DNA of 64,000 bases from Phycisphaerae bacterium (GTDB taxonomy: Bacteria; Planctomycetota; Phycisphaerae; UBA1845; Fen-1342): assembly GCA_017999985.1 (NCBI GenBank), contig JAGNKU010000006.1, positions 180,276-244,275 of the forward strand, given 5' to 3'. Below the pieces are notes generated by a model that was not told where the DNA came from, made no database searches, and was given only the letters and a program-made list of their open reading frames with translations. Made by a program: the position numbers and the translations under genes. Positions 1-64,000 of this stretch are shown here, piece by piece (position 1 is the first letter of the stretch; the number at the start of each line of letters is the position of its first letter).

Positions 1-352
1 AGCGTGACAAGCCGCCAAGTCGCGGGATCGACCGCCGTTACGTCGCAGTCGCCGCCCTCCCGCGCGGCACTGGTGACACACGGGGCCGTGCCTTAGTCAA
101 TCTCCCCGCCGGGTATTCTAGCTTGTCTATATAGGTGGCTGTCCCGCATTGCACCACATTGCACGCGTTGCAAGACTTCGCCGCTGCACCCGTGTTCCTT
201 CGTGGCTACGTGCCCGCGTGGCTGCAACACATCCTCAATTCACGGCCGCCGGTTGGGCGACGGGCACATGCGGAAACGCCTTCTGCGCTAACCTCGACCT
301 CCTCGCTCGACAACAACCGCTTCGCAGACATCCCCGGATTCTGCGAAACCTG
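1..352. other. Gene-free stretch downstream of the RHS fragment
   Basis: I see no convincing gene here. The short reading frames present have no ribosome binding site and no recognisable protein features. This is where an immunity gene for an RHS-type toxin would be expected (downstream on the minus strand), but none is visible inside the window; one could lie beyond the left edge. Confidence 0.5.
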
Positions 353-1981
353 CTATCCGTGGTGCTCCGCAAACACGTTTCTGTAGGGCAACTTGTCGGG
401 GCGCTCGTCCCCGCTGAAGAGGCGTACCTCCCAGATGTGCGGGGATTCCACTTGGATCGCAATCCGTCCCGACTGCCGCCGGCAAGTCAGCGTGCCACGT
501 AGAACGCCGCGGTCCGTCTCGGTTGGCTCGTGCACATGGTCGCGGATCCGCCGGATCAATGTCACGCCGCACGGTCCCCGATACGCGTCTACTTGGTGCC
601 ATTTCGGCCCGATGGCCGCTCCCCACATACATGGGCGAACGCAGTCGCACTCCTCATGATAGAACAAGTACACGGCGCTGAAGTGTCCTGCCCACAGATC
701 ATGCACAAGCATCCGTGCGCATTCCAGCGCCTCCTGCTCAGTTCGCGCGTCCAATCGCATCCCGTTTTGAAACGGCTTATCCAGATCGAACAAGATTCCC
801 GAGTTTGCGTCAGCGTCATGCATGCTCATTTCACCACCCACGGCCACGGGGGTCGTATCCCGTGTACCAATCCCCCGTGCGCAACCAGCCGCGTTTCCTG
901 CCCAGCCACTCGCAGTGTCGCCTGTGGCGGCCTGCGTTCCAGCATTTATGCCGTAGGCCGCACCAACTCCTATGCCTGTCCCCGCTGCTACCACCCCCGC
1001 TACTGCAGCGACGGGCGCGGCAGCAACCGGCGTCGACGCCAAGTATTGACCAGTGGCGACCAGCGTGGTTGCTATCCCTGTGCCCGTGTTGCGAGCAGCT
1101 TCGCTGCCGTCCTTGACTAGTCCCCGGCACCCATCTTTCCACGCAACGGTGTATCCCTCTGGAATCGGCGACAAGTACCCGTTCTGGTCTTTAGGCAATA
1201 GGTCATTGCACTGCGGGATAGGAAGCTGGAATGTTCCTGCCATCACCAGGAATTGTTCGAGGGACATGTCTTCATCGCTTGGTAGCGGGTAGTAGTCGTG
1301 ATCGTCGTCCTCGATCGGCGGAGGTGGTGGCGGTACAGGCGGAGGCGGTGATAGAGGTGTGCCGTTGCCGTTCATTATGTCAATCAAGTGCTGGATCATC
1401 TGATCGATCCAGGTGCTCAACCAAGGGCAAACCTTCTTCAGTTCTTCCAGGTTTTGGATGATCTGCTCGATGGTCAACTCCGGCGTCTTGTCCGGCTCCG
1501 GCGGATCTTTCGTCTCCTCCTTGTCCGGCTTGTTGTCGTCCTTCGACTCACCATCCTCGCTTGGGCACGGCTCCGCCGTCGGCCCGTCCTCGTCTGGCGG
1601 ACCACCATCGTCACCGCCGTCCAGCGGCGAGGTCGTCGGCGGAATGGCACAGCCATACCCCGCCGCCAGCCCCAACGGATCGGTCAACCGTGTCGGCATG
1701 CTCCGAACATACTCGTACAGGTTCACCCCGTCCACGAACCCCAGCGGATCGCGTTGCAGCCAGCGGCCCAGCTCTGGCGAATACGCCCGGGCGAAGAACC
1801 CGTACAGCTTCACGCCAGCGTCGTAGCGCTGCCCCGTCCACGCGAACGGGTTGCCGTACTTCGACACCGCCCGCCGGACCGTGCTGTCGTCGTTCTCGAT
1901 GTACGTCCGCCCATACGGATCGTACTCGTACCGCTCGACCACCGCCGGCGGAACGGACGGAACCGCTTCCGGGTCGCCCAT
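353..1981 (-). CDS. Orphan RHS core fragment with a variable C-terminal domain
   Basis: The first 105 residues are a clear RHS-associated core (YEYDPYGR, then FFARAYSPELGRWLQRDPLG and LYEYVRS, closing with DPLGL). After it come an acidic, Pro-rich linker (residues about 110-250), a Gly/Ala-rich hydrophobic stretch (about 300-355) like the pre-toxin segment of RHS toxins, and a Cys-containing tail of about 170 residues that I do not recognise. Full RHS proteins exceed 1,000 residues and have many YD repeats; here none precede the core. The frame stays open 31 codons upstream of the ATG, to a TAA at 2075-2077, and still reads like protein (QYRDGAPWFAH). The gene is therefore a 5-prime truncated remnant or a displaced tip module of the polymorphic toxin type. 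Toxin activity is not shown by the sequence. Confidence 0.75.
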   Translation of the reverse strand: MGDPEAVPSVPPAVVERYEYDPYGRTYIENDDSTVRRAVSKYGNPFAWTGQRYDAGVKLYGFFARAYSPELGRWLQRDPLGFVDGVNLYEYVRSMPTRLTDPLGLAAGYGCAIPPTTSPLDGGDDGGPPDEDGPTAEPCPSEDGESKDDNKPDKEETKDPPEPDKTPELTIEQIIQNLEELKKVCPWLSTWIDQMIQHLIDIMNGNGTPLSPPPPVPPPPPPIEDDDHDYYPLPSDEDMSLEQFLVMAGTFQLPIPQCNDLLPKDQNGYLSPIPEGYTVAWKDGCRGLVKDGSEAARNTGTGIATTLVATGQYLASTPVAAAPVAAVAGVVAAGTGIGVGAAYGINAGTQAATGDTASGWAGNAAGCARGIGTRDTTPVAVGGEMSMHDADANSGILFDLDKPFQNGMRLDARTEQEALECARMLVHDLWAGHFSAVYLFYHEECDCVRPCMWGAAIGPKWHQVDAYRGPCGVTLIRRIRDHVHEPTETDRGVLRGTLTCRRQSGRIAIQVESPHIWEVRLFSGDERPDKLPYRNVFAEHHG

Positions 1982-2213
1982 ATGCGCGAACCATGGCGCG
2001 CCGTCGCGGTACTGCGGGCGCGTCGGCTTGCGAACCGTATGCCACAGCCACGCCGCGCCGGCTGGACCGGAGCTTTATCGGCCGCGGCCCGAGACGTGGA
2101 CTACATCAGAATCACCCCGGCTGGCCATCTGGCCGATGCATCCATACCCGGATCGTAAGCGGACACGTGGTGTGCCGCCCGGGACACCCGGCTGTTGGCC
2201 GTGAAGTCGCACG

Positions 2214-4436
<2,223 letters not shown>

Positions 4437-4507
4437 TTGAATGTGCGCCGCGCGGGGAAAGAATCAGCCGTGGGATGAAGAACCCGGCGTGCAGGGAGTC
4501 TCACGGC

Positions 4508-5599
4508 ATGGAGAACACCGTCCGACAAGTTGGGCTGGCCCTGCTGGCCGCGCTGGTCGTTGCAGGCCACGGCGGGTGTCGTCCCGGCGAGGCCAGCGCC
4601 GCGGCCCAGGAGCGGCCGCGCGCCCGGACAGGCATGAAGGATGCTGAACGCGACATGAAACCAGTCTATTCAACGCTGCGATACGACATCACACCGCTGA
4701 CGCGCGCGCGGGTGGCCGAGCTGGCTGCGAAGCTGGATCCCGAGGCCTACCGCGTCACGCAGAAAGCCGGAACGGAGGCGGCGTTCTGCGGCAACCTGCT
4801 GGACAACAAGCTGCACGGCACCTACGCATGCGTGGTGTGCGGGCTGCCGCTGTTTTCGAGCGAGCACAAGTTTAACTCGGGCACGGGCTGGCCAAGCTTC
4901 TTCCGCGAGTTCGACCCGGCGCATGTTACGCGGCAGCGGGATGCCAGCCGCGGGATGGTGCGGACGGAGATCAACTGCGCGCGCTGCGGCGCGCACCTGG
5001 GGCACGTGTTCGACGATGGTCCGGCGCCGACTCACGAGCGACACTGCCTCAACTCGGCGGCGCTGCGCTTCTACGAGCGTGGCGCCGAGCTGCCACCGGA
5101 GAGCCGCCCGGTCGCCACGGAGACGGCCTATTTCGCCGGCGGCTGCTTCTGGGGACTGGAGCACTACTTCGGCGCGGGCCCCGGCGTACTGGAGGCGGTC
5201 AGCGGCTACATGCAGGGTCATGTCGAACGCCCGACGTACAAGGACGTGTGCACCGACACGACCGGGCACGCCGAGACCGTGCAGGTGGTGTTTGACCCGC
5301 AGCGGATCAGCTACCGGCGGCTGCTGGAGGCGTTCTTCGTGATGCACGACCCGACGCAGCGCAATCGGCAGGGCCCCGACGTTGGCGCGCAGTATCGCTC
5401 CGGCATCTGGTATACCAGCGAGCAGCAAAAGCAGGAGGCCGAGGCCTACGTCCAGGCGCTGCAATCCCAGAAGCGCTTCGGAGGACGCCGGATCGTGACG
5501 CAGATTGAGCCGGCCGCCACGTTCTGGCCGGCGGAGGAATACCACCAGGATTACATCAGCAAGACCGGGCGCGCCTGCCACGTGAAGAATCCGTGGTGA
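4508..5599 (+). CDS. msrAB: Exported fused peptide-methionine sulfoxide reductase MsrB-MsrA
   Basis: This 363-residue bifunctional repair enzyme reduces both epimers of methionine sulfoxide. MsrB comes first (about 55-195), with zinc Cys pairs C108/C111 and C157/C160 and catalytic Cys180 (ERHCLNS). MsrA follows (about 205-363), with catalytic Cys213 in GGCFWG. The ATG at 4508 is preceded by GGGAG at suitable spacing and gives a hydrophobic export signal (GLALLAALVVAG) ending near Cys24. The lipobox (HGGC) is imperfect, so lipid attachment is uncertain, but an envelope location is likely. An in-frame ATG at 4475 is less likely. The upstream redox-type sensor kinase on the same strand is suggestive context for oxidative damage but does not prove co-regulation. 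Confidence 0.92.
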   Translation: MENTVRQVGLALLAALVVAGHGGCRPGEASAAAQERPRARTGMKDAERDMKPVYSTLRYDITPLTRARVAELAAKLDPEAYRVTQKAGTEAAFCGNLLDNKLHGTYACVVCGLPLFSSEHKFNSGTGWPSFFREFDPAHVTRQRDASRGMVRTEINCARCGAHLGHVFDDGPAPTHERHCLNSAALRFYERGAELPPESRPVATETAYFAGGCFWGLEHYFGAGPGVLEAVSGYMQGHVERPTYKDVCTDTTGHAETVQVVFDPQRISYRRLLEAFFVMHDPTQRNRQGPDVGAQYRSGIWYTSEQQKQEAEAYVQALQSQKRFGGRRIVTQIEPAATFWPAEEYHQDYISKTGRACHVKNPW

Positions 5600-5623
5600 C
5601 GCGCTGCGCAAGTGTCTCGCGTT

Positions 5624-7591
5624 TCAGAGCTGCGTGAGCAGTGACACGAACGGGTTGATGTCGCCAAAGCTGACCGTGCCATCGTTGTTCGTATCGCCGT
5701 TCAGCACAGGGCAATGCGGGTACGCGCCTGCCCAAGCCGCCGGATTGCTCAGGAGCAGCACAAACGGATTGATGTCGTTGAAGCCGACCGTGCCATCGCA
5801 ATTCACATCGCCGGCACAGGGACCGCCGGGGATCGGCGGCGCGACGGCGCCGAATTCGTACGCACCGATGTCGATGATCGGGGCCAGGCCACGACCGGTG
5901 TCGGGCGTCGCCGCGTCGTCCACGAACCGCGCCAGCCCGCCCAGATCGATCGGCAGCGGATCGGTTTCGCAGCCATCAGCGTCGGCATCCAGCGTGTCGC
6001 GCGGCGGGTCGAGGTTGTCGCCCGCGTCGATGCAGGGCGAGCCCGCCGCGAGCCGGTAGTCGTTGTCGGCCCAGGCGAGCGGATCGCCGTCCTGGCCGGC
6101 CGGGTCGGCTAGTAGCGGGTCGGCGTCGATGTTCCCGACGCCGGCGAAGCCGCCCCGCACATCGGAATAGCGCACCTCCACGTTGGTGAGATCGCCACCG
6201 ATCGAGACGGGGTTCTCAGGCCAGATGATGCAGTTCGCGAAGCGCGCCGCGCTGCCGGTTTCGATGAGTAGCGCATGGTCGCCAGGATCGGCGGTGCCGC
6301 CCCAGAGCGTGCAGCCGTGCAGCGTGAGTCGGCCGGCACCATGGCACCATATCGCCGACGCATCTAGCGCCGCGTTGTGCGCAAAGACGCAGTGGATGGC
6401 GGTCAGTTCACTATCGTAGAGCGTGAGCGCGCCCCCCAGTTCGCTGGCCGTATTGGCGATGAACAGGCAGCGGTCGAGACGTGGCTGAGTCCCCGGCCAA
6501 CACGCGAGCGCACCGTCAGCGGCTTCGTTGGCGACCCAGAGACACTGTTTGAAGATCGGCGAACCCGCATAGCAATAGACGGTCGCGCCGGTCGGTGGTG
6601 TCCCGGCACTGGTCCGGTTGTGCTGAAAGATGCAGCGCTCAACGAGCACATCGCCGCCGGACGTGCCCAGGGCCAGGCCGCCGGATGTTGCTTCGTGGTC
6701 ATGGATGTAGCAGTCGGCGACGCGGAGGGTCGTCGCGAGCGCGGAAATGCCGGCCGCGTTGCGCGCGAACTCGCATCCCGTGACTGTCGTGTCGGACCAA
6801 TTCTGAATGCGCAGACCAGCCCGCGTGTTGTCCGTGACCGTGCTGCCGGTGATGGTCGACGCACCACCGCTGATGTAAATGCCGTAGCCAGTGTTACCGG
6901 CAATCGTGCAGTTGGTGATCTGGCACGAGCCCGTGCCGGCGGCGACCGCACCGCCAAAATTACCCGCCCAATTGCCCACGATCGTGCAGCCGATGATGGT
7001 CACATTTTCGCCACCGCACTGGATACCGCCCCCCCCGCCGCCGGCGTTGTTACGAATCAGGCAATTCTCGATGCGCGGGCTGCCGCCGTCGCAGTGCACG
7101 CCGCCGCCGCCGTTGATCGCGTAGCTGTCTTCGATGATGCAGTTGGCAATCACCGGGCTGCTGTTCCAGCAGCGAATCGCGCCGCTGAGCTGCGTGCGGC
7201 CGCGGCGAATCGTGAAGCCATCGACCCGAGCCGTGCTGGGCTCGCCAGCCGTCAGCATGAAGCACGGGGCGGAACTCTCGGCGTCGATGATGCAGTTCAC
7301 GGCGCCCGTAGCCGAGACGAGTTGGATCCCCTTGCCATAGAAGCGCAGGGTGTGGTTCAATTGTCCGGTGTAAGTGCCGTCGGCGACGCGCACATTGTCA
7401 CCGGTCAAGGCGGCATCGATCCCCGCCTGGATCGTCAGCTTGGGCCCGCACGTGCCGCCGTCCCAGGTCTCGCAAAGACCATTCCACGCGTCATTGCCGT
7501 TGGTGCCGTCGACATAGATCGTGTCCGCAATGCAGGTCGCCACGCACACCCCAACCAGGACACAGCATCGCAAGACCGTTCTGGACCCCAT
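5624..7591 (-). CDS. Secreted right-handed beta-helix protein with dockerin-like C-terminal repeats
   Basis: The product has 655 residues. The ATG at 7591 has an AAGGAGG ribosome binding site and starts a signal peptide (VLRCCVLVGVCVATCIA). The body (about 30-560) consists of short repeating rungs with N/G/C turns (IENCLIRNNAGGGGG, ITNCTIAGNTGYG), typical of the parallel beta-helix, Pmp-like or nitrous-oxidase-maturation family of extracellular proteins. The C-terminus carries two calcium-binding dockerin-type I-like units (GDVNCDGTVGFNDINPFV and GDTNNDGTVSFGDINPFV), a tail common in planctomycete secreted proteins. It probably sits at the cell surface or outside the cell. The ligand or substrate is unknown, and no catalytic triad of a polysaccharide lyase is evident. 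An upstream in-frame start at 7684 would spoil the signal peptide. Confidence 0.85.
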   Translation of the reverse strand: MGSRTVLRCCVLVGVCVATCIADTIYVDGTNGNDAWNGLCETWDGGTCGPKLTIQAGIDAALTGDNVRVADGTYTGQLNHTLRFYGKGIQLVSATGAVNCIIDAESSAPCFMLTAGEPSTARVDGFTIRRGRTQLSGAIRCWNSSPVIANCIIEDSYAINGGGGVHCDGGSPRIENCLIRNNAGGGGGGIQCGGENVTIIGCTIVGNWAGNFGGAVAAGTGSCQITNCTIAGNTGYGIYISGGASTITGSTVTDNTRAGLRIQNWSDTTVTGCEFARNAAGISALATTLRVADCYIHDHEATSGGLALGTSGGDVLVERCIFQHNRTSAGTPPTGATVYCYAGSPIFKQCLWVANEAADGALACWPGTQPRLDRCLFIANTASELGGALTLYDSELTAIHCVFAHNAALDASAIWCHGAGRLTLHGCTLWGGTADPGDHALLIETGSAARFANCIIWPENPVSIGGDLTNVEVRYSDVRGGFAGVGNIDADPLLADPAGQDGDPLAWADNDYRLAAGSPCIDAGDNLDPPRDTLDADADGCETDPLPIDLGGLARFVDDAATPDTGRGLAPIIDIGAYEFGAVAPPIPGGPCAGDVNCDGTVGFNDINPFVLLLSNPAAWAGAYPHCPVLNGDTNNDGTVSFGDINPFVSLLTQL

Positions 7592-7791
7592 GTGTGCGCC
7601 TCCTTCCCGACTGCGCTGGGCCGGCGTCGCATTGCACAGCGCTGGCGCGCCGGCCGGGTGGGGCACCGAATCGTGTGCGGTCATTACCCCGTGCCCCGAT
7701 GATGGCAGCCTACTTCGGGCGGGGGTCGCGGGTCAAGACCAAAGCTGACCGTCGGTCGTGGCTCCCCTGCCCCGCGTGGCAGAATGCGTGG

Positions 7792-10062
7792 CTAATTGCT
7801 GGCGTCGAGCGGCCTGGCGCGCGGCAGCAGGACGTGCACGGTGGTGCCGTCGTCCGGCTGGCTTTCGAGCCAGATCCGCCCGCCGTGGGCCTCCACGATG
7901 CGATACGCCCGCGGCAGCCCGAGGCCCCGGCCGCGCCCGGCGGCCCGATGCGAGAAGAACGGGTCGAAGGCGCGCTGCAGGACGGCAGGGGTCATGCCGC
8001 AGCCGGCGTCCTGCACCAGCACCTCGAGTGTGTCGTCGGGCAGCGCCGGCTGAAAGTGCAGCACGATCGTCCCGTTGTTGGCAGCCACCGCGTCAGCAGC
8101 ATTGGCGATCAGCTCGCGAAAAACCGTCTTCAGTTGCTCGCGGTCCACCAGCACGAGCGGGGCCGCGGCCACAGTCCCGCCCGCGAGATCGAGTCGCAGT
8201 TGTGACGGCGGCATGTGGCTGGTTTGGAGCCAGTCGCCGCGAACCTCGGCGAGCAGCTCGGCGATATTGACGGGCGCGAGCTTCGGCGGGCGCGGGCGGG
8301 CGAAGTCCATCAGCTCGCTCACGATGCCGCTGCACTCGTGGGCCTTGCTCGAGATCATCTGCAAGACGCGGGCGGCTTCGGGGTCGTGCAGTGTGGTCGC
8401 CAGCATCTGCGCGCGGCCCGATATTACCGAGAGCGGCGTATTCAGCTCATGGCCGGCCCCCGCCGCCATCTCCGCGATCATCGACAGCGTGCGTGAGCGC
8501 AACAGTTCGACCTGCATCTGCTGGAGCCGGCGGTTAGTCTCGGCAAGATCCTCGGACAGGCGCTGGGCGGCGGCCTGCGCGTTGGCGCGGCCGAGTGCCA
8601 GGCCCAGGCTGGCCAGGAACGAGCGCAACTCGTCGGCCTCCTCGGCCAGACGGGCACGCTCATCGCCCTCCGACAGGTACACGACGCCGCCGGCCATCTC
8701 GCCGTGATGAAAGATGGGCAGCAGCCAGGGCACGCCGCGGTCCGCCGGGCCCATCGCGGCGGCGAGCAGGGTGCGAATCTCGGGCGGGGCCTGGAAGAGC
8801 AGCGCGTCGATGCGGCCGCGCGCTTCCTCGAGCCACGCGCCCACCTCGGCGGGGACGGCCTGGGTCGTGTGTCCGCGCTCTTCGGGTCGCTCGCCGGTCC
8901 AGCAGAGATCGACCGCCGACTGGTGGTCACGCAACCCAAACGCCGCGACGCGCGGCCGCTGCAGCGCCGCCGCCGCCGCTTCGGCGAGGGCCACGACGAC
9001 GGCGAGGGGATCGGCCCAGTCGGACAGGTGTTGCTCGAAATGCGTGATGGCCTTGAAGTAACGGGCGCCCGCGGCCAGGCGGCGATTGCCCGCCAGCAGG
9101 TCGGCGTTCAGCCGTCCGAGCTCCGCGTTGGCGCGCGTCATGGCCTTGACGTAGACCGCCTGGGGCGTCTCGCCGCCCAGCCCGAGCAGCGTCGCATGCT
9201 CGGCCACGTCGGTCGCGAGCGCGTCCACGACGTCTGCAACCTGATCGGTAGTGAAGCCGAGACGCTCCGCGAGGCGCGGCGACAGCTCGTAGAAGACGTG
9301 GTTACCGGAGTAGCCGATGCGCTGCTCGCGCGCCACGGTGTCCGCGAGCTGCACGATGCCGATCAGCCAGGGGCATGTGACGGAGGCCGGCAGCGCGTCG
9401 GCCGCGAGATGGTGCAGCCAGATGGACTCCTGCAGATCGCGCGGCAGACGCCACCGTTCCGCGAGACGCCGGCCCGCAACCGTGTGATCGGCGCCGAGAA
9501 TCGTGCGCTCGTGGTCGGCGATGTCGCCCCGGCTGTGATTCGCCTGGGCGGCGATCCGGTCGTAAGCCTTGGGGAAAACGGTGTCGAGGGCGACCTTGCC
9601 GAGATCGTGCAGCAGGCCGGCAACGAAGGCCGCCTCCGGGTCGATGCCGAGCTCGCGCCGCGCCCGCGCCAGACGGCGGCTCGCGCAGGCCACGGCGAGC
9701 GCGTGCTTCCAGAACTCGACGCGGTCGAACGCCGCCAGCGGGCTGTCCGCCCCGCGCTTGCCGAAGCAGTCGAACACGCTGGTCGCGAGCACGATGCTGC
9801 GCACCGCGGAAAAACCGAGCAGCGGCACAGCGCGCTCCAGCGTCGTGACGGGACCACGCACGCCCAGCGCCGCCGAGCCAGCGACCGACAGGATCTTCGC
9901 CGTCAGCGACTGGTCGGCGCGCAGCAGCCGGATGACATCGCTGGCCGACGTGTCATCGAGCACCGTCACCTGCAGCAGCTTGACGGCGACCACCGGCAGC
10001 GTCGGCAGGCTGTCCAGGTGCGACAGGACGAGTTCGGGCGAAGTTTCCACGGCTTCAGCCAC
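7792..10062 (-). CDS. HDOD-domain sensor histidine kinase
   Basis: The protein has 756 residues and a GTG start. Residues about 10-215 are an HDOD domain (opening LDSLPTLPVVAVKLLQ, then LLRADQSLTAKILSVAGSAA) with HD-type sequence (GLLHDLGKVALD). A central GAF-like or coiled region (about 300-520) is followed by HisKA with His538 (AAGAGHELNTPLSV) and an HATPase domain (ELIANAADAV, QDAGCGM, GRGLGLPRAY). There are no membrane segments, so it is a cytoplasmic kinase. Its start codon lies inside the end of the upstream response regulator gene: the two overlap by 8 bases (GTGGCTGA), which indicates translational coupling and a cognate pair. HDOD domains generally act as signalling or protein-interaction modules; the signal here is unknown. 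Confidence 0.9.
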   Translation of the reverse strand: MAEAVETSPELVLSHLDSLPTLPVVAVKLLQVTVLDDTSASDVIRLLRADQSLTAKILSVAGSAALGVRGPVTTLERAVPLLGFSAVRSIVLATSVFDCFGKRGADSPLAAFDRVEFWKHALAVACASRRLARARRELGIDPEAAFVAGLLHDLGKVALDTVFPKAYDRIAAQANHSRGDIADHERTILGADHTVAGRRLAERWRLPRDLQESIWLHHLAADALPASVTCPWLIGIVQLADTVAREQRIGYSGNHVFYELSPRLAERLGFTTDQVADVVDALATDVAEHATLLGLGGETPQAVYVKAMTRANAELGRLNADLLAGNRRLAAGARYFKAITHFEQHLSDWADPLAVVVALAEAAAAALQRPRVAAFGLRDHQSAVDLCWTGERPEERGHTTQAVPAEVGAWLEEARGRIDALLFQAPPEIRTLLAAAMGPADRGVPWLLPIFHHGEMAGGVVYLSEGDERARLAEEADELRSFLASLGLALGRANAQAAAQRLSEDLAETNRRLQQMQVELLRSRTLSMIAEMAAGAGHELNTPLSVISGRAQMLATTLHDPEAARVLQMISSKAHECSGIVSELMDFARPRPPKLAPVNIAELLAEVRGDWLQTSHMPPSQLRLDLAGGTVAAAPLVLVDREQLKTVFRELIANAADAVAANNGTIVLHFQPALPDDTLEVLVQDAGCGMTPAVLQRAFDPFFSHRAAGRGRGLGLPRAYRIVEAHGGRIWLESQPDDGTTVHVLLPRARPLDASN

Positions 10063-10678
10063 GATGGCTCGCTCGCTCGGGCGTCTTGCCGACCAGCTCG
10101 GTGATGCGATTGACCAGTTGCTCGATGCTGAAGGGCTTCTGGATAAAGTCGTCCGCCCCGTCCGCCAGCAGCTTGTCCACGTGCTCGCGGTCGATGACGC
10201 CCGAGACGATGATGATCTTCACGTCCTTGAGCGACTCGTCGCTGCGGATGCTCCGGCAGACGGCGTTGCCATTGATGTCGGGGAGCATGTAGTCGAGCAC
10301 GATCGCGTCGGGGTGAAACTCGCGCGTCCGCAGGCCGGCGTCGAAACCGGTGGCCGCGGTCTGCACCTCGAAGCGGCCGTCGCGCTCCAGAAGTTCGACG
10401 AGCATCTCGACGATCGCGGGATCATCGTCCACGACGAGCACCCGCGTCTTCCCCATCTCAAGCTGATCGAGGGGGATATTGTGCTCTTTCATGAACTGGA
10501 TCAGGGCGTCGCGTGGGATCCGGCGGAAACGCGATCCCGGTACGCGATACCCCCGCAGCCGGCCACTATCGAAGCAACGTATAACCGTCTGCTGACTGAG
10601 GTTACAGATCTCAGCCACCTCGCCGGTGGTGAACACGCTCTTGAGAGGAATCAGCCCGTCGCGGTCCGCTCTAGTCAT
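10055..10678 (-). CDS. Response regulator with N-terminal excisionase/MerR-type HTH and C-terminal receiver
   Basis: The 207-residue protein has a domain order reversed from the usual response regulator. Residues about 14-66 form an excisionase-type winged HTH (FTTGEVAEICNLSQQTVIRC, then GSRFRRIPRDAL). Residues about 77-200 form a receiver with acidic pair D84/D85 (VVDDDP), phosphoacceptor Asp129 (VLDYMLPD) and the conserved Lys of QKPF. I chose the ATG at 10678 over a TTG one codon upstream. It is the first gene of an operon with the HDOD histidine kinase. An 18-bp palindrome lies about 30-45 bases upstream and is a candidate autoregulatory site. Targets are unknown. Confidence 0.88.
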   Translation of the reverse strand: MTRADRDGLIPLKSVFTTGEVAEICNLSQQTVIRCFDSGRLRGYRVPGSRFRRIPRDALIQFMKEHNIPLDQLEMGKTRVLVVDDDPAIVEMLVELLERDGRFEVQTAATGFDAGLRTREFHPDAIVLDYMLPDINGNAVCRSIRSDESLKDVKIIIVSGVIDREHVDKLLADGADDFIQKPFSIEQLVNRITELVGKTPERASHRG

Positions 10679-10706
10679 CAAACTGCTCGCAGCTTCCCCA
10701 ATTTAA

Positions 10707-10724
10707 CTATATTGACAAATATAG
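10707..10724. promoter_or_regulatory. AT-rich palindrome upstream of the HTH-receiver gene, candidate operator
   Basis: CTATAT-TGACAA-ATATAG is a perfect 6-bp inverted repeat in an otherwise GC-rich sequence. It is flanked further out by the near-matching arms AGCTTCCCC (10691-10699) and GGGGAGCT (10731-10738), so the dyad extends over nearly 50 bp. It lies between the mnmG stop and the start of the HTH-receiver operon. It could be the operator for that regulator or part of its promoter. The binding protein is inferred, not shown. Confidence 0.5.
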
Positions 10725-10784
10725 CACGTCGGGGAGCTTTTGGCAAGTTTAGGAACTTTGTGGCGCCAGGTTTACTGGTTTCGG

Positions 10785-12632
10785 CTATCCGCCGGCGGAC
10801 TGGCGTCCGCAACGATTCAGATGAACCAAAAGTATTGCCACATCGGTTGGATGAATGCCGCTGACCCGTGCGGCCTGTCCGATGCTGGCAGGGCGTACAG
10901 CAGACCAGCGATCGACCGCTTCACGCCGCAACTGGGATACCGTTCCGTAATCGATTTCGGGCGGGATCGGTCGGTCCTCGAGGTCGCGGAATTGGCCAAT
11001 CAGGCGTTGCTGCCTCTGGATGTAACCCTCGTATTTGACGGCGACTATGGCGCTTGCCCACACGTCCGGCGCGCCCGCGAAGGCGGCGAGTTCCGGGACT
11101 ATGTGCCTGAAGCGCTCACCATCCTCCTCCGATCGACGGAGAAGCTCGCGCAACGCGCGGCCATCGTGGCGCGTGCGATTGATGATGTCCATTAACTCGT
11201 TTATTCGCAGATACTTGCGCTGGAACTGCGCCCAACGGGCATCGCTGACGAGCCCGATTTCGCGCCCCAGCGGTGTGAGGCGCTCGTCGGCATTGTCGTA
11301 GCGCAGATGCAGCCGGTGCTCAGCGCGGGAGGTGAACATGCGATATGGCTCGGTCACGCCACGGGTCACCAAGTCATCAATCATTACACCGATGTAGCCT
11401 TGGTCGCGACCAATGGTTATGGGACGCTGTCCGGATGCCAACCGGGCAGCGTTGATGCCCGCGATGATCCCCTGCCCGGCGGCCTCCTCGTAGCCGCTGG
11501 TGCCGTTGATCTGACCGGCCAGGAAGAGTCCGTGCACGTGACGCACCATGAGCGCGGCGTCGAGCTGCTCCGGCGGCGCGAAGTCGTACTCGATGGCGTA
11601 GCCCCACTGCACGATCCGCGCATGCGCGAGGCCGTCGAGCAGCGCGACGAGCTGCGCCTGCACGTCGCGCGGCAGAGAGGTACTCACGCCATTCAGATAG
11701 ATGCGATCGCTGTCACGCCCTTCCGGTTCCAGATACACTTGGTGCTGGCGCTTGTCGGGGAAGCGCAGGATCTTGGTTTCCAGGCTGGGGCAGTAACGCG
11801 GACCGGTGGAGGCAATCTGACCGGTGTAGAGCGGCGCGCGGTAGAGGTTCGCGCGAATCAGCGCGTGGACCGCATCGTTGGTCGCTGTCAGCCAGCACGG
11901 CACCTGCGGCTGCGTGATCTGTCGCGTGAGGAACGAGAACGGCACCGGCCGCTCGTCGCCGCGTTGTTCCGGCAGGCCGGAGAAGTCGATACTGTCGCGC
12001 GCCACGCGCGGTGGCGTGCCCGTCTTCAGCCGACGGAGCTCGATCCCCAAGGCCTGAAGCGCGGCACTCAACCGCTGCGCTGGGGGTTCGCCCACGCGTC
12101 CGCCGGGCGTCTGCTCTTCGCCGGTGTGCATGAGGCCGCGCAGAAACGTGCCGGCGGCGACCACGACGGCGCCGCTGCGTAGCGTACGACCATCGTCGAG
12201 CACAACGCCGGATATGTGTCGTCGGCCGCCCGGGTCGGGGGGATCCGCGAGCAGCGCATCCACACCGGCTTCGATGATCGTGAGGTTCGGGCAGCTTTCC
12301 AGGTAGCGCGAGAGCGTGGCGCCGTAGAGCCGGCTGTCGGCCTGCGCGCGGGGCGCCCACACGGCCGGCCCCTTGCGGCGATTGAGCATACGGAACTGGA
12401 TGCCGGTCTCGTCGGTAACGAGGCCCATCAGGCCGCCAAGCGCGTCGATTTCCCGCACGATCTGGCCTTTGCCGATCCCGCCGATCGCGGGATTGCAGGA
12501 CATGCGGCCGATGGCGGTGCGCCGGTGCGTGACAAGCGCGGTGCGGGCGCCGAGGCGCGCCCCAGCCCAGGCGGCCTCGGCACCGGCATGGCCACCGCCG
12601 ATGACGACGACATCATAGTCCCGCGTGCTCAT
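10785..12632 (-). CDS. mnmG: tRNA uridine-5-carboxymethylaminomethyl modification enzyme MnmG
   Basis: MnmG (GidA) is an FAD enzyme which, with MnmE, installs the (carboxymethyl)aminomethyl group at position 5 of wobble uridine in several tRNAs. The protein has 615 residues, normal for the family. It begins with the Rossmann FAD motif VVIGGGHAGAEAA. It also has the family signatures NPAIGGIGKGQIVREIDALGG (residues about 50-70) and LFLAGQINGTSGYEEAAGQG. The ATG at 12632 fits this N-terminus; the frame is open further upstream but the extension has no family similarity. MnmE is not in the window. The gene diverges from the RND permease across about 160 bp. Confidence 0.96.
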   Translation of the reverse strand: MSTRDYDVVVIGGGHAGAEAAWAGARLGARTALVTHRRTAIGRMSCNPAIGGIGKGQIVREIDALGGLMGLVTDETGIQFRMLNRRKGPAVWAPRAQADSRLYGATLSRYLESCPNLTIIEAGVDALLADPPDPGGRRHISGVVLDDGRTLRSGAVVVAAGTFLRGLMHTGEEQTPGGRVGEPPAQRLSAALQALGIELRRLKTGTPPRVARDSIDFSGLPEQRGDERPVPFSFLTRQITQPQVPCWLTATNDAVHALIRANLYRAPLYTGQIASTGPRYCPSLETKILRFPDKRQHQVYLEPEGRDSDRIYLNGVSTSLPRDVQAQLVALLDGLAHARIVQWGYAIEYDFAPPEQLDAALMVRHVHGLFLAGQINGTSGYEEAAGQGIIAGINAARLASGQRPITIGRDQGYIGVMIDDLVTRGVTEPYRMFTSRAEHRLHLRYDNADERLTPLGREIGLVSDARWAQFQRKYLRINELMDIINRTRHDGRALRELLRRSEEDGERFRHIVPELAAFAGAPDVWASAIVAVKYEGYIQRQQRLIGQFRDLEDRPIPPEIDYGTVSQLRREAVDRWSAVRPASIGQAARVSGIHPTDVAILLVHLNRCGRQSAGG

Positions 12633-12793
12633 CGCGTGAGATTGTACCGCCCGGCCGCCTCCGCGGGCCGGACGTGGGGGCGGCGTCACTCTGTCCGCGC
12701 GGGTCGCGACAAACTCTGAGGGCCGTGTTACGATCGGGCCCTCTTTGGCGTACGCGGGGCGTTGGTGACAGGTTCGCGAGGGCGGCAGGCGAC

Positions 12794-15700
12794 ATGGCAA
12801 GCAACCACGCACAGCAGCACGAGCCCGGCGCAGACGGTCATATGCCCTTGCCCGGGATCAAGACCCACACCTTCACCGACGCGATCGTCCACATCTTTCT
12901 CGACTCGAACCTCTCGATCATCCTGATTCTGCTTGCAGCCGTGCTCGGGGCTGCGGCGCTGTTCGTCACGCCGCGCGAGGAAGACCCGCAGATCATCGTC
13001 CCCCTGGCGGACGTGTACGTGAATTTCCCCGGGCACTCGGCGGCCGAGGTCGAGCAACTCGTGTCCACACCGCTGGAGAAGCTGCTCTACCAGATCGACG
13101 GCGTCGAGTACGTGTACTCGATGTCGCGCGAGGGACAGGCGATCATCACGGTGCGGTACTACGTCGGCGAGGACCGCGAACGCAGCCTGGTAAAGCTCTA
13201 CAAGCGCATCGACGAGCACCTCGACCTCGCTCCGCCGGGCGTCACCGGGTGGGTCGTGAAGCCGGTCGAGATCGATGATGTGCCGATTGTGACGCTCACG
13301 CTGCGAGGAAGGGATCGAGGGAGCGAGAGATCAAGGGATCAAGGGGCCGGAGCGCCAGACGAGTACCTCTTGCGGCGTGTCGGGGAGGAACTTGTCGAAC
13401 GATTGGCGGCGGTGAAGAACGTCTCGCGGGCGTATGTCATCGGCGGGCAGCCGCGGACGGCGTACGTGTACCTCGTACCCGAGCGCATGCAGGCATACAG
13501 CGTGTCACCGCTCGAGATCCAGCGGGCGATCACGGCGACGAACGTGATGCAGGTGGCGGGCGACTTCGCGCGGAACGATGCGCTGTTCCGCGTGGAAGCC
13601 GGTCGGGCACTGCACAGCCCAGACGAGCTGCGCGACCTGGTGGTTGGGGTGTTCGGCGACCGGCCGGTGTTTCTGAAGGATGTCGCCGACGTGGTGGATG
13701 GGCCAGCGGAGGCGACCAGCTACGTGCGGCACGGCTGGGGAATGGCGCGCGGGTTCATGCACGAGGCGGGATTCCCGGGGTCAATCGTAGGAAGGCACGA
13801 AGGCACGGAGGCACGGAGGCACGAAGGGAAAGAGCCGACGTCTTTGCCGGCCGTGACCATTGCCCTCGCCAAGAAGAAGGGGACGAATGCGGTTTGGGTG
13901 GCCGAAGACCTGCTGGCGGCGATGGAGAAGCTTACCGCCGAAGTTGTGCCGGACGACATCGACGTCGTGATCACGCGGAACTACGGGCTCACCGCCGATG
14001 CGAAGGTCGATGAACTCGTCGAGGCGCTCGCGGTCGCCATCTTCATCGTCATCGCGCTGTTGACGCTCGGGCTGGGGTGGCGCGAGGCGCTGATCGTAGC
14101 CGTCGCCGTACCGGTCGTGTTCGGGCTGACGCTGACCGTGAACCTGGTCTTCGGCTACACGATTAACCGCGTGACGCTGTTCGCGCTGATCCTGTCGCTG
14201 GGGTTGCTGGTCGATGACCCGATCGTCGACGTCGAGAATATCGCCCGGCATTTCGCGCTGCGCGAGCGCGCGACGCGCCGCATCGTGCTCGAAGCGGTCG
14301 CCGAAATTCGCCCGCCGCTGATCACCGCGACGCTGGCCGTGATCGTCTCGTTCCTGCCGATGTTCTTCATCACCGGCATGATGGGGCCGTACATGCGGCC
14401 GATGGCTTTGAATGTGCCGGTCACCATGGTCATGTCGATGGTGGTCGCGTTCACGATCACGCCGTGGCTGACTTATCACGTGCTGAAGCGGCACTACGCG
14501 AAGAGCCACGGAGCCACGGAGCCACGGAGCCACGCAGCAGCGGAGGCAGCGGATGAGGTCCATGATCTCGAAGTGTTGAAGCACAGCTTTTTGTACCGGC
14601 TGTTCTATCCGCTGATGGCGCCTTTGCTGCATTCGCGCGTGGCGGCGTGGGCGTTTCTGGGCGTGATGGCGCTCTTGATGGTTGGGGCCGCGGGACTGGC
14701 GGCGGTGCGGGCCGTGCCACTGAAAATGCTGCCGTTCGACAACAAGAATGAGCTGTTGCTCGTGCTCGACCTGGACGAAGGCACGACGCTCGAACGCACC
14801 GATGCGGCGGTGCGCGATTTCGAGCGCTACCTGAGCGGCGTGCCGGAAGTCACCGACTTCACATCGTACGTCGGCGTGGCTTCGCCGATGGATTTCAACG
14901 GGCTCGTGCGGCACTACTACTTGCGGCGCGGCGACAACGTGGCCGAGGTGCGCATTGACCTGGTCGGCAAGAAGCACCGCAAATATCAAAGCCATGCGCT
15001 CGGGCTGCGTATGCGCGACGACCTGACGGCCATTGCCGACCGGCATGGCGTGCGGCTCAAGATCGTCGAGGTGCCGCCGGGGCCGCCGGTGATTTCCACG
15101 ATCACCGCCGAGGTCCGCGGACGGCCGGACCATTCGTATGATGATCTGATCGCGGCCGCGAAGACTGTGCGGGCACGGCTCGAACGCGAGCCCGGTGTGG
15201 TTGACGTTGACGATATGGTCGAAGCCGATAGCCCGAAGCTCGTGTTCGTGACGGATCGTGAGAAGGCGGCGCTCAACGGCGTATCGGTCGCCGAGATCGC
15301 CAGCACGTTGCAGATCGCACTCGGCGGCGCGACCGCCGGCACAGTGCAACTGGCCGGCGAGCGCAATCCGCTGCGGATCGAGATACGGTTGCCGCGTGTG
15401 GAACGTTCCAGTGCGGCGGACCTGGCCGCGATCCATGTCAAAGGGCTGAGCGGAGCGCTGGTGCCGCTGGCGGAGCTGGGGCGCTGGGAGACGCAGAAGA
15501 CCGACAAGACGATCTACCACAAGAACCTGGAGCGAATTGTCTACGTCTTCGGCGAGACGGCGGGCCGCACGCCGGCGGAATGCGTGGTGGATATTCAGGC
15601 AGACCAGCGCATCGACTACACCCCCCTGCCTCCCAGGGTGGGGTCAGGGGGCGGGTCAGGCGCCCAAGCGCGCGCCGTGGCCGGCCGGACGTTTCTCACG

Positions 15701-16336
15701 AATGGTGGCGGCATTCCTTGGTCTGTCCCCGACGGCATCCGCGTGAACTTCGCCGGCGAGGGCGAATGGCAGATCACGCTCGATGTCTTCCGCGACCTGG
15801 GCCTAGCGTTCGCGGCGGCGCTTGTCGGCATCTACATCCTGCTGGTCGCGCAGATGGGCTCGTTCGTCATTCCGGTCGTCGTGATGATGGCGATTCCGCT
15901 GACCGTGATCGGCATCATGCCAGGCTTCTGGTTCCTGAACCTGTTTGCGCCCCACGTCGGCGCGTACGCCGATCCGGTGCTGTTCACGGCGACAGGCATG
16001 ATCGGCATGATCGCGCTGTCGGGGATCGTGACGCGCGACAGCATCATCCTGGTTGATTTCATCCACCTGTCGCTGAAGCGCGGTCGGTCGCTGTTCGATG
16101 CGATCATGGAGAGCCGTGTCGTGCGCCTGCGGCCGATCCTGCTGACGACGGGGGCGGCGATGCTGGGAGCGGCGCCGATCACGATCGACCCGATCTTCTC
16201 GGGGCTGGCGTGGGCACTGATCTTCGGGCTGTTCGCGTCGACCGTTTTCACGCTGTTCGTCATTCCGGTCGTGTACTGGCTGCTGTACGAAAAGAAGCCG
16301 GGACACGGGCTGCCGCTCTTGTCCGAGAATGAGTAA
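12794..16336 (+). CDS. RND-family efflux permease with in-frame repeat insertions
   Basis: This inner-membrane proton-driven transporter of the AcrB/CzcA superfamily has 1,180 residues, compared with roughly 1,030-1,080 usually. Recognisable features are the N-terminal helix (LSIILILLAAVLGAAALF), the periplasmic porter segment DPQIIVPLADVYVNFPGHSA, the helix-4 acidic motif LLVDDPIVDVENIARH, and the C-terminal block SGIVTRDSIILVDFIHLSLKRG. Extra length comes from low-complexity insertions: GRDRGSERSRDQGAG and RHEGTEARRHEGKE, a SHGATEPRSHAAAE segment, and a Gly/Pro-rich stretch PLPPRVGSGGGSGAQ near residue 945. The first three coincide with octameric DNA repeats. No membrane-fusion or outer-membrane partner is in the window, so the substrate cannot be assigned. 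The ATG at 12794 has a weak GGCAGG ribosome binding site. Confidence 0.9.
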   Translation: MASNHAQQHEPGADGHMPLPGIKTHTFTDAIVHIFLDSNLSIILILLAAVLGAAALFVTPREEDPQIIVPLADVYVNFPGHSAAEVEQLVSTPLEKLLYQIDGVEYVYSMSREGQAIITVRYYVGEDRERSLVKLYKRIDEHLDLAPPGVTGWVVKPVEIDDVPIVTLTLRGRDRGSERSRDQGAGAPDEYLLRRVGEELVERLAAVKNVSRAYVIGGQPRTAYVYLVPERMQAYSVSPLEIQRAITATNVMQVAGDFARNDALFRVEAGRALHSPDELRDLVVGVFGDRPVFLKDVADVVDGPAEATSYVRHGWGMARGFMHEAGFPGSIVGRHEGTEARRHEGKEPTSLPAVTIALAKKKGTNAVWVAEDLLAAMEKLTAEVVPDDIDVVITRNYGLTADAKVDELVEALAVAIFIVIALLTLGLGWREALIVAVAVPVVFGLTLTVNLVFGYTINRVTLFALILSLGLLVDDPIVDVENIARHFALRERATRRIVLEAVAEIRPPLITATLAVIVSFLPMFFITGMMGPYMRPMALNVPVTMVMSMVVAFTITPWLTYHVLKRHYAKSHGATEPRSHAAAEAADEVHDLEVLKHSFLYRLFYPLMAPLLHSRVAAWAFLGVMALLMVGAAGLAAVRAVPLKMLPFDNKNELLLVLDLDEGTTLERTDAAVRDFERYLSGVPEVTDFTSYVGVASPMDFNGLVRHYYLRRGDNVAEVRIDLVGKKHRKYQSHALGLRMRDDLTAIADRHGVRLKIVEVPPGPPVISTITAEVRGRPDHSYDDLIAAAKTVRARLEREPGVVDVDDMVEADSPKLVFVTDREKAALNGVSVAEIASTLQIALGGATAGTVQLAGERNPLRIEIRLPRVERSSAADLAAIHVKGLSGALVPLAELGRWETQKTDKTIYHKNLERIVYVFGETAGRTPAECVVDIQADQRIDYTPLPPRVGSGGGSGAQARAVAGRTFLTNGGGIPWSVPDGIRVNFAGEGEWQITLDVFRDLGLAFAAALVGIYILLVAQMGSFVIPVVVMMAIPLTVIGIMPGFWFLNLFAPHVGAYADPVLFTATGMIGMIALSGIVTRDSIILVDFIHLSLKRGRSLFDAIMESRVVRLRPILLTTGAAMLGAAPITIDPIFSGLAWALIFGLFASTVFTLFVIPVVYWLLYEKKPGHGLPLLSENE
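13310..13346 (+). repeat. Octameric tandem repeat (AGGGATCA type) inside the RND gene
   Basis: Four consecutive 8-bp units (AGGGATCG, AGGGAGCG, AGAGATCA, AGGGATCA) and a partial unit AGGGG. Read in frame they give the Arg/Ser/Asp-rich stretch GRDRGSERSRDQGAG. The same unit family, on the opposite strand, forms the intergenic array at 33236-33283. Confidence 0.85.
13793..13828 (+). repeat. Octameric tandem repeat (AGGCACGA type) inside the RND gene
   Basis: Four 8-bp units (AGGCACGA, AGGCACGG, AGGCACGG, AGGCACGA) plus AGGG. Translated in frame as GRHEGTEARRHEGKE, which shows the 8-residue periodicity expected when an octamer is read in threes. Related in sequence to the intergenic AAGGCACC array at 32251-32273. 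Confidence 0.85.
14504..14546 (+). repeat. Octameric tandem repeat (AGCCACGG type) inside the RND gene
   Basis: Five 8-bp units (AGCCACGG three times, AGCCACGC, AGCAGCGG) plus AGG. They encode SHGATEPRSHAAAEAA in a cytoplasmic or loop position directly after the membrane helix around LTYHVLKRHYAK. Confidence 0.85.
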
Positions 16337-16450
16337 CTCACGAATCGGCGTGCCACCGCTGACGATCTGGCAGCGCCGCAGCGGTGCGCGTCGGCAAGCG
16401 CATGGCGCACAACTGCTTACATAGAATGCACTTGCGATCCAACTGTGCTC

Positions 16451-16467
16451 TTGGCACGGCGCATGCT
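16451..16467 (+). promoter_or_regulatory. Possible sigma-54 (-24/-12) promoter for hsp20
   Basis: TTGGCACG then four bases then ATGCT. This matches the -24 element TGGCACG fully and the -12 element TTGCT at 4 of 5 positions, with the correct GG-to-GC spacing. It lies about 70 bases before the hsp20 start. No activator binding site was identified, so this is a candidate only. Confidence 0.35.
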
Positions 16468-16538
16468 CTTCCTCTTGGCGTTGACGCCGCCGACTGGGTG
16501 GCGTGTGAAGCGAAGAGGACGCAACTGGAGGTTTGATC

Positions 16539-16979
16539 ATGTTCGTGCTGCAACGCTTCGCCCGGCCGTTCATCCCTGAGCTGCACCGCGAGCTGGAGCG
16601 CGTTTTCAACGGCGCCCTGCACGCCGACGACTGCCGGTGCCAGACCACGACGTCCACCGCGCCGGCGGTGAACCTATGGGAAGAGGACGAGCACTTCGTC
16701 GCTGAGGTCGAGGTACCGGGGTTGTCCATGGAGAACCTGGAGCTCGTCGTGCGCGGTGAGGAGCTGAGCATCAAGGGCCAGCATCCGGACCGCCGCGACG
16801 AGAAAGTCGGGTATCATATAAAGGAGCGGAGCGGCGGCACGTTTGTACGTCTGCTGGCCCTGCCGGCGAAAATCGACACCGAGCGCGTCGACGCGACGCT
16901 CAAGGATGGTGTGTTGAAGGTCGTCCTGCCGAAGGCCGCCTCGGCCAAGGCCCGCAAGATTGCGGTGCAGGCGGCGTGA
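16539..16979 (+). CDS. Small heat-shock protein, Hsp20/alpha-crystallin family
   Basis: A 146-residue cytoplasmic ATP-independent holdase that binds unfolding proteins. After an N-terminal arm, the alpha-crystallin domain runs from about residue 42 to 135 (NLWEEDEHFVAEVEVPGLSM at its start, then ELSIKGQ, and the beta-8/9 signature VDATLKDGVLKVVLPK near the end). The ATG at 16539 lies seven bases after a strong GGAGG; a TTG two codons upstream is in frame but redundant. The 200-bp upstream gap carries a possible sigma-54 promoter, and no sigma-32 or CIRCE element is visible. An FmdB-like zinc-ribbon gene follows on the same strand after 73 bases and may be cotranscribed. Confidence 0.93.
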   Translation: MFVLQRFARPFIPELHRELERVFNGALHADDCRCQTTTSTAPAVNLWEEDEHFVAEVEVPGLSMENLELVVRGEELSIKGQHPDRRDEKVGYHIKERSGGTFVRLLALPAKIDTERVDATLKDGVLKVVLPKAASAKARKIAVQAA

Positions 16980-17052
16980 CGACCGCGACTGGAGTTGCCG
17001 GGTGCGGACCCGGCGGCTGGGGTCGGCGCGGCAGGACCATGAGAGACAGGCC

Positions 17053-17316
17053 ATGCCGACGTACGAGTACCAGGCTGAAAGACCCGAGGCCGGCTGCGAG
17101 CACTGCCGGCAGCGTTTCGAGGTGCAGCAGTCGATGCGCGACGAGCCGTTGAAACGCTGCCCGCAGTGCAACGGGCCGATCGTGCGGCTGATCTCAGCCT
17201 GCGGCATCAGCACGCAGATGTCGGAGCGTGCGATGCTGAGCGACAAGAACCTGAAGGCGAAGGGCTTCACCAAGCTGGTCAACGAGGGCGGCGGAAAATT
17301 CCGCAAGGTGACGTGA
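17053..17316 (+). CDS. FmdB-type zinc-ribbon protein
   Basis: An 87-residue protein opening with the family hallmark MPTYEYQ. It has a zinc ribbon formed by CEHC (residues about 15-18) and CPQC (about 37-40), followed by the RLISACGIS segment usual in FmdB/CxxC_CxxC_SSSS proteins. The family was named for a putative formamidase regulator, but its biochemical role is unproven; it is often found near stress or translation genes. The longer open frame upstream is not family-like, and the ATG at 17053 follows GAGACAGG. The stop is 7 bases from the convergent FecCD gene stop, and I see no hairpin terminator between them. Confidence 0.88.
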   Translation: MPTYEYQAERPEAGCEHCRQRFEVQQSMRDEPLKRCPQCNGPIVRLISACGISTQMSERAMLSDKNLKAKGFTKLVNEGGGKFRKVT

Positions 17317-17323
17317 GCGGGAG

Positions 17324-18325
17324 TCAGGGACGGACTGGCGTGTGGGCGATGGGGCGCGTGGCCAGCAGATAGAAGAAGAACGCCGCCCCGAGGATATTCG
17401 TCACCACACCGACGGGGAGTTCTGTAACCGGCAACAGGCGGGCGATGCCGTCGCAGACGGACAGAAACGCCGCCCCAATCAGCAGCGACCCCAGCAGTAG
17501 CGGCAAGGTGCGGACACCGAACAGCGCGCGGCCGATGTGCGGGACCATCAGCCCGACAAATCCGATCGGGCCGCAATTCGCCACGATCACCGCTGTAAGC
17601 AGGCCAACGGCCGCATAGCAGCTCCAGATCGTCCAGCCGACGCGTACGCCGCGGGCAGCCGCCCAATCGTCGCCGAACGTGAGCAGATCGAGCGCCCGGT
17701 GCCCGCCCGCCGCCAGCAGAAGCACCGGCAGCAGCACGACCGCGATTTCCAGCGCGGCGCGCGGCCGCAACGTGCTCAGCGATCCCATCATCCACGTCAC
17801 GATGTCGTTGGTAATTGCCCGGTCCGCGAGGAAGAAGACCAGCAGAATCCCGGCCGAGCACATATAGGCAACGCACACGCCCGCGAGCAGCAGCCGGGCC
17901 ATGTCGCGCCCGCGCCGCAGGCGACTCAGCGCATACACGACCCCCATCGCGGCCAGCGCGCCGGCGAAGGCGAGCAGCGTCAGCGGCGGAGCCTGCGCGG
18001 CCGCCCCGCCCCGCCAGCCGGCCAGGAACCCGATGGCCGCCCCGAGCGACGCGCCGCTGGCGATGCCCAACGTGTACGGCTCGGCGAGCGGATTCCGGAA
18101 GAGCGTCTGGAACACGACCCCCCCCACCGCCAAACCTGCCCCGGCACACGCCGCCAGCAACGCGCGCGGCACACGCAAGTGCCAGAAAATGTAGGACGGC
18201 TCATCGGCGGCGAAGATCTCAGACCAGGGAATCCAGCTTGGTCCCAGCAGCGTCGTGGCAGCGACGACCACCACAACGACCGGCAGGAGGACCAGGAAGC
18301 GGAACGCGGTCGGGCGCGCAGGCAT
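17324..18325 (-). CDS. FecCD/BtuC-family ABC transporter permease
   Basis: A 333-residue inner-membrane permease for Fe(III)-siderophore, haem or cobalamin uptake, with about nine or ten membrane segments. Family signatures are the N-terminal HLRVPRALLAACAGAGLAVG, then RNPLAEPYTLGIASGASLGA, and near the C-terminus GPIGFVGLMVPHIGRAL. The length is normal for the family. The gene starts only 3 bases after the stop of a lipoprotein gene and ends an operon of two lipoproteins plus permease. No ATPase (FecE/BtuD) or typical substrate-binding protein is in the window, which is odd because these are normally adjacent. The partners must be elsewhere, or the lipoproteins serve an unrecognised role. 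Confidence 0.9.
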   Translation of the reverse strand: MPARPTAFRFLVLLPVVVVVVAATTLLGPSWIPWSEIFAADEPSYIFWHLRVPRALLAACAGAGLAVGGVVFQTLFRNPLAEPYTLGIASGASLGAAIGFLAGWRGGAAAQAPPLTLLAFAGALAAMGVVYALSRLRRGRDMARLLLAGVCVAYMCSAGILLVFFLADRAITNDIVTWMMGSLSTLRPRAALEIAVVLLPVLLLAAGGHRALDLLTFGDDWAAARGVRVGWTIWSCYAAVGLLTAVIVANCGPIGFVGLMVPHIGRALFGVRTLPLLLGSLLIGAAFLSVCDGIARLLPVTELPVGVVTNILGAAFFFYLLATRPIAHTPVRP

Positions 18326-18328
18326 CCG

Positions 18329-19018
18329 TCACGGTTCCCACGGAGTCTTTTTCTCGAGGTCGACGTCGTAGAAGGGCATGGCCACCATCCAGGCCGCATC
18401 CCTGCCCAGCTTGGTCGCCTCGGCGTCCTCGGCGACGACGTCCCCGGTCTCGGTCACTGGGCGGGCCCGCTCGGTCAGGCGGCCCTCCGGCTCGCTGCTG
18501 CCCGGCCAGAGGCGCGCGGTTTCGGACGGGGCGGCGGGATCGATGACCTTCAGCCGCATGCGCACGGCCGCGTGCAGGACCGGCGCGGTCGGCTCATCGC
18601 GCATCTGCAGCCGATCGATGCGGATGTAGAGCACCTGCTGGGCATTCAGGCGGCGGCCGACCTTCTGCAGGCTCCACTTGGCGAAGTCGCGGTTCTGGTG
18701 GCGCAGCTTCATGACCTCGTCCTGCGGAATGAGCTGCGCTTTCACTTTGTGGTCGCGGAAGATCTCGGCCAGCTTTTCGCAGAGCGCCTGCGTGAAGACG
18801 GGGTTGTCCTCTTCGGGGCGCGCGGGCTCCACCAGCACGGCCAGGCGACCCTCGGTGAGCTTGAACTCCGCCTGCTGAATCCGTGGCGGGCTGAGGAAGT
18901 AGGCGGCGGCGGAGACGATGTTGCAGCCCGGCACGCCGAGCAGGCCAAGTGCGCCGGACACGCAGAGCAACAGCGCCCGCGCAACCGCGACGGATCTAGT
19001 CGATGCAGTCGCAGGCAT
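18329..19018 (-). CDS. Predicted lipoprotein, middle gene of the FecCD operon
   Basis: A 229-residue protein of unknown function. The N-terminus is a signal peptide (ARALLLCVSGALGLLG) ending in the lipobox-like VPGC. The mature part has alternating alpha/beta-type sequence (RLAVLVEPARPEEDN, VLYIRIDRLQMRDE, AAVRMRLKVIDP), with a stretch mentioning high and low secondary-structure breaks but no known motif. Its organisation (an early VLVEP strand, a QAL-EKLAEIF helix, then QVLYIRID and an edge strand of a putative beta-sheet) resembles the neighbouring lipoprotein, suggesting distant paralogy. It starts one base after the stop of that gene and ends 3 bases before the FecCD permease, so the three are very likely cotranscribed. 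It probably sits on the periplasmic face of a membrane. Confidence 0.75.
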   Translation of the reverse strand: MPATASTRSVAVARALLLCVSGALGLLGVPGCNIVSAAAYFLSPPRIQQAEFKLTEGRLAVLVEPARPEEDNPVFTQALCEKLAEIFRDHKVKAQLIPQDEVMKLRHQNRDFAKWSLQKVGRRLNAQQVLYIRIDRLQMRDEPTAPVLHAAVRMRLKVIDPAAPSETARLWPGSSEPEGRLTERARPVTETGDVVAEDAEATKLGRDAAWMVAMPFYDVDLEKKTPWEP

Positions 19019-19019
19019 G

Positions 19020-19637
19020 TTATCTCACCGGCACCTGGTGGTCGTAGAACTTCACCGCGACATCCTGGGCGAAGGCGGTCAGCGTCGCGGCACGAATGGC
19101 GCGATCGGTCGATCCATAGCGGCCCGGACCATCGGGTGGATACACCGTGCGGGCATCGCCCTGATAGGCGGCCTGCGAGTTGGGGTACTCGGTGTTGTAC
19201 ACCCGGAGCGCCGCCGTGATGTGCCCGCGGTAGAGGTACGGGCTCTCGGGCTCACGTGTTGTGTACTGGGTCAGCTCGATCTCGAGCACGCGGTCGGCGC
19301 CGAAGCGCTTGCCGAGCGCGGCCGGGTCCATCGTCGCCCAGTCGCGCTCGGTGCGCTGGAACTCGGTGATCTTCCGGGGATCAACCACCGACACGCCCTT
19401 GACGTTGGCTTCGAGGGCCACGCGCACATGATCGGCGACCTCCCAGGCCAGGTTGGCGTTCTCGAACAGCAGCTCGTCCGGAGCGCGCACGACAATACAG
19501 GCCGTCTTGTCTATCAGGTAGGGATACTCCGCCGGGACCGTCTTCGTCTGCTCGGGCAAAAACAGCGCCAGGGCGCGGCAACCCGCCAGCGAGATCGCCA
19601 GGGTCACGAGAAGCAACGTCGTCGCTACGCGCATCAT
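19020..19637 (-). CDS. Predicted lipoprotein, first gene of the FecCD operon
   Basis: A 205-residue protein of unknown function with a canonical lipobox (LAISLAGC) after an N-terminal hydrophobic segment. The mature part reads TACIVVRAPDELLFENANLA, then VKGVSVVDPRKI and RFGADRVLEIELTQYTT, a pattern loosely like the strand-helix-strand domains of CsgG/GNA1162-type envelope lipoproteins. That similarity is an impression, not an assignment. Two ATGs are adjacent (19637 and 19634); the first has a purine-rich AAGGCGGG upstream. It heads the lipoprotein-lipoprotein-FecCD operon and diverges from a zinc-ribbon membrane protein gene across about 180 bp. Confidence 0.75.
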   Translation of the reverse strand: MMRVATTLLLVTLAISLAGCRALALFLPEQTKTVPAEYPYLIDKTACIVVRAPDELLFENANLAWEVADHVRVALEANVKGVSVVDPRKITEFQRTERDWATMDPAALGKRFGADRVLEIELTQYTTREPESPYLYRGHITAALRVYNTEYPNSQAAYQGDARTVYPPDGPGRYGSTDRAIRAATLTAFAQDVAVKFYDHQVPVR

Positions 19638-19816
19638 CACCAACCCGCCTTCCCACGCCGCGGCCCCTGTGGCCGCACACGGTCCGCACACCATACCAAG
19701 CCGGCTCCGGGTTGGGTAGCCGACGCTGCCCCGGCCGGGCAGTAGAATGAAGCGTCGGGCGCCGGGACCGGCCGGGCCGCACGCAGCGCGGCCGGCGGCC
19801 CTACCGAGGTTGCCGC

Positions 19817-20578
19817 ATGCCGTCCACGGGCACGGACACGTCCGAGCGTTTCACGATGCTCTGCCTCAAGTGCGGGCGCGTGCTGGCGGCGCGACGCGAG
19901 TGGATCGGCCGCGATGTGCGGTGCCCGCAGTGCGCGGAGCTGATGCGCGTGCCGACGCCGCGGGCGGACGGGCAGCCGGCCAAGGCCGTCCTGCCGCCGA
20001 TCGGGGGCAGCGCGCTGCGCTTCCAGTTCGGCTGCCCGCGCTGCGAGACCCTGCTGGAGTCCGAGGGCGCCCAGAGCGGCCGCGTGGGCACCTGCCCGAC
20101 GTGCGCAGCCCAGTTCACCGTACCGCGCTTCACGGCGGGGATGCACGGCCTGCCGATCGCGAAACTCCTGGTCAGCGATGATCAGGATCCGACGCCGCTG
20201 CACGCGTACGCGGCGAGCGGACGTGACGCGCCGCGAATCCACCGGCGCGGCGACGGACTCCTGGAGATCGAGTGCCCCCGCTGTCGGACGCACTGCGACA
20301 TCTCCGCGAATGTCTGCGTGGAATGCGGCACGCCGTTCACGATTGAGGGCGTGCCGACGGTCGCGTCCGTCCGCGCGGACCCATTGGGCACGGCTGCGTT
20401 GATCGTGGGGATCATCTCGATTCCGCTGTGCATGCTGTTTGTGCCGGGGGGGCTGGCCGCCGTGCTCGGGCTGATCGGGCTGCTGCGGGCGCACCACGCG
20501 CGGCCGGGGCGCGCCCTGGCAGGCTTCATCATGGGGGTGATCAGCCTGGCGCTGGGGCTGATGATCCTGTACCTGTAA
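19817..20578 (+). CDS. Zinc-ribbon membrane protein with DUF4190-like C-terminus
   Basis: A 253-residue protein. The cytoplasmic part contains three CxxC-pair ribbons: CLKC/CPQC (from residue 16), CPRC/CPTC (about 75-95) and CPRC/CVEC (about 155-175). The C-terminal 70 residues form two membrane segments (TAALIVGIISIPLCMLFVP and GFIMGVISLALGLMILYL) separated by a Gly-rich loop, as in DUF4190 proteins. This combination is common in planctomycetes and has no established biochemical function. The ATG at 19817 is preceded only by a weak GAGG. It converges on the mutase-like gene with 25 bases between stops. Confidence 0.8.
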   Translation: MPSTGTDTSERFTMLCLKCGRVLAARREWIGRDVRCPQCAELMRVPTPRADGQPAKAVLPPIGGSALRFQFGCPRCETLLESEGAQSGRVGTCPTCAAQFTVPRFTAGMHGLPIAKLLVSDDQDPTPLHAYAASGRDAPRIHRRGDGLLEIECPRCRTHCDISANVCVECGTPFTIEGVPTVASVRADPLGTAALIVGIISIPLCMLFVPGGLAAVLGLIGLLRAHHARPGRALAGFIMGVISLALGLMILYL

Positions 20579-20603
20579 CCACGCGACTGGCTGGGACAGA
20601 CGC

Positions 20604-21251
20604 TCAGTCAACCCGGAGCAGCTCGTCCACGGTCACATGCGCCAAGTCCGGGGCCAGGCGGGCCACACCGGGCAGCGATGCCGGCGTGCCGATGCCGAAC
20701 ACGGCCATGCCGGCCCGGCGGGCGCTCTCGATGCCGGCCTGGGCATCCTCGATGACCAGGCACTCGACCGGCGGCAGTCCCAGGCGCCGAGCGGCGAGCA
20801 GGAACACCTCCGGATCCGGCTTGGAGCGCGTGATGTCATTCCCGTCCGCGACCGCGTCGAACCAAGCGTGCAACCCGAGCCGCTCCATGATGATCGGGAC
20901 GTTCTTGCTGGAAGACGCGACCGCAGTCTTGATCCGCCGGCGACGCAGCTCGGCCAGCGTGTCCACGACGCCCGGCAGCAGGTCGGCCGGCGTGAGGCGC
21001 TGCAAATAGGTGAGGTAGATGGAGTTCTTACGCTCGGCCAGGGCGGCTTTCTCGGCGGACGTGTATTTGCGGGTCGCACGCTCCAAGACGATCTCCAGGC
21101 TCTCCATCCGGCTGATGCCGCGCAGCCGCTGGTTGATGGAGCGGTCGAAGTGGATGCCCTCGGCGGCGGTAAGCTGCTGCCAGGACTGAAAGTGCAATTC
21201 GTCGGTCAGCACGAGCACGCCGTCGAGATCGAAGATCACGCCACGAATCAT
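20604..21251 (-). CDS. pgmB: Beta-phosphoglucomutase-like HAD enzyme
   Basis: A 215-residue HAD-superfamily protein. It shows motif I VIFDLDGVLVLTDELHFQSW (nucleophile D8, acid/base D10), motif II with SSS in TAVASSSKNVP, motif III in DITRSKPDPEVFL, and motif IV VIEDAQAGIESARRAGM, with a four-helix cap. The residues following motif I, and the ASSSKN and EDAQAGI boxes, match beta-phosphoglucomutase, which turns beta-glucose-1-phosphate into glucose-6-phosphate. A GH65 phosphorylase lies 1.5 kb away on the other strand and would supply that substrate. The start at 21251 has GGAGG at good spacing. A plain sugar phosphatase is the alternative. Confidence 0.85.
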   Translation of the reverse strand: MIRGVIFDLDGVLVLTDELHFQSWQQLTAAEGIHFDRSINQRLRGISRMESLEIVLERATRKYTSAEKAALAERKNSIYLTYLQRLTPADLLPGVVDTLAELRRRRIKTAVASSSKNVPIIMERLGLHAWFDAVADGNDITRSKPDPEVFLLAARRLGLPPVECLVIEDAQAGIESARRAGMAVFGIGTPASLPGVARLAPDLAHVTVDELLRVD

Positions 21252-21266
21252 CGCCGCCTCCGAACC

Positions 21267-21298
21267 GAGTAACAAAGGGGGCAGGTAACAAGGTAACC
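21267..21298. repeat. Octameric tandem repeat (AGGTAACA type) between two HAD genes
   Basis: Four 8-bp units (GAGTAACA, AAGGGGGC, AGGTAACA, AGGTAACC) in the intergenic space between the divergent mutase-like and large HAD genes. Same period as the repeats in the RND gene and around the 32.4-32.9 kb gene, but a third sequence class. Confidence 0.6.
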
Positions 21299-21391
21299 AA
21301 GAGGGCCGCTGCGGTCCAAGCCAGCCGTGCCACCCGGCAAAACCGAACACCGCTTGCCAGCGGCGGCGCGCGGCGGCAGACTGCCCGGACT

Positions 21392-22759
21392 ATGGCAGAA
21401 TTGGCTAGATACTGGACGCCCGTGGAAGCGGCCCGGCGGCTCGGCGAGCAGGCCGGGCAGTTGCACGCGGCCGAGTTCGCTGAGGTCCGCAACCTCGACT
21501 TCGTGTTCGCCCCGAGCGAGCTGTACCCCCTGGCCCCGCACGCCCGCCCCCCACTGCCGCGCATCGCCGCCTTCGCCGTGGACATGGACGGCACGAGCAC
21601 GACCACGGAGCCGCTGGCCCTGAACGCGCTCGAGTACATGGTTCGGCGCATTACCGGCCGGCTGGAGGTCGCGCAGTGGCCCGGACTCGACGAGCGACTG
21701 GACCATCCACACGTCGTCGGCAACAGCAATTTCCGGCACACCGAGTTCCTCGTGCAGCGCTATCGCGATCAGATCGACCGCGCGGCGTTCGCCCGGGCGT
21801 TCATCGAAGCCGTCGCCTGGACGCTGGCGAACATGACCGACGCCGCCCGGCGGCGCGACGTGCTGCGCACTGCCGGTCATTGCGGGCTGGGCGCCCTGCT
21901 GGCGGACAGTGCATTTCGTCGGCTGGTCGAGGGCGGCGCGCTGGACATCGAGGCGGTCGGACAGCACGTGGCGCCGCTGGTCGCGAAGTACGGGCCGGCG
22001 TTTCAGCCACCGCACGAGAGCGAACAGGTGGCGGCGGCGCTTGACATCTACTACATGCGCTACCATGCGATCCTGGGCACGCTTGAACGCGGCGCGGCGC
22101 CCCAGGGGCTCGTCGCGCCCATGCCCGGCTACGAGGTTTTCGTGCCACTGATTAAGGGCTGGCTCGGCCCGGAGTGCGATGCGCTCTACGAGCCGCTGCG
22201 CGCCCATCTGCTGCAGCAGCCGGCGCTGGGACACACGGCGGCGGAGCTCGACCGCTACCGGCCGCGACTGGCGCGCCTGGCGGAGCACTTCCGCCGGCAG
22301 CCGGCGAAGCTCGCGCTCGTGACCGCGTCCATCGCGTACGAGACGCACGCGTGTCTGCGGGCGGTGCTGCGCGAGATGGCGGTGCGGGTGCAGGACTGGC
22401 CGGTGCCGGCCGATTGCCGCGCGCGGGTCGCCGAGGGTCTGGCCGAGGAGCACACGGTGTTCGACGGGCTGGTGTGCGCGTCGGACGCATGGGAGGCGCG
22501 CCTGAAGCCGCATCGCGATCTGTACAGCCTGGCGCTGTTTCAGATGTCGGTGCCGCGGGCGGACTACAATGCCTGCATCGGCTTGGAAGACACGGAGCCG
22601 GGCATCATCGCGCTGCGGGCGGCGGGCATCGGCTGCGCCATCGCGCTGCCCAATCGCGACACACAACGGCAGGACTACCGGGCCGCCACCGAAATCGTCC
22701 GCGGCGGGCTGCCGGAATTGATCCTGGCGCGAAACCTCTTGCTGGCGGACGACGCGTAG
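21392..22759 (+). CDS. Large HAD-superfamily phosphatase linked to a GH65 phosphorylase
   Basis: A 455-residue protein with all HAD motifs: motif I AFAVDMDGTST (D64, D66), motif II in LVTASIAYETHACL, motif III in RLKPHRDLYSLAL, and motif IV in CIGLEDTEPGIIALRAAGIG. Between motifs I and II lies an unusually large insertion of about 250 residues, far larger than a standard cap, whose function I do not recognise. The gene ends 28 bases before the GH65 gene on the same strand, so the two are probably cotranscribed. A sugar-phosphate phosphatase or mutase acting in the same alpha-glucoside pathway is inferred from that context. The ATG at 21392 has no strong ribosome binding site. Confidence 0.82.
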   Translation: MAELARYWTPVEAARRLGEQAGQLHAAEFAEVRNLDFVFAPSELYPLAPHARPPLPRIAAFAVDMDGTSTTTEPLALNALEYMVRRITGRLEVAQWPGLDERLDHPHVVGNSNFRHTEFLVQRYRDQIDRAAFARAFIEAVAWTLANMTDAARRRDVLRTAGHCGLGALLADSAFRRLVEGGALDIEAVGQHVAPLVAKYGPAFQPPHESEQVAAALDIYYMRYHAILGTLERGAAPQGLVAPMPGYEVFVPLIKGWLGPECDALYEPLRAHLLQQPALGHTAAELDRYRPRLARLAEHFRRQPAKLALVTASIAYETHACLRAVLREMAVRVQDWPVPADCRARVAEGLAEEHTVFDGLVCASDAWEARLKPHRDLYSLALFQMSVPRADYNACIGLEDTEPGIIALRAAGIGCAIALPNRDTQRQDYRAATEIVRGGLPELILARNLLLADDA

Positions 22760-22787
22760 CGGCCTGCGGGCCACGAAGGTCAGGCAC

Positions 22788-25106
22788 ATGGGCGATTACG
22801 ACACCTGGCAGGTCGTGAACACAAGTCCCGACCCCCACACGCTCGGGCAGTGGAACAGCGTGTGCACGATCTCCAACGGCTACCTCGGGCTCAAGGGCAA
22901 TCTCGCCGAGCAGCGCGACGGCTACGAGCCGGTCACGCTGATCAACGGCGTGTTCGATGAGCTCGACATGTTCGGCCAGTTGCGCTGCACGGCGGAGGAC
23001 CGGCGTTATCTCGACCCGCGCTACTTCGACACCGCCGGCAAGAGCCCTGCCGTCGCCAACCTGCCGAGTCCGCTGTTCGTGCAGGTCTTCGTCGGCGAGC
23101 GTGAAATCTCCCTTGGCCGCGGCGCCGTCAGCAATTTCGCCCAGGCGCTCGATCTCGCGACCGGCGTGTATCGCTACAGCTTCGAGCATCGCGACGGCGA
23201 CGGCCGCACGACGCGGATCGAGATGGAGCGCTTCGCGTCGCTGAAGCACGCCCACCGCGTCTTCATGCGCTACGCCATCACGCCGCTGGATCACGAGGCC
23301 CCCATCCGCGTGCACTCCGGCATCCAGGGGCGCGTCCGCTCGAACACGACCGGCGAGCGGCAATTCTCGGTGACGGAGCTGTGGGCGTGGCCTCCGGAGC
23401 GTTGCCGGCTGACCGCGCACACGCCCGCGCGCGAGCATGATGTACGGCTGGGCGTGCTGCACACGCTGCGCGGCGGCGCGGCGGACGAAACCGCCGGCGT
23501 TGCGGAACACGATGCGGTGTACACGCGCTTCATATATCGCCAGCCCGCGCGGGGCAGGACCATCACGCTCGATCGACACGTGGTGCTGGTGTGCTCCGAA
23601 GATCTGCGGCACGGGGTGGTCGCGGACTTGGAGGCGGAGCTGGACGCGGCGGCGGCGCAGGGTTACGACGCCGCGCTGGAAGAGCAACGCGCGGCGTGGC
23701 GCGGCTTGTGGGAGCGCTGCGACGTGCAGATCGAGGGGGATAACCCGGCCCAGCTCGGCCTGCGCTTCTGCCTGTACCACCTGCTGGCGGCGGCGCCGCG
23801 CTTCACCGACCGGCTCTCGGTGCCGGTGAAGCTGTTGACCGGCGAGTACTACCAGGGCACGACGTTCTACGACACGGACGTCTACATTCTGCCGTTCTAC
23901 ACGTTCACGCTGCCGGAGCTGGCCCGGACGTGCCTGAACTATCGCTACGAGGGGCTGCGCGCCGGGCGCGAAATCGCTCAGCAACTCGGTGTCGAAGGCG
24001 CGAAGCTGGCGTGGCAGGCCGGGCCGCGCGGCGAGGAATGCCTCGGCCGCTGGTGGCGCTTCACGCACACGAACATCCACATCAACGCCGACGTGGCGTA
24101 CGCGCTGCAGCAGTACTATTGGGCCACCGGCGATCTGCGTTTCATGGCCGAGCGCGGCATCGACCTGCTGGTCGAGACGGCCCGGTTCTTCGCGACGCGG
24201 GCCCGCCACGACGCCGCGCGCGACCACTACGACCTCCACGACGTCGCCGGACCGGACGAGGGACATTGCGAGAGCACCAACAACTTCTATACGAATTACC
24301 TCGCGCGGCTCAACCTGCGGTTCGCGGCGGACATGCTCGCGGAGCTGGCAGCATGGGACCCCTCCGCCCACGCCGCCGCCGTCCGCCGGGTCGCGCTGCG
24401 CCCCGGCGAGCCGGAGAAATGGCGACAGGTGGCCGCGCGGCTGACATTATTGCAGGACGCGAAGACCGGCGTGTATGAGCAGTATGCGGGGTTCTTCCAG
24501 CTCCCGCCGGCGCCGCCGGAGCTGCTCGAGCAGCGGCGCGTGTGGTTCGTGACGGTGGCGCCGTACCAGGCGCTGAATCAGCCGGACGTGCTGATGGCCA
24601 TGGCGCTGTTGCCGGACAATTTCGACGCGGACACACTGCGCGCGAACTGGGAGTACTACCGCGACAAGAGCCTGAACTTCTCGTCGATGAGCTTCGTGAT
24701 CAACGCGCTGAACGCGGTGGACGTCGGCGAGCCCGCCGCGGCGTACAAGCACTTCATCATTACAACCGGCATGGACCTGGATGAAGCGCTCACGGGGCGG
24801 CGCGACACGTACGCGGGCCTGCACGGCACCGCGGCGGGCGGGGCGTGGCTGGCGGCGGTGCGCGGGTTTGGCGGCGTGCGGCTGAGCCACGACGAGCTGC
24901 GCATCGATCCACACCTGCCGCCGCAGTGGCGTTCGCTGCGCTTCAACCTGGTGCTGCGCGGGACGGTGGTGCGCGTCGCGATCGATCCGCACGAGGTGGC
25001 GCTGACGGCCGAGGCCGGGCGGCGGCTGGACGTGCCCATCCTCGTCGGCGGAAGGACGGTGGCGCTGCGTGCCGGTGAGACCGTGGCGGTGCGGTACGCG
25101 GAGTGA
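22788..25106 (+). CDS. Glycoside hydrolase family 65 disaccharide phosphorylase
   Basis: A 772-residue cytoplasmic enzyme. GH65 members phosphorolyse maltose, trehalose, kojibiose or nigerose to beta-glucose-1-phosphate and a sugar. An N-terminal beta-sandwich (about 1-260) precedes the (alpha/alpha)6 barrel. Hallmarks are FYDTDVYILPFYTFTLPELA, EGAKLAWQAGPRGEE, the catalytic acid Glu491 in DVAGPDEGH, the DKSLNFSSMSF block, and the late GLHGTAAGG loop that sits where the phosphate-binding site lies in GH65 phosphorylases. There is no signal peptide. Flanking HAD phosphatase and beta-phosphoglucomutase-like genes support the phosphorylase reading over a hydrolase. The exact disaccharide cannot be read from sequence alone. 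Confidence 0.9.
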   Translation: MGDYDTWQVVNTSPDPHTLGQWNSVCTISNGYLGLKGNLAEQRDGYEPVTLINGVFDELDMFGQLRCTAEDRRYLDPRYFDTAGKSPAVANLPSPLFVQVFVGEREISLGRGAVSNFAQALDLATGVYRYSFEHRDGDGRTTRIEMERFASLKHAHRVFMRYAITPLDHEAPIRVHSGIQGRVRSNTTGERQFSVTELWAWPPERCRLTAHTPAREHDVRLGVLHTLRGGAADETAGVAEHDAVYTRFIYRQPARGRTITLDRHVVLVCSEDLRHGVVADLEAELDAAAAQGYDAALEEQRAAWRGLWERCDVQIEGDNPAQLGLRFCLYHLLAAAPRFTDRLSVPVKLLTGEYYQGTTFYDTDVYILPFYTFTLPELARTCLNYRYEGLRAGREIAQQLGVEGAKLAWQAGPRGEECLGRWWRFTHTNIHINADVAYALQQYYWATGDLRFMAERGIDLLVETARFFATRARHDAARDHYDLHDVAGPDEGHCESTNNFYTNYLARLNLRFAADMLAELAAWDPSAHAAAVRRVALRPGEPEKWRQVAARLTLLQDAKTGVYEQYAGFFQLPPAPPELLEQRRVWFVTVAPYQALNQPDVLMAMALLPDNFDADTLRANWEYYRDKSLNFSSMSFVINALNAVDVGEPAAAYKHFIITTGMDLDEALTGRRDTYAGLHGTAAGGAWLAAVRGFGGVRLSHDELRIDPHLPPQWRSLRFNLVLRGTVVRVAIDPHEVALTAEAGRRLDVPILVGGRTVALRAGETVAVRYAE

Positions 25107-25206
25107 ACGCGCGGCTGGTCAGCCGCAGGCCGCGCGAGCAGTCTGCTGTTGCGGCGGGTGCGGGGCATGAGCCGCCACCCGCCGTCATTGGCCGGAGGAA
25201 TGCACG

Positions 25207-25539
25207 ATGAGACGCACGTGTCTGGCGCTGGCGGCGGGGCTCCTGGCGGGGCTGGCGGGCTGCGCGGCGAACTCGATCAGCGGGTCGGGCAGCCGCTACG
25301 CGCAGGTCTTCCAAGGCTCGATCAGCATTGTCGGCGAGTCGCACGAGGTCACGATCCAGAGCGGCTCGAAGGTGCCGAAGCTCTCGATCCTGGGCGAGGA
25401 TGTCCGCGTGACCATCGAGCCGGGGGCCGCGGTCGTCAAGATCGAAGTCGCCGGCGACGACAACGAGATCATCTGTCCCGAGGGGCTGAACGTCGAGTTC
25501 GCAACGACCGGGGACGACAACAAACTGATCCGGCGATAG
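25207..25539 (+). CDS. Small DUF3060-like lipoprotein
   Basis: A 110-residue lipoprotein with the canonical lipobox LAGLAGC at residues about 13-19. The mature part is a short run of beta-strand repeats (SISIVGESHEVTIQSGSKV, LSILGEDVRVTIEPGAAV, EVAGDDNEIICPEG, FATTGDDNKLIRR), resembling the beta-solenoid DUF3060 family. Function is unknown; it is probably anchored on the periplasmic side of a membrane. The ATG at 25207 is preceded by GGAGG. It follows GH65 on the same strand by 100 bases and converges on the next glycosidase gene with only 6 bases between stops. Confidence 0.82.
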   Translation: MRRTCLALAAGLLAGLAGCAANSISGSGSRYAQVFQGSISIVGESHEVTIQSGSKVPKLSILGEDVRVTIEPGAAVVKIEVAGDDNEIICPEGLNVEFATTGDDNKLIRR

Positions 25540-25545
25540 CGCCGG

Positions 25546-27699
25546 CTACCAAACGTAGGTCGTCGTCGCCCCCGCGCGGCGCGGCGCGATCAACTTGCCA
25601 TCCCCACAGCGGGCCGGGCGCAGCGGGCCGCGCGCGCCGTGCAGAGTCAGGCGGCCATGCCCCTGGGCCGCGATCTGGATGGGCTCGTCCGCGGGGCCAC
25701 TCAGCGGCAACCGGATGATCACCCGCGTCGTGCAGTCCAGAAACCGCCGGCCGTTGCGCCGCACCTGCAGGCCCTTGCCCAGACGCACCGCGTAGATGTC
25801 GCCGCCGACGCGGACGTTGCGCAGGCCGGCCGCGGGGAACATCACCGAGCCCAGCCGCAAATAGCCGGCGGGCTCCACGTCAATCAGCTCCTGAAACGCG
25901 ACGTACGCAAGCAGGCCGCCCCAGTGATACAGCCGGGCCGCGTTCCAGACATCGCCGCCGGCACCCGTCTCGGCGTTGTAGTTCTCGTATACGCCGCCGT
26001 CGGCCCGCCAGTTGCGCATGAACAGGTCGAGGCTGCGCCGTGCCAGCTCCGCCGCTTCGGTGTCGAAGCGGTAGCGCCGCAGACCTTCGGCGACGAGGAA
26101 ATTCAGCGGGCCCCAGACGCGGCCGCGCCAGTAGTCGTTGTCCGGGTACGCCGGATCGCTGCGTGCGATGGAGGGGATGACGAACTCGCCCCAGAACTCG
26201 CCTTCGTTGAGCAGGTGCTCCTGCACCAGGCGCGCCGCGCGGTCGGACGGGGCGACGCCGGCCAGCAGCGGGAAGAACGACGTCGGTGCCCAGCGGTCGG
26301 AGTAGCGTCCGTCCCAGTGCCGGTTGCAGTACAGCCCATGCTCTTCGTCCCACAAATGCCGGTTGATGCGCTGGGCCATGGTCGTGTGTTCGCGCCGATA
26401 GCGGGCGGCGTCCGCGCGGCGGCCGAGACAGGTCGCGACGCGGGCGAGGGCTTCGCAGTCGAGCGCGTAGTAGCTGCTGAGGGCCACATCGTCGAGTTCG
26501 AGCGTGTGGGCCCGCTCGTTGAAGACCACGCCGTCAAAGAGCGGTGAGTTGTCGAAGCCGGATTCGTACATCGCGGCCTGGCGCGTGAACTGCAGCTTCT
26601 GGTTGTAGGGCACGAGCTGCGGGAACTCGTAGTCCACCGGGTCGGAACCCCAGGCCAGCAGGCCGCGCGGCCCGCCGGCGCGATGCTTCATCCAGTACGC
26701 GTGCCAGCGACACAGGCGCGGGTACATCGTGCGCAGCCACGCGCGATCGGGGGCCGCGCATTGCGTCTTCCAGATCGCGTACGCCCCCAGCGGCGGCATC
26801 GAGCGATCCAGCGACGTGGCCCCGTGCGCCATGTAGTAATTCGGCACGTGGCCCAGCTCGTCGATGGCCGCGGTCACCGTCTCGAGATTGAGGCGCGCCA
26901 GCTCGGGCGCGGCGCAGGCGGTCATCGTCGCGACCAGGTACGTGTCCCAGCAGAACACCAGCACGCCGCGCCAGTCGTAGCACCAGTCACGACTGACCGG
27001 CGAGGACGCCAGGCACCGCCGGGTGTCATAGAGCGTGTTCCAGGTGACCGCCGAAAGCAGCGCCGTGGGAGCATCGGCCAGCGCGCCCGTGGCCGACAGC
27101 GTACAGCGTCGCAGCGCGCTGAACGTGCCGGGGGCCGCGTCGGTCGGCTTCCCGGGCGCGCGGCTGCCACGCGGGGGAGCAAGGGTCAGTTGCGCCGCCC
27201 GGCCCGCCGCTCCGATGGCGTACGGCTCGGCGACGTTGACGAAGTAGTCGCGCGGCCAAGTCGCGCCGCGCAGCCGCACACCCCACCCAGCAAACGTGCC
27301 AGCGGTCGGCGCCTTCCGCGTCGGCGTCTCGCCGACGGGAACGGCAAAGAGGAACACGACGCGCTGCCGGGTTTCGGCTAGCGGCGCCACCGTCAGTTGC
27401 AGGCGACCGTCCGTCCCGATGGCTGCGACCCGATACGGCACGCCACCGGCCTTGAACTCCAGTTGGGCCGGCAACCCCAACGGCGCATGCGGCCCCAGCC
27501 GCGTGACGTCGCTCCAGCGGAACTGCTCATAGAGCTCACCGATCTTCTTGCTGTCGGGTGCCGGCGGCGGGACGGACTCGTCCCAGAGCGCGAAGCGCAC
27601 GGCCAGCACCGTGCGCCCCCGATCGAGGTACACAAGCCGGTTAAAGCCCTGAAAATCCCACGTGTTCCAACCGGTTGGCGTGTGCGTAATCGCGTTCAT
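25546..27699 (-). CDS. Putative (alpha/alpha)6-barrel glycosidase (GH37/GH63-like)
   Basis: A 717-residue protein lacking a signal peptide. The N-terminal part (about 1-240) looks beta-rich. The C-terminal two-thirds has the long repeated helices and aromatic motifs of an (alpha/alpha)6 toroid: VFCWDTYLVATMTACAAPEL, WGSDPVDYEFPQLVPYNQ, YESGFDNSPLF, YWRGRVWGPLNFLVAEGL, and NYNAETGAGGDVWNAARLYHW. These are the usual features of trehalase, GH63 and mannosylglycerate-hydrolase-like enzymes. The WDT and DNSP boxes place the likely catalytic acid and base, but I cannot name the substrate. Location next to the GH65 cluster suggests an alpha-glucoside or compatible-solute role. I chose the ATG at 27699; a GTG at 27708 is possible. 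Confidence 0.8.
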   Translation of the reverse strand: MNAITHTPTGWNTWDFQGFNRLVYLDRGRTVLAVRFALWDESVPPPAPDSKKIGELYEQFRWSDVTRLGPHAPLGLPAQLEFKAGGVPYRVAAIGTDGRLQLTVAPLAETRQRVVFLFAVPVGETPTRKAPTAGTFAGWGVRLRGATWPRDYFVNVAEPYAIGAAGRAAQLTLAPPRGSRAPGKPTDAAPGTFSALRRCTLSATGALADAPTALLSAVTWNTLYDTRRCLASSPVSRDWCYDWRGVLVFCWDTYLVATMTACAAPELARLNLETVTAAIDELGHVPNYYMAHGATSLDRSMPPLGAYAIWKTQCAAPDRAWLRTMYPRLCRWHAYWMKHRAGGPRGLLAWGSDPVDYEFPQLVPYNQKLQFTRQAAMYESGFDNSPLFDGVVFNERAHTLELDDVALSSYYALDCEALARVATCLGRRADAARYRREHTTMAQRINRHLWDEEHGLYCNRHWDGRYSDRWAPTSFFPLLAGVAPSDRAARLVQEHLLNEGEFWGEFVIPSIARSDPAYPDNDYWRGRVWGPLNFLVAEGLRRYRFDTEAAELARRSLDLFMRNWRADGGVYENYNAETGAGGDVWNAARLYHWGGLLAYVAFQELIDVEPAGYLRLGSVMFPAAGLRNVRVGGDIYAVRLGKGLQVRRNGRRFLDCTTRVIIRLPLSGPADEPIQIAAQGHGRLTLHGARGPLRPARCGDGKLIAPRRAGATTTYVW

Positions 27700-27797
27700 G
27701 GGGTGCACTTTTCGCCGCTGCGAGCGCCCGCGTCAAGCCGCCACGCCGCCGGGCCCCGACGCTGGTACAATGGAGGGACGAGCATTGGGAGTGGCAT

Positions 27798-28214
27798 GTG
27801 TCCAGCCCGCCGGCCTCAACCAGCCCAGCGGCGACGCTGCGGGAGCCGCCGCGCCGACCGTTTCTGCGTCAGCCGACGCTCTACCCGGGTCTGTATACGT
27901 GGTACGTGTTCGTGTCCGCGCTGGACGTGCTGTTCACGTGGTTGATCCTGGCCGCGGACGGCGAGGAGGTGAACGCGCTGGCCGACTGGATCATCCGCAA
28001 TCACAGCCTGCCGGGGCTGGCGGTGTTCAAGTTCGCCACCGTGGTGCTGGTGCTGCTGATCTGCGAGGTGGTCGGGCGGCGACGATTTCAGACCGGCGCC
28101 AAGCTGGCCCGCTGGGCCGTGGTGCTGAGCGGCTTTCCGGCGGTCGTGGGCGCGGCGCACCTGCTCCGCATAGCCCTGGGGCATGCCGGCCCGCTGGCCG
28201 CCCCGCTGCCGTGA
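27798..28214 (+). CDS. DUF5658-like membrane protein
   Basis: A 138-residue protein with three predicted membrane helices: TWYVFVSALDVLFTWLILA, LAVFKFATVVLVLLICEVVG, and WAVVLSGFPAVVGAAHLL. The pattern of a short cytoplasmic head, a Tyr/Trp-rich first helix and a helix with conserved Lys fits the DUF5658 family, which is frequent in planctomycetes and of unknown function. The start is a GTG at 27798, since no in-frame ATG lies before the first helix. It precedes thiE by 40 bases on the same strand. Confidence 0.75.
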   Translation: MSSPPASTSPAATLREPPRRPFLRQPTLYPGLYTWYVFVSALDVLFTWLILAADGEEVNALADWIIRNHSLPGLAVFKFATVVLVLLICEVVGRRRFQTGAKLARWAVVLSGFPAVVGAAHLLRIALGHAGPLAAPLP

Positions 28215-28254
28215 CCCAGCCGACCGCGACACAGGATGGTGTGCTGAGCGTGTA

Positions 28255-29301
28255 ATGGAAGCGGATATTCTCAGAATCGTGGACGTGAATGTGAACCGGC
28301 TGCGCGAGGCGCTGCGGGTGATCGAGGATTATGCGCGGTTTGCGCTGGACGACGGCGACGCCGCCGGGGCGGTGAAACACTGTCGACATGAGCTGCAGTC
28401 GATGGTCCAGGCGCTCGGCGCGGACGGGCTGCTGGCGGCGCGCGACATCGTTGGCGACGTAGGACGCGACTTGAAGACGCCCGGTGAGCTGCGCCGCGAC
28501 TCGACCGAGGACGTGGTGCGGGCCGCATTCGGGCGCGTGAGCGAGGCGGCCCGCGTGCTGGGGGAGTACGGCAAGATCGTGTCGGAGCCGGCCGCCGCGG
28601 CCGCCGAGGCCCTCCGCTATCGCGCCTACGAGCTGGAGCAACGCGTGGTGCTGCGCGGCGCGCTCCGCCGGCGGTTTCGTGGCGTGCGGCTGTACGTGCT
28701 GTTGACCGAGGCGCTGTGCCGCGGACCGTGGCTGGCGACGGCGGAGGCGGCGATCCGCGGCGGCGCGGGTTGCCTGCAACTGCGCGAGAAGGAATTGCCG
28801 GACGGCGAATTACTCCGGCGGGCACGGGCGCTGCGCGAGCTGACGACGACGCACGGCGTGCTGCTGGCGATCAACGACCGGCCGGACATCGCCCGGCTGG
28901 CCCGCGCGGACGCCGTCCATGTCGGGCAGGATGACCTGACGGTGCGCGAGGTGCGGCACATTGCCGGCGGCGGGATCCTGGTCGGCAAGAGCACGCACAC
29001 ACTGGAGCAGTTCGAGGCCGCCCGGGCCGAGGACCCGGACTACTTGGCGGTCGGGCCGATGTTCCAGAGCGGCACGAAGCCACAGAAGCACATCGCCGGC
29101 CCGGAGATGCTGCGCGCAGCGCGGGCCCGCACCGATTTGCCGCTGGTGGCGATTGGCGGCATTACGGCGCGCAACGTCGCGGAGATTCGGGCCGCCGGCG
29201 CTACGTGCATCGCGGCTTGCGCGGCTGTAATCGGCGCGGATGATGTCGAGGCCGCGGCGCGGGCCTTGTGCGGCAACTTGGCCGGCGGGAGCGTGCGATG
29301 A
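28255..29301 (+). CDS. thiE: Thiamine-phosphate synthase with an extra N-terminal ThiD2-like domain
   Basis: ThiE joins HMP-pyrophosphate and thiazole phosphate to make thiamine monophosphate. The product has 348 residues against about 210 for plain ThiE. Residues about 140-348 are the TIM barrel: GGAGCLQLREKELPDGELLR, AINDRPDIARLARADAVHVGQDDL, VGKSTHTLEQ, YLAVGPMFQSGTKP and LVAIGGITARN. The first about 130 residues (DVNVNRLREALRVIEDYARF at the start) are a helical domain like the ThiD2 module fused to ThiE in cyanobacteria and planctomycetes. No TPP riboswitch is visible upstream. Its stop overlaps the start of the next gene by 4 bases (ATGA), so the two are translationally coupled. Confidence 0.92.
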   Translation: MEADILRIVDVNVNRLREALRVIEDYARFALDDGDAAGAVKHCRHELQSMVQALGADGLLAARDIVGDVGRDLKTPGELRRDSTEDVVRAAFGRVSEAARVLGEYGKIVSEPAAAAAEALRYRAYELEQRVVLRGALRRRFRGVRLYVLLTEALCRGPWLATAEAAIRGGAGCLQLREKELPDGELLRRARALRELTTTHGVLLAINDRPDIARLARADAVHVGQDDLTVREVRHIAGGGILVGKSTHTLEQFEAARAEDPDYLAVGPMFQSGTKPQKHIAGPEMLRAARARTDLPLVAIGGITARNVAEIRAAGATCIAACAAVIGADDVEAAARALCGNLAGGSVR

Positions 29302-30080
29302 GCCGGCAGCGACTCGACGACCTCAAGGCCGGTGGTGTTCCGGGGGCGCGGCCGGCGGCTTCACCGGTGCGGCCGACCGCGCGGGCACTGGCGGAGGTCG
29401 TCGGCGGACAGGAATCGCGCTGCGACAAGCTGGTCTACTGGTCGCTGGAGACGCCGTTCGATGATGTCTGCGCGCAGCATGAGGTCCGTCCGCGAAGCCT
29501 GCTGCGGCCGCTGCACTACAACGTCGGCGGTGGACATCCGGCCGTGGTGGACGCCCGACGGACAATGATTCTGGACATCGAGACCGGCGGGTTCAGCGGA
29601 GCGCCGGTGTTCCTGATCGGCCTCGCCTTGCTGGACGACCGGCCGTTGCGCGTGCGGCAATTCCTGGCCCGCGACTACCCGGAAGAAGAGGCCATCCTCC
29701 GCGCGCTGGCCCGGCTGACCACCGAGCGCGACACGTGGGTCACGTTCAACGGCAAGAGCTTCGACGAGCCGTTCCTACGCGACCGCGCGACGATCCACCG
29801 CGTCCGACTGACGCCGCCGCGCCTGCACGTGGATTTGCTGCACGCCGCCCGGCGAGTGTGGCGGGGCCAGGTGCCAAACTGCCGGCTGGGGACGCTCGAA
29901 GAGCACATCCTGCACCGCCCGCGGGTCGGGGACGTGCCCAGCAGCGACGTGCCGGACCTGTTCCACCACTTCATCCGCACGGGCAACGCCGCCCCCCTGC
30001 GGCCCGTGCTCGTCCATAACCAGATCGACCTGGTGTCGGCGACGGAGCTGCTGCTGCGACTGGTGACCGCGAACGCGTAG
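29298..30080 (+). CDS. RNase H-like exonuclease domain protein (YprB type)
   Basis: A 260-residue protein. Residues about 90-250 form an RNase H-like fold of the YprB/RNase_H_2 type with metal-binding acids in MILDIETGGFSG (DxE), TWVTFNGKSFDEPFL and a later HNQIDLVSATELLLRL block, consistent with a DEDD 3-prime exonuclease. The N-terminal 80 residues are less conserved. It overlaps thiE by the ATGA at 29298-29301, so it is translated after it. Substrate (DNA or RNA) is unknown. A three-way-junction repeat follows 14 bases downstream. Confidence 0.82.
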   Translation: MSRQRLDDLKAGGVPGARPAASPVRPTARALAEVVGGQESRCDKLVYWSLETPFDDVCAQHEVRPRSLLRPLHYNVGGGHPAVVDARRTMILDIETGGFSGAPVFLIGLALLDDRPLRVRQFLARDYPEEEAILRALARLTTERDTWVTFNGKSFDEPFLRDRATIHRVRLTPPRLHVDLLHAARRVWRGQVPNCRLGTLEEHILHRPRVGDVPSSDVPDLFHHFIRTGNAAPLRPVLVHNQIDLVSATELLLRLVTANA

Positions 30081-30094
30081 GGGTGTGCGCAACC

Positions 30095-30146
30095 GGGGAC
30101 AGCAAAGCTCCGCTTTGCTGCGGCAAACCAGAGGTTTGCCGTCCCC
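30095..30146. repeat. Cloverleaf-like intergenic inverted repeat
   Basis: An outer stem GGGGAC (30095-30100) pairs with GTCCCC (30141-30146). It encloses two perfect hairpins: AGCAAAG/CTTTGCT (30101-30119) and GGCAAACC/GGTTTGCC (30122-30140). The whole is a 52-base three-way junction as DNA or RNA. It lies between two same-strand genes. There is no T-tract, so a REP/BIME-like element or RNA processing site is as likely as a terminator. Confidence 0.7.
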
Positions 30147-30271
30147 CGGGGCGGCGCGCAACCGTGGTTCTGCGCGGTGGACGCGCGCCTCCGTAACGCC
30201 GTTTGCCGGCCTATGATCTGCCAGGGTACACTTTGTGCGTGGGTCGAACCCCCACCTGCCTGGAGTAATGT

Positions 30272-32233
30272 ATGCGCAACCGCACCGCCTCAGTCGTCGC
30301 TGGTCTGATCGCCATCTGTGGGGCGTGGTCGCTCGTCGCCCAGGAGCCGGCCAGCCGGCCCGCGTCGCCCTTTGCGGCCGAGGCGTACCTGGAACACATC
30401 AAGTATCTCGCCAGCGACGATCTGGAGGGACGTCAGCCGGGCACCGAGGGCATCGAGCTCGCCGCCGAGTACATCGCCCGCCATTTCGCCGAGGCCGGTC
30501 TCGAGCCCGCGGGCGATGACGGCACGTACTTCCAGACGTTTGAAGTGAAGCGCGGCAAGAAGCTGGTGGACGGCGCGGCGGTGCTGAAGGTGGACGGAAT
30601 CGACCGGCAGTGGCAGTTTCGCAAGGACTGGATCGCGTTGCCATTCTCCGACACTGACGAGGTGGAGGGACCGCTGGCGTTTGCGGGATATGGAATCTCC
30701 GCTTCGGCCTACGAGTATGATGACTACAAGGACTTTGACGCGACCGACAAGGTCCTGCTGATCTTCCGTTACGAGCCGCGCGCGCAAGACCCGGAGGCTG
30801 CGTTCGGCGGCAAGACCCCCTCGCGCTACGCCGAGTTCGCACGAAAAGCCCGGGTCGCATACAAGGAAGGCGCCAAGGCGCTGTTGATCGTGAACCCGCC
30901 ACAGCACGAGCCGTCGGACGACACGCTGTTCGTCTTTGACGAGGATCTGAGCAACCGGACGTGCGCTCTGCCCATGGTCCACGTATCGCGCGAACTCGCC
31001 CAGGCCCTGCTCGACAAGGCCGGGCTCGGTACCCTCGCGGAGTTGCAGGCCAAACTGGAACGGGAGCGCAAGCCGCTCTCTGCCGACATGAACCTGCACA
31101 TCACGCTCAAGCCCGGCATCCGGCCGAACAAGCTCGCCGCGCGCAACGTGGTCGGCCGCCTGAAGGGCACCGGCGACACCACGGACACGATCGTCATTGG
31201 CGCGCATTACGACCACTTGGGCAACGTGCCGAGCCGCATGGGCGGAGCTGACGAGCCGCAGATCCACAACGGGGCCGACGACAACGCGTCCGGGACGGCC
31301 GGCGTGCTGGAGATGGCCCGCGTGCTGGCCAAGGAGCCCAAGCTGCGCCGCGACGTGATCTTCGTCGCGTTCAGTGCCGAAGAGATGGGCCTGCTCGGCA
31401 GCGCCCACTTCGTGGACCACCCGCCGACCGACCTGAAGAACATCCGCGCCATGGTGAATTTCGACATGATCGGCCGCCTCGGGACGAACAAGCTCACCGT
31501 CTACGGCGTGCCCAGTGGCAGCGGTCTGGCCGACTTGGTCAATCCCGCGGTCGCGCAGGCCGGCCTCGAGTGCAGCCCCGCGCAGGGCGGCATGTTCGGC
31601 GCCAGCGATCACGCGACGTTCTACGCCCATGACATCCCGGTGCTGTTCGCCTTCACCGGCGTCCACAAGCAGTATCACACGCCGGACGACGATTGGGAGC
31701 TCATCGACGCGGAGGGGGCGACGAAGGTGCTGACGGCGTTCCACCAGATCGTGCGGGCCGTGGCCGACCTGGAGACCGGACCGGAGTTCGCGAAGGTCGT
31801 ACCGCAGGCCGAGCCGGAGCCGCCGATCAAGCCCGAAGTCGAGCATGAGAAGGAAGCCCAGGACAAGGACACCCACGACGAGCCCGGCGCGCACCGTCAC
31901 CACGGCCCGCCGGGTCCGGGCGGTGACGCCGAGCGTCCCACGCGCCCACCGGTGCGCCTCGGCATCATGCCGGACTTCACCGGTGGCGATAAACCGGGTG
32001 TGGGTGTCACATCGGTGCTGGATGGCGGCCCCGCGAAGGCGGCGGGCATGCAGGATGGCGACCGCATCGTGAAGATCGGCGGTGAGCCCGTCAAGGACAT
32101 CTATGGCTACATGGACGCTCTGCGCGAGTTCAAGCCGGGCGCGACCATCGAGATCGTCGTAGTCCGCAAGGACGAGGAACTCACGCTGAAGGTCACGCTG
32201 CAGGACGCACCCAAACCGCGCGGCGCGCAATAG
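30272..32233 (+). CDS. Secreted M28-family zinc aminopeptidase with PA and PDZ domains
   Basis: A 653-residue protein with an N-terminal export signal (TASVVAGLIAICGAWSLVA). A protease-associated-like domain occupies about 110-250. The catalytic M28 domain (about 285-490) shows the expected zinc ligands and catalytic acids: GAHYDHLG, GADDNASGTAG, AFSAEEMGLLGS, NFDMIGRLG, and the final QYHTPDDD. After a His/Pro/Glu-rich linker (about 505-560), a PDZ domain closes the protein (VTSVLDGGPAKAAGMQDGDR). It probably acts in the periplasm or outside, removing N-terminal residues from peptides. The ATG at 30272 is preceded by TGGAG. A hairpin (GTGGG...CCCAC) lies in the leader just before it. Confidence 0.92.
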   Translation: MRNRTASVVAGLIAICGAWSLVAQEPASRPASPFAAEAYLEHIKYLASDDLEGRQPGTEGIELAAEYIARHFAEAGLEPAGDDGTYFQTFEVKRGKKLVDGAAVLKVDGIDRQWQFRKDWIALPFSDTDEVEGPLAFAGYGISASAYEYDDYKDFDATDKVLLIFRYEPRAQDPEAAFGGKTPSRYAEFARKARVAYKEGAKALLIVNPPQHEPSDDTLFVFDEDLSNRTCALPMVHVSRELAQALLDKAGLGTLAELQAKLERERKPLSADMNLHITLKPGIRPNKLAARNVVGRLKGTGDTTDTIVIGAHYDHLGNVPSRMGGADEPQIHNGADDNASGTAGVLEMARVLAKEPKLRRDVIFVAFSAEEMGLLGSAHFVDHPPTDLKNIRAMVNFDMIGRLGTNKLTVYGVPSGSGLADLVNPAVAQAGLECSPAQGGMFGASDHATFYAHDIPVLFAFTGVHKQYHTPDDDWELIDAEGATKVLTAFHQIVRAVADLETGPEFAKVVPQAEPEPPIKPEVEHEKEAQDKDTHDEPGAHRHHGPPGPGGDAERPTRPPVRLGIMPDFTGGDKPGVGVTSVLDGGPAKAAGMQDGDRIVKIGGEPVKDIYGYMDALREFKPGATIEIVVVRKDEELTLKVTLQDAPKPRGAQ

Positions 32234-32250
32234 CCGACGGAAAGACCACC

Positions 32251-32273
32251 ACCAAGGCACCAAGGCACAAAGG
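32251..32273. repeat. Octameric repeat (AAGGCACC type), intergenic
   Basis: Nearly three 8-bp units (AAGGCACC, AAGGCACA, AAGG, preceded by ACC) just after the M28 peptidase gene. Belongs to the same sequence class as the repeat inside the RND gene at 13793-13828. Confidence 0.6.
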
Positions 32274-32298
32274 TCAACCCATACGTGACAGGACTCGA

Positions 32299-32353
32299 AG
32301 CCGCAGCCCCGTAGGGACGTTTGTCAATAGCCCAGGGCGCGAGCCCTTGGACA
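32299..32353 (-). repeat. Two-hairpin dispersed repeat, copy A (minus orientation)
   Basis: Read on the minus strand it has a CAAGGGCTCGCGCCCTGGG hairpin followed by a CCCTACGGGGCT block. Copy B at 33158-33211 has the same two blocks and spacing in the opposite orientation. The element has no coding content. The function is unknown. Confidence 0.7.
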
Positions 32354-32425
32354 CGCAACGACCTTTCTCTCCTCCGTGAGCCCCGGAGGGGCGATTGACG
32401 GCTAGCCTGTCAGGCGATCACAAGG

Positions 32426-32947
32426 CTAGCCCGCGCCGGGACCATCCTTCGGTGTCTGTGGGCACGCCATGCTGCTCTCAGGACAGACGCACGCGCATTC
32501 GGGACAGCGACCGGACGTGTTACCTGTCAAGTCATATCCACACTTTCGGCAGTGCCCAGGTGGCGGAGCTACACGCCGTCGACAAGACGCTACCAGTATC
32601 AGTGCGGCCAGAGGGAGCAGAATCATGCATAGCGGGAACGCGGCCTGGAGTCCATTCGACGGATACACCACCCACGACGGACGCCACGCCAGCGCTGGCC
32701 CGCCGGGCGCATCGCAGAAGAACTCGACCCCGCGGATCGGATGGCCCTTTTCGAAGGGGCCGTGCACCTTGTGGTCCCAGTTTATGAAGACCTTGCCTCC
32801 GCCAACGCGGATTTCGCGGGTGTTGCCGTCGCCCACCGCAACTACGCAAAATCCGCTGGCGAGCCAGAGCAGGACCATGCGACCCGCCATGACGGCGGCC
32901 AGCCGGCTCGGCAGCTTCCAGCGCGAACGTTTGTGATCCCGTTCCAT
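32426..32947 (-). CDS. Planctomycete-type membrane protein with C-terminal CxxCGYDL zinc ribbon
   Basis: A 173-residue protein with an N-terminal membrane segment (GRMVLLWLASGFCVVAVG), a soluble middle, a second segment (FPLCMILLPLAALILVAS), and a cytoplasmic zinc ribbon with CRKCGYDLTGNTSGRCPEC. That tag recurs in many planctomycete membrane proteins; its function is unknown. The gene is the only one in a 1.1-kb repeat-rich interval, flanked by inverted copies of a two-hairpin repeat. The ATG at 32947 is the only reasonable start. No paralogue is in the window. Confidence 0.78.
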   Translation of the reverse strand: MERDHKRSRWKLPSRLAAVMAGRMVLLWLASGFCVVAVGDGNTREIRVGGGKVFINWDHKVHGPFEKGHPIRGVEFFCDAPGGPALAWRPSWVVYPSNGLQAAFPLCMILLPLAALILVASCRRRVAPPPGHCRKCGYDLTGNTSGRCPECACVCPESSMACPQTPKDGPGAG

Positions 32948-33157
32948 ACAGATCGCACGAGCAGTCGAAGGCAGTCTCTGCAGTTCGCTTCATTGTGCGG
33001 GACATGCGCGCTCAGGGTCAACCGTTGCGCCAACGCGGACAGAGCACGACGACCAGCCACGGCGTTGCGTGGTCACAGGTGCGCTTGCACGGCCCTGCGG
33101 GTCGGGCGTCGACCGCCCCTACGGGGCTCAAGAGTTAGAAGCGAGGGAGCTTGGCTC

Positions 33158-33211
33158 TGTTCCCAGGGCTCGCCCCCTGGGCTACCAACACACGCCCCTA
33201 CGGGGCTACAG
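33158..33211 (+). repeat. Two-hairpin dispersed repeat, copy B (plus orientation)
   Basis: CCAGGGCTCGCCCCCTGGG hairpin, a short spacer, then CGCCCCTACGGGGCT. This matches copy A at 32299-32353 in reverse orientation, so the two copies bracket the zinc-ribbon gene as inverted repeats about 800 bp apart. Confidence 0.7.
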
Positions 33212-33235
33212 GCACCCCGGGGCGGATCACTCGCT

Positions 33236-33283
33236 CGTTCCCCTCATTCCTTGCTCCCTTGATCCCTTGTTCCCTTGATCCCT
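33236..33283. repeat. Octameric tandem array (TGATCCCT/AGGGATCA type), six units
   Basis: CGTTCCCC, TCATTCCT, TGCTCCCT, TGATCCCT, TGTTCCCT, TGATCCCT: exact 8-bp phasing with drift in the outer units. The reverse complement (AGGGATCA) is the unit found inside the RND gene at 13310-13346. No spacers or leader are present, so this is not CRISPR. Confidence 0.85.
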
Positions 33284-33384
33284 CTGCGCCTGCGTGCTGC
33301 GCGGACCCGGCGCGGCCGCTTAGAGTCCTGATGGCCGTGCCGCTGCCTTGGGGGCGAAGCCCACGCAGCGCGATCGGCCGTGCG

Positions 33385-35199
33385 TCAGACCTGCTCGACG
33401 CGGTGCTCGCGGGCCGGGGCGGGTGTGGGCTCCGAATCCGCCGTCGCTTCGAGCTCGGCGGGATAGCGGAGCGGCACTTCGTAATCGGGGTAGGCGCGCC
33501 GGAGGGCGGCATCGACCAGGCCCAGGAAGAACGGCTGCGGCGACAGCGGCCGGCTGGTCAGCTCGGGGTGGGCCTGCGTGCCGACGAAATAGGGGTGCAG
33601 ATCGGACCGGAGCTCCAGGATGTTCATGATCTCGGCCCGCGGCGACTTGCCGGAGAAGATCATCCCCGCCGCTTCGAGCTGCGCGATGTAGCGGGGATCG
33701 ACCTCGTAGCGATGGCGGAACCGCAGGCGGGTGCGCGGGCCAAACATGCGGGCCGCGAGCGTCCCCGGCCGGACGACGATGTCATGCCCGCCCAGCCGCA
33801 TGGTACCGCCGAGGCCCTCGATCTCCTTCTGCTCCGGCAGGAGGTTGATCACCGGGTAGCGGCACTCCGTGTCGATCTCGGTCGAGTTCGCGTCCTCCAT
33901 CCCGCAGACGTTGCGGGCGAAGTCGATCACCGCCATCTGGAAGCCGTAGCAGATCCCCAGGCACGGCAGCTTGGAGAGACGGGCGTGCTTCAGGCAGGCG
34001 ATCTTGCCGTCGGCGCCACGCGTGCCGAACGCGCCGGGCACGATGATGCCGTGCAGGTCCTGCAGGGCCTCGGGCACCGTCGCGTCCGTGAGCTCCGACG
34101 TATCAACCCAGCGCGTCTGCACCTTGCAGCCCAGGTGCGTGCCGGCGTGCTCCAGCGCCTTGAGGATGCTGGCGTAAGCGTCGCGAACGGCCGTGTACTT
34201 GCCGGTGATGCCGATGGTGACCTCGCGCGACGCGGTGCGCAGGTTGCCGAGGTAGCGGGACCACGCCTCGCGGGCCGCCCGCTCCGTCTCCTCGTCCACA
34301 CGCGGCTTCAGCTCGAGCCAGTCCATGACCGCCTTGTCATAGCCCGCGCCCCGCAGCAGTTCGGGAATCAGGTACACGCTTTCACAGTCGTGCATGCTGA
34401 AGACCCGCTCCGGCGGAACGTTTGAGAAGAGCGCGATCTTCTCGCGCACCTTGCGCGTCACGGGCGTGTGGGCCCGGCACGCGATGATGTGGGGCTGCAC
34501 GCCGCATTCCAGCAGCCGGCGGACGCCAAGCTGGGCGGCCTTGCTCTTCTGCTCGCCGAGAATCACCGGCTCGAGGACGTACGTCAGGGCAACGAAGCAC
34601 ACACTGCGCTGGCCCTCCTCGAAGGCGAGCTGCCGGACGGCCTCAATGTAGTGGGCATTCTCGACGTCGCCGACCGTTCCGCCGATCTCCACGAAAACCA
34701 CGTCCGCCTTGGTAGCCAGGGCCAGTTCGCGGAGGCGGTTTTTCACCTCGCCGGTCACGTGCGGGATCATCTGCACGTCGCGGCCGAGGTAGGCGCCGGT
34801 CCGCTCGCGTTCGAGGACCCGGCGGAAGATCTGGCCGTTGGTGGCGAAGTTGAGGCGGCTGAGGTTCTGGTCGAGGGCCCGTTCGTAGGTGCCGAGGTCC
34901 ATGTCGCACTCGGTGCCGTCGTCGAGGACGAACACCTCGCCGTGACGGAACGGGTTCAGCGTGCCGGAATCGATGTTGAGGTAGCCTTCGAGCTTGATCG
35001 GCGCGACAGCGAGGCCCTTGTCCTGGAGGCAACGGGCGAGCGACGAGCTGAAGATGCCCTTGCCGAGCCCGCTCATCACCGTCCCGAAGACGATGACGAA
35101 CTTCGTCGACCCCGGCTTGTAGCCGGCGGGCATGGGCAGGTAGAACTCCGTGTCACCGGACTGGTCGCGAATCGATTCCAGCAGTCGATCGCCTTCCAT
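33385..35199 (-). CDS. pyrG: CTP synthase (divergent planctomycete form)
   Basis: CTP synthase aminates UTP to CTP using glutamine and ATP. The protein has 604 residues; the usual length is about 540. The extra length is an N-terminal lead of about 30 residues and a C-terminal tail (EPTPAPAREHRVEQV). The synthetase domain has a P-loop written GTVMSGLGKGIFSSS instead of the usual GGVVSSLGKG, and GGTVGDVENAHYIEAVRQ. The class-I amidotransferase part has nucleophile Cys in CLGICYGFQMAVIDFARNV and the HPE motif in TQAHPELTSRPL. The start is uncertain: ATG at 35199 or an in-frame ATG at 35133. It lies 74 bases downstream of kdsB, which consumes CTP, and is probably cotranscribed with it. Confidence 0.9.
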   Translation of the reverse strand: MEGDRLLESIRDQSGDTEFYLPMPAGYKPGSTKFVIVFGTVMSGLGKGIFSSSLARCLQDKGLAVAPIKLEGYLNIDSGTLNPFRHGEVFVLDDGTECDMDLGTYERALDQNLSRLNFATNGQIFRRVLERERTGAYLGRDVQMIPHVTGEVKNRLRELALATKADVVFVEIGGTVGDVENAHYIEAVRQLAFEEGQRSVCFVALTYVLEPVILGEQKSKAAQLGVRRLLECGVQPHIIACRAHTPVTRKVREKIALFSNVPPERVFSMHDCESVYLIPELLRGAGYDKAVMDWLELKPRVDEETERAAREAWSRYLGNLRTASREVTIGITGKYTAVRDAYASILKALEHAGTHLGCKVQTRWVDTSELTDATVPEALQDLHGIIVPGAFGTRGADGKIACLKHARLSKLPCLGICYGFQMAVIDFARNVCGMEDANSTEIDTECRYPVINLLPEQKEIEGLGGTMRLGGHDIVVRPGTLAARMFGPRTRLRFRHRYEVDPRYIAQLEAAGMIFSGKSPRAEIMNILELRSDLHPYFVGTQAHPELTSRPLSPQPFFLGLVDAALRRAYPDYEVPLRYPAELEATADSEPTPAPAREHRVEQV

Positions 35200-35273
35200 T
35201 GGTCTGCACCCGCATCCCGACCGGGCCGGTGTCGCGCCGGCCAGATCCGCATCATCCCGCGTGTCCCATCGCC

Positions 35274-36041
35274 TCAAGTCTTGCGTGCCGTCCCGGACTC
35301 ACGGCACCGGGCCACGAACTGTTCATAGTCCTGTGGCGTGTCGATGCCGACGCACGCGTGTTCAACAAGCTCAACGGCCAGCGCGATGCCGCGTTCCAGC
35401 ACGCGTAGCTGTTCGAGTTTCTCGATGCGCTCGAGTACGCCTGGAAACCAGGCGGCGAGCTCAAGAAGGAACGACCGGCGGTACGCGTACACCCCGAGAT
35501 GCAGCAAGCATCTGTCCGGGGCGCCGCCCCCACCGCCGTCTCGCGGATATGGTATCAGAGATCGCGAAAAATACAGCGCCCGACCGGCGGAATTCAGCAC
35601 GACTTTCACGCAGTTCGGATCGCGCGGGTCGGCGTCGGGCGGAAACGGGCACGCCAGGGTGGCGATCGGGCAGTCCACCGGCTCACGGGCGAGCCGCGCG
35701 GCCAGTCGGTCGAGGTAGGCGGGCTCGATCTCGGGCTCGTCGCCCTGGACATTCAGGATGATGTCGTCGGGGGCGCCGGGCAGCCCGCTGACGACCTCGG
35801 CGATGCGGTCGGTGCCGCTGGGGTGGTCGGGCCGGGTCATGGCGACCTGGCCGCCGAACTCCTGGACGGCGGACGCGATCCGCGCGTCGTCGGTGGCGAT
35901 AATGCAGCGGGCGATGCGCCGGGCGGCCAGCACGCGTTCGTAGACGTGCTGAATCAGGTACTTGCCGGTTTCACGGGCGAGGGGTTTCCCGGGGAAGCGC
36001 GTCGAGGCGTAGCGGGCGGGGATGACGGCGACCACGTCCAT
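35274..36041 (-). CDS. kdsB: CMP-Kdo synthetase (3-deoxy-manno-octulosonate cytidylyltransferase)
   Basis: KdsB activates Kdo with CTP for lipopolysaccharide core assembly. The 255-residue protein has the normal length. Signatures are the N-terminal VIPARYASTRFPGKPLA, then CIIATDDARI, MTRPDHPSGTDRIAEV, NVQGDEPEI, YFSRSLIPYPRD and LHLGVYAYRR. The ATG at 36041 is the only start that gives this N-terminus; the frame extends further upstream without similarity. It is followed by pyrG on the same strand. Its presence implies Kdo-containing LPS and thus an outer membrane. Confidence 0.94.
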   Translation of the reverse strand: MDVVAVIPARYASTRFPGKPLARETGKYLIQHVYERVLAARRIARCIIATDDARIASAVQEFGGQVAMTRPDHPSGTDRIAEVVSGLPGAPDDIILNVQGDEPEIEPAYLDRLAARLAREPVDCPIATLACPFPPDADPRDPNCVKVVLNSAGRALYFSRSLIPYPRDGGGGGAPDRCLLHLGVYAYRRSFLLELAAWFPGVLERIEKLEQLRVLERGIALAVELVEHACVGIDTPQDYEQFVARCRESGTARKT

Positions 36042-36285
36042 GCGTCGGCTGCCCGGGTAGAGCCGCGAGGTATCCGCCGAGGATGATACCGCCGACGGCC
36101 GACAATGCAAATTGCTTGGGTGGCAACTGCCCGGGAGCAGCGGCCGCCCATCCTTGTGCCCCTGCTCTGGCGCAGTGTCACACCTGGCCCTTTCGTATCG
36201 CCGACCGCCGAGTACCATATGCGATTGCACGTCCGGCGCGGGTCGCGCGGCCCCCGCGGGGCGGCCCCGGGCCAGCAGGTGTCAC

Positions 36286-37740
36286 ATGGATCTCGACGCC
36301 GTCCAACTGTCTCGCATCCAGTTCGCCCTGACGGTCGGCTTCCACTACCTGTTCCCGCCCCTCACCATCGGCCTCGGAGCCCTGATGGTCATCATGGAGG
36401 GGCTCTTCATGTGGACCAAGGACCACCAGTACGAGGCGATGGCCAAGTTCTGGACCAAAATCTTCGCCCTCATCTTCGCGATCGGCGTCGCCAGCGGCAT
36501 CGTCATGGAGTTCCAGTTCGGGACCAACTGGTCCACGTACTCGCGCTTCGTGGGCGACGTGTTCGGGTCGGCCCTCGCCGCCGAGGGCATCTTCGCCTTC
36601 TTCCTCGAATCCGGGTTCCTCGCCGTGCTGGTCTTCGGCTGGGACCGCGTCAAGCCGCGGACGCACTTCCTCGCCACCATCCTCGTGTCGCTCGGGTCCA
36701 TCTTCTCCGCCATCTGGATTGTCGTCGCGAACTCGTGGCAGCAGACCCCGGCCGGCTTCTACATCGTCGGCGAGGCGCTTGGCCGCCGCGCGGAGGTCAC
36801 CGACTTCTGGGCAGTCGTCTTCAACCCGTCCACCATCGACCGCCTCGCCCACGTGCTCATCGGGGCGTTCATCGTCGGCGGGTTCTTCGTCATGAGCGTG
36901 TCGGCGTACTACCTGCTCAAACGCCGGCACGAGCAGTTCGCCCGGCTCAGCTTCAGCATCGCGTTGCCGTTCACGACCGTGTTCTCACTGGCTGCCCTGG
37001 CCTCCGGGCACCACCAGGCCCAGGTCGTTGGCACGCATCAGCCGTCCAAGCTGGCCGCGTTCGAGGGCCACTTCGAGACGAGCGCCGGCGGGGCCCCGCT
37101 GTATCTCTTCGGCATGCCGGACGTCGAAGCGCGGAAGGTCAATTACGGGGTCGCCGTCCCGGGCATGCTGAGCTTCCTGCTGCATACGGACTGGAACGCG
37201 CCGGTGCGGGCACTGGACTCCTACCCGCGCGAGAACTGGCCGCCGGTGAACCTCGCGTTCCAGTCGTACCACCTGATGGTCGCGCTGGGGATGCTGTTCA
37301 TCCTGCTGACACTGGTGGCGTGCTTCCTGAAATGGCGCGGGACGCTGTTCGAGCACCGTTGGCTGCTGAAGATCTTCGTCGTCGCGGTCGCGGGCCCGCT
37401 GATCGCGAACCAGGTGGGCTGGATCGCCGCCGAGGTCGGCCGCCAGCCCTGGATCGTCTGGGAGCTGCTGCGAACCAGTGACGCCGCGTCCAAGGTCGTC
37501 TCGGCCAACGAGGTGCTGACGTCGATTATCGTCTTCGGCGCGATCTACCTGATGTTGCTGGCGGTCTGGCTGTTCGTTCTGGACCACAAGATCAAGCTCG
37601 GACCGGAAGACCCCCAGATGCTGGCCGCCGAGGCCCGGAAACGCGGCTGGTTCGCGGTGGCGGCGGAGCGGGTGGCGCCGTCCGGCCCCTCGTTCACCGA
37701 GGCGCGTGACGAATCCGCCGGCGGCGGCAAAAAACGCTAG
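36286..37740 (+). CDS. cydA: Cytochrome bd ubiquinol oxidase subunit I
   Basis: CydA carries haems b558, b595 and d and oxidises quinol with high oxygen affinity. The 484-residue membrane protein has the b595-type ligand His in [13 protein letters not shown] (residue about 20), the b558-related His in [14 protein letters not shown] (about 187), and the Met ligand in YHLMVALGM. The Q-loop between helices is of the short type. Other signatures are [16 protein letters not shown] and [12 protein letters not shown]. The ATG at 36286 matches the family N-terminus; the upstream open frame is non-homologous. cydB follows 30 bases later. The oxidase indicates microaerobic respiration or oxygen scavenging. 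Confidence 0.96.
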
Positions 37741-37770
37741 GCGGCCTTTCGTGAAGGAGTCCATACGGTC

Positions 37771-38787
37771 ATGGACCTGAATCAATTCTGGTTCGTCACG
37801 CTCGGGGTGCTGCTCGCCGGGTACGCCATCCTGGACGGGTTCGACCTGGGCGTTGGCATCCTGCACCTCGGCGCCCGCAACGACACCGAACGCCGGATCT
37901 TCATGAACTCCATCGGCCCGCTCTGGGACGGCAACGAGGTGTGGCTGGTGACGTTCGGCGGGGCGCTGTTCGCGGCGTTTCGGGAAGCTTATGCGACTGC
38001 CTTCTCGGGGTTTTACCTGGCGTTCATGCTGCTGCTCTTCGCGCTGATCTTCCGCGCCGTCTCGATGGAGTTCCGCAGCAAGCGCGACTCGGCCGCGTGG
38101 CGCGGCGTCTTCGATGTCTGTTTCTGCGGCGCCAGTACACTCGCCGCGCTGCTCTTCGGCGTCGCCGTCGGCAACTGCATCAAGGGCGTGCCGATCGGCG
38201 CGGACCATGAGCTGCACATCGCGCTCCTGGGTTTGCTGACCCCCTACCCCGTGCTGGTCGGGCTGTTCACCGTCGCCATGTTCGCCATGCACGGCTCGAT
38301 CTACCTGTACCTGAAAACCACCGGCGACCTGCAGAAGCGCATCCACGGCTGGATGTGGCGGACTTTCGGGGTCTTCCTGGTGCTGTACCTGCTCACGACG
38401 ATCTACTCGCTCGTGCAGATCCCGAACGCGACGCGCAACTTCAACGCGCACCCCTGGGTCTGGGTGGTCGTGGTCCTCAATGTGCTGGCCATCGCCAACA
38501 TCCCGCGGGCCATCTATCTCAGCCGGCCGTTCTACGCGTTCATCTCGTCGAGCGCGTCCATCGCGGCGTTCGTGTTCCTGTTCGGAGTTGCGCTGTATCC
38601 GGACCTGCTCGTGTCGAGCCTGAACCCGGAGTGGAGCCTGAACATCTACAACGCGGCCTCGTCGCAGAAGACGCTCCAGATCATGCAGATCATCGCGTTC
38701 CTGGGGATGCCGTTCGTGCTCGCGTACACGTGCGTCATCTACTGGGTGTTTCGCGGCAAGGTGGAAATCGGGAAGTTCAGCTACTGA
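37771..38787 (+). CDS. cydB: Cytochrome bd ubiquinol oxidase subunit II
   Basis: A 338-residue multi-helix subunit that stabilises the haem-binding CydA and forms part of the oxidase complex in the inner membrane. Family marks are the start WFVTLGVLLAGYAILDGFDL, GPLWDGNEVWLVTFGGALF, and YLAFMLLLFALIFRAVSMEF. A GAAGGAG ribosome binding site precedes the ATG. No cydX- or cydDC-like gene is seen nearby. Confidence 0.95.
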   Translation: MDLNQFWFVTLGVLLAGYAILDGFDLGVGILHLGARNDTERRIFMNSIGPLWDGNEVWLVTFGGALFAAFREAYATAFSGFYLAFMLLLFALIFRAVSMEFRSKRDSAAWRGVFDVCFCGASTLAALLFGVAVGNCIKGVPIGADHELHIALLGLLTPYPVLVGLFTVAMFAMHGSIYLYLKTTGDLQKRIHGWMWRTFGVFLVLYLLTTIYSLVQIPNATRNFNAHPWVWVVVVLNVLAIANIPRAIYLSRPFYAFISSSASIAAFVFLFGVALYPDLLVSSLNPEWSLNIYNAASSQKTLQIMQIIAFLGMPFVLAYTCVIYWVFRGKVEIGKFSY

Positions 38788-38952
38788 ACGCGGCTACACT
38801 ACGGGCACGTTTCGCCCATGCAACGCGCCGCCGGCGCCCCTTGGTGTTCCGCGGCGCTCCCGTTAGACTGGCGGGTTCCGAAGGCCGACCCGGCTGACAG
38901 ACGCTTCTGCCAGGTTTGGCGTGTCACCGGGCGGCACCGGGAGCGGAAGGAA

Positions 38953-39681
38953 ATGGACGTGGATCGGGCGCCGGGGAACGCTTACCGATTGGTGATCCGT
39001 CTCGCCACGCGCGAGGTCATCTTTGACCGCTCGCCCTTCCCCGGCTACAAGCAGGCGGTCGCGCGCGTCGCCGACGCCGTCCGCCGTCACGCCCGCGACG
39101 GCGACGTGGTCAACGTGCTGCTGCAACGCCAGACGCCGCTCCGGCCGCATCGGCGCAACGGCACGGCGCAGCCCGGCGCCGCAACCGAGGGCGATGCCGG
39201 CCGCTGGATGACACTGGAGCACTGGGGCGGCGACGTCATCGGGCGCATCTTGGATCAGACCGGCGCGCCACACCCGGCCGCTCCGGAGCCCACGCCCGAA
39301 CCATCCGGGCCGCCGGCACCGCGAGTCGCCGCCCCCGAGCGCGCGGCCGTCGAGATGGCCGACGCGGCTGAGCCGGTTGCCGCCAGCGCCTCGTCGCCGC
39401 CGTTCGCGCCGCCGCACAGCAACGGACACCCCGCGCCCCGCACGCGGCCGAAGAACGGCCAACTGGGGCATCGTTGGCACATCGCGTTATCGGTCGCGCT
39501 GGCGATCGTCGCGTGGCTCGTGCTGGCGTATTTCCTCGCCGGCGGACGCATCGGCGAGTTGCTGGGAGCGGTGACCGCCTCTCGCCCCGCGGTCGCGACG
39601 GATTTGCCCTTCGACGCGCGGCAATCGGAAAGTCATGCGTCTCCCTCCGCCAAGCCCCGGCGGCCAGACAGCCTGCGATAA
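38953..39681 (+). CDS. Hypothetical single-span membrane protein
   Basis: A 242-residue protein with no recognised domain. The N-terminal about 100 residues (YRLVIRLATREVIFDRSPFP, then AVARVADAVRRHARDG) look like a compact alpha/beta domain. A long Ala/Pro/Glu-rich low-complexity linker (about 105-190) leads to a membrane helix (HIALSVALAIVAWLVLAYFLAGG) and a short tail. The ATG at 38953 follows GGAAGGA directly; an upstream in-frame start at 38818 has no ribosome binding site. It lies after cydB on the same strand but with a 165-base gap, so co-transcription is uncertain. Confidence 0.6.
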   Translation: MDVDRAPGNAYRLVIRLATREVIFDRSPFPGYKQAVARVADAVRRHARDGDVVNVLLQRQTPLRPHRRNGTAQPGAATEGDAGRWMTLEHWGGDVIGRILDQTGAPHPAAPEPTPEPSGPPAPRVAAPERAAVEMADAAEPVAASASSPPFAPPHSNGHPAPRTRPKNGQLGHRWHIALSVALAIVAWLVLAYFLAGGRIGELLGAVTASRPAVATDLPFDARQSESHASPSAKPRRPDSLR

Positions 39682-39830
39682 CTTCATTAATTTCAATGCG
39701 TTGCGCGGACTTCGCGGCGACAGGCCGCGGTTGGCCGGCGTCAGAAAAAACGCCGCGCCGCTCCGGCGCGACAAACGCATGAATAGATGGACGGTCTGAA
39801 TCGTCAGGAGGATGGAGACTGGAGAACGTC

Positions 39831-40211
39831 ATGCACACGCATTTGCGAACGCTGCTCATCGGAACGTTGCTGCTGGGGACCGCGGCCGGCTGCGACCTCG
39901 ACATCCTGGTGGATGAGTTGGACGACGGAACGGTAATCATCGATGGGGGCTGCCCGGACTGTTACTACGAGGAAGAGGTCTGGGTTGAAGACACGTACGT
40001 CGAGGAAGTGTGGGTCGACGACTACGGGTACGACTACTACTACGAGGACTACTACGTCGAAGAGCCGTACTACTACGACGAGGTGTACGTCGAGACCGCG
40101 TACTACGATGAAGGGTGGGACGACGAGTACTACGCGGACGAGTACTACGAAGACGACTACTACGCGGACGAGTACTACGACGACGACTATGATGACGAGT
40201 GGGACGACTGA
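39831..40211 (+). CDS. Extremely acidic Tyr/Asp/Glu-rich lipoprotein
   Basis: A 126-residue lipoprotein. The signal peptide ends at TAAGC (Cys21). By my count the 106-residue mature part has 27 Asp, 18 Glu and about 25 Tyr, four Trp, three Cys including the lipidated one, and no Lys, Arg or His. The C-terminal half is built from near-repeats of DEYYADEYY and EDDYYADEYYDDD. GGAG precedes the ATG, and a strong stem-loop follows the stop, so this is a real gene with its own terminator. I know no family with this composition. Possible roles are metal or cation binding, or a redox or crosslinkable surface anion; all are inferences. Confidence 0.8.
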   Translation: MHTHLRTLLIGTLLLGTAAGCDLDILVDELDDGTVIIDGGCPDCYYEEEVWVEDTYVEEVWVDDYGYDYYYEDYYVEEPYYYDEVYVETAYYDEGWDDEYYADEYYEDDYYADEYYDDDYDDEWDD

Positions 40212-40248
40212 GCCCGCCGTGCCGCGTAGCTGACCACCGCACACAAAA

Positions 40249-40293
40249 CGCGATCCCCCGACGGTTTGCCTCCTTCACCGCCGGGGGATCGCG
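40249..40293. terminator. Bidirectional stem-loop terminator
   Basis: CGCGATCCCCCGACGG pairs with CCGCCGGGGGATCGCG around a 13-base loop. It lies between the convergent Tyr-rich lipoprotein gene and the POT transporter gene. AAAAC before it and TGTTTC after it supply short T-tracts for the minus and plus directions respectively. Confidence 0.8.
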
Positions 40294-40321
40294 ATGTTTC
40301 TGGGCGCGGCGTTGTCGGCGG

Positions 40322-41896
40322 CTACTTCACGCCGTGCATGAGCCGCTTGAGCAGCGGGGTGAGCAGGAACAGGAGCAGCGCGGCGCCGCCCGCCATGGCG
40401 CCGATGCGCAGAAAGACCGGCGCGTAACCGAGCTTGGCGGTCATCGGGCCGACCACTCCTCCGGTGATGACGTTGGCGAGCGCCGACGACAGGAACCACA
40501 TGCCCATGAAGACGCCCACCAGGCGCGCCGGCGCCAGTTTCGTGACCATCGACAGCCCCACCGGCGACAGGCACAGTTCGCCCGTGGTGAACAGCAGGAA
40601 CCCCAGCAGGAGCCAGATCAGCGGGCCTTGGCCGCCATCGCGCGCCTGCAGCGCCGGGATCCAGAGCACGAGGAAGCCCAGACCGAGTTGGAGCAGTCCC
40701 AGCGAGAACTTGAGTGGCGTCGAGGGCTCGATGTGCTTGCGATCGAGCCAGACCCACAACCAGGAGAACGGTATGCCCAGCAGGATGATCAGGAACGGGT
40801 TGATGAAGTTGACCACCCACGCCGTGGGCAGTTCCCACCCGAGCACGCGCATATTGATATGCTGCGCGGCGAAGCGGATCACCGTGCTGCCCTGCAGTTC
40901 GAAGAACCCCCAGAAGACCATCGAGAACATACAGAGCACGATGATGACGAACATGCGGCCGCCCTCTTCGCGCGTGGCCCGGTAGCACTCGAAGAGCAGG
41001 TACGCCAGCACCGGGACGGCGATGATCGTCGCGAGGCCCTGCACATACCGTGGCACCGACATCAGGTACGCGGCCAGCGGGATGAACACCAGCACGCCGA
41101 TCAGCAACGGCAGGACATTCGGCACGCCGAAACGCCCGGGCCCGAGCAGCCGCGCCCCGGCCGGCGGCAAGCCGCGCCCCTGGATCCAGTTGCGGCCGGT
41201 GAACATGATGACCAGCGACACGATCATGCCGATGCCGGCCAGCAGGTACGCCAGGTACCAGCCCCATTTCTCCGCCGCCCCGCTGGAAAAGCTGCTGATC
41301 ATCGCACCGATGTTGATGCCCATGTAGAAGATGGTGAACGCTCCATCCCGGCGGGCATCCTGCTGTTCATACAGCGTGCCCACGATGGTCGAGATGTTCG
41401 GCTTGAAGAACCCGTTTCCGCAGGCCAGCAAACCGAGGCCCAGGTAGAACAGGAAATTCAGCTCGCCGGGCTTGTAAGTCGAACTTACCAGCAGCGCATG
41501 CGTCGTGAGCGTGAAGTGCGCCAACGACATGAGGATGCCACCGATGTAGATCGCGCGGCGTTGCCCCAGCAGCCGGTCGGCCAGCATGCCGCCGATGAAG
41601 GTCGCGGAGTAGACGAAGCCCACGTAGGCCCCATACACCTGGTCGGCAAACCCGCCGGCCTTCTCGGCACCCTCCTGCGCCGCCATGGCCACCAGCACGA
41701 CGTTGACCATGTACAGCGTCATGATCCCGCGCATGCTGTAGAAGCTGAATCGTTCCCACAGCTCGGTCGAGAACAGGACGAACAGCCCCTTCGGATGGCC
41801 GAGGAATTCGCCGGAGGGCGCGGGGTGGCGCGCGTACGCGACGGCGCCAGGCGGGGTCTGGTTCGGAGCTGGATCGGGCACGGCGTACTCTCCCAT
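40322..41896 (-). CDS. POT/PTR2-family proton-dependent peptide transporter
   Basis: A 524-residue MFS transporter with about 12-14 helices. Diagnostic POT motifs are the N-terminal ELWERFSFYSMRGIMTLYM (ExxERxxYY-type) and GNGFFKPNISTIVGTLY (PTR2 signature), plus DGAFTIFYMGINIGA. It probably imports di- and tripeptides with protons across the inner membrane. The ATG at 41896 gives a short cytoplasmic lead (about 35 residues) before helix 1. It converges with the acidic lipoprotein gene, sharing the stem-loop at 40249-40293. Confidence 0.93.
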   Translation of the reverse strand: MGEYAVPDPAPNQTPPGAVAYARHPAPSGEFLGHPKGLFVLFSTELWERFSFYSMRGIMTLYMVNVVLVAMAAQEGAEKAGGFADQVYGAYVGFVYSATFIGGMLADRLLGQRRAIYIGGILMSLAHFTLTTHALLVSSTYKPGELNFLFYLGLGLLACGNGFFKPNISTIVGTLYEQQDARRDGAFTIFYMGINIGAMISSFSSGAAEKWGWYLAYLLAGIGMIVSLVIMFTGRNWIQGRGLPPAGARLLGPGRFGVPNVLPLLIGVLVFIPLAAYLMSVPRYVQGLATIIAVPVLAYLLFECYRATREEGGRMFVIIVLCMFSMVFWGFFELQGSTVIRFAAQHINMRVLGWELPTAWVVNFINPFLIILLGIPFSWLWVWLDRKHIEPSTPLKFSLGLLQLGLGFLVLWIPALQARDGGQGPLIWLLLGFLLFTTGELCLSPVGLSMVTKLAPARLVGVFMGMWFLSSALANVITGGVVGPMTAKLGYAPVFLRIGAMAGGAALLLFLLTPLLKRLMHGVK

Positions 41897-42354
41897 TAGC
41901 CGGGGTCGGACAGCAGCGCACGCAATTGGGCGGTTAGGATAGCGACGCACCAGGCGCCACGCGAGCACCACCCGCCCGCCGCCCGCGCCGAGTTCGGCGT
42001 AGCGGCCAACGGATGGCGGACCCCCTGCGGCGGAAACGACTCGCGCGTGCCGGGGCGCCGCTGCGCTGGTACGGGAATGGACTTGCAGCGCTTCCCGCCG
42101 TCGAGCGTCTGGAAGCCAGTGTTCCGCGGCTGAACCCGGGGGGTGCGCGCCATGGCGAGGAATCTATCCACCGCGCCACCACGCGTCAACGAAGTCGCAC
42201 GTGGAGCGTGAGTGGTCCAGTTTCCTGGCAATCGGACGGCGGACCGGGATCTCGCCCGGGCCCGGAGCGTTTATAATCCAGGGGAATCCGCTGGTGGAAG
42301 CAGGCTGCGCACGGCGGGTGGCCGGCATCCGTGCGGCGCATCGAGGGCAAGTAC
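41897..42354. other. Divergent intergenic region with a TATAAT box
   Basis: No supported gene in this 458-bp gap. A perfect TATAAT at 42272-42277 lies about 78 bases before the prepilin-like gene start and may be its -10 element, but no good -35 box is at 16-18 bases. Nothing else is recognisable. Confidence 0.5.
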
Positions 42355-43575
42355 ATGACTTATGTCGCAACGTCGCAACCATGGGCAAACCGTGACTGCC
42401 GCCCGACACGCACTGGACCGCAACATCCAACGCTTGTTCGTGGCCTGACGCTCGCCGAACTGCTGATGACCGTCGCGGTCATGGCACTGCTCTGCCCGCT
42501 GGTGCTGGCCGCAGTCGGGCGTGCCCGCACGCAGACCCGGACCGCCGTCTGCGAAGCTCAGCTTGCGATGCTCGGCCAGCTCATGCTCATGTATTCCAAC
42601 GACAATGGTGAGTTCATACCCGGGGTGAACACGACCGGTATCGCGGCCCGCGCCAAGAGCCGCACCCCCGGCGCAATGAATTCGCGGCAAATCCCCGTCC
42701 AGAGTTTCGACTGGATGACGCCGCTGCTGCAGAACGACCCGAATCTGCCCGACAACCGCGCAGCACGGTTTCACTACCTATATTCGCAGTATCGCTGCCC
42801 GTCGCAGAACGCCACCGCCTGGCTGTACGGCCTGAACCAATGCACGGACCAGGTCGATTTCGACAACTTCGCCATCTGGCCGGCATGCAGCTACCTCATG
42901 TCAACTCACTTCTCGCTGTGGGGCCAAAACCATGCGGGCGAAGTCCTCGGCTATTTCGAGAACACCCCCATCCCGATCGTTGCCCGGGTCACCCCGCCAA
43001 ACTGGGAAGCCGGCCACGCGGAGTTCGAATCCCGCCTCGGTCAAGTCGGCCCCCCGGCGCGCAAGATCTTCGCCGGCGACGGCACGCGCTACATCGGTGC
43101 GACCGGCATGATCGACGTCGACGTCAGTCCGGACCCCGTCTTCTTTGGCGCATTCAGCAGCGCGGCCGGCTGGTACGCCAGCGGGACAGAGTATGGCGTC
43201 AAAGCGGGCACGCTCACCTGGGGCGGCCGACCGGTCACCCCTGGCAGTCCGTCACACGGACAGAACCTGCCCGTTTCCTACCGCCACGGCCTGCCAGTAC
43301 TCCATGACGGGCCAACGGTCACGGCCGGCGCAGTGCCGGGCAACGCGCTGCCCATGCACGGCCCGGAGCTCGACGAAGGAAACCTCGTGCCGTTGCAGGA
43401 TGGCTCCGCCCAGCAGAATTCGGGCCACATCAACGCGGTCTTCTTCGACGGGCACGTCGAACGGCTCAACGACTACCAGTCGCGTGCGATCGAACTGTGG
43501 TACGCGACTGGTTCCGTAGTGCAGGACGCTACCGCCGGCATGACCGATGTGCCCGCCGGCTACGTCATCCCGTAG
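42355..43575 (+). CDS. Prepilin-like protein with an H-x6-DG-H variant motif
   Basis: A 406-residue protein with a type IV prepilin/pseudopilin N-terminus: after a 30-residue charged lead, RGLTLAELLMTVAVMALLCP carries the cleavage Gly and Glu+5 before the hydrophobic helix. The C-terminal part has SGHINAVFFDGHVERLND, a variant of the H-x9-DG segment of planctomycete prepilin-like proteins. The ATG at 42355 follows GAGGG; a GTG at 42331 is less likely. Its 400-residue length far exceeds a pilin. A second such protein is encoded at 45.2-46.3 kb on the other strand. Role unknown, presumably a secreted or surface component of a pseudopilus-type system. Confidence 0.85.
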   Translation: MTYVATSQPWANRDCRPTRTGPQHPTLVRGLTLAELLMTVAVMALLCPLVLAAVGRARTQTRTAVCEAQLAMLGQLMLMYSNDNGEFIPGVNTTGIAARAKSRTPGAMNSRQIPVQSFDWMTPLLQNDPNLPDNRAARFHYLYSQYRCPSQNATAWLYGLNQCTDQVDFDNFAIWPACSYLMSTHFSLWGQNHAGEVLGYFENTPIPIVARVTPPNWEAGHAEFESRLGQVGPPARKIFAGDGTRYIGATGMIDVDVSPDPVFFGAFSSAAGWYASGTEYGVKAGTLTWGGRPVTPGSPSHGQNLPVSYRHGLPVLHDGPTVTAGAVPGNALPMHGPELDEGNLVPLQDGSAQQNSGHINAVFFDGHVERLNDYQSRAIELWYATGSVVQDATAGMTDVPAGYVIP

Positions 43576-43631
43576 GCGTTCATCAATGCCAAGACGCCGG
43601 CGACACGGCGCGCCGATCATCTAGCCGTGCC

Positions 43632-44966
43632 TCAGGGCGTCGGCGGCGGCGCGGGGGTCAGCGCTGTCGTGGGCGCCGGCGGCTGCCCGGCCGTCGGCAC
43701 GCGGTCCGAAGCGTGCGCCGCGCTCTTCACAATCGGCACCGTGAAATGCTGATAGGCCTCGTCCGGCGCATCCGTGAAGATCTGCAGCGTCATGGTCCCG
43801 TTGGGCAGCTCGTCGTACGGCGGCAACGTCACCCGCACCACCTGCGACCGGGTGGTGCTGCCCGCCGGCGGCTCCTCCGGCGGCAGGATCTCCCAGCGCA
43901 CCGCGTCCACGCTCGATTTCACTTCGGTAACCCGCACCGCGCTGCCCGCGCGCGTCTGCACCCGCACGATCTGCGGCAGCGGCCGCGTCGCCGCCGGGGT
44001 GACGGTCAGCCGCGGCGGAGTGAGCGACACCAGCGGCGGAACATGGGCCGACACGTACACCGGGATGCTCGGCACTTTCTCGTTGCCGGTTTCCAGGAAG
44101 ACCGTCGCGTTGTTCATGTTCAGCCGCAGCGGCGGCTTCGTCGTCGCCGTCAGCTCGTAGAGCCTGCCGGGCTCCAGTTCCTTCAGTTCCACCTGGAACG
44201 GTTCGAGCTTCTGGTTCTCACGCAGCTTCAGGTTCAGCGGGCTGTCGAAATTCGTCGCGAGCCTGATCGTCTGGCTCACGACGGCATCGCGTTCGAGGTT
44301 GCTGAATGCGATCCGGTCGGACGGCGTCATCGTGACCGGAGACTTGACCGTGCCCATGACCTTGATGACGACCGATGGCTGCGTGGGGTCGTTCGTCGTG
44401 ACCGTGACGGACTTGTTCGCCGGCCCGGCGCGCGTCGTGTGGTATGAGATCTTGAAGGTCGTCGTGGCGCCCGGCGCCAGCGGCGACTCCGGCTTCGTGG
44501 CCACCGTGCAGCCGCACGAACTGCGGGTCTCCAGGGTCAGCGGGTCGGTGCCGACGTTCTTGATCGTGAACTCGCCCTCGGCCGGCTCTCCTTGCCAGAC
44601 CTCCTTAAAATCGAACACGGTTGGGCTCATCTCCAGCCGCGCACCGCCCGACAGGGCCGCGCCGCCGGGCCGGGTGGCCGTGGGTCGCGCAGGTACGGGT
44701 CGCGCGGGCCGGGTAGCGGGCTGCGTCGCCGGTTTTTCCCGCGCCCGCTGCTCGACCTGCTGGCGAATGTACTCTGCCAGGGCGTCGCGCTCGGAATCGG
44801 ACAGCGGCTGACCGTCGCGCGGTGCGTTGACATCGAAGGGCTGCGTGGTCGGGGGCGGAGCGGCCACGGCCGGCGACTGGGCCAAGCTGGCGGGAATAAC
44901 CGCGCCGAGCACAATCAGGGGCGACGAAACAACCAGCGCCCGTGGGCGCCGCAGTGCTGCGAACAT
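43632..44966 (-). CDS. Secreted DUF1573 protein
   Basis: A 444-residue exported protein (signal peptide SSPLIVLGAVIPASLAQS). A Pro/Thr/Arg-rich linker leads to a DUF1573 domain (about 130-235) with the diagnostic FDFKEVWQGEPAEGEFTIKN and SSCGCTV, in which the Cys pair follows the strand. Two further Ig-like beta-domains follow, and the tail is Pro/Ala/Thr-rich. DUF1573 is common in planctomycetes; its role is unknown. The ATG at 44966 follows AAGGAG; the upstream open frame is non-coding. A promoter candidate lies 180-210 bases upstream. Confidence 0.85.
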   Translation of the reverse strand: MFAALRRPRALVVSSPLIVLGAVIPASLAQSPAVAAPPPTTQPFDVNAPRDGQPLSDSERDALAEYIRQQVEQRAREKPATQPATRPARPVPARPTATRPGGAALSGGARLEMSPTVFDFKEVWQGEPAEGEFTIKNVGTDPLTLETRSSCGCTVATKPESPLAPGATTTFKISYHTTRAGPANKSVTVTTNDPTQPSVVIKVMGTVKSPVTMTPSDRIAFSNLERDAVVSQTIRLATNFDSPLNLKLRENQKLEPFQVELKELEPGRLYELTATTKPPLRLNMNNATVFLETGNEKVPSIPVYVSAHVPPLVSLTPPRLTVTPAATRPLPQIVRVQTRAGSAVRVTEVKSSVDAVRWEILPPEEPPAGSTTRSQVVRVTLPPYDELPNGTMTLQIFTDAPDEAYQHFTVPIVKSAAHASDRVPTAGQPPAPTTALTPAPPPTP

Positions 44967-45146
44967 ATGCGTACTCCTTGGTGAGCTGCGACCGGGAATG
45001 TCCCGGCGCGCCGGGCTCAGGTGCCCGCCGCCCCGGGTGAAACGGACCCGCCGGACTGGAAGCCCCGCACGGGGGCCGGCGCCTGCGAGCCTCATATGTG
45101 ACGCTGCCATGTCATGGGTGTGCTTCCGTCCGCATCCCGTGCTTAC

Positions 45147-45175
45147 ATCGTACGATTCTTCGCCGCTCAGAACAA
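45147..45175 (-). promoter_or_regulatory. Candidate sigma-70-like promoter for the DUF1573 gene
   Basis: On the minus strand TTGTTC, 17 bases, then TACGAT. The -10 overlaps the perfect palindrome ATCGTACGAT (45147-45156). The leader would be about 175 bases. The box match is partial, so confidence is low. Confidence 0.35.
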
Positions 45176-45238
45176 GCACGCCCCCATGCGAAAACAACGC
45201 TGCGCAGCATCCCCGCGCCCGGGCGACTGGGCCGACGT

Positions 45239-46264
45239 TCAGGGCGTCGAACGCATGTTCTCCTGCCGATCCACAAACGGCCACTTCCGGTCATAGTCCG
45301 CGCCGTACACCGCCCGCCACAGCTCGTTCGCACCCAGAACGCGCGCCCCCACCGTGGGATAGTCATCCAGTTGCCAGTAGTCGCCGCGGGACAACAGGCC
45401 GGGGGAGTACACGTTCATCCGCGCCAGCGTGTCCGGGTCGAAGATATCGCGCCGGCTGGCCCGCGCGGGGCGCGCGGCTCCGTCGCAGAACAGTAAGTTG
45501 TCGGTCATGAACCGCCGATGCCAGCCCGTCACCAGCACTGGGTCGGGGTCCGGCAGGTCATCGCGTCCGATCATGTTGAAAAAGGTGGGCTCACCGACGA
45601 GCGCCAGGCGCGACGTGCTGCGGAGGGTCGACGCGCGGTGGCCCCACGGGCCGGTCGAAAAATGCCCCTGGTTGCCGCCGTCGCCCGCGATCAGCGTGAG
45701 CATCGACAGGCTGGCGCGGTAGCTGTTGCCGAGCGTGTCGTAACAGGGCCGCTCGGCGTTCTCGAGCGGCGAGTCGTCGATGTCGGGGTGCGCGGGGTAG
45801 CCGCGATCGGACGGGCAGTGGAACCACTCGATCTGGCGCGTGTCGGCGAGGTTCACGCTCGCGAGCGCATAACGCGTCAACGGCCGGCGGCGGGCATCGT
45901 ACGCCGGCTCCGCGGCGGCGCCTTCCGCCGCCAGCAGCAGGCCTTCGTTCGGCCCCGTGCAAAACGGGACCTGGCCGGAGCGGCCGCCCCAGGCGAACCA
46001 GTGGACGGTGCGCCACTCCCAGTAGGAAACACTCTGGAGCATGCGCTCATGGATCGGAATGAGTTGCTCGGCGGGGTCCTCGAGCGCGTACGCCTGCAGC
46101 GTGAGGCCGATGCTCTTGAGGTTGGCGAGGCACTTGGCCTGTTTGCCGTGCTCGCGGGCGGCCGACAGGCTGGGCAGCAGAATCGCGATCAGCAGGGCGA
46201 TGATCGCAACCACGACCAGCAACTCGATGAGCGTGAACGCTCGTGGGCGCCTGCGCCGACCCAT
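45239..46264 (-). CDS. Prepilin-like (type II secretion G/DUF1559-like) protein
   Basis: A 341-residue protein. The short basic lead [10 protein letters not shown] precedes [20 protein letters not shown], a textbook prepilin cleavage and helix sequence with Glu+5. Then comes the [20 protein letters not shown] segment typical of the planctomycete pseudopilin-like family. The C-terminal region has the [15 protein letters not shown] box, where family members usually have H-x9-DG; here the motif is degenerate. The ATG at 46264 follows CGGAGG. The gene lies about 335 bases downstream of the Lys-rich mini-gene on the same strand. Confidence 0.87.
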
Positions 46265-46599
46265 GGCCACCTCCGCGGCGTCCTCCCCGGGGGCCTCCGC
46301 CCGTTCCATAGTATACCCCGGCGGGCGCGCCGCGCGGGCCGGCGCGCAAGAAGGGGGCATACGCAACACCCGGCGCGAGTCGCAGGTCGGGGGCCGGTTG
46401 GACCCGCCGGCCGGCGCCACCCCCGCGTGGTTCGCGAGGGGCTCAGGAGGTTGCGTATGCCCCAGGGCTGCCGTCGGCATCCCTTGTCACCGGCGGCGGC
46501 GACCGCGTGCGTCCGGCCCAGGTCAGGCGCGGACCGCAGCGTCAGTGGCCGTGTCGGGCGCGGGAAGCCGAACTCATCGGCTTGGGCGCCTGCCGGTCG
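46265..46599. other. Gene-free interval holding a structured inverted repeat
   Basis: No gene found. The interval lies between the Lys-rich mini-gene and the prepilin-like gene. Its main content is the inverted repeat at 46354-46463; it is otherwise GC-rich without recognisable signals. Confidence 0.6.
46354..46463. repeat. 14-bp perfect inverted repeat enclosing a structured GC-rich core
   Basis: GGGGCATACGCAAC (46354-46367) and GTTGCGTATGCCCC (46450-46463) are exact inverse complements 82 bp apart. The core has further GC-rich dyads (GGGGCCGG and CCGGCCGGC). A folded RNA or a short transposon-like remnant are the alternatives. There is no coding sequence inside. Confidence 0.55.
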
Positions 46600-46695
46600 T
46601 TAGCAGACGCTGCGCTTCTTGGCCTTCTTCTTCGCGGTCTTCTTCTTGGCGACCTTCCGCTTGGCGACCTTCTTCTTGGCCTTCTTCTTTGCCAT
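46600..46695 (-). CDS. Lys-rich 31-residue basic peptide, downstream of smc
   Basis: Very short gene: start ATG at 46695, stop TAA at 46600. The product is MAKKKAKKKVAKRKVAKKK followed by TAKKKAKKRSVC; 16 of 31 residues are Lys and 2 are Arg. GAGGT lies 5 bases before the ATG. The start is 42 bases after the smc stop on the same strand, so the two may be cotranscribed. The composition resembles the Lys/Ala tails of histone-H1-like bacterial proteins. Binding to DNA or RNA is an inference from charge. The KAK repeat frame could also be a fortuitous product of AAG repeats, but the start, ribosome binding site and stop fit well. Confidence 0.6.
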   Translation of the reverse strand: MAKKKAKKKVAKRKVAKKKTAKKKAKKRSVC

Positions 46696-46737
46696 GGCGC
46701 AACCTCACAAAGAAAAGGAAACAGGAACTAGAAACAC

Positions 46738-49700
46738 TCACGCCACATGTGGCGCTTGTACGCGGTCGTCAAACCGGACGCTGACGCGCTTGCTGACGCC
46801 CGGCTCTTCCATCGTGACTCCGTATAGCACGTCCGCACAGGCCATCGTCCGCTTGCTGTGCGTGATCACCACGAACTGCGAATGCGACAGGAACTCCTGG
46901 AGGACGCTATTGAAGCGTTCCACGTTCGCTTCATCAAGGGCTGCATCGACTTCATCCAAAATTGCGAATGGCGACGGCCGGCTCCGGAAGACCCCCATCA
47001 GCAGCGACACGGCCGTCAGCGTCTTCTCGCCGCCCGACAGCAGTGAGATGGATTGTGGCTCTTTTCCCGGGGGGCGCGCGATGATCTCGATGCCGCACTC
47101 CAGCGGATTCTCGGCATCCTCGAGGAGCACATCGGCGCGGCCGCCGCCGAAGAGCTTGCGAAACATCTCCTGAAAATTCGCGCGGATCTGTTCGAACGCG
47201 GCGAGGAAACGAGCCCGCGACTCGCGGTCCAGCTCTTCGATCAGCGTCTGCAGGCGCTCGATCGCGCTCAACAGGTCGCTGCGCTGCGCCATCAGGTGCT
47301 CGTAGCGCGGGCTGAGCTCTTCCAGTTCCGCGATGGCATCCAGGTTCACGTTCCCCAGCCGCGCGATCTTGCCGCGCAGTTCCTCGATCTCGGCCCGCAC
47401 CGCGGCCCAGTCCTGCTCGGCATGCGCATACGTCGGATAGAGCGCGGCCAGGTCCACCGCCAGCTCGTCGCGCACCCGCGCCACCAGCGCTTCCTGCCGG
47501 ACCTCGCATTCACGCAGCTCCACCTCGCCGGCACGCAGCGCGGCCTCGAGCTCCTCGCAGCGCTTCTGCAACGCCCGGATGGCCTGCCCGCAGTCCTCGC
47601 GCTGCTGCACCAGCGCCTGCCGGCCCTGACGCAGCCGCAGCACCTCGGCCCGGCGCTCTTCGCATTCCGTCGCCCGCGCCGCCTGCTGCTGCCGGGCCGC
47701 ATCCAGCTCCTGCTCGGCCGCGGCGATCTGCGCGGTGATCTCCTCCGCCTCGCGCTCGGCACCGGCCTGCTCGCGCTCCAGGCCCGCGCAGCGGGCCTGC
47801 AATTCCCGCAACGCCGCTTCACCGGCCGCCCGCTTCTCCGCCGCCCGCCCGCGCTCGACCAGTGCCTCGGTGCACTGCTGCGCCAGCCGCGTGCCGGCCG
47901 CCTCGGCCTCCGTCAGCGCCGCCGCCAGGGCCGTGATGCGGGCCTCGTGGGCCCGCTGGGTCGCGTCCACCGTGGCGCTGTCCGCCTGCAGGCGCTGCAA
48001 TTGTGCAGTCAGTTCGTCGATCTGCCGCTGGACACCGCGGACCTCGTCATCCACCAGCGCCCCCTCGCGTTCGAACCGCTGCAACGCGTCGTCCACCCGC
48101 ACACGCGCGCTGTGGGCCTCGACATGCTCGCGCTGCAGGGCCGCGCTGCGCTGCAGCAACCCGTCGCGGTGCAACTGCACGTCCGAGACCCCCTCATCCA
48201 CTTCCATGCGCCGCCGCGTGAGCTGCACCAGCGTGGTTTCCACGTCCTCCAGCTCGCTGCGCAACTGCCGGATCTCGGCCTTCCGGCTGATCAGGCCCGC
48301 CGCCGCGGCCGTCGCGCCAAACGTCAAGCGACCGTCCGCCGCCACGGTCGTCCCGTCGAGCGTCACGAACACGCAGCCCGCGAGCGCGTCGGCCGCCAGG
48401 CGCAGGGCCTGCTCCACGGTCTGGACGATGAACGTCCGCCCCAGCAGGTGCTCGGCCAACCCCCGGTGCTGCGGCGCGCATTCGACCCAGTCCACGGCGC
48501 GGGCGACGAAACCCGGCGCATGCTCATAGCTGATCGGCGTCGGCGGCCGCGCCAGGCGATCGAGCGCCAGCACGCGCAACGGCCCGAGCTGCTCCCCGCA
48601 GCGCGCCAGCTCGTCCAGAAACGCCGCTGTGTCGCGCACGACCACGTGGCTTTCGAACGTCGCGAGCACCGTCTGCAGGATACCGACGCGCGGGTCATCG
48701 ATGCGCAGCAGGTCCGCCAGCAGACCGACGACCAGGTCGGCCCCCGCGGGCGTGTCCCGCCACGCCAGCACGGCGCGCGTGCCCTGATCGACCCCCTCCA
48801 GGCGCCGCTCCAGGTCCGCGAGCAGCGTCAGCCGTGACACGATGGCGCTGCGCGTTTCCTTGGCCGTGCCGACCTGCGCATCCAGGCGGTCCGCCTCGTC
48901 CGACAGTGTTGCCAGGCGGGCTTCATCCTGGCGCAGCTCGTCGCTCAGCGCGCCGAGCTGCTGTTCCAGTCGCGCCACGCGCTCGGCCAGCTCGCCGACC
49001 TGCTGCGCCAGGCCCTCGGCCTCGCGCGCGATCTCCTGCCGGCGAGCGGTCAGCCGCTGCGCCTGCGCCCGCAGGCGGCCGTGCTGCTGGGCGCAATTCT
49101 CATGCTCGTTCTGCAGTAGCGCGCCCCGCCGTACCGCTTCGAACGCCGCGACCTTTTCGCGCTCGAGCGTCTGGCGGGCCTCGTCGGTGCGCACCTCGGC
49201 CGCCTGCCGTTCTGCGTGCAACGCGGCGATGCGCGCTGCGCAGGCCTCCTCGGCCGCCCGCAGCTCGGCGTGCACCTGCTCCTCGGCCGCGATGCGCGCG
49301 CGCTGCGTGCCCAAGCGGTTGGCCACCTCGGTGGCCTGCGCCCGGCGGCGCTCGCGGACCGCCGCGAGTTCCGGCAGGCGCTGCGTCCCCAGCGTGATGC
49401 GCTCGATCAACGCGCTCAGTGCGCTCTGCGCGCCTAGCAGTCCGCTCTCGGCCGCCTGGATCTGGTCGTCCAGCGCCTGCCGCGCATGCTCGACCTCCGC
49501 CGCCTCCGCATCGCGCGCCGCCAGCCGGGCCCGCTCTTCCTGCAGGCTCGCCCCCAGCGCATCCGCCTGCGCGCGCCCGCGGCGGCGCTCCTGCTCCAGC
49601 TCGTGGTACTCGGCCATCGAGAACGACGAGCGCAGCTCGCGCAGGCGCCCGTCGTACTGCTGGAAATTGCGGGCCTTGCCCGCCGCCAGCCGCACGCTGC

Positions 49701-50307
49701 GCAGCCGCTTCTCCAGCTCGTCCACCAAGTCCTGCAGCCGCTCCAGGTTGCCCTGCGTCCGCTCGAGCTTGCGCTGCGCCTCGTTGCGCCGGAACTTGTA
49801 CCGGCTGATGCCGGCCGCCTCCTCGAAAATCTCGCGGCGTTCGAGCGGGCTGGCCTGCAGCAGCAGGTCCACGCGGCCCTGCTCGATCACGCTGTACGCG
49901 TCCACGCCCACCCCGGTGTCGAGCAGCAGCTCGCGGACTTCCTTCAGGCGGCACGCGCTGCCGTTCAAGCGGTATTCACTCTCGCCGCTGCGATACAGCA
50001 CCCGGCCGACCGTCACCTCTGCGCAGTCACTGCGCAGGATCCCCGTGCGGTTGTCGAACGTGAGCTGCACTTCGGCGGCGTTGGCGGGCTTGCGCGAGCG
50101 CGAGCCGGCGAAGATCACGTCCGCCATCTTGCCCCCGCGCAGGCTGCGCGCCGATTGCTCGCCAAGCACCCAGCGGAACGCGTCCAGCACGTTGCTCTTG
50201 CCGCACCCGTTCGGGCCCACGATCGACGTGATGCCGGGCCCGAACTCAAATTCGGTACGGTCGGCGAAGCTCTTAAAGCCGTGCAAGACGATTCGCTTCA
50301 GAAACAC
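46738..50307 (-). CDS. smc: Chromosome segregation ATPase SMC
   Basis: SMC forms a dimeric ring with ScpA and ScpB that compacts and separates chromosomes. The 1,189-residue protein has typical length. The N-terminal ATPase half carries Walker [10 protein letters not shown] (31-39). Long coiled coils (rich in Glu/Ala/Arg heptads) flank a hinge near residues 520-670. The C-terminal half has the signature [16 protein letters not shown] (from about 1090) and Walker [17 protein letters not shown] (1114-1129). The start is a GTG at 50307; no ATG begins the family N-terminus [17 protein letters not shown]. ScpAB are not in the window. It diverges from the membrane/spermidine synthase gene over 263 bp. 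Confidence 0.96.
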
Positions 50308-50380
50308 GCGCTCACCAAACCAGCCGCAGGCCCGGGTGGCGCCGCGCCAACCCGGCCACACCCAGCCTGCACCGCGCCTA

Positions 50381-50410
50381 CTACATATTGTATTATGGGC
50401 GACAATATAG
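50381..50410. promoter_or_regulatory. Inverted repeat in the smc / spermidine-synthase divergent region
   Basis: ATATTGT (50385-50391) and ACAATAT (50402-50408) are perfect inverted arms around a 10-base spacer in the only AT-rich part of the region. The outer half-site CTATATTGT resembles the CTATATTGA arm of the palindrome at 10707-10724. It may be a regulator site or promoter core for one or both genes. Confidence 0.4.
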
Positions 50411-50570
50411 CCCCAGCCCTGTGCACGTGCAAGTGGATTATGCGCTTTATGCAACCCGCGCGCCGCAGGCCGCAGCACCGGACCGGCAGCGCCGTTTGCC
50501 AGCGCGCGCGCGTTCAGATATTCTGCGACCACGCGCTGGCAATTCCGCCACGCCATTGGGACGAACCCCC

Positions 50571-53500
50571 GTGCGCACACCGCTCCTGTATCTGCTGTTC
50601 CTTCTGTCCGGCGCCGCCGGCCTGATCTACGAGCTCGTCTGGGTGCGCGAGCTCATTTTTGTTTTCGGCGGCACCACGTACGCCATCACCACCGTGCTTG
50701 TCGCGTTCATGGGCGGCCTCGGCCTCGGCTGCTTTTTCGCCGGGCGCTGGTGTCACCGCCTCGAGCGGCCGGGGCACACCTACGGCGTGCTGGAGATCTG
50801 CATCGGGCTCTACGCGCTGTGCGTGCCGTTCCTGCTGAACGTGGCCGAGCCGGGGTACCGCGCGCTGTACCCGCATCTGGCAAACCAGCCGTGGCTGCTC
50901 AACCTCGTCCGCTTTGGCGTGGGCGGCCTGATCCTGATCGTACCGACCACGTTCATGGGCGCGACGCTGCCGATCCTCGTCCGCTACGTCACGCTGCAGG
51001 GCGGCGCGCTGGGCCGCTCCGTCGGTCATCTGTACGGCATCAACACGTTCGGCGCCGTGCTCGGCACGCTGGCGGCCGGGTTCGTGCTCATCCCCACGCT
51101 CGGCCTGCTGCACACGACCTGGCTCGCCGCAACGCTCAACATCCTGATCGGCATCGTCGCCGTGAATCTGCTGAACCAGACGGCGCAGGCGGCCGCGCCG
51201 GCGCGCGCCGCGGCCGCGCGCGCGGACGCACTGGCTGCTCCGCCGCTTTCCGGTCGGCTGCGCCAGGTCGTGCTCGTGGGCTTCGCGGTCTCCGGCTTCG
51301 CGGCCATGGTTTACCAGATCACGTGGTCGCGCGCGCTGGTCATGGCGGTCGGCTCCACCACCTACGCCTTTACCTGCATCCTGGCGGCGTTCATCCTCGG
51401 CCTGGCCCTGGGCAGCCTCGCGATCGCGCGCTGGGCCGACCGCTGGAAGGACCCGGTCTTCGTCTTCGGCGTGCTCGAGCTGCTGATCGGCCTGATCGCG
51501 GTCGTGATCGTGCCGATCCACGGCCGCGTGCCCCTCATCGTCGCAGACATCATCGACGCCTACTCCAAACGCCACAACGGAGCCGTCATTACGTGGCAAT
51601 TCTATGTAACCTGGCAGTTCCTGCTGATCATCGCCATCACGTTCGTGCCGACGTTTCTGATGGGCGCGATCTTCCCGCTCGCAACCCGCGCCCTCGCCGG
51701 GGCCGGCGACGAAGCCGGGGCCGCCACCGGCCGCGCCTACCTCGTGAACACGATCGGCACGATCGCCGGATCGTTTCTGGCGGGCTTCATGCTGATTCGG
51801 AGCGACGTGCTGGGGATTCAGAACTCCATCATCCTGGCCAGCCTCCTCAACGGCATCGTCGGGCTGGCGCTGGTGCTGCTCGCGCGGCGACCAACCGGTG
51901 CGGCGTTCGCGCCCCGGGCCGCGGTGGCCGGCGTGCTGCTCGTACTCATCCCCGTCGTCGCGGTCGCCGCCGGGCGCTGGGACCGGCACACCCTGACCGC
52001 CGCTCCGTTCATGATGCGCCACTCGGCGACGGCGGCGCGCGAGATCGTCTACTACGGCGAAGGTGTGGACGTCACGGTGAGCGTCGAGCACCCGGCCGGC
52101 CTGCCGCAGCTGCTCACCATGCGCGTCAACGGCAAGCCCGACGCGTCCACGGACTTCGGCGACATGGTCACGATGCTGCTGCTCGGCCACGTGCCCGCGC
52201 TGGTGGGCCCCGAAGCCCGCACGGCCTGCATGGTCGGCCTGGGCTCGGGCCTGTCGCTCGGCGCGCTCGCCTGTCACCCGTCGTTCGAGCAGATCGACTG
52301 CGTGGAGATCAGTGACGACGTGATTCGCGGCGCGCAGTTGTTCAACCCGTACACGTACAACGTCCTGAACCGTGATCCGCGCGTCCACATGATCCTGGCC
52401 GACGGGCGCAACCACCTGCTGCTGACCAACCGCACCTACGACATGATCATCACCCAGCCGTCGAACCCCTGGATGGCCGGCGTGTCCAACCTCTTCACGC
52501 GCGAATACTTCGAACTCGGCCGACGGCGCCTGACCGACCGCGGCGTGATCGCCGTCTGGCTCCAGGGCTACCGGACCTCGCTGCGCGACTTCCAGATGAT
52601 TGTGCGCACGCTGTTCGAGGTCTTCCCGCACGTGTCGCTCTGGGAGCTCAACGAGGACGACTTCCTGATGATCGCCTCGCCCCAGGCGCTGCAGCTCGAT
52701 TTCACCGAGTTCACGCGCCGCTTTCGCACACCCACCGTGTGGGCTGACCTGTACCGCGTCAGCGTGCGGCGGCCGGCCGACGTGCTCAGCCGCTACGTGG
52801 CCTCGGACCAGACGCTGCGCGAATGGGTGGCACAGGCGCCGATCCACACAGACGACAACGCCCTGCTCGAATTCTCCGCCCCGCGCCAGATGTTCATCGC
52901 CCATCGCACGATTGCCGCGGCCTTGTATCTCTTGCAGCGCTCGCCGGTCACCGACCTGGTGCGCGATCCGGCCACTGTGCCTGCGGAGTTCGTCCGCGAG
53001 CTCGAAAACGCCGTCGCGGCGCGCTGGGTCCGCATTCGTGGCGATGAGCTCATGGAGCGCGAGGACGTCGCCGGCGCGCTGCGCCTGCTGCTTGACACCT
53101 ACGCGACCTGCCCGCACAACGCGCAGCTCTACCGATTCATCATGTATTCGCACGACGGGATCACGGACAGCTTGCGGAAGCGGCAGATCCCGGCCCAACC
53201 CGAAGTCGCGGCGTTGCTGGAGCGAATCGCGCAGCTGCCGCCCCCCAGGGGGTTCGCGCCGCTGACGGGCGCAACGCTGGCGCAACTCGCGACCACCCAG
53301 CGCGGCCTTGCACAGGCCGCGGCGCAGCGCGGCCAGTGGCCTGCGGCCGTCGCGTTGCTGCGCGAGGCGCACGACCTCCAGCCCGAAGACACCGAGGTGA
53401 CGCGCGCGCTGGCGAACGCGCTGGGACAAGTCGGGCAGCTCCCCGAGGCCGCCCGAATCCTCGATGACCTGCTGGCGCGGCGCCCGGAGGACGGCGCGGC

Positions 53501-53696
53501 CAACTATCTCCGCGCGGTGATCGCGGCGCACAGCGGTGATCCGGCCACAGCGCTGCAGCGACTCGAGCAGGCGCTGCAATGGGGCGCGGTCTCCGCCGCC
53601 CAGCTTGCGTCTGATCCGAATCTCGAGCCGCTGCGCGCCGATCCACGGTTCCAGGCGCTTCTGACTCCGCCGACCACCGCGCCGGCCGCGCCCTGA
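50571..53696 (+). CDS. Fused membrane / spermidine-synthase-like / TPR protein
   Basis: A 1,041-residue protein. Residues 1 to about 490 contain 12-14 membrane helices in two repeats ([20 protein letters not shown], then [20 protein letters not shown]). Residues about 500-780 have a spermidine-synthase-like methyltransferase fold ([15 protein letters not shown] near 553, [30 protein letters not shown]). The last about 150 residues form TPR-like repeats ([20 protein letters not shown]). In place of the catalytic DSTDP of true spermidine synthase it has ITQPSNP, so the transferred group and substrate are unknown. The start is a GTG at 50571; the longer frame begins at a TTG without support. Such fusions are widespread in planctomycetes and proteobacteria. 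Confidence 0.87.
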
Positions 53697-53956
53697 TCTG
53701 CGCCCCGCGGCGGGCTGATCTACGGGTGCCGTGGCCGCGTCCGGGGCACGCAGGCACCGGCCCGTCGCCGACGCCGTGAAACCTGCGAACGCCGCCGATC
53801 CGCGGAAAAAACGCGCAACATATTGAAAAATATTGAGTTAGATCGCTTTCAGACATGCCGGTCGCGGCGCGGGCCCACGCGGCCCGCGGACGCCGGCCGA
53901 TCGAACCGCCCCCGTCCGAGAACGCGTGATACCCCGGAAATTTGGACAAACAAAGC

Positions 53957-53985
53957 TTGCAACGGCCTGCCGCGCGGAGTATAAA
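53957..53985 (+). promoter_or_regulatory. Promoter of PEP-CTERM unit 1
   Basis: TTGCAA (53957-53962), 17 bases, TATAAA (53980-53985): a good sigma-70-type pair. The first leader hairpin begins 17 bases after the -10 box, so the transcript probably starts about 10 bases before it. Unit 2 has a corresponding element at 55285-55314. Confidence 0.65.
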
Positions 53986-54002
53986 GAGATCAGTGAGAGG
54001 AA

Positions 54003-54091
54003 GGGTGAGCGTCACCCACGTCGGTATTCATGGTCCCAGGAGGCAGAAGCAAACCTCCGTTTGGCAAGCTTCACAACAAAGGGAGAAGGAG
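54003..54091 (+). promoter_or_regulatory. Structured 5-prime leader of PEP-CTERM unit 1
   Basis: Hairpin 1: GGGTGA-gcg-TCACCC (54003-54017). Hairpin 2: GGAGG (54039-54043), 10-base loop, CCTCC (54054-54058), inside a block conserved in unit 2 (GGTC, CAGGAGGC, GAAGCA, ACCTCC). The gene Shine-Dalgarno region GGGAGAAGGAG lies at 54081-54091. CCTCC can pair either with the upstream AGGAGG or with the Shine-Dalgarno, so a two-state leader is possible. This is inferred from complementarity. Confidence 0.55.
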
Positions 54092-54094
54092 ATT

Positions 54095-54886
54095 ATGAAG
54101 AAAGCACTGTGTGTAATTGCACTTTTGGCGATGGTGGCCAGCGCAGGCGCGACCGTCCGCGTCTTCGCGACCCCAGCCAGCGCCGGCATGGGCTTGGACA
54201 TCACGGCCAATGCCTTCCAGCCGACGTTCAGCACCGTGACGGCGGACGGCAACAACATCAACGCGTATGATTTCTACTATGGCCACTTCACCGTGACCAA
54301 CTACCCCACGCTCTCGACGCCGGCCGGCGACGCCATTACGCCGGTTGAAGTCCCCGAAGGCGACTTCGCCTACATCTGGGTGCGCTTCGAGTCCGAGCGC
54401 AAGGCCGCCACGATCAACGGCCTGAAGGTCGTCATTCGCGAGCTGGGCCAGACCGACCCGGCCGCTGTCACAACCGCGTGGTACGTCCAGAACGACAAGG
54501 GCAACACCGGCCCTGGTATGTCCCGCAAGCGCTGGGACGGCACCGCGACGCCTCCGGGCTATGCCGAGTGGCACAACAACCCGCAGGCCTTCGTGTCCGT
54601 TCAGGCGAACGGGCTCGTCAACCTGCCGACGGGCACCGATGCGCAGATGATGGGCACCTGGCTCGCCGGCACCTCGACGCAGCCGCGGTCGAGCGTCCAC
54701 CTCTTGGGCGCCGTCCAGGGCATGCCGGGCAAGACCTATGAGATCTTGATCCCCAGCCTGCTCGACATCAATTACAGCGCTGATCCGCAGCCGACCGAAA
54801 TCGCCGGCGGCGTGTTCAAGTTCCTGCCGGAGCCCACCAGCCTGATGCTGCTGGGTCTCGCGGGCCTGGTGCTGCGTCGCCGCTAA
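54095..54886 (+). CDS. PEP-CTERM exported protein, copy 1
   Basis: A 263-residue secreted protein. A signal peptide (KKALCVIALLAMVASAGA) precedes a beta-rich body with NINAYDFYYGHFTVTNYP, FAYIWVRFESERKA, and TAWYVQNDKGNTGPGMSRKR. The C-terminus FLPEPTSLMLLGLAGLVLRR has the PEP motif, hydrophobic helix and basic end that exosortase recognises for surface sorting. The body family is unknown to me. It is the same length as copy 2 and highly similar along its whole length. GGGAGAAGGAG precedes the ATG. Exosortase is not in the window. Confidence 0.9.
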   Translation: MKKALCVIALLAMVASAGATVRVFATPASAGMGLDITANAFQPTFSTVTADGNNINAYDFYYGHFTVTNYPTLSTPAGDAITPVEVPEGDFAYIWVRFESERKAATINGLKVVIRELGQTDPAAVTTAWYVQNDKGNTGPGMSRKRWDGTATPPGYAEWHNNPQAFVSVQANGLVNLPTGTDAQMMGTWLAGTSTQPRSSVHLLGAVQGMPGKTYEILIPSLLDINYSADPQPTEIAGGVFKFLPEPTSLMLLGLAGLVLRRR

Positions 54887-54925
54887 TTCGCGGACCACGC
54901 TTCAACCAGCTCGGTAGTTGATCCC

Positions 54926-54952
54926 AGGAGCCGGGTGTTGAGCCCGGCTCCT
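54926..54952 (+). terminator. Rho-independent terminator of PEP-CTERM unit 1
   Basis: AGGAGCCGGG and CCCGGCTCCT form a 10-bp stem with a 7-base loop, followed by TTCTATTT. It lies 40 bases after the stop codon. The same sequence type ends unit 2. Confidence 0.9.
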
Positions 54953-55284
54953 TTCTATTTGCAGCGACACCGCTCCGACCGCGCCACCGCGAGAACGGTT
55001 GCGGCGGCGCCACCAGCACGTCGGTTTTCATCCGGGGCGCGTCGGACACCTGCTTGGCCACGAGCGTCCCCTGGGGCTTGCGTCAGCAAGCCGCTCGCCT
55101 ACTTTCCGTTTGCCATACCCGAATGCCGCCGGGTCCGCTCCCGGCCCTTTTACGGGACGCACCCGGAATTCGGTCATACCCTCCACGGACGCGCCGGTAC
55201 GGGTTTCGGCCCCGGAACCGCGTTTTCGAGCCCGCGCGGGCCATGCGCCCGATATTCGCACGGAAAAACTTGCGCCGCCCGCAC

Positions 55285-55314
55285 TTGAAATCCCAAATTT
55301 GCGAGGCGTAAAAC
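55285..55314 (+). promoter_or_regulatory. Promoter of PEP-CTERM unit 2
   Basis: TTGAAA (55285-55290), 18 bases, TAAAAC (55309-55314). The distance from the -10 box to the first leader hairpin (16 bases) is nearly that of unit 1 (17), which supports this pair over the alternative TTGCGA-N17-TAAACA. Confidence 0.5.
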
Positions 55315-55330
55315 CTGTGCGTAAACAAAA

Positions 55331-55407
55331 GGGTGTATGTCACCCAAGTAAGAACACGGTCTCAGGAGGCTGGAAGCATACCTCCACTGGCACTTTTGGA
55401 AAGGGAG
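55331..55407 (+). promoter_or_regulatory. Structured 5-prime leader of PEP-CTERM unit 2
   Basis: Hairpin 1: GGGTG-tatgt-CACCC (55331-55345). Hairpin 2: GGAGG (55365-55369), 11-base loop with GGAAGCA, CCTCC (55381-55385). Shine-Dalgarno AAGGGAG at 55401-55407. Loop bases differ from unit 1 while both stems are kept, which points to selection on structure. Confidence 0.55.
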
Positions 55408-55416
55408 AACCGCACC

Positions 55417-56208
55417 ATGAAGAAAGCACTGTGTCTTGTTGCGATGTTGGCACTTGTGGCGACGGCGAGCGCGGACGTCCGCGTCTTCGCAACCCCTGCC
55501 AGCGCGGGCTATGGCTTGGATAACGCAGCCAATGCTTTCCAGCCCACGTTCAGCACGGTCACACCGGGTGGCGACAACATCAACGCGTACGATTTCTACT
55601 ATGGCCACTTCACCGTGACCAACTATCCGCCGCTGGGCACGCTTCCCGGCACGGTTGCCACGCCGATCGAGATCCCGGCCGGTGACTTCGCCTACATCTG
55701 GCTGCGGTTTGAGTCCGAACCCAAGGGCGTGACCATCAACGGTCTGAAGGTCTTGGTCCGCGAAGTCGGCACGACCGAGCCGGCCGCCATCGACGCCGCC
55801 TGGTACGTCCAGAACGACAAGGGCAACACGACGCCGGGCATGTCCCGCAAGCGCTGGGACGGCACCTGCACGCCTCCGGGCTATGCCGAGTTCCACATGA
55901 ACCCGCAGGCGTTCGTGGCGGTGACGGCGAACGGCATCACGAACCTGGCAACGGGCGTTGATGCGCAGATGATGAGCACCTGGTTGGCGGGCACCACCAC
56001 CCAGCCGCGCAGCAGCGAGGCCCTCATCGGTGCGATCCAGGGCACGCCTGGCAAGACCTACGAGATCCTGATCCCGAGCTTCCAGGACATCAACTACACC
56101 AACGGCACCTCGCCCGCTGGCCTCCAGGGCGGCGTGTTCAAGTTCCTGCCCGAGCCCACCAGCCTGATGCTGCTGGGCCTCGCGGGCCTGGTCCTGCGTC
56201 GGCGCTAG
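55417..56208 (+). CDS. PEP-CTERM exported protein, copy 2
   Basis: A 263-residue paralogue of the preceding gene with the same layout: signal peptide KKALCLVAMLALVATASA, body with NINAYDFYYGHFTVTNYP and TAYVQNDKGN-type boxes (AAWYVQNDKGNTTPGMSRKR), and the identical sorting tail FLPEPTSLMLLGLAGLVLRR. Differences cluster in the middle (LGTLPGTVATPIEIPAGD versus LSTPAGDAITPVEVPEGD). It has its own promoter, leader and terminator, so it is an independent transcription unit rather than an operon partner. The ATG at 55417 is preceded by AAGGGAG. The two copies may be expressed differently or together; nothing in the sequence decides. Confidence 0.9.
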   Translation: MKKALCLVAMLALVATASADVRVFATPASAGYGLDNAANAFQPTFSTVTPGGDNINAYDFYYGHFTVTNYPPLGTLPGTVATPIEIPAGDFAYIWLRFESEPKGVTINGLKVLVREVGTTEPAAIDAAWYVQNDKGNTTPGMSRKRWDGTCTPPGYAEFHMNPQAFVAVTANGITNLATGVDAQMMSTWLAGTTTQPRSSEALIGAIQGTPGKTYEILIPSFQDINYTNGTSPAGLQGGVFKFLPEPTSLMLLGLAGLVLRRR

Positions 56209-56240
56209 TTCGCGACGCCGCCAGCTAAGTAGCTGATCCG

Positions 56241-56267
56241 AGGAGCCGGACGCCACGTCCGGCTCCT
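56241..56267 (+). terminator. Rho-independent terminator of PEP-CTERM unit 2
   Basis: AGGAGCCGGA and TCCGGCTCCT form a 10-bp stem with a 7-base loop, followed by TTCTTT. It matches the unit-1 terminator and separates the unit from the convergent ribF gene. Confidence 0.9.
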
Positions 56268-56309
56268 TTCTTTGCGCGCGGGGCGTGGCGGCATGAGCCA
56301 CTCGGCGAT

Positions 56310-57281
56310 CTAAAGCGGGATCACGCCGGCGGCGCGGAGGAGCGGCACCTGCGCCGCCAGCGCCCGCGTGGCGGCCACATCCTGTCGGAGTTGGGCCGCC
56401 AGCTCGTCCGGTCCGGAGAAGTGCTGCTGTTCGCGCAGGCGCTCCAGGAAATGCAAACCGACACGCCGCCCGCGCAGGTCCCCGCGGAAGTCCAGCAGAT
56501 GCGCCTCGACGCGCGACCGCTGTTGCGCGAAGGTGGGCTGTGGACCAATGTTGACCGCGGCCAAGTGCAGCGCGTCGTCTTCGAGCTGGGCAATCGCCGC
56601 GTACACGGCCTCCTGCGGCAGCGGCTGTCGCACGTCCTGCAGGTTCGCGGTCGGAAAGCCCAGGCGGGCCCCGCGCGCGTCGCCGCCGCCCGTCCGGCCC
56701 ACGATGCGGTACGGTCGCCCGAGCATGGCATGCGCCTCGGCGACGCGCCCATCGCGCAGCGCCTGGCGAATCGACGAGCTGCTGATCGTCGGATGCGTCG
56801 GCAGCTCGGCGCAGCGGAGCGCGGGCACGACGTGGAGCTCGTAGCCCCAGCGCGCCGCGTGCACGGCGAGCGTTTCATTGTTGCCGGAGCGGCCGCGGCC
56901 GAAATTGAAGTCCGGGCCTTCGACCAGCGCGCGCGGCCGACAGTGCGCGACCAGGCTGGCCAGGAAATCGTCGGCGTGCTGAGCCAGGAAGGCGGGCTCG
57001 CTGCGCACCACGATCGCGTGCGCCACGCCCAGCCGCGCGAGCAGCGCCAGCTTTTCACCCAGCGTGCCGAGCGCAGCCGGGGCCCGCTCGGGGGCCAGCA
57101 CCGCCAACGGATGCGGATGAAACGTCAGCACGGCGACTTCCGCGCCGAGCCGCAGTGCCACCTGCCGGGCCGTCGCCAGCAACTGCGCATGGCCACGGTG
57201 CACGCCGTCGAAATTGCCGATCGAAAGCACGACCCCCGCGGGCGGCGCGGCGAACTTCTCCAGACCGTGGCAGATGTTCAT
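56310..57281 (-). CDS. ribF: Bifunctional riboflavin kinase / FMN adenylyltransferase
   Basis: RibF phosphorylates riboflavin to FMN and adenylates FMN to FAD. The 323-residue protein has the normal length. The N-terminal adenylyltransferase domain has SIGNFDGVHRGHAQLL (GxFDGxHxGH), RALVEGPDFNFGRGRSGN, and TISSSSIRQALRDGRVAEA. The C-terminal kinase domain has PTANLQ after LGF, and EAHLLDFRGDLRGRRVGLHF with the catalytic Glu. The ATG at 57281 is clear. It is 21 bases after the lysA stop on the same strand and may be cotranscribed with it. Confidence 0.95.
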   Translation of the reverse strand: MNICHGLEKFAAPPAGVVLSIGNFDGVHRGHAQLLATARQVALRLGAEVAVLTFHPHPLAVLAPERAPAALGTLGEKLALLARLGVAHAIVVRSEPAFLAQHADDFLASLVAHCRPRALVEGPDFNFGRGRSGNNETLAVHAARWGYELHVVPALRCAELPTHPTISSSSIRQALRDGRVAEAHAMLGRPYRIVGRTGGGDARGARLGFPTANLQDVRQPLPQEAVYAAIAQLEDDALHLAAVNIGPQPTFAQQRSRVEAHLLDFRGDLRGRRVGLHFLERLREQQHFSGPDELAAQLRQDVAATRALAAQVPLLRAAGVIPL

Positions 57282-57302
57282 GCCAGGAGCATAGTCAGGG
57301 CC

Positions 57303-58589
57303 TCAGGCGCTGTCGAACTGTTCCGCCGCGACGAGATCGGCGTACGTCTCGCGCCGGCGAATGAGTTCCGCGGTGCCGCCCGTCACGAGCACCTCGGCGG
57401 CCCGCGGCCGGGAGTTGTACTGGCTCGCCATGGCCATGGCGTAGGCGCCACAGGTAAAGACGGCCAGCAGGTCGCCGGCCGCCAGCGGTGGCAGCCGGCG
57501 GTCCTTCGCGAGGAAGTCACCGCTCTCGCACACGGGCCCGACCACGTCACAGGGGGCCAGGCCGGCGAACGGCTGGTCGGGCGCGAAATCCGACGGAACG
57601 CGGTCGCCGGCGTGTACCGGCCAGATGAAGTGATAGGCGCTGTAGAGCGCCGGGCGAATCAGCTCATTCATCGAAGCATCGACGATCACGAACCGCCGGC
57701 GACCCGTGTCCTTGGTCCACAGGACGCGCGCCAGCAATACGCCGGCGTTCGCGGCGATCGAGCGTCCCGGCTCCAGGATTACGTGGAGCCCACGTCCGCG
57801 CAGGAGCGGGACGATTGCGGCGGCGTACGCGTTGGCGTTGGGGGCCTCGCCGCCCTTGTAGTGCGCGCCGAAGCCGCCGCCGATATCCAGCGTGTCGAGT
57901 TGGAAGCCGGCGGCGCGCAGCCGGTCCATGAGCTCCAGGGCGCGCTGAATGCCCAGCACGTACGCGCGCGGGTCGTAAACCGGCGAGCCGATGTGCAGGT
58001 GCAATCCACAGATGTCGAGCCCCGGCTGGCGCGCGAAACGCTCGAACAGCGCGGGTGTCTGCTCCAGCGCGACGCCGAACTTCGTCTCCTTCGTCCCGGT
58101 CGTCGTGTAAGCGTGCGTCTGCGGATCGACGTCGGGGTTGATCCGCACCGCGACGCGGGCAGTGCGCCCCAGTCGACGAGCCACCGCGCCGAGTTGTTCG
58201 AGTTCCGGCGCGGATTCGACATTGAGCAGCCCGACGCCCGCTTGCAGCGCCGCCTCCATCTCCGCGGCCGTCTTGCCGACTCCCGCGAAGACGATCCGGG
58301 CTGCCTCCGCCCCTGCGCGCCGCGCCCGGTACAGCTCGCCGCCGCTGACGACGTCAAAGCCGCTGCCGGCCGACTGCAGCAACCGCAGGATGTGGAGGTT
58401 GGGGCAGCACTTGACCGAATAGCAGATCAGCGGATTCAGCTCGGCAAACGCGCTGCGCAGCCGTTCGAAGTGCAGGCGCAACGTGCCGGCGGAGTAGACG
58501 TACAGCGGCGTGCCGAAACGCGTGGCCAGGTCGTCGACCGCGCACTGTTCGCAATGCAGTTGTCCGCCGCGATACTCGAACAGGTCCAT
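57303..58589 (-). CDS. lysA: Diaminopimelate decarboxylase
   Basis: LysA decarboxylates meso-diaminopimelate to lysine using PLP. The 428-residue protein has fold-type III features: PLP Lys60 in ICYSVKCCPNLHILR (commonly YAVKAN), HLHIGSPV, LDIGGGFGAHY, ILEPGRSIAANAG, VVGPVCESGDFLA with the active-site Cys, and CGAYAMAMASQYN. The start at 58589 fits the family N-terminus (DLFEYRGGQLHCE); another ATG is four codons upstream (58601). It follows a small membrane protein gene by 37 bases on the same strand. Confidence 0.94.
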   Translation of the reverse strand: MDLFEYRGGQLHCEQCAVDDLATRFGTPLYVYSAGTLRLHFERLRSAFAELNPLICYSVKCCPNLHILRLLQSAGSGFDVVSGGELYRARRAGAEAARIVFAGVGKTAAEMEAALQAGVGLLNVESAPELEQLGAVARRLGRTARVAVRINPDVDPQTHAYTTTGTKETKFGVALEQTPALFERFARQPGLDICGLHLHIGSPVYDPRAYVLGIQRALELMDRLRAAGFQLDTLDIGGGFGAHYKGGEAPNANAYAAAIVPLLRGRGLHVILEPGRSIAANAGVLLARVLWTKDTGRRRFVIVDASMNELIRPALYSAYHFIWPVHAGDRVPSDFAPDQPFAGLAPCDVVGPVCESGDFLAKDRRLPPLAAGDLLAVFTCGAYAMAMASQYNSRPRAAEVLVTGGTAELIRRRETYADLVAAEQFDSA

Positions 58590-58626
58590 GCCACACACCA
58601 TCCGGCGCGCGAGCGCACCGCGAAAC

Positions 58627-59148
58627 TCAGGGGCCCACGCGGACGCGCAACCCCAGCTCCTCGGCCCGCTGGGCAAGGTCGGCTTCGTCCATCCAGCGCA
58701 CGTAGTATTCCTGTTGCGAGACGTTGTAGATGATGACATGACGCCCCGCCGGCAGGAACAGGCGGTTGTGCGGCCGTTCGCAACAGCACACACCGACTTC
58801 GCGGGCAAACGCCGCGTGCTCAGTGAAGCGCCAGTTCTCGAGCACGTGCAGGCGCCACACGTCGCCCAGCTCGGACGCGATGGCCGGCAGCGGAAACTTC
58901 TGCGGGTCGCGCAGCCAATCGGCGTGGTGGCTGCGCAGGACGCGCGCCGCCGTTTCCATGCGCGTACGACAGGTCTGAATCGCCTCCCGATCGCGATTCA
59001 CGACCGACAAGACCACCATCAGCAGCGTCAGCCCGACGAACACGGCCACACGCCACAGCACGCGCCGGCGGCGGCGGCGCAGCGCCTGCAGCAGGACGCG
59101 CTGGCCCGCGACGGTCGACGCGGCGGTGACGGGAGGCTCGGGGTTCAT
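58627..59148 (-). CDS. Hypothetical single-span membrane protein
   Basis: A 173-residue protein with a very basic N-terminus (LRRRRRRVLWR), a membrane segment (VAVFVGLTLLMVVLSVV), and an extracytoplasmic domain with AIASELGDVWRLHVLENW, a CCCERPHNRLFLPAGRHV cluster and QQEYYVRWMDEADL. The family is unknown to me. The positive charges before the helix predict a periplasmic C-terminus. It is the first gene of the run into lysA and ribF on the minus strand. The ATG at 59148 is the only good start. Confidence 0.7.
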   Translation of the reverse strand: MNPEPPVTAASTVAGQRVLLQALRRRRRRVLWRVAVFVGLTLLMVVLSVVNRDREAIQTCRTRMETAARVLRSHHADWLRDPQKFPLPAIASELGDVWRLHVLENWRFTEHAAFAREVGVCCCERPHNRLFLPAGRHVIIYNVSQQEYYVRWMDEADLAQRAEELGLRVRVGP

Positions 59149-59262
59149 GCGTCCGATCCGGCAAACACGGGCTAATCCTCGGGCGGCGCTTCCCTCGCGC
59201 AGACTCCTATTCTATAGTTGCGGCCCGTACCGTAACAGCAGCACGCCTGGAGGACCCGATAC

Positions 59263-59442
59263 GTGAGCCTGGCGGACAACGAGACCCTCTGGCTCGGCGG
59301 CGGGATCCTGGTCACGGCCGTGATCGCCGGCGCGGTGTTGTTCTGGCTGGGGGCTGAGTTGCGTACGCGCCGCGCCAGGACCACGCCCCGGCCGCCCGGG
59401 TCGCCGCCACCGGATCCGGACCCGCCGCGCCCCGCCCCATAA
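59263..59442 (+). CDS. Small single-span membrane protein (59 residues)
   Basis: Short gene: GTG at 59263, TAA at 59440-59442, with TGGAGG about 11 bases before the start. The product starts MSLADNETLWLGGGI, has one helix (ILVTAVIAGAVLFWLGAEL), an Arg-rich stop-transfer (RTRRAR) and a Pro/Asp-rich cytoplasmic tail (PRPPGSPPPDPDPPRPAP). This is a normal small membrane protein plan. It converges on purL with 25 bases between stops; the gap contains a GCCCTGCAGGGC palindrome. Confidence 0.6.
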   Translation: MSLADNETLWLGGGILVTAVIAGAVLFWLGAELRTRRARTTPRPPGSPPPDPDPPRPAP

Positions 59443-59467
59443 CTGAGTACCCGAGCCCTGCAGGGCC

Positions 59468-62458
59468 TCATGATCGGACGCCACGCCACGCCGCCGCAAG
59501 CGCCGCGACCTTCACCGCGTGCCCGTCGCAGCGGAGCACATCGGCGTCCGTGACGCTGCCGATGACGCGGCCGGCGACCGCCGCCTGCGACAACGCGGCC
59601 TCCACGGCGCGCCGCTCGGGCGTTTCAACCAAGTACGCGGCGCACAGCTCGTCGAACGGGCCCGATCCCGCGGCCGGCAGATCAGGCACGGTGGCGCCGT
59701 GCGCCGCCGCGATCGCCATTTCCGCCAGGGCTACCAGCCAGCCGCCCGTGGACACATCGTGCGCCGCCGCGACAAGCCCGCGACGCATCAGCTCCGCGAC
59801 CGTCGCGTGAATGCGCGCCGCCTGGGCGAACGAGAACCCGATCGGTGGCAGGCCACCAACCAGCAGGATGTCGCTGCCGGGCCGCTTCAGGTCGGGCGTG
59901 AGACACCGCTCCGCATCGGCGACCACGCTCAGAGCGCTGATCAGCAGCGTGGCGGGAATTGCCAAGCGGCGCCGGGCGCGGATCCGCTCCTCGAGCGCCG
60001 GCAGAATGCCGCGCAGCCACCGCGCGTCCGCGTCGTCGCCGGCGGCACGTTGCCGCAGCGTCGCCAACAGCGGCTCCACGTCCGCCGCATCAAGCGCGAA
60101 CTCGTTGTTGAGCGAGTCCTTGCCCGAGATGAACGGCGTGCCAAAGGCCGTCGCCACGTCGTAACAGGCCTGGCACGCCCGCACCAGCGCGCCGAGCTGT
60201 GTCGGATCGTCGCTGCGCCCCCAGCAGAAATTGTCGAGAATCGCCGTCGCCGCTGGGTCGCCGCCGACACACACGATGTTGCGAACGGCCTCGTCGATCG
60301 CCGCCGCCGCCATCCAGTACGGATCCACGTCCGCAAGATGCGGTGCCAGACCGCAGCCGAGCACGATGGCGCGCGGCGACGCCAGGCGCGGCCGCAAGAC
60401 CGCCGCGTCACCCGGTCCGCGCCCCGGCCCGGGCAGAGGCTTGACCACGCTGCCGCCCTGCACCTCGTGGTCATACTGCCGGATGATCCACTCCTGCGAA
60501 GCGACGTTGGGGCGCGCCAATTCGCCAAGCAGCCGCTCACCGAGATCGCCGGCGGCACCCCGCGATGTCACCGTAGCAGCCAGGGCCGAGGCGTCCGTCG
60601 GCGGCCACCACTCGGCGGCACGCTCCAGCCGCGGCACGCCTTCATGGAGGAAGTGCATGTCCAGCTCGCCCACCACGCGGCCGTGAAAACGCAGAACGAT
60701 GCGGGCCGCCGCAGCGTGCGGCGCGTCCGAAGCAGGGCCAAAGACGCCGATGACGGTCGCTTCCACTTCCTCGGCCCGCATGAGCGCCAGGAATCGCTCC
60801 AGGTTCGCCGGCGGGACGGCGACAACCATGCGCTCCTGCGCTTCGCTGATCCAGATTTCGTCATAGCGCAGCCCGGCGTACTTGAGCGGCACGCGCTCGA
60901 GCTCGACGACCGCACCGATCCGGGCGGCCATTTCACCCACGGCGCTGCTCAACCCGCCGGCGCCGCAGTCGGTGATCGCGGTATACAGGCAGCCCCCCGC
61001 GGCATCGCGCGCCTGCAGCACCGCGTCGAGGAAGCGCTTCTCGGTGATGGCGTTGCCAATCTGCACAGCGTGCGAAAATTCGTCCGCGTGCGTATCGGTC
61101 AGCTCGGCCGACGAGAACGTCGCGCCGTGGATGCCGTCGCGGCCGGTGCGCCCGCCGATGACGACGACCAGGTCGCCCGGCTGCGCGGCCTTCTCGACCA
61201 TCGTGCGCGGCAGGAGGCCCACGGAGCCGCAGAACACGAGCGGATTTCCGAGGTAGCGCGCATCGAAGTAGACGGCGCCGTTGACCGTCGGAATGCCCAT
61301 GCGATTGCCGTAATCAGCCACGCCGCGCACGACGCCGCGCAGCACGCGCCACGGGTGCAGCACACCCTTGGGCAGCGGCGCCTGCGGCCAGTCCGACGGC
61401 GCGACGCAGAACACGTCCGTGCTCGCGATCGGCTTGGCCGCCAGACCGCAGCCAATCACATCGCGGATCACGCCGCCGATGCCGGTCGTCGCACCGCCGT
61501 ATGGCTCGATCGCGGACGGGTGATTGTGCGTCTCGACCTTGAAGGCGATGCCGTAGTCGTCGTCAAACGCGATGACGCCGGCGTTATCCTGAAACACCGA
61601 GAGGCACTGCGGGCCACGCTGGGCCGCCATCAGCTCCTGTGTGGCGCGGGCGATCGTCTCTTTCAGCAGATTGCCGTAGTGGCGTGTTTCGGTGTCGCCG
61701 GCGCCGGACGAAGGGAGCGGCGCACCTCGGTAGACCATCGCGCTGCGCAGGGTCTTATGCACGCAGTGTTCCGACCAGGTTTGCGCCAGCGTCTCGAGCT
61801 CCAGGTCCGTCGGTTCGCGCCCGCGCGCCCGAAAATGGGCCTGGATCGCCAGCATCTCCGCACGCGAGAGAAACAGGTGGGCCTCGCGCGACAGGCGGTC
61901 CAGCGCCGGTCCGTCCAGATCACACAGGGCCACGTGCCGGACCTCGAAGCGATACTCCGGCGGACGCAGCGCCGGTTGGACGCCCGCCGTGCCAGGGACC
62001 ACCTGCTCGATACAGTCGTTCGCGAGCACCCGCCCCACCGTCTCGTATACCGCGCGCTCGTCCAGGGCACCGCCCAGGACAAAGCGGCGTCCCGTGCGGA
62101 CGGCTGCCACCGCGAAACCCTCGGCCTCCAGCTCGGCCCGCGTGCTCTCGGCGACCGGATCCATCACGCCCGGACGCAGTTGGATCTCGAACCCGACGGC
62201 CCCCGGTGGCGGAGCCGGGATGCGGTCGCCCGCTGCATGAATCGCCGCCGCCTCGGTGACCGGGTCGGTCAGCAGTTCGGCGGCGATTCGTTCGACGTCG
62301 TTGCGCTGCAGGTCGCCTTCCAGGAAGAAAAGCCGTGTCGCGGCCGCTGAAGTAAGCCCCGGCAGGCCGGCATCCCGCAAGATCGCAACCAGCGTGTCAC
62401 TGGTGCCCTCACCCGCGGCGGCGATCCGCGGTGCGATTTCGATTCGATACACGCTCAT
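59468..62458 (-). CDS. purL: Phosphoribosylformylglycinamidine synthase with N-terminal PurS-like region
   Basis: FGAM synthase step of purine synthesis: FGAR plus ATP plus glutamine-derived ammonia gives FGAM. The 996-residue protein starts with two PurS-like stretches (SVYRIEIAPRIAAAGEG; and FEIQLRPGVMDPVAESTRAE) over the first about 180 residues. Then come the two PurM-like halves of PurL (TWSEHCVHKTLRSAM, KVETHNHPSAIEPYGGATTG, GRTGRDGIHGATFSSAEL, and later FGTPFISGKDSLNN). There is no C-terminal glutamine amidotransferase domain, so a separate PurQ is needed; none is in the window. The ATG at 62458 is the natural start of the PurS part. It diverges from accA. Confidence 0.93.
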   Translation of the reverse strand: MSVYRIEIAPRIAAAGEGTSDTLVAILRDAGLPGLTSAAATRLFFLEGDLQRNDVERIAAELLTDPVTEAAAIHAAGDRIPAPPPGAVGFEIQLRPGVMDPVAESTRAELEAEGFAVAAVRTGRRFVLGGALDERAVYETVGRVLANDCIEQVVPGTAGVQPALRPPEYRFEVRHVALCDLDGPALDRLSREAHLFLSRAEMLAIQAHFRARGREPTDLELETLAQTWSEHCVHKTLRSAMVYRGAPLPSSGAGDTETRHYGNLLKETIARATQELMAAQRGPQCLSVFQDNAGVIAFDDDYGIAFKVETHNHPSAIEPYGGATTGIGGVIRDVIGCGLAAKPIASTDVFCVAPSDWPQAPLPKGVLHPWRVLRGVVRGVADYGNRMGIPTVNGAVYFDARYLGNPLVFCGSVGLLPRTMVEKAAQPGDLVVVIGGRTGRDGIHGATFSSAELTDTHADEFSHAVQIGNAITEKRFLDAVLQARDAAGGCLYTAITDCGAGGLSSAVGEMAARIGAVVELERVPLKYAGLRYDEIWISEAQERMVVAVPPANLERFLALMRAEEVEATVIGVFGPASDAPHAAAARIVLRFHGRVVGELDMHFLHEGVPRLERAAEWWPPTDASALAATVTSRGAAGDLGERLLGELARPNVASQEWIIRQYDHEVQGGSVVKPLPGPGRGPGDAAVLRPRLASPRAIVLGCGLAPHLADVDPYWMAAAAIDEAVRNIVCVGGDPAATAILDNFCWGRSDDPTQLGALVRACQACYDVATAFGTPFISGKDSLNNEFALDAADVEPLLATLRQRAAGDDADARWLRGILPALEERIRARRRLAIPATLLISALSVVADAERCLTPDLKRPGSDILLVGGLPPIGFSFAQAARIHATVAELMRRGLVAAAHDVSTGGWLVALAEMAIAAAHGATVPDLPAAGSGPFDELCAAYLVETPERRAVEAALSQAAVAGRVIGSVTDADVLRCDGHAVKVAALAAAWRGVRS

Positions 62459-62847
62459 GGTTCGCTGTCCGCCTCCGTGGGCTGCCGCGCGCTGCAACTA
62501 GCGTTAAGGGAGCGTGAATAATACCAGGGGCAGGTTTCTGCGTCGCCTGGTTGATGAACATGCGTGGTCCATTGGCAGCGACTGAGAGAGCATGGCTTAG
62601 TCACCGGGATTCCGGGAGCGATTCCGATAAATTCTGTGGAGCAAAACTCATAACTCGTTATTTCATAAGCTATTGCGTTGACATCACGCCGGATGGAAGA
62701 CGGAAAACCGTCCGCAATTCCGCGCCGGCCAGGAAAATAGACTTGCCTGCGGTGGGTCCAAAGTCGTACCATTACGCCCTAACGCAGGCAGACTCTGGGT
62801 GCGGGTCGGAGACCCGCGAATGGCGCGGCCTGTCTGGTTAGGAGCTT
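62459..62847. other. Divergent intergenic region between purL and accA
   Basis: Noticeably less GC-rich than the genes. It holds a near-palindrome ATAACTCGTTAT (about 62650-62661) and a weak promoter-like pair TTGCCT-N18-TACCAT (62743-62772) for accA. A 96-codon frame with a TTG start crosses it, but has no support and is left out. Confidence 0.5.
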
Positions 62848-63918
62848 ATGAGCACACAACCCAATGGTGCCAGCACGCCCGTCGTCAGCACGGCCCACGT
62901 GCTCGAGTTTGAGAAGCCGATCGCAAAGATGGAGCAGGAAATCCATCGACTCGAGGCACTCCAGGCTGAGTCCGGGCGCGACTACTCAGAGGTCATCACG
63001 GGGATTCGCGCGCAGTTGCAGAATGCATTGCGTCAATCCTATGCCGACCTCACCGCGTGGGAGAAGGTGCTGATCGCGCGCCACCCCCGCCGGCCACTCA
63101 CGCGCGATTACATCCGCATGCTCACGCAGGACTTCTGCGAGCTGCACGGCGACAAGCTGTATGGCGATGATCGTGCGATAGTCTGCGGTTTTGCCCGTCT
63201 GGCGGGCCACCGCGTCATGCTTATCGGACATCAGAAAGGCCGCGAGACGCGCGAGAAGATCGAAGTCAACTTCGGCTGCGCGCACCCCGACGGCTACCGC
63301 AAGGCGCTGCAGAAGATGCAGCTCGCCGCCAAGTTCAAGGTGCCGATCGTCTGCCTGATCGATACACCGGGGGCCTACCCGGGTGTCGAGGCCGAGGAAC
63401 GCGGCATCGCCCGCGCGATCGCTGTAAGTCTCATGGAGATGTCGCGCCTCCCAACCCCGATCGTGGCGGTCGTGATCGGCGAGGGTGGCAGCGGCGGGGC
63501 GCTGGGCATCGCGGTAGCGGACCAGGTCGCGGTCATGGAGCACGCCTACTACTCGGTGATCAGCCCCGAGGGGTGTGCCGCGATTTTGTGGAAATCGGGT
63601 GAGCAGGCGGCGCTGGCGGCCGAAGCCCTGCGGCTCACGCCCCAGAACCTAAAGCGGCTGGACCTGATCGATGCGATCATCCCTGAGCCGCTGGGGGCGG
63701 CCCATCGCGACCCGGACACGACCGCCAAGAACTTGGAGGCGTGGATCGGCAAGACTCTGCGCGATTTGCGGCGGCTGAAGCCCGAGACTCTGTTACGACG
63801 CCGCTATGAACGGCTGCGAAAGCTGGGATCGTTCTTCACGGATCCCAAGCACATTGAAACCAAGACCCCCAAGCGCGCCCGGCGAACGCGGACGACGGCG
63901 CCCGCGACTGGGAACTGA
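62848..63918 (+). CDS. accA: Acetyl-CoA carboxylase carboxyltransferase subunit alpha
   Basis: AccA with AccD moves the carboxyl from biotin to acetyl-CoA, the committed step of fatty-acid synthesis. The 356-residue protein has an N-terminal coiled segment (FEKPIAKMEQEIHRLEAL) and the core motifs RHPRRPLTRDYI, LIGHQKGRET, CLIDTPGAYPGVEAEERG, VIGEGGSGGALGIAVAD, and SVISPEGCAAILWKSG. A basic tail (KRARRTRTTAP) is added at the end. GGAG five bases before the ATG is clear. accD and accBC are not in the window. Confidence 0.96.
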   Translation: MSTQPNGASTPVVSTAHVLEFEKPIAKMEQEIHRLEALQAESGRDYSEVITGIRAQLQNALRQSYADLTAWEKVLIARHPRRPLTRDYIRMLTQDFCELHGDKLYGDDRAIVCGFARLAGHRVMLIGHQKGRETREKIEVNFGCAHPDGYRKALQKMQLAAKFKVPIVCLIDTPGAYPGVEAEERGIARAIAVSLMEMSRLPTPIVAVVIGEGGSGGALGIAVADQVAVMEHAYYSVISPEGCAAILWKSGEQAALAAEALRLTPQNLKRLDLIDAIIPEPLGAAHRDPDTTAKNLEAWIGKTLRDLRRLKPETLLRRRYERLRKLGSFFTDPKHIETKTPKRARRTRTTAPATGN

Positions 63919-64000
63919 GAGATCGCCCGCCTGGAAGGGGGCGTGGGCCGATGCTACTGGGGTACTTACGGGGTCCCAAGCAGTCGGGGCCCCTGACGAT

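Follow-up and report, generated by a model that had tools for sequence, protein, structure and literature searches.

Two tandem PEP-CTERM protein genes in the window, the 64-kb stretch of DNA analyzed here, are each preceded by a two-hairpin leader that is probably a gene-specific control element. We favor the reading that this leader acts at the RNA level as a conserved cis-regulatory element of the 5' UTR, specific to one gene family and read by a putative trans-acting factor, and from the sequence comparisons described below we put the probability of this reading at roughly one half. The leader is conserved, is specific to one kind of gene, keeps its parts in a fixed order and in sense orientation, and shows modest compensation in hairpin 1.

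The two transcription units appear in the window as direct repeats with a constant offset of 1,322 nt, and both run from a promoter-like site through hairpin 1, hairpin 2 and a PEP-CTERM gene to a terminator-like hairpin (Table 1). The repeats that cover the two coding sequences consist of blocks with 79-94% identity, and the encoded proteins, of 263 codons each, are 76% identical. The 1,322-nt repeats and the presence of both terminator hairpins confirm the original observation of a PEP-CTERM transcription unit duplicated in tandem together with two leader hairpins. The further claim that the promoter had been duplicated as well stands in part: promoter-like hexamers are present in both units, but they are analogous rather than clean duplicates, with differing hexamers and an ungapped identity of 33% over the 144 nt that precede the start codons. 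The pattern GGAGG-N6-14-CCTCC occurs at only two places in the 64-kb window, which are the leaders of units 1 and 2. As a separate observation, the terminator-like hairpins of leader-bearing genes (the window units, at 54926-54952 and 56241-56267, and loci L035, L046 and L050) share, beyond their shape alone, the common sequence RGGAGCCGG...CCGGCTCCT.

Table 1. Features of the two tandem units, with positions counted from the first nucleotide of the window
Feature	Positions	Strand	Basis
Unit 1 promoter-like site "type A", TTGCAA-17 nt-TATAAA	53957..53985	+	Sequence reading; recurrence across genomes
Unit 1 GTGAGAG block near the predicted transcript 5' end	53993..53999	+	Conserved in most leaders
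Unit 1 hairpin 1, GGGTG-AGCGT-CACCC	54003..54017	+	Sequence; modest arm coevolution
Unit 1 GGTCCC block and hairpin 2, GGAGG-CAGAAGCAAA-CCTCC	54032..54058 (hairpin 2, 54039-54058)	+	
Unit 1 Shine-Dalgarno core GGGAGA	54081..54086	+	Conserved relative to the start codon, 34 leaders
Unit 1 PEP-CTERM protein gene, 263 aa	54095..54886	+	
Unit 1 intrinsic-terminator-like hairpin with T tail	54926..54956	+	
Unit 2 promoter-like site "type B", TTGAAA-18 nt-TAAAAC	55285..55314	+	Sequence reading; closest to G010_112
Unit 2 hairpin 1, GGGTG-TATGT-CACCC	55331..55345	+	
Unit 2 GGTCTC block and hairpin 2, GGAGG-CTGGAAGCATA-CCTCC	55358..55385 (hairpin 2, 55365-55385)	+	
Unit 2 Shine-Dalgarno core GGGAGA	55403..55408	+	
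Unit 2 PEP-CTERM protein gene, 263 aa	55417..56208	+	
Unit 2 terminator-like hairpin AGGAGCCGG..CCGGCTCCT with T-rich tail	56241..56271	+	

A strict sigma-70 scan scored neither the unit 1 nor the unit 2 promoter, and the promoter calls therefore rest on cross-genome comparison. At the position of the unit 1 site, TTGCAA/T and GTATAA recur in related genomes (G010_99, G006_a, G026_a, G014_a, G016_a, G001_a and G011_a), and inspection by eye showed TTGNNN/TATAA-like hexamers in the expected position; the 5' end of the transcript is accordingly a prediction, taken from the position of the -10 hexamer. Among the genomes with two units, a TATAA-like -10 type was observed for unit 1, G010_99, G015_b, G022_b and G023_a, and a CTAGAA/TAAAA-like type for unit 2, G010_112, G002_a, G015_a, G021_b, G022_a and G023_b. 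With respect to sigma-54, some leaders contain TGGCAC, and by eye no -12 GC follows it at the right distance.

The conserved blocks of the leader are GTGAGAG, GGGTGAGCGnCACCC, GGTCYYAGGAGGCnGGAAGCACCTCC and the Shine-Dalgarno sequence GGGAGA, arranged as 5'-(T)CGTGAGAG-N3-5-GGGTGAGCGnCACCC-linker-GGTCYYAGGAGGCnGGAAGCACCTCCR-N-AGGGAGAA-N7-ATG. The leader core is 72% identical between genomes (ungapped), hairpins 1 and 2 are 28-37 nt apart in 28 of the 30 copies measured (46 and 47 nt in the others), and hairpin 2 lies 46-63 nt from the ATG. It had been noted from the two window units that hairpin 2 retains its stems and differs in its loop bases. The stems GGAGG/CCTCC are indeed kept, but across the wider sample the loop is conserved too, as (R)GAAGCA, and unit 1 with its loop CAGAAGCAAA is an atypical copy. 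In G022_b and G023_c, the copies that have diverged furthest, the place of hairpin 2 is taken by different hairpins that are nonetheless strong. A further copy, L128 (G016:C152, leader at about 1081 of the locus), has hairpin 1 in a 52-nt leader that lacks hairpin 2, a natural deletion. The hairpin-2 consensus GGCnGGAAGCACCTCC also resembles the 3' end of 16S rRNA, which reads GGCTGGATCACCTCC in many bacteria; this likeness could reflect mimicry or chance.

The leader also lies upstream of homologous genes in genomes of the same Phycisphaerae family, and a covariance model built from eight leaders detected it in 19 of the 27 genomes of that family; all searches taken together gave 36 copies in these 19 genomes, as expected from the proposal that homologous leaders would precede PEP-CTERM genes in related genomes. 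A second covariance model, built from 30 leaders and run on 114 genomes of the order and 397 of the class, gave no strong match outside the family, and we take the best such match (E 1.9e-4 over 397 genomes) as chance. An exact-pattern search of 84,980 species genomes matched Phycisphaerae and other Planctomycetota MAGs as well as two Brevibacterium genomes, whose matches were rejected as leaders since they lie inside an aroB-like coding sequence; neither elsewhere in the class nor by exact pattern over the 84,980 species genomes was a convincing further copy found. In the genome of the window itself, an exact-spacing pattern matched unit 2 and missed unit 1, because the unit 1 loop is one base shorter. 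Rfam returned 0 matches at the gathering threshold in the window and nothing meaningful at E values up to 10, in agreement with the initial view that the leader belongs to no known riboswitch class, and a literature search yielded no description of a PEP-CTERM 5' UTR. We file the leader as a candidate cis-regulatory leader that is absent from Rfam and from the literature searched.

The association with one gene family is consistent throughout this sample. In the 34 copies where a start codon could be read, the leader always opens a gene of one homologous family, with a signal-peptide-like start that is mostly MKK, MRK or MKR; a PEP-CTERM-like tail ends all 30 complete proteins downstream of a leader, and all leader-associated proteins form one single-linkage homology cluster. 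Three relatives (G000:C11, G000:C12 and G010:C103) have no leader, which indicates that the leader is separable from the coding sequence. The genome of the window has approximately 49 PEP-CTERM matches, of which only units 1 and 2 carry the leader, and the nearest paralogues (53% and 45% identity) are without it. A role for the leader in a regulon of all PEP-CTERM genes was considered and rejected, given that upstream of 30 matches in this genome it was present only at units 1 and 2. Likewise, the 27 genomes contain 17 exact cores of hairpin 1 and 17 of hairpin 2, and in both cases 16 of the 17 are leaders (the odd hairpin-1 core being L144); the exact cores are thus nearly confined to leaders and give no sign of a wider regulon.

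The window proteins begin with MKKALC...ASA, end in the tail ...LPEPTSLMLLGLAGLVLRRR, and are members of the PEP-CTERM class (PF07589 / TIGR02595) by their C-terminal PEP motif, hydrophobic stretch and Arg cluster together with an N-terminal signal peptide. The PF07589 model scored 18.1 bits on the protein (cut-off 20.7) and 22.5 bits, above the cut-off, in the genome search. P-E-P, S and RRR are invariant in 11 homologues, and homologues share mostly 31-39% protein identity with unit 2. The predicted structure is beta-rich with a pLDDT of 55, and comparison with solved structures gave no significant match; because of this low confidence and the lack of a significant solved match, we claim no fold. 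Within the Phycisphaerae family, the gene usually lies between smc (divergent) and ribF-lysA-purL (convergent), with both the smc and ribF sides seen in G002, G014, G016 and G026 and one side in G001, G004, G005, G011, G015, G020 and G023. Tandem arrangements of the gene also occur in G002, G005, G013, G020, G021 and G023. In the window, a gene for a fused transporter-like/spermidine-synthase-like/TPR protein (50388-53696) is located between smc and unit 1, unlike in several relatives, where smc directly adjoins the PEP-CTERM gene.

Evidence on RNA structure differed between the two hairpins. Folding predictions show hairpin 1 in most of the canonical copies and give an average pairing of 0.67 for hairpin 2. 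Column counts in a MAFFT alignment revealed no double changes in the stems, and RNAalifold retained only part of hairpin 1. A swap test, which compares the energy of cognate arms with that of arms exchanged between leaders, gave p=0.004 for hairpin 1 with a uniform window and p=0.0001 when that window was slid by 4; restricting the set to one copy per genome gave p of about 0.05-0.08, and of 0.009 with the slid window. An earlier version with hand-chosen windows returned stronger values, which were biased by the choice of window. For hairpin 2 the same test gave p=0.31, because its arms hardly vary. We read these results as modest support for hairpin 1 as an RNA structure and none for hairpin 2 in its canonical copies, where our reading is that constraint acts at the level of sequence. 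The absence of compensatory change in the canonical hairpin-2 arms counts against an RNA-level element, as does the folding of entire leaders, which is no better than that of dinucleotide-shuffled sequences (mean z -0.19, n=34).

Several other structures were tried and rejected. A stem that would close the leader by pairing its 5' end with the stretch preceding the Shine-Dalgarno sequence gave good single folds (G013_a, G005_b and G016_a) and a swap p of 0.88, and an alternative hairpin, GCnGG:CUGGC, that would expose CCUCC gave p=0.13. Pairing of the hairpin-1 loop AGCGG with CCGCU after hairpin 2 was dismissed by eye because C is retained in the loops opposite an A in the partner. A search by eye for an upstream ORF behind AGGAGG found no conserved start codon downstream.

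The main rival to an RNA-level element is control at the DNA level, in which a dedicated activator or repressor would use hairpin 1 (GGGTGA-GCG-TCACCC) as its operator just past +1; hairpin 2 would then be either another DNA site or a stretch that only has to do with translation. Hairpin 1 is a near-palindrome just downstream of the predicted transcription start, a typical operator position at which a DNA repressor would bind, and its second half-site is more variable in G003, G005 and G016_b, with GGTGAGCG kept. However, the palindrome is almost absent elsewhere in the 27 genomes; it always occurs within the leader, in constant orientation and order with hairpin 2; the range of spacing between the hairpins (28-37 nt) amounts to nearly one full helical turn; and pairing is preserved in some copies by compensatory or shifted changes. 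We consider an operator unlikely, although it is the alternative we take most seriously.

It had also been proposed that the leader is an anti-anti-SD/anti-SD/SD arrangement, a bistable switch in which CCUCC alternates between the leader AGGAGG and the Shine-Dalgarno sequence. AGGAGG and CCUCC are both near-invariant and do not covary, as if each had a second partner. In the predicted ensembles, however, the probability of CCUCC pairing with the Shine-Dalgarno sequence averages 0.014 over 28 leaders, about 4 pairs at most can form with GGGAG, and in the swap test exchanged arms pair as well as or better than cognate ones (p=0.94); no coevolving long-range pairing was detected. Moreover, Shine-Dalgarno sequences are complementary to CCUCC of the 16S rRNA, and any of them would match the leader CCUCC; such a match is expected and carries little information. 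Pairing of the GGUCYY block, the stronger anti-SD candidate of the two, with the Shine-Dalgarno sequence was likewise rejected, since complementarity is high in many copies but coevolution is not apparent (p=0.61), and shuffling the block left the openness of the Shine-Dalgarno sequence unchanged (0.469 vs 0.469). By pairing, swap and openness tests alike, the leader does not behave as a translational switch that sequesters the Shine-Dalgarno sequence, and we regard the bistable switch as very unlikely.

A small-molecule riboswitch, in which the two hairpins and conserved linkers would form an aptamer controlling translation, would fit a short leader with conserved loops and linkers, the lack of an Rfam match and the single type of gene downstream. 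We nevertheless judge it improbable: there are only about 10 conserved pairs, no coevolving pseudoknot or closing stem, and no expression platform detected by the pairing and openness tests of the Shine-Dalgarno sequence, and the leader is confined to one bacterial family. Repression of the CsrA type through GGA motifs, which the leader has in AGGAGG, in its loop (GGAA) and at the Shine-Dalgarno sequence, appears quite improbable. While csrA is present in 26 of the 27 family genomes and each leader has several GGA triplets, one of them at the Shine-Dalgarno sequence, the presence of csrA does not separate leader-bearing from leader-less genomes, the conserved loop element GAAGCA looks unlike a CsrA site, several copies including unit 1 carry AGAA and lack a loop GGA, and the best-kept GGA sits in a stem.

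The tandem pair provides additional information on how the control regions have evolved. The control region of unit 1 is orthologous to that of G010_99 (G010:C99) and that of unit 2 to that of G010_112 (G010:C112) (window 53925-55416; loci L179 and L178, respectively), with leader identities of 88% and 85% across genomes vs 73% and 76% within. Between the window and G010, the promoter and leader have 21 informative sites that group unit with unit and 1 that groups within genome, whereas the coding sequences have 12 by unit and 88 within genome; the change in grouping falls at the start codon (leader vs CDS, Fisher p=3e-14), and in the protein tree the duplicates group within each genome. This pattern, within-genome over the tract and by unit outside it, is clear for one genome pair only, and is best read as gene conversion of the coding parts with two differing control regions retained; exchange of control regions between units would be a less simple explanation. 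A comparison over eight genomes, in which units were assigned by -10 type and which thereby leans towards the result, was mixed, with window/G002 (10:3) and G022/G023 (15:4) agreeing and other pairs disagreeing.

Returning to the RNA-level element that we favor, it would consist of GUGAGAG at the 5' end, hairpin 1 with the loop AGCGn, a short linker, GGUCYY with hairpin 2 (GGAGG, loop nGGAAGCA, CCUCC) and the Shine-Dalgarno sequence GGGAGA, and would belong to one family of PEP-CTERM surface proteins usually encoded between smc and ribF. We infer that it is the RNA rather than the DNA that is recognized, with the small hairpins and conserved loops bound by a trans-acting factor, which might be an RNA-binding protein, a small RNA or the 30S subunit, and that this putative factor sets the translation or stability of this one PEP-CTERM mRNA. 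The leader does not look like a self-contained refolding device that would hide the Shine-Dalgarno sequence. More tentatively, it may represent a new family of regulatory leader RNA, restricted to one Phycisphaerae family and served by a dedicated factor, with two leader versions kept while conversion homogenizes the coding sequences. If this is true, nearly the same surface protein would be made under two different controls. Control regions that group by unit beside homogenized coding regions allow selection for differential control of such similar proteins to be tested. The 36 copies also provide a concrete, well-delimited conserved element for one Planctomycetota PEP-CTERM family.

In proteobacteria, Haft et al. 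2006 (PMC1569441) described an upstream DNA element with a sigma-54 site, linked to PrsK/PrsR and common to many PEP-CTERM genes (99/167), and noted unexplained upstream regions beyond this class, with further elements still to be found; the leader described here is one instance. Both are conserved cis elements that lie in the long 5' region of PEP-CTERM genes transcribed as single-gene units. In contrast to the proteobacterial DNA element, the one described here is a predicted transcribed leader, it serves one gene subfamily (2 of approximately 49 PEP-CTERM matches in the genome), and the hexamers upstream of it look sigma-70-like. It resembles the candidate cis-regulatory leaders of Rfam in being a short 5' UTR hairpin element with conserved loops, tied to one gene class and recognized by comparative genomics, but it matches no Rfam family, its covariation is weak, and its conservation is mostly one of primary sequence. 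A GGA-containing hairpin, a GGA at the Shine-Dalgarno sequence and csrA in the family recall leaders regulated by CsrA/RsmA, but the loop motif is GAAGCA rather than ANGGA, and several copies lack the loop GGA. Finally, Shine-Dalgarno-sequestering switches and thermometers have in common with this leader the presence of CCUCC and AGGAGG close to the ribosome binding site, but here these elements are not predicted to sequester the Shine-Dalgarno sequence.
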